Of a stretch of DNA of 32,814 bases, positions 1-32,814 are shown one piece after another (the stretch's first letter is position 1; every line of letters starts with the position of its first letter). The notes beneath the pieces are model-generated. The model saw nothing but the letters and a program-made list of their open reading frames with translations, did no database searches and was not told the DNA's origin. The DNA is taken from the NCBI GenBank assembly GCA_020720045.1, contig DYPH01000067.1, positions 1 through 32,814 of the forward strand, in the 5' to 3' direction. The position numbers and the translations under genes were made by a program. The DNA is from Sorangium cellulosum. Its GTDB lineage: Bacteria > Myxococcota_A > Polyangia > Polyangiales > Polyangiaceae.

Positions 1-50
1 TTTTCGGTACTTCCTGCGACTCTCGGGGAGAACCTCGGAAACACCCTTCG

Positions 51-137
51 CGGAGAGGAAGGGATTCGAACCCCCGGTACGCTTGCACGTACACAGCATT
101 TCCAATGCTGCGCCTTCGACCACTCGGCCACCTCTCC
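51..137 (-). tRNA. tRNA-Ser(GGA)
   Basis: On the minus strand a full class II tRNA can be folded. The 7-bp acceptor stem is GGAGAGG/CCTCTCC with discriminator G at 51. The anticodon stem CAGCA/TGCTG closes the loop TTGGAAA, giving anticodon GGA. A long variable arm (GTACG/CGTAC) and a T-arm with TTCGAAT follow. The long variable arm and GGA anticodon identify serine (UCC/UCU codons). CCA is not encoded. I see no clear terminator in the 50 bases downstream. Confidence 0.96.
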
Positions 138-283
138 GTGTCGCGACCGACCCCTTGCGGAATCGCTCGCGAACGGTGGCTCGGTTATCGGATCTTCGCG
201 CGGGTGCCAAAGAAAATCGGAGGGGCGACCGCCGATCGACGGCAGAAAGCAACCGAAGCGCCCGTTTTGCGTATGGTCCCCCC

Positions 284-1495
284 GTGGAAGCTGCGCGCAC
301 ATCGTGGGGGGCTACCGGTGCGCTCTTCGCCGCCGTCGGTCTCGTGATCGCGTCCGGCTTCTTTCGCCCGCCCGAAGTGGCCGCCGACGCGCACGGCGAC
401 GTACCGGCAGCCAGCGCAGTCCTTCTCACCGTGGCCCCCCGGAGCGACCCTGCGGAAGCCACGCGTCGTGCGCTGCGGGAGCGGCTGGCGCGGGACCCGC
501 GCGACGAGGAGGCAGCGACAGAGCTCGCAGAAAGGTGTATTCTGCAAGCGCGAAAGACCCGAGACCCACGCTGGCTCGGGCAGGCCCAGGCGGCCCTCGG
601 TCCTTTCTGGAGCGACGCGGATCCTTCCGCGGAGGTGCTTTTGTTGCGGGCGACGATTCGTCAAAGTCTTCATGCGTTTCCGGAGGCGTTGGCCGATCTT
701 GATCGCGCGACCCGCCTCCGCGCAGACCCGCAAATCGAGCTCACCCGTGCGACCGTCCTCGCCATTCTTGGGCGCTTCGACGAGGCGCGTGCAGCCTGCA
801 CGCGTGTTTCGGAACGGCTGCCGGTCGTTGGGGCTGGCTGTACGGCCCAAATCGAGGCGGTGACCGGTTCGGCGCGACCGGCGGTCGTCCGTTTGGATGC
901 CGTCCTCACCGGCGCGGGCGCCGCCACTGAGGAAATTCCCTGGCTCCTATCGCTTCGCGCCGAAGCGAACCTCCGGCTCGGCGATCGGGGCGCCGCGCGG
1001 AGCGATCTCCTTCGCGCGCTCGCCGGCGATCCCCTGGATGCCTATTCACGCATTCTACTGCAAGATACACATATCGACGAGGCCAACGAGCAGAGCTTGG
1101 CGGCGGCGATCGCATTGACGGTCGGTCACGAGAACGACGACGCCGTGATGCTCCGGGGCGCGATCGCGGCGAAGCGCGCACACCACCCGCAAGCAGACGC
1201 ATTTGCGCGGGAACTTCGAGAGAAGCAGAAGGCAGCGCGTGAACGCGGTGACACCGTCCACCGCCGGGAAGAGGCGCTCTTCGCGCTTCACGTCGACGGC
1301 GATGCCGCCCAAGCCCTTCCCCTCGCCGAAGCGAATTTCGGCGTTCAAAAAGAGCCGGCAGATGTTCGCCTGCTCTTGGAGGCAGCGATCGCGGCGCACG
1401 AACCGCTCCGGGGGAAGCCTGCCGCCGATTTCGCGCGAAAGACAAAGCTCGAAGACCCTGTAATCGCAGCACTTCTCCCCCAGGTACCCCAGTGA
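284..1495 (+). CDS. Membrane-anchored or exported TPR-repeat protein
   Basis: The open frame runs antisense through the tRNA from position 83, but an ATG inside a tRNA is implausible. I therefore start at the GTG at 284, which is followed at once by a signal/anchor segment (about residues 8-27, rich in Ala/Gly/Val/Leu). The remaining protein (403 residues in all) is Ala/Arg/Leu-rich helix pairs that look like degenerate tetratricopeptide repeats, for example around ALADLDRATRL and GDRGAARSDLLRAL. Such repeats are scaffolds for protein contacts in the periplasm. The stop overlaps the GTG of the next gene (GTGA), so the two are translationally coupled. A TPR gene beside HupE/UreJ and DUF4331 genes is an arrangement I recall from other genomes. 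No enzymatic motif is visible. The start is uncertain because no good Shine-Dalgarno precedes it. Confidence 0.8.
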   Translation: MEAARTSWGATGALFAAVGLVIASGFFRPPEVAADAHGDVPAASAVLLTVAPRSDPAEATRRALRERLARDPRDEEAATELAERCILQARKTRDPRWLGQAQAALGPFWSDADPSAEVLLLRATIRQSLHAFPEALADLDRATRLRADPQIELTRATVLAILGRFDEARAACTRVSERLPVVGAGCTAQIEAVTGSARPAVVRLDAVLTGAGAATEEIPWLLSLRAEANLRLGDRGAARSDLLRALAGDPLDAYSRILLQDTHIDEANEQSLAAAIALTVGHENDDAVMLRGAIAAKRAHHPQADAFARELREKQKAARERGDTVHRREEALFALHVDGDAAQALPLAEANFGVQKEPADVRLLLEAAIAAHEPLRGKPAADFARKTKLEDPVIAALLPQVPQ

Positions 1496-2622
1496 GCCGC
1501 CCGCTTCAACGCGCCCTCGCCGGGCTTCTCGCTGCCCTTGCCATCTTCGGTGCGACGAAGGCCGCAGAGGCCCACAAGCCGAGTGACGCCTACCTCGTCC
1601 TCGCAGCAAAGGGGGATGGCGCCCGCGGCCACCTCGACGTCGCCCTCCGCGATCTTCACGACACCCTCGATCTCGACCGCGATGGCGCCGGACAAATTAC
1701 GGGGGCGGAGGTCGATGAGGCGTTTCCGCGCGTCGAGAAGTACCTGGCCGAGCACCTCGCGCTTCGAGGCGGCGCAAACAAGTGCATTCTACACTTTTCT
1801 CAAAACGGGATCGTCCCCCACTCGGACGGCCCCTACCTGCGCGTCGAGATCGATGCAGCATGCACGGGCAGCGTCACAGATGTAGACTACAGCCTTTTCT
1901 TCCGTCGGGATCCCCAGCACCATGGGCTCCTCGATGCCGGCGATGGCGCAAAGATTTTTACGAACGAAGTTCGAACGTTACCCCTCGCAGCAAACATGGC
2001 GCCCGGGTTCCTTGCGATGGTCCGCGACGGCATTTTTCACATCTGGACGGGCGCCGATCACCTGCTCTTCCTCGTCACGCTCCTCCTCCCCGCCGTGCTC
2101 TTCAAGGGGCGCAAGACCGCCGACGAGCCCCACGAACCGGAAACCCTCCGTGCCACCTTCGCCGGAATTTTGAAGACAGTGACGGCGTTTACGGTCGCTC
2201 ATTCCCTCACGCTCGCCGCCGGCGCACTCGGCCTTCCGACGCCGGCGTCGATGCTCGTTGAGAGCGCCATCGCTGCCAGTATCGTGCTCGCCGCCCTCGA
2301 CAACGTGCGCCCGCTCTTCACCGGCCGCCGCTGGGTCGTCGCCTTTGGTCTTGGGCTCCTCCACGGCTTCGGCTTTTCGGGCGTCCTCCGCGATCTTGGG
2401 CTGCGCGGTCCGCCGCTCCTGAAGGCCCTCCTCGCCTTCAACGGCGGCGTCGAAATCGGTCAGGTCGCCGTGCTCGCCGTGGTCGTCCCTCTGCTTTTTT
2501 CGCTCCGCCGCTTCCGTTGGTACGAGCGACGCGCGGTACCGATCGCGTCGCTTGTGGTGGCCATGATCGCCGCCGTCTGGATCGTCGAACGGGTGACCGG
2601 CCGGGAACTCATCCCCGGCTAG
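1492..2622 (+). CDS. HupE/UreJ-family membrane protein with EF-hand-like loop
   Basis: This 376-residue protein starts at a GTG that overlaps the upstream stop. It has a signal peptide (about residues 1-27), a soluble periplasmic domain (about 28-170), and then a membrane domain of about six helices. The membrane part carries the pattern I associate with the HupE_UreJ_2 family: a His and Asp-His pair in HIWTGADHLLFL, then TVAHSLTL, LLHGFGFSG and FNGGVEIGQ. Related HupE/UreJ proteins are thought to be nickel/cobalt permeases or helpers of metalloenzyme maturation; the substrate of this subfamily is not established. The soluble domain has a 12-residue loop at about 62-73 (DRDGAGQITGAE) fitting an EF-hand calcium loop except for Ala at loop position 5. 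The conserved His/Asp residues suggest metal handling, which is inference. Confidence 0.88.
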   Translation: MSRPLQRALAGLLAALAIFGATKAAEAHKPSDAYLVLAAKGDGARGHLDVALRDLHDTLDLDRDGAGQITGAEVDEAFPRVEKYLAEHLALRGGANKCILHFSQNGIVPHSDGPYLRVEIDAACTGSVTDVDYSLFFRRDPQHHGLLDAGDGAKIFTNEVRTLPLAANMAPGFLAMVRDGIFHIWTGADHLLFLVTLLLPAVLFKGRKTADEPHEPETLRATFAGILKTVTAFTVAHSLTLAAGALGLPTPASMLVESAIAASIVLAALDNVRPLFTGRRWVVAFGLGLLHGFGFSGVLRDLGLRGPPLLKALLAFNGGVEIGQVAVLAVVVPLLFSLRRFRWYERRAVPIASLVVAMIAAVWIVERVTGRELIPG

Positions 2623-2636
2623 GTATTCTATGCACA

Positions 2637-2651
2637 CTGCACCTTGTGCAG
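2637..2651. repeat. Small perfect hairpin between convergent genes
   Basis: CTGCAC-CTT-GTGCAG is a perfect 6-bp stem with a 3-base loop. It sits between the stop of the HupE-like gene and the convergent end of the lipoprotein gene. It lacks a clear T-run on either side, so I call it only a hairpin that could help end transcription. Confidence 0.4.
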
Positions 2652-2652
2652 G

Positions 2653-3276
2653 CTACAGCTTTTGAAACGCGTCGACAGCTTTCTGAATGATCGCCTTGCT
2701 TTCCGGCTTCCCGGCGGCCGGTCCGCGAACCGTGAGGAGCGCGTTTTTCACGACAAGCAACGTGCGGCCGGGGATCATCGCAAAGGCCTTTTCCGAAGTC
2801 TCTTTCCCTTTTTTCGCCTCTTCCGGCGATGCGTATTCGCAGAGGGAGAAGACGGTATCGGCCTCCCCTTTGGCCCCCAAGCAATAGATTGCACCATACA
2901 CCGATGCAACGTGCTGAGTCTTCTCGGTCAGCTTGATGCCGGCCGCCTCGAAGGCGGCGTAGGTTTCGTCGGCGGAGGGGTGGACCGGCTTTCGGTGGGT
3001 CTTCTCCCACGCGAACTTGTCGGCGAGGGGGAGAGCCGGGGAGAGGCCGTTGGCACTTGGGAGGTCGTTCAGCGACGCGCCGGAGGCCGTGGCAGCAGGC
3101 GCCGTAGGAACGGCGGAAGATGCCGGAGTCTGCGAAGAAACAGTAGCACTACCTTCCGTCTTCGTCTTGCACCCAGGAAGCGCGAGCAGTACCACAATCA
3201 TCGCAGTCCGTGCCACAAGCCCTCCGGTTTTCGCGCGACCAGGCAGAGGTTTCGACGGCTGGAACGAGGGGCTCAT
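2653..3276 (-). CDS. Predicted lipoprotein, unknown function
   Basis: This 207-residue protein has a basic N-terminus, a hydrophobic stretch and a lipobox LPGC with the modified Cys at about residue 36. A Ser/Thr/Ala/Pro-rich linker of about 30 residues follows, then a small folded domain (about 75-207) with two cysteines (YCLG and LCEY). I do not recognise the domain. The ATG at 3276 is preceded by GAGAGAA at a reasonable distance. A GTG at residue 21 with GGAGGG just upstream is an alternative start that still leaves a short lipoprotein signal. The gene is convergent with the HupE-like gene and divergent from the DUF4331 gene. A perfect 8+8 palindrome lies just upstream of the start. Confidence 0.82.
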   Translation of the reverse strand: MSPSFQPSKPLPGRAKTGGLVARTAMIVVLLALPGCKTKTEGSATVSSQTPASSAVPTAPAATASGASLNDLPSANGLSPALPLADKFAWEKTHRKPVHPSADETYAAFEAAGIKLTEKTQHVASVYGAIYCLGAKGEADTVFSLCEYASPEEAKKGKETSEKAFAMIPGRTLLVVKNALLTVRGPAAGKPESKAIIQKAVDAFQKL

Positions 3277-3303
3277 AAGTTCTCTCAGGGGGAAGTGATT
3301 GAG

Positions 3304-3323
3304 TTTTCTGACAATTCAGAAAA
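3304..3323. promoter_or_regulatory. Perfect 8+8 bp palindrome, candidate operator
   Basis: TTTTCTGA-CAAT-TCAGAAAA is a perfect inverted repeat with a 4-base spacer. It lies 27 bases upstream of the lipoprotein start at 3276 and stands out as AT-rich in a GC-rich background. The position suits an operator or a 5'-leader hairpin for that gene. The function is inferred from symmetry and position only. Confidence 0.45.
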
Positions 3324-3500
3324 ACCCGAGGAGCGTAAGCGGAAGCCGCGGAGTCGGCTCTTCGTCACACGTAGAAATCTGCTTCCAGGGTTGTCTTCAG
3401 TGCAATTCCCAGAAAGCATGCCAGAGCGGAAGGGGAGTTCGCAAAAAAATGCGTCGGAAATGGTAACTGAAACCGAAGCATCGCGTACCCCCGCCACCCG

Positions 3501-3589
3501 GACTCGAACGGAACGTTTGGAACGTTCGAGTCGCCAAGGACCTCCCGGTCCTGCCGCTGCCGGGCTCTAGACTTTGCTCCTCCCGGAGC
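3501..3589. repeat. Three consecutive hairpins upstream of the DUF4331 gene
   Basis: Stem 1 pairs 3501-3510 (GACTCGAACG) with 3523-3532 (CGTTCGAGTC), 10 perfect bp around a 12-base loop that repeats GAACGTT. Stem 2 pairs 3537-3542 with 3547-3552 (AGGACC/GGTCCT) around TCCC. Stem 3 pairs 3576-3580 with 3585-3589 (GCTCC/GGAGC), again around TCCC. Together they could form a structured leader 60-150 bases upstream of the start at 3652. Parts resemble a tRNA T-arm, but no complete tRNA folds. Confidence 0.5.
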
Positions 3590-3651
3590 ACGCACCCCGC
3601 AACGACCGAAGCGGTCCACCGCGCTCGGCCTCAGCAAGGAATCTTTCGACG

Positions 3652-5202
3652 ATGCGAAATCGCTATCTCACCGCCATGCTCGCGGTCCTCGCCCTTGGCG
3701 GCGTCACGCTCTCCGCGACCCACGAATCGGAGGCCTCCAGCCACCGCGAGGCGCCGTTCATCACGAAGAACCCGAAGGTCGACGGCACCGACTTTTATAT
3801 GTTCCGGAGCTACGAAGCAGGGCGCACCGCTGGGGACGGCTACGTGACCCTGATCTCGAATTGGCAGCCGCTCCAGGACGCCTACGGCGGTCCCAACTAC
3901 TTCACGATGGATTCGGAAGCGCTCTACGAAATCCACGTCGATAATAACGGCGATAGCGCGGAAGACATCACCTTCCAGTTCCGCTTCCAGAACCCGCTCG
4001 TGAACGGCGGAAAGGGCGTTGAACTTCCGATCGGCGGCCAGAATGTCGGCATTCCGCTCCGTATTGCCGGGCCGGTGAACGGCAGCGATCCGAACCTCGG
4101 CGCGGGCAGCGAGAACAACATCTCCTCGCCGGAAACGTTCTCGGTCAAGGTGATCCGTGGCAACCGCCGGACCGGGACCGCCCAGGACGTCACCAACAAG
4201 GCAGACGGCGCGACCGTCTTCAAGAAGCCACTCGACAACGTCGGCGCGAAGACCTTCCAAGGGGGCTACAAGGCCTACGCCGACAAGTTCATTTATGAAG
4301 TAAACATCCCAGGTTGTGCGACACCGGGGCGCATCTTCGTCGGTCAGCGCGCGGAGTCGTTCGCCGTCAACCTCGGAACGATCTTCGACCTCGTGAACGC
4401 GCCGCTCGGGGTGATCACGAACCCGGCGCTCCGCGGCGCCGTGGCGAACCCGATCGCCTCGAAGAACATCACGACGACCTCCGTCGAAATTCCGACCTCC
4501 TGCCTCAAGAATGGCAAAGATCAGATCGGCGGTTGGAGCACGGCGAGCGTCCGTCAGGCGCGCGTCATCAATCCGACGGCAACCTACGGCTCCCCGTCCC
4601 GCGAAGGCGGCTCGTGGGTCCAGGTTTCCCGCCTCGGAAGCCCGCTCGTCAATGAAGTGGTCATCGGTCTCGCCGATAAAGATCGCTTCAATTCGAGCGA
4701 ACCGAAGGACGACGCTCAATTCGCGAAGTACGTCACCAACCCGACGCTTCCGAAGCTGGTCGAGCTCATCTACGGCGCGGCGAATGCTCCGGCGCCGACC
4801 GCCTTCCCGCGCACCGACCTCGTCGCGGCGTTCCTCACCGGCATCCCCGGCGTCAACGCGAACGGGGCAACGAGCGAGATGCTCCGCCTCAACGTCGCAA
4901 TCGGACCGACGACCGGCGCGCAGAGCGACTTCGGCGCGGCGAGCTGCCTCACCGCATCGACGGCAGCCGCGGGCGCCGCCGTAGACACGAACCTCGCCGG
5001 CTGCGACCCGGCCGGCTTCCCGAACGGACGACGCCCCGGCGACGACATCACCGACATCGCCCTTCGCGTCGTCATGGGTCGCCTCCTTGACACCACGAAG
5101 GCCCCCGCCGGCCCCGCGCCGCTCCACGACGCGGTCCTCCAGACGGCGAGCCAGTTTGACAGCGCCTTCCCGTACCTCAAGACCCCGAACGGAGGAACCT
5201 GA
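3652..5202 (+). CDS. DUF4331 family exported protein
   Basis: I start at the ATG at 3652, which has AAGGAA ten bases upstream and opens a clean signal peptide (about residues 1-28, cut after an Ala/Ser-rich stretch). The mature protein begins with the hallmark of DUF4331 proteins: SSHREAPFI, then a K-x-DGTDFYMF segment. The 516-residue length and the FPYL segment near the end also suit the family. The fold is probably all-beta and the protein extracytoplasmic; no catalytic role is established. The stop TGA overlaps the ATG of the next gene, so the two are co-translated. DUF4331 genes near TPR and HupE/UreJ genes suggest a shared envelope function, which is inference. Confidence 0.93.
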   Translation: MRNRYLTAMLAVLALGGVTLSATHESEASSHREAPFITKNPKVDGTDFYMFRSYEAGRTAGDGYVTLISNWQPLQDAYGGPNYFTMDSEALYEIHVDNNGDSAEDITFQFRFQNPLVNGGKGVELPIGGQNVGIPLRIAGPVNGSDPNLGAGSENNISSPETFSVKVIRGNRRTGTAQDVTNKADGATVFKKPLDNVGAKTFQGGYKAYADKFIYEVNIPGCATPGRIFVGQRAESFAVNLGTIFDLVNAPLGVITNPALRGAVANPIASKNITTTSVEIPTSCLKNGKDQIGGWSTASVRQARVINPTATYGSPSREGGSWVQVSRLGSPLVNEVVIGLADKDRFNSSEPKDDAQFAKYVTNPTLPKLVELIYGAANAPAPTAFPRTDLVAAFLTGIPGVNANGATSEMLRLNVAIGPTTGAQSDFGAASCLTASTAAAGAAVDTNLAGCDPAGFPNGRRPGDDITDIALRVVMGRLLDTTKAPAGPAPLHDAVLQTASQFDSAFPYLKTPNGGT

Positions 5203-5522
5203 TGAAGCCTTGGCTTTTGTTTGCGTTTATCGGGGCACTCTCCCTCGGTACGCTCGTCGGTTGCGGCGATGACGACCTCACCGATCCGGTCGCCGATGCA
5301 GGCGACAACGGGGATGGCGCCATCAATCGCCCCGATTCGGGCCCCGGCCCCGACGGCAGCACGCCGGACGCCGGTCCCCCGCCGGAGACGTTTACTGCGT
5401 TCGCAAAGCGGCTCGTCCTGACAGAGACGAAGGACAACAACGCCCCCCAGCCGTTCACGACCTTCGCGAACCTGACCGACACGCCGGTCGCGGGCGACTT
5501 TCCGGCCAGCTTCTTTCCGTGA
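5202..5522 (+). CDS. Small lipoprotein coupled to the DUF4331 gene
   Basis: This is a 106-residue protein with a signal peptide ending in the lipobox LVGC (Cys at about residue 21), followed by an Asp/Gly/Pro-rich linker (about 22-62) and a short C-terminal module. The ATG overlaps the DUF4331 stop by one base (TGATG), so it is almost certainly expressed with that gene. The C-terminal part (FTAFAKRLVL, then FTTFANL and a closing FPASFF) is not a domain I recognise. A role as a lipid-anchored partner of the DUF4331 protein is inference from coupling. It is followed by a long palindrome and a strong terminator. Confidence 0.85.
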   Translation: MKPWLLFAFIGALSLGTLVGCGDDDLTDPVADAGDNGDGAINRPDSGPGPDGSTPDAGPPPETFTAFAKRLVLTETKDNNAPQPFTTFANLTDTPVAGDFPASFFP

Positions 5523-5525
5523 CGT

Positions 5526-5567
5526 TACGTGCATCACGCAGGCATATGCTTGCAGGATGCATACGTA
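5526..5567. repeat. 42-base imperfect palindrome
   Basis: The outer arm TACGT (5526-5530) pairs with ACGTA (5563-5567). The next arm GCATC (5531-5535) pairs with GATGC (5556-5560), leaving a 2-base bulge. The core is the self-complementary GCATATGC (5542-5549), flanked by GCA/TGC. It lies directly between the small lipoprotein stop and the terminator. It could be a protein-binding palindrome or an mRNA 3'-end structure. Confidence 0.5.
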
Positions 5568-5575
5568 GATGATGG

Positions 5576-5608
5576 ACGCCCCCGCCTCTCGAGGCGTGGG
5601 GCGTTTTT
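5576..5608 (+). terminator. Intrinsic terminator after the DUF4331-lipoprotein pair
   Basis: ACGCCCC (5576-5582) pairs with GGGGCGT (5598-5604), and inside it GCCTC (5584-5588) pairs with GAGGC (5591-5595). A T-run (5604-5608) follows at once. This is a textbook Rho-independent terminator ending the DUF4331 transcript. Confidence 0.85.
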
Positions 5609-5640
5609 GCTTCTTGGGAAATGCGGTGTAAGGCGCCGGC

Positions 5641-6879
5641 ATGGGTTTTGTCGCTCGGAAGGCTCGCGCATTCGCTTGCGCGGCAATCACGCTCCTCCCG
5701 ATCGCCGCCTGCGCGGCCGGTGCCCACGTCGCCAAGACGCCGGCCCCCACCGTGCCCGACGCCGGCCTCGCCGATGCGAGCGACGATGCGGATGCAACCG
5801 CCCAAGATGCCAGAGCTGTGGAGACGAACGCCGTCGCCCCCATCCCCGCGCCCCGCAATTTCGCCGGCGGCCCCTGCCCCTCCGAGATGGCGCTCGTCGG
5901 TGCAACCTGCATCGATCGCTGGGAGGCGACGCTCGTCGCCACCGATGGGAGTCCGCTGCGTTGGTACGACAACGCGGACAAAGTCGCCGTCCGCGCGATG
6001 AGCCAACCAGACGTATTTCCTAGCGGTTACGTAAGTCGGGACAAGGCCGAAGAGGCCTGCGGCGCGTCCGGGAAGCGACTCTGCAAGCTCCGGGAGTGGC
6101 GGAGCGCCTGCACCGGCTCTGCGGCGCGCGCCTACCCCTACGGCGCTGCAAAAAAAGCTGCAGCATGCAACGATTCTGGGCGTTCGCCGCTTGGCGTCGT
6201 CTTCCCCAAGGAATGGGCCGCCCTCCAGGCGAGCATCGCTGCCCACCCCGCGAAAGCGGCACGTCGGACGCCCCAAGGGAAGCCGATGGCGTCAGGGACG
6301 AAGGGGCCAAAGTCGACGGGGCGCGTCGGAAAGAACAGCAAAAAAGCGGGAAAGGGTGCGCCCGCCAGGAGTAGCGGGAAGCCCGCGAAGAGCGGCGCGA
6401 AGACGGGAACTCCGGCGACCTCCGGCAAGCTGAAGAACAACGTTCCCGCGGCGGCAAAGTCGGCGCGACGCGCGCTGCGCCTCGACACACCGGAGAAGCT
6501 GGCGAGCTGGTCGATCATGAATGATCCCCGCCTCTTGCAAGTCGACGGTACCGTTGCTCCCGCGGGCGCGTTCGCTCAGTGTACGACGCCGGAGGGGGTC
6601 CACGATCTCGTCGGGAACCTTCACGAATGGGTCGCCGACGATTGGAACGGCAGCGGAATCTTTGCCGGCGGTTACTTCCTCGACACGACCATCAATGGCG
6701 AAGGATGCATGTACAGCACACGCGCCCACGCCCCCGCCTACCACGACTACTCAATCGGGTTCCGCTGCTGCAAAGACGCCGTCGGCGTCCCCGGAACCGC
6801 CGAAGGCGGTGAGGAAACGGCGAGCACGAGTGAAGACGGGGGAGCCCGCGAACTGCCTGAGGAGAGCGACGGCGAGTAG
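5641..6879 (+). CDS. FGE/SUMF1-fold lipoprotein with histone-H1-like insert
   Basis: This 412-residue protein has a lipoprotein signal (lipobox IAAC, Cys about residue 24) and a D/A/T-rich linker to about 70. An FGE-sulfatase (SUMF1-type) domain follows: CPSEMALVG...CIDRWEAT at 79-97, CGASGKRLCKLREW at 140-153, GVHDLVGNLHEWV at 319-331 and IGFRCC at 372-377. FGE-fold proteins include formylglycine-generating enzymes, but many members of this class are probably non-catalytic or act on unknown substrates. Between the two halves, about 203-280 is a basic Lys/Ala/Gly/Ser/Pro-rich stretch much like histone H1 tails; the C-terminus (about 385-412) is strongly acidic. The ATG at 5641 has a weak AAGG upstream. 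An A7 run at 6150-6156 is notable in this GC-rich gene. Confidence 0.87.
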   Translation: MGFVARKARAFACAAITLLPIAACAAGAHVAKTPAPTVPDAGLADASDDADATAQDARAVETNAVAPIPAPRNFAGGPCPSEMALVGATCIDRWEATLVATDGSPLRWYDNADKVAVRAMSQPDVFPSGYVSRDKAEEACGASGKRLCKLREWRSACTGSAARAYPYGAAKKAAACNDSGRSPLGVVFPKEWAALQASIAAHPAKAARRTPQGKPMASGTKGPKSTGRVGKNSKKAGKGAPARSSGKPAKSGAKTGTPATSGKLKNNVPAAAKSARRALRLDTPEKLASWSIMNDPRLLQVDGTVAPAGAFAQCTTPEGVHDLVGNLHEWVADDWNGSGIFAGGYFLDTTINGEGCMYSTRAHAPAYHDYSIGFRCCKDAVGVPGTAEGGEETASTSEDGGARELPEESDGE

Positions 6880-6897
6880 CGCGGCAACGGCGAGACG

Positions 6898-7251
6898 CTA
6901 CTCGACGACGACCGAGCTCGCGTACATGTCCATGCCGCAGGTGAAGGTGAGCGTCTGCGCGGTTTCGGTCGGCACTTTGATGGAGACTGGTGTTTGAAGG
7001 GGAAGCGCTTCGTCGACGTTAAGCGCTTTGAACTTCACGCGCTCCGCACAGGTGTGCGCCGACGTGCGCGTAAACACAAGCGTCGCCGGCTTCCCTTTTT
7101 CCAGGCGCACCTTGCTCGGCGTGAACCCTTCGTCGGTCACGGCGATCGGGACCGTCCCGCTCTGAAGAGGAGCCGGCGGCAGCTCAGTCTTTTTGCAAGA
7201 GAAGAGCGCGCATGCGAGGAGTGGGGCGGCGAAAAGCGAGGGGCGCAGCAT
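6898..7251 (-). CDS. Cupredoxin-domain lipoprotein
   Basis: I start at the internal ATG at 7251, because it opens a lipoprotein signal (lipobox LFSC, Cys about residue 19); the frame further upstream overlaps the divergent gene. The mature part (about 30-117) is one cupredoxin-like beta-sandwich: GFTPSKVRLEKGKP, a TSAHTC segment (His66, Cys68) and a C-terminal TFTCGMDMY loop (Cys105, Met107, Met109). The His plus Cys/Met-rich loop suggests copper binding, so a role in envelope electron transfer or copper handling is likely, with no partner evident. It is convergent with the FGE-fold gene (18 bp apart) and divergent from the phosphodiesterase gene. Confidence 0.85.
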   Translation of the reverse strand: MLRPSLFAAPLLACALFSCKKTELPPAPLQSGTVPIAVTDEGFTPSKVRLEKGKPATLVFTRTSAHTCAERVKFKALNVDEALPLQTPVSIKVPTETAQTLTFTCGMDMYASSVVVE

Positions 7252-7329
7252 CGGCGGCGAGCCTAGCCGAACTGGGCGGCGCCGCGGCGAAGTGCCGCAC
7301 GCAGCGGCGGTTTCGAGTAGCCTCCGCGC

Positions 7330-8100
7330 GTGTCTCGCCCCCTCGTTTATGGCCATCGCGGCGCCCCCGCGGAACTCCCGGAAAACACCCTTGTGAGCTT
7401 CGCGCGGGCGCTCGAGCGGGGCGTGGACGCCCTCGAAACCGACGTCCACCAGACCCGTGATGGGGTGATTGTCATCGCCCACGACGACACGCTCCTGCGA
7501 ACGGCAGGAGTCTCCGTGCGCATTGCAGACGTCACCTACCGGGAGCTCTCACAAATTCCATTGTTTCCGGTAGCAGGTGCCCCGAAGGAAGATCTCGCCC
7601 CCACGTTTGTACCGACGCTCGCAGAGGCCCTCGATCGCTTCCCCGCGACCTTCTTCAACATCGAGGTAAAACCGAAGTCTGCCGAGCTCGCACGTCGTGT
7701 TGCCAGCTTTTTGTCGGCCCGGGGCGACGCCCATCGGGTCCGCCTCGCGGGGGCCGATCATCGCGTCCTCCGCGCGATCACTCCCGATGTGTGGGCGGGA
7801 CAACGCAGTTCTTCTGCGCTGGAGGTCGCGAAGCTCTATTTCGCGCCGCTCTCATGGATCAAACCTGGATTCTTGCCCGGTGACGCGCTGCAAGTCCCCG
7901 TTTCGCAGAAGCTTGGCCCCTACACCGCGCGGTTTGACGGGGATTATTTCCTCAAACGCGCCACCGCCGCCGGCATCGCCGTCCACTACTGGACGATCAA
8001 CGACCCGCGCGAAGCGTCGCGACTTGCGCGCCTCGGTGCTGCGGTGATCATGACCGACGATCCGCGAACGATCGTTCCGGCGCTTCGGATCACTTCGTAA
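7330..8100 (+). CDS. Glycerophosphodiester phosphodiesterase
   Basis: This is a 256-residue cytosolic-type GDPD with a GTG start and no signal peptide. It should hydrolyse glycerophosphodiesters to glycerol-3-phosphate and an alcohol in phospholipid recycling. The motifs are all visible: YGHRGAP (His9), PENT (18-20), LETDV (Glu35, Asp37), the catalytic second His in AHDD (His50) and FNIEVKP further on. Near the C-terminus YWTIND and MTDDP fit the barrel end. The length suits UgpQ-like enzymes. No Shine-Dalgarno is evident. The last 11 bases overlap the convergent lipoprotein gene. Confidence 0.93.
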   Translation: MSRPLVYGHRGAPAELPENTLVSFARALERGVDALETDVHQTRDGVIVIAHDDTLLRTAGVSVRIADVTYRELSQIPLFPVAGAPKEDLAPTFVPTLAEALDRFPATFFNIEVKPKSAELARRVASFLSARGDAHRVRLAGADHRVLRAITPDVWAGQRSSSALEVAKLYFAPLSWIKPGFLPGDALQVPVSQKLGPYTARFDGDYFLKRATAAGIAVHYWTINDPREASRLARLGAAVIMTDDPRTIVPALRITS

Positions 8101-8524
8101 AAACGATCATCTTGGTTTCGTCGACCTTCCACTTCAGGGTCGTGTCCCCGTCGAGCAGGAAGGTCTGCTTCGCGTCGATCCCGTCGCGTTCGGTGGCGAG
8201 GACGATCGTCTTGCCGTCGCTCGAAACCACTTTATAGGGCCCTTTTTGCTGCCCTTTTGGGGATGCGAGGGTCAAGTCGTGCCCTTTGAAATCGAGGCGG
8301 AGGGAGTTCGCATAGGCGTCGGCGGCCGGCTTCTGTTCCGCGCTGACACCCTCGCTGCGAACGCCCTTCCACGTCCCCTCAAGCTTCGCGGCGGTCTTGT
8401 CACCGCCGCAACCGCCCCCGACAACCAGCGCGGCGACGCCAAGCGCCACCACCCACCGCCGGGGAGGCGAGGCATCGCGGGGGAGACCGCGCGGTTCTTG
8501 GGTGTCGACGGGGCGTCGGCGCAT
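8090..8524 (-). CDS. Small predicted lipoprotein, unknown function
   Basis: I prefer the ATG at 8524 (144 residues) because it puts a basic region before the hydrophobic segment (about 25-38) and the Cys at about 39 (VGGGC, a weak lipobox). The open frame continues upstream to 8596. The mature part begins LEGTWKGV and looks like a small beta-rich domain (about 45-144) ending in alternating strands; LEGTW openings occur in lipocalin-like modules, but I would not assign a family. It converges on the phosphodiesterase gene with an 11-base coding overlap and diverges from the large lipoprotein gene. Confidence 0.72.
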   Translation of the reverse strand: MRRRPVDTQEPRGLPRDASPPRRWVVALGVAALVVGGGCGGDKTAAKLEGTWKGVRSEGVSAEQKPAADAYANSLRLDFKGHDLTLASPKGQQKGPYKVVSSDGKTIVLATERDGIDAKQTFLLDGDTTLKWKVDETKMIVFTK

Positions 8525-8636
8525 AGGGCACGGGACACTAGCCGCCGAGATTGGCGTTTGGGAAGCCCTGACTGCGCAGGCGCGCCGAACGGCCACGCCA
8601 AATTGACCTCCTTTGACGCCGGTGCACGAAGAGGGG

Positions 8637-8650
8637 GGTCTACGCAGACC
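8637..8650 (+). promoter_or_regulatory. Hairpin between ribosome-binding site and start codon
   Basis: GGTCT-ACGC-AGACC forms a 5-bp stem just 3 bases before the ATG at 8654. The purine run GAGGGGGG (8631-8638), the likely Shine-Dalgarno, otherwise lies too far from the ATG (about 15 bases). Folding would shorten that distance but also hide part of the run. Confidence 0.35.
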
Positions 8651-8653
8651 GTC

Positions 8654-11152
8654 ATGCGACGCACGCCCCTACTCCCCCTCGCCTCCACCGCGCTCCTCCT
8701 CACGCTCCTTGCCGCCGCTTGCAGCGGCGATGACGGCGCCTCGACGCCTGGCGAAGACGCCGGCACGACCGGCTCCGACGCCGGCGACGGCGGAACAGCG
8801 AGCGATAGTTCCACAAAAACAGATGGTTCGACCGGTAGCGATGGAAGCACCGCGACTGACAGCGCCACCGACGGCGCTGCGAGCGACGGTTCCACCGGCA
8901 ATGACGCCGGCGCCGCAGGCACCTGCGCCGTCGAAGGGGAAAAGCGCTGTCAGGCGGGAAATGAAGTCATCGTCGAGACCTGCACGCGCGCGGCGAACGG
9001 CGCCCTGAACTACGCGGCCGCCGCCTGTGCCGACAACGGGAGCTGCGGAGGCGCCGGCGTTTGTGCGCCGCAAAGCGGATGCGCCGTTGGTGCGAATCGC
9101 TGCGGTGTAAACAACGCCGTAGAAACCTGCGTCGCCGCCGCCGGTGGAAACCGCTTTGAGTCCCGTGAACAGTGCGCCAACGGCTGCTCGGGGAGCGGTG
9201 GAAATGCCCAATGTACCGCCGCCGCAAATTGTGCCGCAGGAACGCGTCGATGCACCGGGAACAACGTGAAAATCTGCAACGCGGCGGGGACCGCTTACCT
9301 CTACGCCCAGAGCTGTGCGGAGACGTGCAATGCCGGATTGTGCCAAGGAAAATGCACACCTGGTGACAAGCGCTGCAACGGAAACGGCGTCGAACAGTGC
9401 AAGGCGGACGGATCCGGTTACGCGGTAGTCGACGACTGTGGAGCCAACCAACGCACCTGCGATGCGACCGCTTCTGCCTGTGCGCTCAATGGGCTTATTA
9501 TCGACGCGACGGCGACGAAAGACTACAACGGACTCCTCTTGGTCAATGGCGCGCTCGTCGTCAAGGCGGGGCAGACGCTCACCTCCTCGAGCGGCGATCT
9601 CACCATTCGCGCGACGACGATCACCGTCGAGGCGGGGGCGACGATCACCGTTGCAGCGACCGGCACCGGCACCGATGGCGCCGGCTCTGCGCTGGGGAAT
9701 TGCAGCTACAACCCGGGATCGGGCGGCGGAAACGGTTCTGCTGGTGCTGCAAGCAGCGGAGGTTCCTGCGGGCTGGCGGCCGGAGGCGGAGCGGTAATCG
9801 GCGCGACGAACGACGCGGGCGTCGCCAAAGGGGGCCCCGGGGGGACCGGACGCTACAACGGCGCAGATTCCGGAACCGCGGGGCGCGGCGGTGGACGTTT
9901 GCGGCTGATCGCCGACACGATCACCATCGCCGGATCGGTGCTCGCACGCGGCGAAGCCGGTACCTGCGCAAGCACCCTCTGCGCGGGCGGTGGAGCTGGA
10001 GGCGGCGTTCTCCTGGCGGCCGATCAAATCCAACTCCCCGGCGGCGCTACCATCGATACAAGCGGCGGTGCGGGCGGCGCAGCCAGCTATTCCGGAGGAG
10101 CCGGAGGGCGTGGGCGCGTAAAGCTTCTTTACGGCGCTACGCTGGTCAACAATGCGACGATCTCAAACGCGACGACGACGCAAGGCCTCCTTCCACCCCT
10201 CGACATCACGTCGTCCACCCATTCGGCGAATGGCGTCACCTACAATGACGACTTCAACTTCTTCGACGCTGCGTGGAAGCGCTCTTTCCCCGGTCGTCAG
10301 GGGTACCTGTATGTTGCAAACACCAATGCGGCCGGCGTCTACCCGACCGCTGCAACGCCTGGTGTTCGCTTTGTTGCCGGCGGCGAGAGCGGGAGCATCC
10401 CTTACAACGCCCTCTCAGGCTTCCTCGCGGCGAACACGGCGACGACGGTATTTTTCCGCATTGTTCCGCGCGATGCGAATGGCTTCGGGCTCGTAGAAAA
10501 TACGTTCCCCGCCCGAATCAATACGGCCGTTCCGACGCCAAAAATCCCGCAGTTTACGGTAGCTACCTCCTTCTACGACGGGGCGCTCGTCGTCCCCGAG
10601 TGGACGTTCCCGAACGTCGCCGCCGACGGGAACTGGCAGGGGGTCTACTTCCTGCTCGACCACCAGGGCGACACGATGCCGGGCAACGGCGTCGCCTCCG
10701 ACGGACGAACCTCGGTATTTGCACCCTACACGCAAAAGAGCCAGGTCTTCCAGAACCTCGCCGACGGCGTTTGGGGCTTCCACGTGGTCACCGTCGATAA
10801 GCTCGGCAACCGCACCCGCAAAGCGGCTCACGCCGTTTTCCGCGTCGAGCAAGGGGCGAATGGCAAGGCGACGCCGACCGTCGGCTTTGGCGCGGTGAGC
10901 GGCAAGGTGAAGGTCGGCGGCCTGGCGACGAGCAACGTCCGCGTGAGCCTGAACCGCGGCCTCCTCCCCCAGAACGGAAATGGCTACGTCCTCACCGCCG
11001 GCACCGGCACCTACGACATCACGAGCGTTCCGGCAGGGGCATGGACGGTTCGTGCGCAATACACGAATGCCGCCGGCGTCGTCGTCTCCAAGGAGGCGCC
11101 GCTGAACGTAGCCCAAGGGCAGACGACCACGATTCCCGACCTTGATTTCTGA
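8654..11152 (+). CDS. Large modular lipoprotein: Cys-rich, Gly-rich and carboxypeptidase-regulatory-like parts
   Basis: I start at the ATG at 8654 because it opens a lipoprotein signal (LAAAC, Cys about residue 23); the frame upstream is antisense to the divergent gene. The 832-residue protein is modular. About 24-95 is a Ser/Thr/Asp/Gly linker. About 96-280 is a string of Cys-rich repeats of the type G-x-x-R-C...V-E-T-C. About 280-500 is Gly-rich with parallel-beta-helix-like steps (TITVEAGATITV). A beta domain follows, and about 750-832 resembles a carboxypeptidase-regulatory/transthyretin-like fold (YDITSVPAGAWTVRA). Such proteins are common at myxobacterial surfaces; the function is unknown. 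It ends in a bidirectional terminator. Confidence 0.85.
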   Translation: MRRTPLLPLASTALLLTLLAAACSGDDGASTPGEDAGTTGSDAGDGGTASDSSTKTDGSTGSDGSTATDSATDGAASDGSTGNDAGAAGTCAVEGEKRCQAGNEVIVETCTRAANGALNYAAAACADNGSCGGAGVCAPQSGCAVGANRCGVNNAVETCVAAAGGNRFESREQCANGCSGSGGNAQCTAAANCAAGTRRCTGNNVKICNAAGTAYLYAQSCAETCNAGLCQGKCTPGDKRCNGNGVEQCKADGSGYAVVDDCGANQRTCDATASACALNGLIIDATATKDYNGLLLVNGALVVKAGQTLTSSSGDLTIRATTITVEAGATITVAATGTGTDGAGSALGNCSYNPGSGGGNGSAGAASSGGSCGLAAGGGAVIGATNDAGVAKGGPGGTGRYNGADSGTAGRGGGRLRLIADTITIAGSVLARGEAGTCASTLCAGGGAGGGVLLAADQIQLPGGATIDTSGGAGGAASYSGGAGGRGRVKLLYGATLVNNATISNATTTQGLLPPLDITSSTHSANGVTYNDDFNFFDAAWKRSFPGRQGYLYVANTNAAGVYPTAATPGVRFVAGGESGSIPYNALSGFLAANTATTVFFRIVPRDANGFGLVENTFPARINTAVPTPKIPQFTVATSFYDGALVVPEWTFPNVAADGNWQGVYFLLDHQGDTMPGNGVASDGRTSVFAPYTQKSQVFQNLADGVWGFHVVTVDKLGNRTRKAAHAVFRVEQGANGKATPTVGFGAVSGKVKVGGLATSNVRVSLNRGLLPQNGNGYVLTAGTGTYDITSVPAGAWTVRAQYTNAAGVVVSKEAPLNVAQGQTTTIPDLDF

Positions 11153-11184
11153 GGAACTTCAAAGACTTTCTTCCCGCACCATGC

Positions 11185-11216
11185 AAAACGGCGCCCCTCA
11201 AAAAGGGCGCCGTTTT
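11185..11216. terminator. Bidirectional terminator between lipoprotein and envC-like genes
   Basis: AAAACGGCGCCC (11185-11196) pairs perfectly with GGGCGCCGTTTT (11205-11216) around an 8-base loop. The A-run on one side and T-run on the other let it work in both directions, which suits the convergent genes on either side. Confidence 0.9.
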
Positions 11217-11237
11217 CCTTTCCTTCCGCGGAGAAGG

Positions 11238-12290
11238 CTAAAGGTTAAGACCGAGCCAGGTCGCCGGTGGGAGCGTTTCCGTGCGGTGACGCACTTCAAA
11301 GTAGACCATTGGTCCGCGCCCTTCATCGCCGGCGATTCCGAGGCGTTCACCGGCGACAAGCTCGTCGCCGATGCGTACATCAATCGTCGCAAGATTGCCG
11401 GTGACCGTATAATAGTGGTCGCCGTGATCGAGGATCACGAGGCGGCCGTAGGGACCGTAGCGATCGGCAAAGGCGACGCGCCCGGCGTAGACGGCGCGCA
11501 CGACGGTGTTCGCCGGTGTGGCGATTTCGACGCCGGGACCGTTGGTCCCTTCGCGGCGGGCGACGCGTGCGTTCGCACGGACGGCGACGGGGAAGAGTAG
11601 GTGGCCGCGAGCCGCGGAAAATCCTGACGATGCGCCATTTTCGCCGTTCACCGGGATGAACTCGCCGGTCCCGGCAAAGGCGCGGTCGAAGGCCTCCGAA
11701 CGGCGGCTCTCGTCGGCGATCGCGTACCGGGCCGCGTCCATCGCCGAGCGCTGGCTCGCAAGCTGGCTGCGGTCCTTGGCGACGCGCTCCAGGGTCTTGG
11801 CGAGCTCGGCGCCACGCCCCGAAAGGCGCCTCTCTTCGGCGACGTCAAAGCGAATGTTCTTCTTTGCCCGCTCGACACGCATTGCCCATTGAAGGAAGCT
11901 GTGCACGCCGCCACCTGCAGGCAACATTCCGGCGCGTGTCATACGGTAATAGGCGCGCCCTTGGGCGATCGACTTCTTCTTTTGAACGGCTAACTTCCCG
12001 GCAAGCTCGGAGAGTTCCTTCTTCGCGGCATTCTCCTCGGCGTCGAGGTCGGCGATCTTGCGATCAAGGGCAGCCAGCGCGAGGGAACCGTTCGTCGGCG
12101 CCTCGCGCATCCCATTGGAAGTGTCACGAAATTCGCCGCGCGGTGCCTGGCGGTCCTGGCGGTCCTGGATGAGTGCCCCCTCGGCAGGGGCGATCCCCAC
12201 TTGCGCCCCCGCGTAGCCGAGCGGCGCCGCGGCGAGGGAGAAGACAACGGCGAGCTTCCCGAAGCGCCGCCCGACGGCCGCGACCCTCAT
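11238..12290 (-). CDS. envC: EnvC-like murein hydrolase activator (degenerate LytM/M23 domain)
   Basis: This 350-residue exported protein has a signal peptide (about 1-29), a long helical/coiled-coil region (about 70-205) and a C-terminal LytM (peptidase M23) domain (about 225-350). EnvC activates cell-wall amidases and is driven by FtsEX across the membrane. The LytM zinc ligands appear lost: the usual His-x(n)-Asp motif reads NGPGVEI (250-256) and the usual HxH reads MVYFEVR (328-334). That matches EnvC-type activators rather than active endopeptidases. The ATG overlaps the ftsX stop (ATGA), and ftsE lies upstream, which supports the assignment. A 9-base tandem repeat encodes QDRQDRQ near residue 42. 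Confidence 0.87.
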   Translation of the reverse strand: MRVAAVGRRFGKLAVVFSLAAAPLGYAGAQVGIAPAEGALIQDRQDRQAPRGEFRDTSNGMREAPTNGSLALAALDRKIADLDAEENAAKKELSELAGKLAVQKKKSIAQGRAYYRMTRAGMLPAGGGVHSFLQWAMRVERAKKNIRFDVAEERRLSGRGAELAKTLERVAKDRSQLASQRSAMDAARYAIADESRRSEAFDRAFAGTGEFIPVNGENGASSGFSAARGHLLFPVAVRANARVARREGTNGPGVEIATPANTVVRAVYAGRVAFADRYGPYGRLVILDHGDHYYTVTGNLATIDVRIGDELVAGERLGIAGDEGRGPMVYFEVRHRTETLPPATWLGLNL

Positions 12291-13198
12291 ACCGCCACCA
12301 GCTTGCGAAGGCCGAGAGAGGCGGCGATCGTTCCAAGCAAGGCGCCGGTCACGACCATCCCCACGACGGCAAACCAGGGGAGGAACGTCGGCTCGACGCC
12401 AAGAAGCGTCGTCAGTTCGCCATCCATACGGCCGCGAACGAGGAGAAAGAGTACCCCTAAGAGAAGGACGGCACCGGTGGCGCCCGCAGCCCCTTGCGCC
12501 GATCCTTCGAGGAGGAAAGGGCGTTTGATATAGGCGTCGGTCGCCCCGACGAGTTTGAGCACTTCAATTTCCGTCTTTCGCCGCTGAAGGGCGAGCCGAA
12601 TCGTGGAGCCGACGACGGCGAGCACCGACGCAAAGACCACGAGCGAAAGGAGCCCGGAAGCGGCGACGCCTCCGCGTACAAGGCGAGCGAGGCGGTTCGT
12701 CCAGGTGCGGTACGTTTCGACCGACTCGACCGCCTGAAGCTGCCCGAGCTTCGCCTCCATGTCCTCAATCCCCTTGTCGTCGAGGTTGGGATCGACGTCG
12801 ACTTCGAGGGTCGGCGAGAAGGCTTCCTTGGGGAGTGCAAGGAGCGGATCGTTGGCATTTCCTTCGTTTTTTGCGTACTCGTCCCGCGCCGCTTCCGAAG
12901 TCACGTAGGTGACGTGGCTGACACCGGCGGTCGCTTCGAGGGCGACTTTCGTTTTCTCGATTTCGGCGTCGGTCGCCGACTCTTTCAAGAAGACAGAGAC
13001 GCGCCCCGCGTGAGTCCACCGGGTTTCGATGGCGCGAAGGTTCGTCATGACGAGCAGGGCCGCGCCGAGGCAGACAAAGGCGACCGTCAACGAAAAGATC
13101 GACAGCGCGAAGAGGCGCCATTCACGAAGAATACCCTGGCGGGCGCGGCGGGTGGCATGGCTCGGATTGTCGAACACAGTCGTCCTTTCGTCCGTCAC
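12287..13198 (-). CDS. ftsX: Cell division protein FtsX
   Basis: This 303-residue inner-membrane protein has the FtsX layout. A cytoplasmic N-terminus leads to TM1 (about 29-51), then a large periplasmic loop (about 52-170) that contacts the hydrolase activator, then three further helices with a cytoplasmic coupling segment (RKTEIEVLKLVGA) between TM2 and TM3. It pairs with FtsE to transmit ATP hydrolysis across the membrane to EnvC during septal wall splitting. It is preceded by ftsE with a gap of about 70 bp and overlaps the envC-like gene by 4 bp. Confidence 0.94.
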   Translation of the reverse strand: MTDERTTVFDNPSHATRRARQGILREWRLFALSIFSLTVAFVCLGAALLVMTNLRAIETRWTHAGRVSVFLKESATDAEIEKTKVALEATAGVSHVTYVTSEAARDEYAKNEGNANDPLLALPKEAFSPTLEVDVDPNLDDKGIEDMEAKLGQLQAVESVETYRTWTNRLARLVRGGVAASGLLSLVVFASVLAVVGSTIRLALQRRKTEIEVLKLVGATDAYIKRPFLLEGSAQGAAGATGAVLLLGVLFLLVRGRMDGELTTLLGVEPTFLPWFAVVGMVVTGALLGTIAASLGLRKLVAV

Positions 13199-13268
13199 TC
13201 AAAGAGATGAATGGCGAAACTCACACACAGTCGTTCCAACGAAAGAAAATCGGCGACCTGGCTTTGGC

Positions 13269-14087
13269 TCAGTGGAGCGGAGCCGAGAGAAAGTTTCCGT
13301 CCTCAGTCACGAGGCCGCGGCGCACGTCGGTGATCTTCCCCTCATCGAGGACGATGATGCGGTGGGGGCGCTGCTCGAGGAGCGTGCGGTCGTGGGTCGC
13401 AAAGAGGACGGTCGTCCCCTGCTCGTGGATCTCTTCGAAAAGACCGAGGATATCGATGGCGAGCTGAGGGTCGAGGTTGCCGGTCGGCTCGTCGGCAAGA
13501 ATGAGCGCCGGCTCGCCGACGATGGCGCGCGCGATCGCCACGCGCTGCTGCTCACCGCCGGAAAGGACGCGGGCCGGCTCCTCACCGCGGCCGGAGAGGC
13601 CGACGCGCTCAAGCGCCTCGCCGACGCGCGTGCGCACGAGCTTCTCGGGGAGGCGAAGGACCTCGAGGGTCACCGCAACGTTCTCGAAAACACTCCAATT
13701 TTCGACGAGCTTAAACTGCTGGAAGACGACTCCGATGTTCCGGCGAAGGAACGGGATCGAGTCGTCCTTCAGACGGGCGATGTCCTTCCCCATGAAAAGG
13801 ATCCGCCCCTCGTCGGCGTTCTCTGCGCGATAGAGCATCCGGAGGAGCGTGCTCTTGCCGGCGCCCGACGGCCCGGTGACAAACGCGAATTCTCCGCGCT
13901 CAATGACGAGGTTTGCGCCGCGAAGGACCGGTCGGCCGGCGCGATAAGACTTGAAAACATCTTCAAAAACGAGGATCGGGCGGTGGGCAGCCTCTTGAGA
14001 GAAGCGCTTCCCTTGGCGGAGCATCGGGCGGAAAGCGCCGCCTTCACGCCGGTCGCCGGAGCCGTCAAAATCGTCGTCGTAGGCCAT
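13269..14087 (-). CDS. ftsE: Cell division ATP-binding protein FtsE
   Basis: This ABC ATPase has Walker A GPSGAGKST (72-80), Q-loop FQQF, signature LSGGEQQR, Walker B LILADEPTGNLD and H-loop ATHD. It partners FtsX. The open frame gives 272 residues, while FtsE is usually about 220-230. The first 35 or so residues (acidic/Gly then basic) are an extension; an internal ATG at 14024 would shorten it by 21 residues. No start has a convincing Shine-Dalgarno, so the N-terminus is uncertain. It heads the ftsE-ftsX-envC-like operon and diverges from the M4 protease gene. Confidence 0.94.
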   Translation of the reverse strand: MAYDDDFDGSGDRREGGAFRPMLRQGKRFSQEAAHRPILVFEDVFKSYRAGRPVLRGANLVIERGEFAFVTGPSGAGKSTLLRMLYRAENADEGRILFMGKDIARLKDDSIPFLRRNIGVVFQQFKLVENWSVFENVAVTLEVLRLPEKLVRTRVGEALERVGLSGRGEEPARVLSGGEQQRVAIARAIVGEPALILADEPTGNLDPQLAIDILGLFEEIHEQGTTVLFATHDRTLLEQRPHRIIVLDEGKITDVRRGLVTEDGNFLSAPLH

Positions 14088-14200
14088 AGGGCTGGGGGGG
14101 CTATCAGGACCGAAAGAGTCGGGCCAAATTCCGAGTGTAGCACCGGCGCAGCGCGGCTGCGGTCGCGGGTCGGTGCGATCTGCGATGCAGTGCCAACTTC

Positions 14201-14231
14201 CTGAAAATTCTCCTGGATCGTCGATTTTCAG
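14201..14231. promoter_or_regulatory. 8-bp inverted repeat upstream of the M4 protease gene
   Basis: CTGAAAAT (14201-14208) and ATTTTCAG (14224-14231) are perfect inverted copies 15 bases apart. They lie 38 bases upstream of the protease start, in the 181-bp divergent region shared with ftsE. This is a possible operator; the evidence is symmetry and position only. Confidence 0.35.
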
Positions 14232-14268
14232 TTGCGCGCGCCCCGAACTTTGGAACCCTCACCGTCCT

Positions 14269-16386
14269 ATGCGCCCTCGCCTCTTCCGCTTCGCCACCTC
14301 TGCGTCGGTGCTCGCCGCCCCCGCTCTCTTGATCGCCCTTGCTGCCGCACCGCTCGCAGCATGTGGCAACGACGACGCCCGCGTCACCGCAGGCAGCGGG
14401 CCCCTCGCGCCGACGGGTGCCGAGTGGGTCCTTGAAAACGACGAGCGGACCGGAACGGCCGCCATCGCCTTCCCGCTTCAGACGACGACCCAAGTCCTCG
14501 ACACGAACGACCCGGGCGGCAGTGCGATCCGCTTTTTGACGACCTACCCGGAGGTCTTCGGGCCGTCAAAAGCTGCGGATTTGAGCGTAGTTGCAACGGC
14601 CGTCGACGAAGACGGTGCGACCCACGTCAAGGTCGAACAAAAGGCCCAGGGGCGTCGCCTCCTTGGCGCTGTGGCGATCGTGACTTTTGATGCCGACCGC
14701 ACCGTCGCCTCGGTCACCGGCCCCCTCTGGCCCGATCAGGGGCCCGAAGCGGCGGTCGCCCCGGCCGTTCAACAGGCGCCCGCAGAGACCGCTGCACGCA
14801 CTGCCTACACGCGCTCGGAGGGGAAGCCGGCGGCGACGGTCACCGACCACGAACTGGCCCTGGCAGCGACCGGGAGCGCCCCGGTGCTCGTACACCGTTT
14901 CGCCGTCTCCGGCGCCGCAGGAGCGAACCCGCGCGAGCTGTGGGTCGACGCGAAAACCGGCAAAGTGATTTTTGATGCTCCGCTGTATCATTCAGAGACG
15001 GTCAACGGTTCTGGGGCCGGCGTTACGGGCGGCAAGAAGACGTTCCCCGTCGAAAAGAGCGGGGCCACCTATCGCCTTCAGCGCGTGAAGCAGGACAACA
15101 AGTCCGAGGTCTTCGTCGAAGATGGAATCACCGGGAAAAACGCTGAGTCAGCGTCGGCGAATGGCCCCTGGGATCCAGAAGCAGTCGACGCGTATTCGAA
15201 CCTCCTTCAAATCGAGAACTGGTATCGTAATCGGTTCCTTCGCGTCTCCTATGACGACAAGGGTTCGCCGATTCGAATCGTCATTCATGCGACAAACACC
15301 TGCGACAACGCTTCGTGGAACGGCGAATTTATTTCGTTCAACGACCCCTGCGACAAGAGCGCCGCGAACTCCGTTCAGAAGTACGATCCGAAGACCGGCT
15401 CCCTCACCGAGGACCCGTCGAAGACCTACCACTGGCTCACGTTCACCGACCGCGAGGTGGCGACCCACGAGTACACGCACGCAATTACCGACCGCAGCTG
15501 CCGCCTCTTCTACGGAGCCGAATCGGGGGCGCTGAACGAGTCGATGAGCGACGTCTTCGCGGCGCTGGCCGAGCACAGTTTCACCGGATCTGGCGACTTC
15601 AAGCTCGGCGATGGCGCCATCAAAGAACACCTCCCGCTTCGAAATTTTGCCGACCCGACCGACGCCGTCATCGGTCAGCCACGCCACTACAGCCACCTCA
15701 TGGCGAACGGCTCCTTTGACAATGGCGGCGTCCACATCAACTCGGGAATTCCAAATCACGCCTTTTACTTGATGGTCCAAGGGGGGACCCACAAGGACTC
15801 CGGTGTGAAGGTGAAGACCCCGCTGTCGTGGAAGCAAGTCGAAGATCTAAAATGGACGGCTCTTCGCTTTGAATTGAAGGAGACGTCGACCTTCCGTGAG
15901 TTCGCCATCACGGAGCTTCTGATCGCGAAACGGAAGAATATTCCTCGGGAACCGGTCGCCTGCTCCTGGGTTGCCGTGGGCGTGCTCACGCCGGACGAAA
16001 CGAAGAAAAACTTCGGCATCGACTGCCCGGTTTCGACGGAACAACCGCCGAGCACCGTCGGCTGTGCCGGAAAAGCGGATGGGGTCTACTGCCAGAGCGA
16101 TATCTCTTACGGCGCCGTCTATTGCAAGAATGGCGCCCGCTCCTACGGCCTTCAGTGCGCCTCTTCGCAAATTTGTGACGTGAGCAAGGACGGCGCGGCG
16201 ACCAAGCATTGCAAGGAGTTTTGCAAGGACAAGGCCGACGACCTCTACTGCATCAACGACCCGGGGAAGCGCAATCTCTCCGCCTATTGCCAGGGGGGGA
16301 AGCGCATCGTCGACTTCCCGACCTGCGGAACCGGTGTGAACTGCGACGTCAACCAGGACGGCGTCGGCGACATGACCTGCAAGTAG
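14269..16386 (+). CDS. Thermolysin-family (M4) metalloprotease lipoprotein
   Basis: The ATG at 14269 opens a lipoprotein signal (LAAC, Cys about residue 32). The 705-residue protein has a propeptide (about 45-240, FTP/PepSY-like, including the TYPEVFG segment) and an M4 catalytic domain. It shows the zinc motif HEYTH (His400, His404) and third ligand Glu424, 20 residues later as in thermolysin. The catalytic His lies in NGGVHINSGIPNHAFYL. From about 590 a Cys-rich C-terminal part with repeated G-K-A-D-G-x-Y-C units follows, which may be a binding or stability module. All catalytic residues are present, so it should be an active endopeptidase at the cell surface or periplasm. A strong terminator follows. 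Confidence 0.93.
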   Translation: MRPRLFRFATSASVLAAPALLIALAAAPLAACGNDDARVTAGSGPLAPTGAEWVLENDERTGTAAIAFPLQTTTQVLDTNDPGGSAIRFLTTYPEVFGPSKAADLSVVATAVDEDGATHVKVEQKAQGRRLLGAVAIVTFDADRTVASVTGPLWPDQGPEAAVAPAVQQAPAETAARTAYTRSEGKPAATVTDHELALAATGSAPVLVHRFAVSGAAGANPRELWVDAKTGKVIFDAPLYHSETVNGSGAGVTGGKKTFPVEKSGATYRLQRVKQDNKSEVFVEDGITGKNAESASANGPWDPEAVDAYSNLLQIENWYRNRFLRVSYDDKGSPIRIVIHATNTCDNASWNGEFISFNDPCDKSAANSVQKYDPKTGSLTEDPSKTYHWLTFTDREVATHEYTHAITDRSCRLFYGAESGALNESMSDVFAALAEHSFTGSGDFKLGDGAIKEHLPLRNFADPTDAVIGQPRHYSHLMANGSFDNGGVHINSGIPNHAFYLMVQGGTHKDSGVKVKTPLSWKQVEDLKWTALRFELKETSTFREFAITELLIAKRKNIPREPVACSWVAVGVLTPDETKKNFGIDCPVSTEQPPSTVGCAGKADGVYCQSDISYGAVYCKNGARSYGLQCASSQICDVSKDGAATKHCKEFCKDKADDLYCINDPGKRNLSAYCQGGKRIVDFPTCGTGVNCDVNQDGVGDMTCK

Positions 16387-16405
16387 ACCTTCCGCACTAC
16401 AAACG

Positions 16406-16446
16406 ACGAAAGCCCGTGAGAATACTCACCGGCTTTCGTGTTTTTT
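16406..16446 (+). terminator. Intrinsic terminator after the M4 protease gene
   Basis: ACGAAAGCC (16406-16414) pairs with GGCTTTCGT (16431-16439), and GTGAG (16416-16420) pairs inside with CTCAC (16425-16429) around AATA. A T6 run follows at 16441-16446. It also sits just beyond the end of the convergent ohr gene. Confidence 0.88.
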
Positions 16447-16457
16447 CTTTCAGAGTT

Positions 16458-16871
16458 TCAGATCACTTCGAGGGTGACCGGAATGTTCCCACGGGTAGCG
16501 ACCGAGTAGGGGCAGACGGCATGGGCCGCCTCAAGCAGAGCATGGGCCTCCTCGTTGGGGAGGTCCGGAAAGTGGCCGCCGAGGACGACCGCGAGCCCGA
16601 AGCCTTCGCCGACCTTCCCGAGGCTTACCTTCGCTGTGATCGTGAATTTTCCCGGATTTTTCTTCTGAAGACGGGCAACGAGCCCGAGGGCGCCAGCGAA
16701 ACAGGCCGAGTAGCCGGCGGCGAAGAGCTGCTCGGGATTCGAACCGGCGCCGTCATCCCCACCGAGCCCCTTCGGCACCGAGAGGTTGAGATCGATCTTG
16801 CCGTCTGAGGACTTCACCGAGCCGCCGCGACCGCCGATTGACGTTGCTTCCGCGGTATATAGAGCTTCCAT
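16458..16871 (-). CDS. ohr: Organic hydroperoxide resistance protein (Ohr/OsmC family)
   Basis: This 137-residue cytosolic peroxidase begins LYTAEATSIGGR, a typical Ohr N-terminus. The two redox cysteines are at about 57 (GYSACF) and 120 (AVCPYS), and the family arginine lies near residue 15. It reduces organic hydroperoxides with a dithiol reductant such as lipoylated proteins. AAGGA lies a suitable distance before the ATG at 16871. It lies 66 bp downstream of an OhrR-like regulator fragment on the same strand, the usual ohrR-ohr pairing. Confidence 0.95.
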   Translation of the reverse strand: MEALYTAEATSIGGRGGSVKSSDGKIDLNLSVPKGLGGDDGAGSNPEQLFAAGYSACFAGALGLVARLQKKNPGKFTITAKVSLGKVGEGFGLAVVLGGHFPDLPNEEAHALLEAAHAVCPYSVATRGNIPVTLEVI

Positions 16872-16937
16872 GATCGTTTGTCCTTCGTAGAATTTGCGAT
16901 TGTGAGGGCGGCTTAGGACGGAGAAAGAGAGAATGAC

Positions 16938-17243
16938 TCAGTCGGGCTCTTCTTCTTCGACAGGAGAATGTTGGTGGAGGCGCGCAAGGACCTCCCGGAG
17001 CGGGTCTCGGAGCGCGGCGATTTGGTGGCCGTTTAGGCCGAGGGCGCAGGACATAGCAGCCGGAATTCCTTCGGCTTTCTTTCGCAGCTTCCGACCGGCC
17101 CCGGTGAGAGCGACGTGGACGACCCGCTCGTCTTCCGCGCTTCGCGTGCGGGTGACGAGGTTCGCCGCTTCGAGGCGCTTCAGGAGGGGGGTGAGCGTCC
17201 CCGAGTCGAGGAAGAGGCGGCCCCCGAGGGAGCCGACCGTCAT
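16938..17243 (-). pseudogene. N-terminally truncated OhrR-like MarR regulator
   Basis: The 101 residues from the ATG at 17243 match the middle and end of an OhrR/MarR protein: TVGSLGGRLFLDSGTLTPLL (recognition-helix region), KRLEAANLV, then the wing RSAEDERVV and a C-terminal helix. Family members are about 140-150 residues. The frame upstream still reads KVLWEAD, which fits the family, but meets a stop (TAG) at 17298-17300. No ATG, GTG or TTG lies before it, and none of the three minus frames carries the expected N-terminal helix with its peroxide-sensing Cys. sbcD starts at 17359, so there is no room for the rest. It is either a deletion relic or a short DNA-binding remnant. Confidence 0.72.
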
Positions 17244-17358
17244 CGGAGCGCCGGGGGACGGGTCCGCTTCCCAGAGGACCTTCGACGCGCTCGCATCCTA
17301 CTCGGGGCCGTCTGCAAGCGGCGCAGGCGGTCGCCATTTGCGTTAGACACGCACCGGC

Positions 17359-18660
17359 ATGCGGCTCCTTCACACCTCCGACTGGCACCTCGGTCATGAG
17401 CTCGCCGGCTTCGATCGGCGCCACGAGCATGCGTGTTTCCTCGAGTTTTTGGCAAACACCCTGGTCAACGAGGCGGTCGACGTGCTCCTCGTCACCGGTG
17501 ACCTCTTCGACGTGCAGACGCCGCCGGCGAGCGCCCAGGAGATGCTGTACCGCTTCCTCGTCGATGTGCACCGGCGAGCGCCGAAGCTCCGGACGGTCCT
17601 CCTTGGCGGCAACCACGACTCCCCCGCCCGCTTGGAGGCGCCCCACCCGTTCGCAACGCCGCTCGGGATCACTGTCGTCGGAGCGTTGCCCAAGCAACCG
17701 GCTCCGCTCCCGCATGGGGTCGATTTTGCACGTTGTTTGCTCCCGATCCCGACGACAGAGGCGCCCGAGGCGGTCCTCCTCGCGATCCCGTTTCTGCGCA
17801 CCATCGACCTCCCAGTCCCCGGCGCAGAACCCGAGTTCGCAAATGTGCATGCTACATCCTTTGGCGTAGCAAGCATCTACCGGCAGGCCTTTGCCGAAGC
17901 GGGCCGGCGATTCCCCGGCCTCCCGGTCATCGCCGCGGGGCACATGTATCTTCTTGATGTAAATGAAGAAGATCTCAGCCTCGATACCGAGCGCCCGATC
18001 CTCGGCGGCCACCAGCACGCCGTCCCGGCAGCGATCTTCCCGGAAGACGTCTCCTATGTGGCCCTCGGCCACCTCCACAAGCCCCAGCGGGTCGCCAAGC
18101 GGGAGAACGTCCGCTACTCGGGATCACCGATTCCGCTCTCCTTCACGGAGAAGAATTACAAACATAGTTTTGTGCTCTTCGACTCGGCACGATCCGGCCC
18201 CGATCAAATTCTGCTCGTGCCGATTCCTCGCACCGTCGAATTCCTTGCGGTCCCCGCGAAAAAGAAGGCCCAGCTCGGACTCGGGACGGCGAGCGCCTAC
18301 GGAACGAAGGATCTCGTCCTCGAAGAACTGCAAAAACTTCCGGATGTTTCAAAGATGCCCGACGAGCAACGCCCCTTCCTGACGGTGAGCGTCGTCCTCG
18401 ATCGGCCGGAGCCCGGCCTCAAAGAGGAGCTCCGGAAGGTGATCGCCCCGAAGGGCTACCGAGTCGTCTCCATCGCGGAGAGCGCCGGGAACATTCGCCA
18501 TGACGAAGTGCGGATTCCCGAGAATGTTTCGCGAAAGATCCCCTCCCCGCGGGAGCTGCTTCGCCAGGTGCTTGAGGACAAGTACAAGTCGGTCGATCCA
18601 GCGCTGATGGCCCTCTTTGAGGAGGCCGAGCAGGCGGTCCACGAAGGGGAAGAGCCGTGA
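17359..18660 (+). CDS. sbcD: SbcD, Mre11-type nuclease subunit
   Basis: This 433-residue nuclease partners SbcC to open hairpins and trim blocked DNA ends. The metallophosphoesterase motifs are present: TSDWHLGH (Asp8, His10), VTGDLFD, GGNHDSP, AAGH and LGHLH. Further on, RYSGSPIPLSF is typical of SbcD, and the C-terminal part is the capping domain. The ATG at 17359 opens directly with MRLLHTSDW. The stop overlaps the sbcC GTG (GTGA), so the two are coupled. Confidence 0.96.
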   Translation: MRLLHTSDWHLGHELAGFDRRHEHACFLEFLANTLVNEAVDVLLVTGDLFDVQTPPASAQEMLYRFLVDVHRRAPKLRTVLLGGNHDSPARLEAPHPFATPLGITVVGALPKQPAPLPHGVDFARCLLPIPTTEAPEAVLLAIPFLRTIDLPVPGAEPEFANVHATSFGVASIYRQAFAEAGRRFPGLPVIAAGHMYLLDVNEEDLSLDTERPILGGHQHAVPAAIFPEDVSYVALGHLHKPQRVAKRENVRYSGSPIPLSFTEKNYKHSFVLFDSARSGPDQILLVPIPRTVEFLAVPAKKKAQLGLGTASAYGTKDLVLEELQKLPDVSKMPDEQRPFLTVSVVLDRPEPGLKEELRKVIAPKGYRVVSIAESAGNIRHDEVRIPENVSRKIPSPRELLRQVLEDKYKSVDPALMALFEEAEQAVHEGEEP

Positions 18661-21600
18661 AGATTCTTGCGGTACGTGGAGAGAACCTGGCAAGCCTTGC
18701 GCGCCCCTTCGAGCTCTCCTTTGAGACAGGCCCGCTCGCAAGTGCTGGACTTTTCGTTATTACTGGGCCAACCGGCGCCGGAAAATCGACGATTCTGGAT
18801 GCCGTTTGCCTCGCTCTCTATGGGGAATTCCCACGCGGCGAGATGGGGACACGGGTCAAACTCAAAGATCCCGGTGGCACCATGGTCACCGCGCGAGACC
18901 CGCTGAACATTCTCCGGCGCGGCGCCGCGGAAGGGCACGCGGAGGTCGATTTTCTCGGTGTCGACGGGAAACGCTGGCGAGCCCGCTGGACGGCGCGACG
19001 CGCCCGCAAGCTCGCGACCGGCAAGCTCCAACAGGCCGACCACCAGGTCGTCCCCCTCGACGGCGGCATCGGCCCCGAGCAGGTGACCGCGACGGCGGTC
19101 CGTGACTTTATTAAAGAGAAAGTCGGTTTGAACTTCGTCGAGTTCTGCCGTTCCGTACTGCTTGCGCAGGGCGCTTTCGACACCTTCCTGCGCGCCGATA
19201 CCAATAGCCGCGCCGCGATCCTCGAGCGCCTCGGTGGGAGCGATCTCTTCCGGCGAATTTCCATGGAAGTCTTCAACCGGAAGACGACCGCGCAGGGGCA
19301 ACTCTCCGAACTTCAAGCAAAACGGGAAGGGCACGCCCCCCTCGACGAAGAGACGCGCCGCGCCCTGGAAGAAGATCTTCTCGCCTGCGAGCGTCGGGGC
19401 CGCGAGGCCGGCGAACAGGTACGACGCCTCGATGCGCGGCTCGCTTTCTTTGCCCAAGAACGAAAGCTTTCAAACACTTTTTCTGAGGCAGAACAGACCC
19501 TTCTTTCCGCCGAGCAGACGGTCCTCCTCGCCGAGGAAGACCGCCTCGCCCTCGCGCGTACCGAGCAGCTTCGGACGCTCGCGGGGCCCGCCGAAGAGGC
19601 CCGCCAGACGCGGGAACGCGCGATGATGGCCCGCGTCGCCGCCGAGCAGGCGCGTGCCGAAGATGAGGCCGGCAAGGGGCGAGCCCTCGAAGCACGCGCC
19701 GACGCCGGCCAGGCGGAAGAAGCTGCAGAACGGACCGCCGCCGCCCTGGAAGCGGCCCTGCCTAAGCTGCTGGCTGCGGAGCAGCTCCTCGCGCGCCAGA
19801 CCGCCGACGCTCGCCTCCGGCAGCAGCTCGTCGACGAAGAGGCCGACGCTCGAAGGCAGGCAGAAGAGGGGCAAAAAGGGGGCGATGCCGCAGAAGCGGC
19901 CCTTCGACGCCTCGACGCCGAGCGGGGCGCCCTCGAAGAACAGCTCCATGCGACCGCCCTGTTGGCGACGCTCCCCGCGGCCGCCGAGGCGCTCGTGGCC
20001 GCCGTTAGAAGCGTGCATGATCTCCACAAAGACGTCTCCGGCGCCGAGAAAAAGCTCGGGCTCCTTCAGGGGGAGGAGACGGCGCTCGTCGCCCAGCTTG
20101 CCGCAGAAGACGACGCCGTGACCGCAAGCACCGAGGCGCTCGCCGCGGCGACAGCTCGCCTCGATGCCCTCCCTTCCGGGGAAGAACGGGCAAACATCGG
20201 CGAGGAAGAACTGCGATTGAAGGCGGCCGAGCAGGCCTACCTCGCCCTCGGTCACGCCGAGGATCGCCTTCGCGATGCGACCGCTCAGTGCGTCGCCGCG
20301 GATGAGCGCGAGGAGGCGGCCCGCGCCGCCCACGAGACGGCGGTCGCCGCCCTGACAGAGGCGGAAGCGGCTGCCGAGGTCGCCAAGGCGCGCACGGAAG
20401 AAGCTTCCAATTTTCTTGCGATTGTTGATGCTTCGACCGCCGCCCAGGAGGAAGCATTTTCGCGGCTCCGAAGCCACCTCGCGCCGGGCGTCCCCTGCCC
20501 GGTCTGCTTCCATCACGAGCACGATCCGGCCCAGTTCGCGGTGCTCCGGGAGACCTTCGCCGCCCAGCGAAGCCGCGCACAAGGCCAGGCAGCCGCCTAT
20601 GCGGAAGCGGAAAAAACAGTTGCCGCAAGGGGGGCTCACGTGGAGGCGGCGCTCGCCGCTCTCGTGGGACGACGCGGCGAATCGGCGAAGGTACGTGCAG
20701 AGCACACGCTCCGCAGCGAGGGGCGTGAAGCGGCGGCGGCGCGGCTCTCGGGACTGCTCGTCGACGTCGCCGACCCCCCAAATTTCCTCGCAGAATGGCG
20801 CGCGTCGCTCGCCGCCGAACGCCAGGCCGCCCGCGACGCTCGCGCCGCCCGTGCCGCCGCCGATGGCGCGTGCACCCACGCCCGAACGGCACTGACCGAC
20901 GGCCAGGCGCGACGAAGTGCGACGGCGGAGAAGGTCGCCGAAGCGCGCGCCCAGCGGGAAGGGCACGAGGGGGATCTCGCGCAAAAGCGTTCGAAATTGC
21001 TGGAGGATCGCGCAAAGCTGGAAGGGCGGCTCGCGGCGTTCGGTGAACCTTCCCTCCTCCTCGCCGGAAAACAGCCCAGCGCGTTGATCGCGGCCGTCGA
21101 ACGACTGGCGAAGGCGCGCAGAAATGCGGAGCGGCGCCGGGAGGAGCTCGCGACCGAGCGCGCCGAGGCAGAGACCGCTGCGGAGCGGGCGCGAAGCGCG
21201 GGGGCGGTCGCCGAAGAGCGGGCACGGGCGCTCGCCGTTCAGCGCGGTGAGGTGGAGGGGCGCATCGCGAAGGACACTGCAGAACTCGCTGTTCTACTTC
21301 GTGAAATTCCTGGCGATGGTGCAACGCCTGCCACGCGTAGGGCCCCCCTTGAGGTGGCACGGACGCAGACGCGGATCGCCGCCGACGTCGCCCGTCAGCG
21401 CCGGGAAGAGGCGCTTGTGGAGGAGGCACGGCGGGCCGAAATCGCCCTGCGCGCGGCCACCCACGAGGCAGAGACGAGCGAAGCGGCGAAGGCGGCGGAG
21501 GCGCTCTACCGGACCGCCCTTGAGGCGCTCGCGAAGGCGTTGGAGACGCTCGTCGACGACGCGTTTCGCGAAGAGGTGTCGCTCGCGGCCGCCGAGGACC

Positions 21601-22418
21601 CCGCCGCCCTCGAAGAGCGCCGAGGGCGCAGCGAACAGGCCCAGGAAGCGCTACGCGATGCCCAAAAAGAGCGGGAACGGTGCGCGCTTGCCCTCCAGGA
21701 ACACCAGCAAGCAGCGGCCGGCGGCAAAGAGCCCGGGGAGGAAGAGACGACGGAAGAAGCGCTCCTCGCCCAGCGAAACAGCACCGACTCGGAACGGATT
21801 CAATCGCTGAATCAGGCAGGTTCTTTCCGGGAAAAGCTCGAAGAGGACGCGCGGACGCGGAAGGCCCAACAGGCCCTCGACGAGGCGATTGCGGTGGCGG
21901 CGCGGAAGGCGCGCGACTGGGGCTCCCTCTCGGCGGCCATCGGATCGGCAACCGGTGATGCTTTCGTGAAGCTGGCGCAAGCACATACGTTGGCTGCCGT
22001 GCTCGCCCAGGCGAACGAAAACCTGAAGCTCCTTCGCCCCCGGTACCAGCTTGCGCCGGTCCCCGAGGATGAACTCGAAATCCTGGTTATTGACCGCGAA
22101 TTTGCCAATGAAGCTCGAAGCGTAGCGACGTTGTCTGGCGGGGAGCGCTTCCTCGTCTCCCTGGCTCTTGCCCTCGGTCTCGCCGACCTTGGGAGCGAGC
22201 GGAGCGCCGTCGAAACGCTCTTCCTCGACGAAGGCTTCGGGACCCTCGACCCCGAATCGCTCGACGTGGCGATCGCGGCGCTGGAGGCGCTCCAGTCTCG
22301 CGGGCGCACCATCGGCATTGTTTCCCACGTCCAGGGGCTCGCCGATCGCATCGGTACCCGCGTGCATGTCCGACGGACCGGGCTCGGTCGAAGCACCGTG
22401 GAAATTGGATTGATGTAG
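18657..22418 (+). CDS. sbcC: SbcC, Rad50-type ATPase subunit
   Basis: This 1253-residue SMC-like protein starts at a GTG overlapping the sbcD stop. Walker A is GPTGAGKST (37-45). Two very long Ala/Glu/Arg-rich coiled coils flank a zinc hook, CPVC at about 614-617, through which two molecules join. The ABC signature LSGGERF (about 1159) and Walker B ETLFLDEGFGTLD (about 1186) close the head. The ATPase controls SbcD nuclease access to DNA ends. The length is at the upper end for the family. Codon use and GC match the neighbours. Confidence 0.96.
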   Translation: MKILAVRGENLASLARPFELSFETGPLASAGLFVITGPTGAGKSTILDAVCLALYGEFPRGEMGTRVKLKDPGGTMVTARDPLNILRRGAAEGHAEVDFLGVDGKRWRARWTARRARKLATGKLQQADHQVVPLDGGIGPEQVTATAVRDFIKEKVGLNFVEFCRSVLLAQGAFDTFLRADTNSRAAILERLGGSDLFRRISMEVFNRKTTAQGQLSELQAKREGHAPLDEETRRALEEDLLACERRGREAGEQVRRLDARLAFFAQERKLSNTFSEAEQTLLSAEQTVLLAEEDRLALARTEQLRTLAGPAEEARQTRERAMMARVAAEQARAEDEAGKGRALEARADAGQAEEAAERTAAALEAALPKLLAAEQLLARQTADARLRQQLVDEEADARRQAEEGQKGGDAAEAALRRLDAERGALEEQLHATALLATLPAAAEALVAAVRSVHDLHKDVSGAEKKLGLLQGEETALVAQLAAEDDAVTASTEALAAATARLDALPSGEERANIGEEELRLKAAEQAYLALGHAEDRLRDATAQCVAADEREEAARAAHETAVAALTEAEAAAEVAKARTEEASNFLAIVDASTAAQEEAFSRLRSHLAPGVPCPVCFHHEHDPAQFAVLRETFAAQRSRAQGQAAAYAEAEKTVAARGAHVEAALAALVGRRGESAKVRAEHTLRSEGREAAAARLSGLLVDVADPPNFLAEWRASLAAERQAARDARAARAAADGACTHARTALTDGQARRSATAEKVAEARAQREGHEGDLAQKRSKLLEDRAKLEGRLAAFGEPSLLLAGKQPSALIAAVERLAKARRNAERRREELATERAEAETAAERARSAGAVAEERARALAVQRGEVEGRIAKDTAELAVLLREIPGDGATPATRRAPLEVARTQTRIAADVARQRREEALVEEARRAEIALRAATHEAETSEAAKAAEALYRTALEALAKALETLVDDAFREEVSLAAAEDPAALEERRGRSEQAQEALRDAQKERERCALALQEHQQAAAGGKEPGEEETTEEALLAQRNSTDSERIQSLNQAGSFREKLEEDARTRKAQQALDEAIAVAARKARDWGSLSAAIGSATGDAFVKLAQAHTLAAVLAQANENLKLLRPRYQLAPVPEDELEILVIDREFANEARSVATLSGGERFLVSLALALGLADLGSERSAVETLFLDEGFGTLDPESLDVAIAALEALQSRGRTIGIVSHVQGLADRIGTRVHVRRTGLGRSTVEIGLM

Positions 22419-22438
22419 GTGCTGTTGCGCGATTGAGT

Positions 22439-22852
22439 TCAGGCCGCGAGTGCCCCACGGCGGGGGCGACGATGGAGCACATGAAGGACGAAGCGGAGGA
22501 GTTCGGCCGCTTCATCGGCGGGGATGCGCCCCGTCCTCCCAAAATAGACAATGACTTCACGAAGATGACTACGCATTCGCGTGTGCGCTTGGTAAATCCG
22601 GTTTCGCGCTCGTACGAACTCGAGCTCCCCGACGCCGCTGGCGATCCGGTCCTCGATGCGGAGCTCGCCGCGGGCGATGGCGACGAGGTCTGCGATGATC
22701 GCGAGCTGGCGCTCGGGGAAAGGGAGGCGGAGCCGGTCGACGAAGAGTGGGGCGAGCGCGAGGAGGCGATCGGCGGTCGCTGCCCGCGGGAGGCCCTCGG
22801 GGAGCTCGTAGTGGGGGAGAAGCAGCTTGGGGGCGACACCAGCGTTCGTCAT
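22439..22852 (-). CDS. Hypothetical small helical protein
   Basis: The start at 22852 is fixed by a strong Shine-Dalgarno just upstream; the frame continues further but without one. The 137 residues are mainly Arg/Leu/Ala/Glu-rich helices with no membrane segment and no Cys cluster, ending in a basic RRPRRGALAA-like tail. I do not recognise the family. It lies 123 bp downstream of the exonuclease gene on the same strand and converges on sbcC with only 20 bp between, so a nucleic-acid role is possible but unsupported by any motif. Confidence 0.68.
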   Translation of the reverse strand: MTNAGVAPKLLLPHYELPEGLPRAATADRLLALAPLFVDRLRLPFPERQLAIIADLVAIARGELRIEDRIASGVGELEFVRARNRIYQAHTRMRSHLREVIVYFGRTGRIPADEAAELLRFVLHVLHRRPRRGALAA

Positions 22853-22857
22853 CGGGG

Positions 22858-22867
22858 CCTTTCCTCC
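22858..22867 (-). promoter_or_regulatory. Strong ribosome-binding site deciding the start at 22852
   Basis: On the minus strand GGAGGAAAGG ends 5 bases before the ATG at 22852. It is the strongest Shine-Dalgarno I noticed in the window, which rules out the longer reading of this gene from 22954. Confidence 0.75.
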
Positions 22868-22975
22868 CGCGGCGAAACGCTGCGGGTATCCCCGGAATAC
22901 CGGACGCCCCTGCGCTAATCGGACCACTGGACGGGCACCGATCGCGACGGCCATTTTGGAAGCATGTTTCGCGAC

Positions 22976-23878
22976 TTACGGAGCGGCCGCGTCGTTCAGT
23001 GCTTCGATTCGGAGGATGCGCTCGACGCGGAGTTCCCGCCGCCCGAAGGTGGCGACGTCGTGGCAGAAGAGGCGGTCCTCGTGGAGCGAAAGAGGGACGA
23101 CCTGAAGGAGAATTTCCGGGCGGCGGCTGGGGCGGTAGGCGAGCTGGAGCGGCCGCTTTTCGGCGATCGCGGCGACGCACTGGGCGACGATCGCCTCCCG
23201 CAAGGGGCGATCGGGGGGGCCGCTGTTTGTGCCGTCCCCCACGGGGACGCCGGCGCGAATCGCCTGCAATTCTCGAGCATTCGCCGGCGAGAGCGCGACG
23301 AGCAGCCGCTCAAAGAGAGCGCGCGTCGTGAGGACGTCGGCCTCCGCGCGATGGGAGCGCCCCGGATCGATGCCGAGGGCGGCGGCAAGCTTGGAGAGGG
23401 CGTAGCTCGGCTGCGCAAAGGCGCGTCGCGCGAGAGTGACCGTGTCGAGCCAGTGGGAAACCTTGTAAGATCCAGCGATCTCCCCCGCGGCAGCGAGGCG
23501 CGCGTAGGAGGCGTCGAGGAAGGAGAGATCGACGCGCGCTCCGTGCGCAACAAAAACGGCGCCATCGAGCAGCTCCGTAAGAGCCCCGGCGACCGCGGAA
23601 AAAGGGGGTGCCCCGGCGAGCGCCTCAGCGTCTAGGCCGTGGTACTCGGCGCCGCCGCCGAGGTTCGCGTCTGGGAAAACCAGCGTCGAAAATGTCGTAA
23701 CTTCGGGGTTTTCCGTCCCCACACCGACGACGCGACTCGCGCAGATCTCGACGATCCGATCTTCCAGCGGGTGGAGACCGGTCATCTCAAGATCGACAAA
23801 GACAAACGGCGCCTCCGAAATAGGTGCATCCCACACAGAGTTCGGGGGCGGGGCGTCGGTCCGGCGACGGTGGTTCAT
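22976..23878 (-). CDS. DEDDh 3'-5' exonuclease with C-terminal WYL-like domain
   Basis: The N-terminal half (about 20-200) is a DnaQ-type DEDDh exonuclease: FVDLEMTGL (Asp29, Glu31), the second motif HGARVDLSFL (Asp117) and the third motif HRAEADVLTT (His176, Asp181). All metal and catalytic residues are present, so it should degrade single-stranded DNA or RNA 3' ends. About 224-296 resembles a WYL domain (AIAEKRPLQLAYRPS, then VVPLSLHEDRLF, ending RRELRVERILRIE), a ligand-sensing module usually found in transcription regulators. The start at 23878 lacks a good Shine-Dalgarno; a GTG at residue 15 is possible. Its neighbours are an unknown small protein and SbcCD. Confidence 0.87.
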   Translation of the reverse strand: MNHRRRTDAPPPNSVWDAPISEAPFVFVDLEMTGLHPLEDRIVEICASRVVGVGTENPEVTTFSTLVFPDANLGGGAEYHGLDAEALAGAPPFSAVAGALTELLDGAVFVAHGARVDLSFLDASYARLAAAGEIAGSYKVSHWLDTVTLARRAFAQPSYALSKLAAALGIDPGRSHRAEADVLTTRALFERLLVALSPANARELQAIRAGVPVGDGTNSGPPDRPLREAIVAQCVAAIAEKRPLQLAYRPSRRPEILLQVVPLSLHEDRLFCHDVATFGRRELRVERILRIEALNDAAAP

Positions 23879-23893
23879 GGCGTACTGGCGGGG

Positions 23894-23937
23894 AAAATGG
23901 GAACCGCCCCCGTGTCTTTCGACGTCGGGAGCGGTCC
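23894..23937 (-). terminator. Possible terminator between FHA and exonuclease genes
   Basis: On the minus strand 23926-23937 pairs with 23900-23912 (about 12 bp, one bulge and one G-T) around a 13-base loop, with TTTT after the stem. It lies in the 118-bp gap between the FHA gene and the exonuclease gene. The T-run is short, so termination may be partial. Confidence 0.4.
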
Positions 23938-23996
23938 TTCGGGCGGAGTCGACTTCAATGAGAACTTCTGCGGAACATCAAAGGGGGAACGGTTCG

Positions 23997-25739
23997 TCAG
24001 TTCGTCACTTCAACGCGCAGAAGCTTCTTGCCGATAAACAGGTAGTCACCGTGGGACAAAGCCTGTTCGCCCTTGATCTTCACGTAGGTACCGTTGCGGG
24101 AGTTCAGATCGGTAAGCGTAAGCTTTCCGGCGACGTCCTCGACCTTGCAGTGGGAGGCGCTCATGTAGAGGTCTGCCGGGAAGTTGAGATCGCCCCCCTC
24201 GCGCCCGACCTGAAGCGCCGAACCGCGCGCACAAACGCCGATCCCGGGGAGGCCCCCCTGGAGGATTTGCGTGACCCGGAAGGCCATGTGGTGCTTGGGG
24301 CTTGAGTAGAAGTAGGTCCCGTCGGGGCCCGGCGTGTCGGTCGTCGCCGGGGCCGGTTCGACGCGGAAAAGCTGCTCGCCAGCGAGGAAAAGGTCCCCGG
24401 GTTCGACGTCGACGGTGCCGCGCACGCGGACGTAGACGCCATTGACCGAGCCTTCGTCGCGGACGACAAGCTGAGCATCTCGATAGAAAAGATTGGCGTG
24501 TCGCGGGGAGACGAACGGGTCGTCGGGGAACACCAGCTGGCCGGTGCGACCGACGATGTGCTGTTCCGCGTTGAGCTGGTAGCTCAGCCCCTCAACGCCT
24601 TCGCCACGAATGAGAATGATCTTCGCGCGCCCTGGCGTCTGCAAGGCACCAAAGAACTTCGTCCGCGCGCCGACAATTTCCGGGGGCACGACCGCGCCGC
24701 AACGACCACAGAACTTGTGAACGAGCGGGACCGGGGTCGAGCACGAGCGGCAAACGAAATGCTTGGCTTGCTCCATCTGTTCCTCCAAAGAAAGCGCTTC
24801 AAACGGGACGTTTGAGCGTGCTCCGGGCGCGCGGGCGGCCGGTACAGGGCGGGCGGCGCCAACACGCGGCTCCGAAGGGGAGTTGCGTGCGACGCCAGCA
24901 GCGACAAGGAAAGGGTTGGACGACGTACGAAGGTGCGTCGACGCGGGATCTTCGCGCGGATCGGGCCGCGAAGGGGAAAGTTTTTCTTCGCGAATTTGCC
25001 GCGGAAACGGCGTGCGCGAGGGGACCGGCGACTGGCGGCGAGGGCGCAGGCTCTCGCTGAGCTGAGCGCCAAGCGACCCGCGCTTCTCGGGAAACGGCGA
25101 CGTCGAACGAGGCGGCTGTTCGAGGGCCACCATCGGCGGCGGCTCCGTGCGAATCCGGGGCTCACTGGGGGGGTCGTTCCGCGGAATCACCGGGGCAACC
25201 GGTTTGATCGCCGGTGAGGGGGACGGGATCGGACGTCCGCTTCCCACCGAAATCGGCCGTGCAACCTGCTGAATTTCCTCGACGGGCGGCGATGGGCGGT
25301 CCCAAGGGGCGATGCCTCCGCCGGGCGCCTCGGAGACCAGGGTCGCCTCGGGACGGACTTGAATCGTCGGCTCATCCCGATCGAAGGGGTCGTCGGCGAG
25401 GGGGTCGTTGTCGGAAAACGGGAGCGCGATTTCCATCCCGATCGCGGCATCGGCGAGGAGCGGATGGTCGACGGCGACGGCGGTGTCGATCAGGGTTCGC
25501 GAGGGGACTTCCGAGAACGGCGACGACGGGGGCGGCTCGCTCGGCCCCTTCGGGGCGGCGAGCGGAATGGTCGGCGAGGGCTCCGGGACCGAAACTGGGG
25601 CACTTGCCGCCGCGGAGATCGCCCCCGAACGGGTTTCAGCGGCGAGCGACAAGTCGCTTCCGCAGTTCATGCACCGGTCGCTTCCCAACCCGTGGTGGGT
25701 TTCGCAACGGCCGCAGACGATTCCGACCTCGAGTCCCAT
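23997..25739 (-). CDS. Zinc-ribbon and double FHA-domain signalling protein
   Basis: The ATG at 25739 starts just before the first zinc ribbon (CGRC at 9-12, CMNC at 23-26); a GTG 21 bases upstream is an alternative. A Pro/Ser-rich disordered region (about 35-320) leads to a second zinc ribbon (CRSC...CGRC, about 328-350). Two FHA domains follow: one around 365-455 (VGRTGQL, SPRHANLF, SVNGVYV) and one around 485-580 (VGREGGDL, SASHCKV, NSRNGTYV). FHA domains bind phospho-Thr peptides, so the protein probably acts as an adaptor for Ser/Thr kinases; none is encoded here. It follows the signal-peptidase-like gene by about 30 bp on the same strand. Confidence 0.9.
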   Translation of the reverse strand: MGLEVGIVCGRCETHHGLGSDRCMNCGSDLSLAAETRSGAISAAASAPVSVPEPSPTIPLAAPKGPSEPPPSSPFSEVPSRTLIDTAVAVDHPLLADAAIGMEIALPFSDNDPLADDPFDRDEPTIQVRPEATLVSEAPGGGIAPWDRPSPPVEEIQQVARPISVGSGRPIPSPSPAIKPVAPVIPRNDPPSEPRIRTEPPPMVALEQPPRSTSPFPEKRGSLGAQLSESLRPRRQSPVPSRTPFPRQIREEKLSPSRPDPREDPASTHLRTSSNPFLVAAGVARNSPSEPRVGAARPVPAARAPGARSNVPFEALSLEEQMEQAKHFVCRSCSTPVPLVHKFCGRCGAVVPPEIVGARTKFFGALQTPGRAKIILIRGEGVEGLSYQLNAEQHIVGRTGQLVFPDDPFVSPRHANLFYRDAQLVVRDEGSVNGVYVRVRGTVDVEPGDLFLAGEQLFRVEPAPATTDTPGPDGTYFYSSPKHHMAFRVTQILQGGLPGIGVCARGSALQVGREGGDLNFPADLYMSASHCKVEDVAGKLTLTDLNSRNGTYVKIKGEQALSHGDYLFIGKKLLRVEVTN

Positions 25740-25769
25740 GGGCGCGCGTGACCCTACCACGACCCCGAT

Positions 25770-26399
25770 TCAGCGCACCGCCCAGATGCGGCTCTGATCA
25801 GGATCCGTTGTCCAAATCCGAAAGGCGATGACGGAGCAGCTCGCAGCGTCAAGCTGACCGTAGTCGCGACTGTCGACATGGGCGGAGCGATTGTCGCTGA
25901 CGATGGCGACCTTACCGGGCTCGACGGTCGCCTCCCAGCGCGGCTCGGTCCGAAGCTTGTCGACGAGGACCTCGGTGTCGCGATCGGACCCCTTGATCCG
26001 CTCGACTTCACAGGTAAAATCGCGGGTATCACCGCTCGTCGGGTCGAAGGCCTTTCGGCCGCGATCGCAGCCTCGCGCCGTGAGCACCACGTCCTCGTTC
26101 ACCCAGGCGTGCCCCTGCTCGACCGTGACATGGTCACCGGTAATTCCGAGGACGCGGCCGACGACAAACCGGCCTTTTGCTTGCGGATCCGGGCAACGGA
26201 CGATGTCGCGCCGGACGGGGCCGCCGTGACGCTTCAGCAGGAGGACATCCCCCGCCGAGAGGGATGGGGCGAAGGAGAGGCTCTGGGCGATGTCGTCGCT
26301 CGGAATCACGTAGAGATCAAAGATCGTTGCGTAGACGATCCCCGCGAGCGCACCAAGGAACGCGACGAGCCAAACGAGGCCTTTGACAAAGTTTTTCAT
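25770..26399 (-). CDS. Signal peptidase I-like protein lacking catalytic residues
   Basis: This 209-residue protein has one N-terminal membrane helix (about 5-25) and the S26 (LepB) fold motifs. Box B, normally PSGSMxPTL, reads PSDDIAQSL (33-41), so the nucleophilic Ser is Asp36. Box D, normally KR-x-x-G-x-P-G-D, reads GRVLGITGD (81-89), so the general-base Lys is Gly81. Box E is intact: SDNRSAHVDSRDYG (168-181). The fold is kept but the Ser/Lys dyad is gone, which predicts a non-cleaving pseudoenzyme that may bind signal peptides or act in regulation. It lies 38 bp after the histidine kinase and 30 bp before the FHA gene, all on the same strand. Confidence 0.87.
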   Translation of the reverse strand: MKNFVKGLVWLVAFLGALAGIVYATIFDLYVIPSDDIAQSLSFAPSLSAGDVLLLKRHGGPVRRDIVRCPDPQAKGRFVVGRVLGITGDHVTVEQGHAWVNEDVVLTARGCDRGRKAFDPTSGDTRDFTCEVERIKGSDRDTEVLVDKLRTEPRWEATVEPGKVAIVSDNRSAHVDSRDYGQLDAASCSVIAFRIWTTDPDQSRIWAVR

Positions 26400-26437
26400 G
26401 GAAGTTCGCGGGGCTGCGTTTCGAGAAGTCGCGCAGG

Positions 26438-27799
26438 CTAGCAGCTTCGCGGAAAACGGAGACGGACAACTGCACCTCCGCCTTCGCGGTTTTCCGCCTG
26501 GGCGGCACCGCCGTGGGCTTCCGCAATTCGTCGGACGAGGGCGAGGCCAAGTCCGCTGCCTTGCGTCGGATTTCGTGCGTCATCACCGCGAACAAACGGC
26601 GTGAAGAGCTTCGGGAGGAGTGCCTCCGCGAAGCCGTTTCCACGGTCGCAGACGGAAAGCGTCACGTCGGCGTCGGTGACCGCAATCACGACCTCCAGGA
26701 CATCGCTCCCGGGCGCGTGACGCCTCGAATTTTCCAGGAGATTGTGGAGTGCTCGGCCAACGAGGGGCCGGTCGAGCGCGAGAGTGACCTCCGTCTCTGG
26801 CGCGTCGAGTTCGACGATCGGCGGCATCTCCTCATCGGCGATCCGGTCGCGAACGAAAGCGACAAAAGCGGTCGGTTCGCGGCGGAGGTCCGAGAGCCCC
26901 ATCCGCGCGCTTGCGAGCAAATCTCCAAGGATAGCGTCGACGCGAACGAGCTCCTTTTCCGCGGAAGCGAGCGGACCGTCGGCGGCATGATTCGACGAAG
27001 ATGGCGAAGCGAGCTGCTCGCGGGCGACGGCGACGGCGACCTTTGCGCGGCCGAGCGGTGAGCGGAGTTCGTGGCTTACAGCGCCAAGCAATTCGCGCCC
27101 TTCGCGAACCTCATGGGCAATCCGTTCGGCCATGCGATCAAACGCGCCGGCGAGCGCTGCCGTCTCGGCCGACCCGGCATCGGCGGGGGCAATTCCGCTC
27201 CGCGACGAGAGATCGCCGGAGCCGAAACGGGCGGCCGCCTCGCCGATCTTCTCAAGCGGCGAAGCAATTTTTCGCGAAAGAAGCTGTGCAAATACAAGGA
27301 GTACCGCACCAAAGGAGACCATCGCTGGAAGCGGACCGAGGCCGAAGCGCTCCCCTTCCGGAAACCGAACGGCCCCGAGAAGCGTCGCGTCATCGAAGGG
27401 ATCCTCCGCACGCGCGTCCCTCGGCCGGAGAATCGGAACGTAGCCGTAGCCATCCCCCGGCAGGAGGATCGGCCCCTGACGCTCGGGCCCCGAGGAGAAC
27501 ATGCGCCGCCAGGCACGCTCCTCTTTGGCCGTGGGCGGACGGAACTCGAGCCCCTTTGGCAAGTCGCCCGCACCGACAAATTCAAAAGCAATCCCCGCTG
27601 TTTCCGTCGCTTCAGCCAGCACCGCCTTTCGGGCGGACTCATCGCCGCGACTGAGGCGCCACGAGAGCTTTCGCACCAGCGCACGGTTTGGCAGATCGGC
27701 ATGGTCCGTCGAAGAGAGCCGGTAGGCGACGACCCCGGCCGCCCCGGAGGCCACGCTCGCCGCGCAAAGCCAGGCGAAGAGCCGGGTGCGGAGCTTCAC
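26438..27799 (-). CDS. Sensor histidine kinase
   Basis: This 453-residue membrane kinase starts at a GTG overlapping the response-regulator stop. TM1 (about 7-27) and TM2 (about 157-175) enclose a periplasmic sensor region (about 28-156). A HAMP-like linker follows (about 175-230). The H-box is AVSHELRSPLGR (His243), the N-box LLENSRRHAP (about 354-363), G1 DRGNGF (385-390) and G2 GSGLGLAL (414-421). All catalytic motifs are intact, so it should autophosphorylate and pass the phosphate to the adjacent regulator. The sensor region shows no known ligand motif. Confidence 0.94.
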   Translation of the reverse strand: MKLRTRLFAWLCAASVASGAAGVVAYRLSSTDHADLPNRALVRKLSWRLSRGDESARKAVLAEATETAGIAFEFVGAGDLPKGLEFRPPTAKEERAWRRMFSSGPERQGPILLPGDGYGYVPILRPRDARAEDPFDDATLLGAVRFPEGERFGLGPLPAMVSFGAVLLVFAQLLSRKIASPLEKIGEAAARFGSGDLSSRSGIAPADAGSAETAALAGAFDRMAERIAHEVREGRELLGAVSHELRSPLGRAKVAVAVAREQLASPSSSNHAADGPLASAEKELVRVDAILGDLLASARMGLSDLRREPTAFVAFVRDRIADEEMPPIVELDAPETEVTLALDRPLVGRALHNLLENSRRHAPGSDVLEVVIAVTDADVTLSVCDRGNGFAEALLPKLFTPFVRGDDARNPTQGSGLGLALVRRIAEAHGGAAQAENREGGGAVVRLRFPRSC

Positions 27800-28491
27800 G
27801 AGGGGCGGGCAAGCAGGTAGCCAACGCCGCGAACCGTTCGCAAGAGCACAGGTTCCTTCGGGTCGTCTTCGATCTTCTGCCGGAGCTTCGATACGTGGAC
27901 ATCGAGCGCGCGATCGACGGACGGATCGTAGTTCGCGCCAGAACCGTAGAGTTCGCGGGCGAGCGTTTCGCGGGTCACCGGCTTGCCAGCGTGTTGGGCG
28001 AGCGCATGCAAGAGGCGGAATTCAAACGCGGTAAGCACAATCGTGACGCCGTTTTTTGCCGCGCGGAGCTCGGAAGCCTCAAGCGTGAGCGGGCCGACTT
28101 TGAGCGTCCCAGCGGGCCGATCGCCGCGGCGACGGAGGAGCGCCTGCATCCGGAGGAGGAGTTCCTTCGGGTGAAAGGGCTTGGCGAGGTAGTCGTCGGC
28201 ACCGCGTTCGAGCCCCTCGATGCGGTCGAGTTCGTCGCCACGCGCGGTGAGCATGATCACCGGAACGTCACTGGTTTTGCGGAGTTCCACGAGGGCGGCG
28301 AAGCCGTCCTGGCCGGGGAGCATCACGTCGAGGAGCACCAAGCCGGCGATGGGCGCCTCGAGGGCAGCGCCGATGCGCGTTCCGTTCGTGACGTTCCGAA
28401 GCGCGAAGCCATGTGGGGTCAAGTACTCGGAAAGAAGCGGAAAAAGCGCTTCATCGTCGTCAACTAGGAGCACCGGAATCGTAGCGGTCAT
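27796..28491 (-). CDS. OmpR-family response regulator
   Basis: I start at the ATG at 28491, just before the receiver domain; the frame extends upstream over another gene. The 231-residue protein has a receiver (acidic pair Asp11-Asp12, phospho-acceptor Asp55 in LVLLDVMLPG, Thr82, Lys104) and a winged-helix DNA-binding domain (about 128-228, LTAFEFRLL, then the VDRALDVHVSKLR recognition helix and VRGVGYLL). It should bind promoters on phosphorylation by the kinase next door. The start overlaps the upstream stop by 4 bp and its stop overlaps the kinase start, so translation is coupled on both sides. Confidence 0.95.
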   Translation of the reverse strand: MTATIPVLLVDDDEALFPLLSEYLTPHGFALRNVTNGTRIGAALEAPIAGLVLLDVMLPGQDGFAALVELRKTSDVPVIMLTARGDELDRIEGLERGADDYLAKPFHPKELLLRMQALLRRRGDRPAGTLKVGPLTLEASELRAAKNGVTIVLTAFEFRLLHALAQHAGKPVTRETLARELYGSGANYDPSVDRALDVHVSKLRQKIEDDPKEPVLLRTVRGVGYLLARPS

Positions 28492-29510
28492 CGGTCCCTC
28501 GCACGGAGCACGGCGGCAAGATGGTGGCGGGCCCGGAGCGCGTAGTCGCCGCCCGGGTTGAGTTCGGTATAGCGGAGAAGCGCCTCCGCGGAATGCTCGT
28601 AGTCGTGGGCACGGTAGAGCGCGACACCGAGCGCGTAGTCGACGGGATAGGAGGGGTCGTCGGCGCGTACATCGGCAATTTTGGCAGCTCGAAAACGCTC
28701 CGACGAAACCTGTAAATCCTCTTCCGCCTTCAATTTTTCCGCGGGCGTTGCCGCGATTTTCTTTGCCAGCGCCAGGCGAACCATCGACGCACTTTCCGCG
28801 TGCGGCGTGCGTAGGTTGAGGCGATGCAGGAGGAGGCGCTCGGCGCGCGTTTCCGCGTATTTGGCCGTCAGTGCGTTGGCCGCGTCTGGGCGACGTCCGG
28901 GAGAGAGCAGCGGCGCGAGCCCGGTTTCCGTGTTCCACATGCGCTTAAAAAGAACCGCAAGTTCGCGATCTTCTGGAATCACGTAGCGATGGTCAGCGGC
29001 CGCGGGGGCAAACCAGCCGAAGGACGTCAGTTTGCGAACAAGAGGGGCGGCGAGACGACGGAGCGGTTCGGAGACAACGCCCGTCTGCCGGAGTACGCGA
29101 ACTTCGCCGAGAAATTCCTGCAATTGAAGCGCCCGCAATGTGAGCATTGCTTCGAGACCCGCATCGGCCCCTTTGGCGTCCTGAATCCGTTTGATCTCGT
29201 CGGCGATGCCATCGACAGCGAGGTCAACCTCTCGAATGTTCGGCGTGTCGACGTCGAGTTGAACGTGGAGCGCCGCGAGCGCCGATCCCACGGCGCGGAC
29301 GTCGGCATCGAGCCCCTTCGCCGCCTTCCCGGCGAGCGCGGCGTCGGCAGCAGCGACCGCGTCCAACTCGCGACGGTCGACAGGCGGCAGCGGGACGTCG
29401 TCGGGGGGTGTCCCGCGGGGGACAAGGAGCAGAAAAAGCAGCGAAGCGACCGTGAGAGGAACCAGCGCGAGCACCGGAGACTCCCGGCGCGCTCCCGAAA
29501 ATAGGCCCAT
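28488..29510 (-). CDS. Membrane-anchored helical/TPR-like protein at the head of the two-component operon
   Basis: The start at 29510 puts a single membrane segment (about 12-30) right at the N-terminus; no Shine-Dalgarno is evident and longer readings reach 29591. The 340-residue protein is otherwise soluble and helical, with an Ala/Leu/Arg/Glu-rich body and a C-terminal TPR-like pair (YALGVALYRAHDYEHSAEAL, then a YALRARHHLAAVL segment). It has no enzymatic motif I recognise. Its stop overlaps the response regulator start by 4 bp, so it may supply a signal-sensing or scaffolding part of the two-component pathway. That link is inference from coupling. Confidence 0.75.
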   Translation of the reverse strand: MGLFSGARRESPVLALVPLTVASLLFLLLVPRGTPPDDVPLPPVDRRELDAVAAADAALAGKAAKGLDADVRAVGSALAALHVQLDVDTPNIREVDLAVDGIADEIKRIQDAKGADAGLEAMLTLRALQLQEFLGEVRVLRQTGVVSEPLRRLAAPLVRKLTSFGWFAPAAADHRYVIPEDRELAVLFKRMWNTETGLAPLLSPGRRPDAANALTAKYAETRAERLLLHRLNLRTPHAESASMVRLALAKKIAATPAEKLKAEEDLQVSSERFRAAKIADVRADDPSYPVDYALGVALYRAHDYEHSAEALLRYTELNPGGDYALRARHHLAAVLRARDR

Positions 29511-29738
29511 TTTGCCAGTCTTTCGGTCGCTACTCCCCGCCGAAGCGCTGTTTCCGATCCGCAATTTCATCAGCGACCATGGTACCATCAAAGGTTGCGA
29601 TGCGTCCGTCAGTGCGCAGCGCAGGAACGCTTGCCGGCCTTCAAGCCCAAGCTTCCCCGCAGCAGGGCGCCAGGATGTGGCTCTGGCTGAGGTTTGCCTC
29701 GTCCCTCTCTACCCGCCAAGCCACGGAGCCTCCGAAAC

Positions 29739-30053
29739 GTGCAAGAGCAACGTCGTTACCAGCGCGCCCCCCTTCACGCGAACATCACCGTCACCCACGA
29801 TAGCCAAGCGATCGTCGGGACGAGCATGGACATTTCCGTCGGCGGAATGTTCATCCAGCTCGAAGAGGCGATCCCCTTCGGCGCGGAAATTCAGATCACG
29901 ATGCCGTCGCCGATCGACGCGCAGGCCCTTCTGACGATGCCGGCCAAGGTCCGCTGGACGCGCGCCGGCGGCATGGGCATCCAGTTTGGGCTGCTCGGAG
30001 CCCTGGAAACCCACGCGATCGTTGAATTTTTGCGAGGAAAGATCGGGACCTGA
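29739..30053 (+). CDS. PilZ-domain protein
   Basis: The protein is essentially one PilZ domain: RRYQRAPLH with the RxxxR loop at about 5-9, then the D-x-S-x-x-G motif in SMDISVGGMF (about 29-38), then a beta barrel ending in a helix. PilZ domains with both motifs bind cyclic di-GMP, so this is a likely c-di-GMP effector acting on motility or the envelope. I chose the GTG at 29739 (104 residues, GGAG upstream); a TTG at 29694 would add 15 residues. It is monocistronic, divergent from the unknown operon gene and convergent with the FecR gene (15 bp gap). Confidence 0.88.
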   Translation: MQEQRRYQRAPLHANITVTHDSQAIVGTSMDISVGGMFIQLEEAIPFGAEIQITMPSPIDAQALLTMPAKVRWTRAGGMGIQFGLLGALETHAIVEFLRGKIGT

Positions 30054-30068
30054 GCCCACACCTCCCTT

Positions 30069-31220
30069 TCAGCGGAAGGTGAAGCGAACGGGGACGGTGA
30101 TCGGATCGGCGGTTCGCACGGCGACGCCGTTCATCCGGTTCGCGACACACGCGTGGATGTCGGGGCGAAGCGGCGGGTAAAAACGCGTCGCTTTCAGCTT
30201 TCCATCGTCGGCAAATGCGAGGGTCGCCGTCGAGCTGACGGTGATCTGAACGGCGTCGGAAGCGGCGGGCCCCTTGCGGCTGCAAACGTCGACCGCATCG
30301 ACGAGCGCTTTGCGCGCCTCTTTCGGGGTGACCGCGACGAACGCCAGCGGGTCTTCGGCGGGGGCGGTGACCACATCGCCGAGGTCGTCGAAGAGCTCGG
30401 GAGCGCGCACGCCGGTGGTGCGGACCGTCTTCTGTTCCGGGTGACCGACGGGGAACTCAATGTGGGCAGGGGCCGTAATTTCGGGACCTTCCACACGAGA
30501 TTTGCCGGGCTCCCCGAGGGCGATGACGCCGTGGGAGAGGTCGATCGTGACTGTGTCGCCGATGCGCGCGACGCGGAGGTGAGTGCCATGAACGGCGACG
30601 CGGGTCCCCGCGACATCGACGGAGAACGCCTCCCCCTTCACGACTGGAGTGACCTCGGCTTCGACGGCGCCGGTCTCCAACGAGACGCGGAGCGCCTCCC
30701 GCCCCTCGAGGATGCTCGCGGTAGCGCCGGAACTAGCTGTATTTCCTTCAAGAAGCCAGCGAACTTTTCCTGGGCGAACGAAGCTTGCGCGGCGTGCGGC
30801 GGCGAGCGTCGTCCCTTCGCGGAGCTCGGCTCCGGCAACGGCATGCCCGCCGGAAATCGTAAGTCCTTCGCCAGCATGTGGCGCGACCGTCCCGACCGGC
30901 GCGTACACCGGTGGCGGCAAGACGACGACCGGCTGCTCGATCGGCTTCTTTCCGGCGACCAGGAAGAACGCTGCGGCAGCGGCAAATACCGTCGTTACGA
31001 GGGCCCCTACGCGCGTGCTTCGACGACGCGCAAACGGCACGACGGTGACCGGCGCGGGTGCAGGTGCAGCACTCGGTGCGGCGCCAATCTTGGCAAAAAT
31101 AGCATCAAAATCATCGCGTTCACCGACGTCGGCCGTAGCGGACCGGAGGTCCTGGCTGAGCGCGGAAAGCGCGGCGGAGGGCGGCATTTCGAGATCCTCG
31201 GGAATGCGGTCTTCGTTCAT
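30069..31220 (-). CDS. FecR-type anti-sigma/regulatory protein with TonB-like C-terminus
   Basis: This 383-residue protein has a cytoplasmic N-terminus (about 1-65, likely the sigma-binding part), one membrane helix (about 71-90) and a periplasmic FecR domain (about 160-245; FSVDVAGTRVAVHGTHLRVA, then TVTIDLSHGVIAL). The last 90 residues or so (RKALVDAVDVCSR, then FADDGKLKATRFYPPL and CVANRMNGV) resemble the TonB-like C-terminal module seen in myxobacterial AgmX/PglI-type proteins. The ATG overlaps the sigma factor stop (ATGA), so the pair is coupled, as for a sigma factor and its membrane regulator. The signal it senses is unknown. Confidence 0.86.
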   Translation of the reverse strand: MNEDRIPEDLEMPPSAALSALSQDLRSATADVGERDDFDAIFAKIGAAPSAAPAPAPVTVVPFARRRSTRVGALVTTVFAAAAAFFLVAGKKPIEQPVVVLPPPVYAPVGTVAPHAGEGLTISGGHAVAGAELREGTTLAAARRASFVRPGKVRWLLEGNTASSGATASILEGREALRVSLETGAVEAEVTPVVKGEAFSVDVAGTRVAVHGTHLRVARIGDTVTIDLSHGVIALGEPGKSRVEGPEITAPAHIEFPVGHPEQKTVRTTGVRAPELFDDLGDVVTAPAEDPLAFVAVTPKEARKALVDAVDVCSRKGPAASDAVQITVSSTATLAFADDGKLKATRFYPPLRPDIHACVANRMNGVAVRTADPITVPVRFTFR

Positions 31221-32050
31221 TGTCCGCCTCCTTTCTTGGCTGGCGTGACGGTCGGAGTGGACTCCTCCCCATCGGCACCAGCGACAGCGTTCCCCGAAAA
31301 CGAGCCTGCGTAGGAGGCTAGCTCCGGGTCGGTGGCCAGGAGCGCTTCGAGCTCCCGACGGGCGTAAAAGAGGCGAGTACGGACAGTAAGTACCGGCGCA
31401 TCGACGATTTCGCCGATCTCCGCCGGAGAGAGACCTTCGAGGTCGTGAAGAACGAAGACGATACGCTTCTTCTCGCCAATCGTTTCGACCAAGCGCGCAA
31501 AGGCGCGGCGGCGGCGAAGCGAAGCCGCTTCTGCGTCAGGGAGCGGCCGATCGGCTTCGAAGTCGAGGGGCGTCTCCGCCCCTTCTGCCGGGCGACTCTT
31601 CTTGGCGCGACGGTGCATGAGCACCACGTTCACCGTCACCCGGTGGAGCCAGGTCGTGAATTTTGACTGGCCACGAAAGTCCCCAAGGGACCGAAACACT
31701 TGAACAAAAACGTCCTGAACGACGTCATCCACTTCCCGTGGAGATCCCAACATGCGGAAGACGAGGCGGGCGACCTGCTTGCGATGGGCGTCGTAGAGGG
31801 CGCGGAATGCGCTGCGATCCCCCCGTGATGCGCGAAGGACGACGTCGTCGACGCCCGCGCTCGGGCGCGCCTCGGTCTTGTCCCCGCTGGGCGGTGGCGT
31901 GGGTCGTTCCAAAGTCACGGGGTTGGAACCGGTATCTTCCGCGGCGTGGGAACGCAAGCACGCGCTGGGGACGAAGGGGCGCACGCGCACCCCGGAGGGC
32001 CGGTCTTCCACCGTCGGCACCAAGAGGGGCTGGAGAGCGAGTGCACTCAT
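31217..32050 (-). CDS. ECF-family RNA polymerase sigma factor
   Basis: Region 2 lies in SAFRALYDAHRKQVARLVF, with the VDDVVQDVFVQVF polymerase-binding stretch and the FTTWLHRVTVNVV DNA-melting stretch. Region 4 follows (LHDLEGLSPAEIGEIV, then VLTVRTRLFYARREL). It lacks region 1.1 and region 3, as ECF sigmas do. The start at 32050 has GAGG six bases upstream and gives 277 residues with an unusual Pro/Ser-rich N-terminal extension of about 65; a GTG at 31918 would remove most of it but has no Shine-Dalgarno. The C-terminal tail after region 4 is also longer than usual. It is coupled to the FecR-type gene downstream. Confidence 0.92.
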   Translation of the reverse strand: MSALALQPLLVPTVEDRPSGVRVRPFVPSACLRSHAAEDTGSNPVTLERPTPPPSGDKTEARPSAGVDDVVLRASRGDRSAFRALYDAHRKQVARLVFRMLGSPREVDDVVQDVFVQVFRSLGDFRGQSKFTTWLHRVTVNVVLMHRRAKKSRPAEGAETPLDFEADRPLPDAEAASLRRRRAFARLVETIGEKKRIVFVLHDLEGLSPAEIGEIVDAPVLTVRTRLFYARRELEALLATDPELASYAGSFSGNAVAGADGEESTPTVTPAKKGGGQ

Positions 32051-32114
32051 CACAAACCTCGATGCGCTGAGCCCGCAACTCATTCAGTGACCGTCGCGAA
32101 AATTGTCCCTTCGG

Positions 32115-32207
32115 TCAGCGGGCGAGGCGCCGCGACGCGCCGCGGAGGAGGTCCTTGACATCGAGGGCCACGAGGAGAATCACGACGGAAATGGCGAAGA
32201 GGAACAT
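32115..32207 (-). CDS. Possible 30-residue single-helix membrane peptide
   Basis: From the ATG at 32207 the frame encodes a hydrophobic helix (FLFAISVVILLVAL) followed by a basic tail (LLRGASRRLAR), a positive-inside small membrane protein. A weak CAGG lies upstream. It sits between the sigma factor start and a terminator. It could be a real small protein or chance. Confidence 0.3.
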   Translation of the reverse strand: MFLFAISVVILLVALDVKDLLRGASRRLAR

Positions 32208-32304
32208 GCGCGCGCAACCTGCATGAAGCGGCTTCCGGCTACCAAATTCGCCGTGCGGAATTCCTGGAACCCTAGGTTTTTCCTCCGGCGCGCCGACAAA
32301 AAGA

Positions 32305-32347
32305 GAAACGCCCAGCTCGCTGCATTGTGCAGCCATCTGGGCGTTTC
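32305..32347 (-). terminator. Intrinsic terminator of the small basic protein gene
   Basis: GAAACGCCCAG (32305-32315) pairs perfectly with CTGGGCGTTTC (32337-32347). Inside, GCTGCA (32319-32324) pairs with TGCAGC (32328-32333). On the minus strand the stem is followed by TTTTT (complement of 32298-32302). It ends the gene at 32364-32678. Confidence 0.9.
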
Positions 32348-32363
32348 GTTCAGAAGCGGTGCT

Positions 32364-32678
32364 TCAGAAGAGGGTCTTGAGGTCGACGACCGGGAGCTTC
32401 TTCACTTCGAGGATCGAGTTGATCGCCTTGAGGATACGGGTCTTCATCGGGCCCGAGATCGTCCCGCCGGTCGTCGCGGCGTTGAGGGCGCGCTGCGTCA
32501 CCGGACGGCCCGAGCGCGGCTTTTTCTTCTCGCCGGCGACTTCCTTCTTGGTCCGCTTCGCGAGGCGGATCGCGCGATCTTCAACCTGAAGGCTCTCGAG
32601 GGAGTGCGAAACCGCGAGGAGGCGGCGGGAGTCGATCTTCTTGTCCGCGAGGAAGGTGGCAAACTTGGTGGCGCTCAT
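32364..32678 (-). CDS. Small basic protein, possibly DNA-binding, unknown family
   Basis: I start at the ATG at 32678 (104 residues); the frame upstream looks non-coding. The protein is Lys/Arg-rich and helical in two halves. The first (KFATFLADKKIDSRRLLAVS) leads to a DRAIRLAKR helix and a basic KKEVAGEKKKPRSGRP linker; the second is TQRALNAATTGGTISG, then a KTRILKAINSILEVKK helix. The second half has a helix-turn-helix-like feel but matches no family I can name. It has its own strong terminator, so it is an independent transcript. Confidence 0.8.
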   Translation of the reverse strand: MSATKFATFLADKKIDSRRLLAVSHSLESLQVEDRAIRLAKRTKKEVAGEKKKPRSGRPVTQRALNAATTGGTISGPMKTRILKAINSILEVKKLPVVDLKTLF

Positions 32679-32814
32679 CGGGGCCGACCTAACGCGAAAG
32701 TGCTTCGGATGCAAGATGCACGTCGCGCGAGGGCGTACGCCGGAGTGTCGTCCCCGGAGAGGCCCTAGGTAGCTGCTCGGAATCTCCTTTTCGGAGTGCG
32801 ACACGTCCTCGCGA

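What the first reader, a model, noticed from the sequence alone, without database searches (positions are those of the whole stretch)
25770..26399. Signal peptidase I pseudoenzyme: both catalytic residues replaced
The protein keeps the S26 fold motifs (box B position, box D, intact box E SDNRSAHVDSR) but has Asp at the nucleophile (PSDDI for PSGSM) and Gly at the general-base Lys (GRVLG for KRVVG). Losing both dyad residues while keeping box E argues for a retained non-catalytic role, such as binding signal peptides or sensing secretion load. The neighbours are a two-component system and an FHA adaptor.
Basis: partly seen in the sequence, partly recalled or inferred. Interest (0 to 1): 0.6.

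Follow-up and report, generated by a model that had tools for sequence, protein, structure and literature searches.

The report
Conserved inactive signal-peptidase relatives in myxobacteria

Summary
The 209-residue protein at 25770-26399 (-) is a real S26 (signal peptidase I) homologue under strong purifying selection (dN/dS 0.02 against the congener). Half of the claim holds. The general-base Lys is Gly81, and it is Gly, Ala or Leu in all 125 members examined of its clade. The other half is a register error. The nucleophile box is S42-F-A-P-S-L-S-A-G-D, so Ser is kept (87 of 91 family orthologues). "PSDDI" lies in an insertion of about six residues just upstream. A box-B profile prefers the S42 register by 26-32 bits, and alignment to S. 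aureus SpsB agrees. Box E is only partly intact (Gly272->Ser, Ser278->His).

The larger result is a clade spread over several families of the window's class that lacks the Lys everywhere. Its nucleophile drifts (Ser, Ala, Gly), and it has an invariant Cys69/Cys188 pair found in none of the 24 other S26 proteins compared; Cys111/Cys130 is a second pair in the two closest families. Active LepB coexists. NCBI's model would name the window protein "signal peptidase I". Most likely it is a membrane-anchored, non-catalytic, peptide-binding protein, working like S. pyogenes SipA but of separate origin. The downstream FHA gene is conserved, but the partnership is not obligate. Function is untested.

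The parts
25770..26399 (-). S26 pseudo-signal-peptidase, 209 aa
   Evidence: Pfam PF10502 51.3 bits; TIGR02227 56.9 bits against cut-off 47; 91 full-length family orthologues aligned
26322..26390 (-). N-terminal hydrophobic helix, residues 4-26 (VKGLVWLVAFLGALAGIVYATIF): probable membrane anchor, N-inside by the positive-inside rule
   Evidence: sequence; helix 2-26 is the only confident part of the single-sequence model
26277..26300 (-).
   Evidence: alignments; D36 in 81 of 91 of f1 and 4 of 5 of f6, gap in every other group
26247..26276 (-). True box B, S42-F-A-P-S-L-S-A-G-D51; Ser42 = LepB Ser90
26193..26195 (-). Cys69, clade-defining, probably disulphide-bonded to Cys188
   Evidence: 125 of 125 in the clade, 0 of 24 outside
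26154..26159 (-). Box D Gly81-Arg82 in place of Lys145-Arg146
   Evidence: no Lys in 125 of 125 clade members
26067..26069 (-). Cys111, second pair, families f1 and f6 only
   Evidence: 90 of 91 in f1, 5 of 5 in f6
26010..26012 (-). Cys130, second pair, families f1 and f6 only
   Evidence: 89 of 91 in f1, 5 of 5 in f6
25866..25898 (-). Box E, S168-DNRSAHVDS-R178: Gly272->Ser168 and Ser278->His174, remainder kept
   Evidence: structural meaning of Gly272 and Ser278 from PMC4049620
25836..25838 (-). Cys188, clade-defining
   Evidence: 125 of 125 in the clade, 0 of 24 outside
23997..25760 (-). Downstream gene: zinc-ribbon protein with two FHA domains, 587 aa; start 9 nt after the S26 stop codon
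   Evidence: Pfam; adjacent on the same strand in 73 of 86 family loci with usable flank
26438..27799 (-). Upstream sensor histidine kinase, 38 nt from the S26 start; probably the same transcript
   Evidence: Pfam; adjacent in only 20 of 87 family loci
27796..28938 (-). Response regulator (the ORF as listed probably starts too early: its Response_reg domain begins at residue 156)
   Evidence: Pfam

Best explanation
It is a pseudo-signal-peptidase. One N-terminal helix anchors it in the inner membrane, with its S26 beta-domain in the periplasm. Lys, the general base that activates the Ser nucleophile in signal peptidase I, was lost in the ancestor of a clade now spread over several families of this class, so the protein should not hydrolyse peptides by the S26 mechanism. 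The fold is kept, stapled by Cys69-Cys188 and in the window's family also by Cys111-Cys130. The most likely role is to bind an extended peptide stretch (a signal-peptide C-region, or an exported client emerging from the translocon) in the old substrate groove, as a chaperone, holder or adaptor, comparable to S. pyogenes SipA. Shown here: homology, register, Lys loss, Ser retention, Cys co-occurrence, constraint on the sequence. Inferred: no activity, disulphides, topology, peptide binding, client.
For: Lys absent in 125 of 125 clade members (Gly 105, Ala 18, Leu 2) against 28 of 28 Lys in LepB controls. In the window's family Gly272->Ser in 90 of 91 and Ser278->His/Pro/Tyr; the SipA paper reports that any side chain at Gly272 would clash with Lys145 and that Ser278 stabilises it (PMC4049620), so the lysine site has been remodelled. 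The nucleophile is not conserved over the clade: Ser in f1 and f20, Ala in f6, Gly or Ala in most of f2, f5 and f7. No His or Lys column in the family reaches 75%, so no replacement base is evident. Purifying selection: dN/dS 0.02 for the window pair, mostly 0.06-0.37 elsewhere. Strong S26 matches, led by LepB, exist in 105 of 106 family genomes, so processing does not depend on this protein. The CC clade is a group with support 0.91 in a FastTree run. Precedent: SipA has Gly at the Lys site, shows no peptidase activity and is essential for pilus polymerisation (PMC4049620).
Against: No experiment. No usable structure: the single-sequence model has mean pLDDT 41, so the groove could not be inspected. 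Ser42 is kept in 87 of 91 orthologues although the mean column identity is only about 48%, which could point to residual chemistry. LepB Val132, an S3-pocket residue from memory, is Arg68 in most of f1 (63 of 90), so the groove may not bind a standard signal peptide. Some dN/dS values in one genus reach 0.6-0.8, at low dS.
Confidence: 0.6

Rival explanations
1. It is a regulatory or decoy subunit of the active LepB: a pseudo-paralogue that pairs with LepB or competes for its substrates and so tunes processing.
For: Active LepB co-occurs in the family; regulation of the active relative is a common role of pseudoproteases such as iRhoms (general reviews found).
Against: No linkage to lepB in any locus examined; bacterial SPase I is not known to need a partner (general knowledge).
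Confidence: 0.15
2. It is still a peptidase: Ser42 is activated by an unconventional base such as Asp36 of the inserted loop or His174, on a narrow set of substrates.
For: Ser42 in 87 of 91 and Asp36 in 81 of 91 family members.
Against: Ser42 is Ala in four family members and Ala or Gly in most sister families; Asp36 lies in an insertion absent from all but f1 and f6 and is Thr in one f1 group; His174 is Pro in 35 of 91. The insertion sits beside the residue that helps form the oxyanion hole in LepB (Ser88, from memory).
Confidence: 0.1
3. It is the periplasmic sensing part of a phosphorylation circuit with the two-component system and the FHA protein, as the first reader proposed (sensing secretion load).
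For: Compact response regulator - kinase - S26 - FHA gene order on one strand in the window; FHA adjacent in 73 of 86 family loci.
Against: The kinase is adjacent in only 20 of 87 loci. The FHA protein occurs in 277 of 289 class genomes, including family genomes without the S26 protein (G010, G054, G081), and is not adjacent in other families. The S26 domain and the FHA domains are predicted on opposite sides of the membrane.
Confidence: 0.1
4. It is a decaying or mis-called copy of signal peptidase without function.
For: Two divergent members in genomes G002 and G003 have an eroded box B (L261, L260).
Against: dN/dS 0.02 for the window pair; no internal stop codon in any listed family match; 13 positions invariant across 46 diverse members.
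Confidence: 0.03

Closest known systems
Streptococcus pyogenes SipA/LepA (PDB 4N31, 4K8W; PMC4049620)
   Same: S26 fold with Gly at the Lys145 site; a side chain at the Gly272 position (Asn in SipA, Ser here); Ser278 replaced; no catalytic dyad; kept by selection.
   Different: SipA has Asp at the Ser90 position, whereas Ser42 is kept here. SipA is Gram-positive and sits in a pilus locus; no sortase or pilin gene was recognised beside this gene. The profile of this family matches active SpsB (E 9.7e-12) better than SipA (1.9e-8), and the tree places the clade among Myxococcota S26 proteins, so separate origin is likely. The Cys pairs were not examined in SipA.
Staphylococcus aureus SpsA
   Same: A catalytically dead S26 paralogue beside an active enzyme (SpsB); described as lacking two conserved catalytic residues and dispensable (PMC12445088).
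   Different: No role known; not compared residue by residue here.
Type I signal peptidase LepB / SpsB (family S26A, TIGR02227)
   Same: Membrane anchor, boxes B to E, nucleophile Ser, Arg146, most of box E.
   Different: No general-base Lys; Gly272 and Ser278 changed; insertion before the nucleophile; Cys pairs.

Membership tests
Type I signal peptidase (S26A) | S26 domain with boxes B to E behind an N-terminal membrane helix | tested here: met
   PF10502 and TIGR02227 above their cut-offs; hydrophobic helix at residues 4-26
Type I signal peptidase (S26A) | Nucleophile Ser in S-M-x-P-T-L-x-x-G-D | tested here: met
   Ser42 by HMM alignment and profile test
Type I signal peptidase (S26A) | General-base Lys in box D | tested here: not met
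   Gly81; no Lys in 125 of 125 clade members
Type I signal peptidase (S26A) | Gly272 and Ser278 of box E, around the Lys | tested here: not met
   Ser168 and His174
Type I signal peptidase (S26A) | Cleavage of preproteins | not testable with these tools
   needs purified protein
ER/archaeal-type (S26B) Ser-His signal peptidase | His in place of the box D Lys | tested here: not met
   Gly81
SipA-like pilus pseudo-peptidase | Asp at the Ser90 position | tested here: not met
   Ser42; Asp36 is six residues upstream
SipA-like pilus pseudo-peptidase | Gly at the Lys145 position and a side chain at Gly272 | tested here: met
   Gly81, Ser168
SipA-like pilus pseudo-peptidase | Located in a sortase/pilin locus | tested here: not met
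   neighbours are a two-component system, FHA, PilZ and RNase_T proteins; conserved neighbour clusters included no recognised sortase or pilin
Cys-stapled pseudo-S26 clade (defined here) | Cys69 and Cys188 with no box D Lys | tested here: met
   125 of 125 inside, 0 of 24 outside; FastTree support 0.91

The most novel reading that the evidence does not exclude
The clade is a new class of periplasmic peptide-binding protein made from signal peptidase: present through several families of one bacterial class for a long time, disulphide-stapled, and with a dedicated client or a redox-gated groove. In the window's family the kept Ser42 and the DDP loop may still support an altered chemistry, such as slow acylation or autoprocessing without Lys.
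Probability: 0.12. Interest if true: 0.75.

Novelty: new variant of a known kind. Interest (0 to 1): 0.45.

Why it matters
Dead signal peptidases are known mainly from single Gram-positive proteins (SipA, SpsA). A clade spread over several families of one Gram-negative class, with the Lys lost throughout and the nucleophile drifting afterwards, gives a natural series for asking what the signal-peptidase fold does without catalysis. It also matters for annotation: the window protein passes NCBI's equivalog cut-off for 'signal peptidase I' (56.9 against 47 bits), and 31 of 46 family members match that model at E <= 1e-12, so databases will call many of these active enzymes.

Tried and rejected
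Asp36 as the nucleophile position: rejected by profile score and HMM alignment. Structure: the single-sequence AlphaFold2 model is unusable (pLDDT 41), so no fold search was run. Functional coupling to FHA: adjacency is real in one family, but it is not obligate. Papers: nothing found on pseudo-signal-peptidases in Myxococcota, which is not proof that none exist, since only open-licence papers are held.

Full report
Observation. The ORF is as described: 209 aa, ATG at 26399, stop at 25770-25772, minus strand. It matches Peptidase_S26 and signal peptidase I models above their curated cut-offs. The genome holds two other S26 proteins: a LepB with Ser and Lys (L001), and a second one that also has Ser and Lys (L002).

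Register of the nucleophile. What follows Ser90 in signal peptidases is M-x-P-T-L-x-x-G-D, and this continuation occurs six residues further on: S42-F-A-P-S-L-S-A-G-D51. The family profile aligned to solved signal peptidases puts the box-B serine of SpsB (eSMDPTLKDG) opposite S42, as does the single sequence for the 4nv4 and 4me8 chains. A 14-column profile from 28 LepBs of the same family, all with Ser and Lys, chooses S42 in 88 of 91 orthologues; with the nucleophile column removed it still chooses S42 in 81 of 91. The Asp36 register is worse by medians of 32 and 26 bits. Ser42 is Ser in 87 of 91 and Ala in four (L037, L039, L044, L068). Asp36 belongs to an insertion of about six residues between P33 and box B, present only in families f1 and f6. 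So the claim of two replaced dyad residues is wrong for Ser and right for Lys. This rests on sequence; no usable model was obtained.

Loss of the lysine. Position 81 is Gly or Ala in all 91 family members, while Arg82 beside it is invariant. The surroundings of Lys145 changed too: Gly272 is Ser in 90 of 91, and Ser278 is His, Pro or Tyr. The SipA structure paper states that any side chain at Gly272 would clash with Lys145 and that Ser278 stabilises it (PMC4049620). No Lys or His column in the family is conserved well enough to replace the base.

Distribution. In the window's family 97 of 108 genomes have a match. Of these I aligned 90 full-length orthologues, one per genome, besides the window; a few further matches are fragments, degenerate copies or cross-matches to other S26 proteins. 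Searching the class and phylum with alignments gave related proteins in families f2, f5, f6, f7, f8, f10, f11 and f20. All 34 of these that I aligned lack Lys and have Cys69 and Cys188, for 125 of 125 in total; none of 24 other S26 proteins from the phylum has either Cys. The CC group has FastTree support 0.91 and lies inside a wider set of mostly Lys-less Myxococcota S26 proteins (support 0.97). Deep branches are weakly supported, and single origin of the Lys loss is the simplest reading, not a proof. Within the clade the nucleophile is Ser (f1, f20), Ala (f6), or mostly Gly or Ala (f2, f5, f7). A residue that drifts like this is not under selection for catalysis in those families. Cys111 and Cys130 appear together, in f1 and f6 only. 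Joint presence or absence of each pair suggests two disulphides; this is inference.

Constraint. Window against its congener: dN 0.004, dS 0.216, ratio 0.02. Other close pairs are mostly 0.06-0.37, with one genus up to 0.8 at low dS.

Neighbourhood. In the window the order on the minus strand is response regulator, histidine kinase, S26, FHA protein, with gaps of 38 and 9 nt around the S26 gene. Over the family the FHA protein (two zinc ribbons, two FHA domains, C-terminal part 58-79% identical) is adjacent downstream in 73 of 86 loci with usable flank; the kinase is adjacent upstream in 20 of 87. The FHA protein is in 277 of 289 class genomes, including family genomes with no S26 orthologue (G010, G054, G081), and is not next to the S26 gene in other families. 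In other families the downstream gene is often a YbjN-domain protein with an apparent signal peptide (18 of 34) and thiG/thiE-like genes lie upstream (15 of 34). Linkage therefore changes between families and gives no firm functional partner.

Mechanism. Best reading (0.6): a membrane-anchored, non-catalytic S26 domain in the periplasm that binds an extended peptide in the old substrate groove, as chaperone, holder or adaptor. SipA shows that this kind of protein can exist: no activity, dyad replaced, groove kept, essential for pilus polymerisation (PMC4049620). Rivals are LepB regulation, residual unusual catalysis through Ser42, and signalling with the kinase and FHA protein.

Known or new. 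Catalytically dead S26 proteins are known (SipA, SpsA). This clade differs in its Gram-negative distribution over several families of one class, kept Ser in two families, insertion before box B in two families, and Cys pairs. I rate it a new variant of a known kind, interest 0.45.

Noticed in passing
window 23997-25760 (-): Protein with zinc ribbons and two FHA domains whose C-terminal part is 58-79% identical across the family and which is found in 277 of 289 genomes of the class: an apparently core gene without a specific family name in the libraries searched.
   Followed up: partly
L263 (G013:C1:1033523-1034062, -): S26 protein with Ser kept and His at the box D Lys position (SMCPTL ... FLHRVV), like the Ser-His arrangement of ER-type signal peptidases.
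   Followed up: no
LEPB_L132 in L132 (G082:C1:11378465-11378959, -): LepB-like paralogue that keeps Lys but has Ala at the nucleophile (SGAMIPTL), in a genome that lacks the CC-clade protein.
   Followed up: no
L197, L198, L200, L201, L249, L251-L257, L259: Further S26 proteins of other Myxococcota families with no box D Lys (Arg, Gly, Ala, Val or Gln instead) and no Cys pair; one (L197) does have Asp at the nucleophile position.
   Followed up: partly
L260 and L261 (genomes G003 and G002): Divergent copies in two genomes of the window's family with Cys69/Cys188 kept and box B eroded.
   Followed up: partly
L169-L195, L202, L203: In other families a YbjN-domain protein with an apparent signal peptide lies downstream of the S26 gene (18 of 34 loci) and thiG/thiE-like genes lie upstream (15 of 34).
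   Followed up: partly
window 22976-23878 (-) and 29694-30053 (+): An RNase_T exonuclease with a weak WYL match, and a PilZ-domain protein.
   Followed up: no
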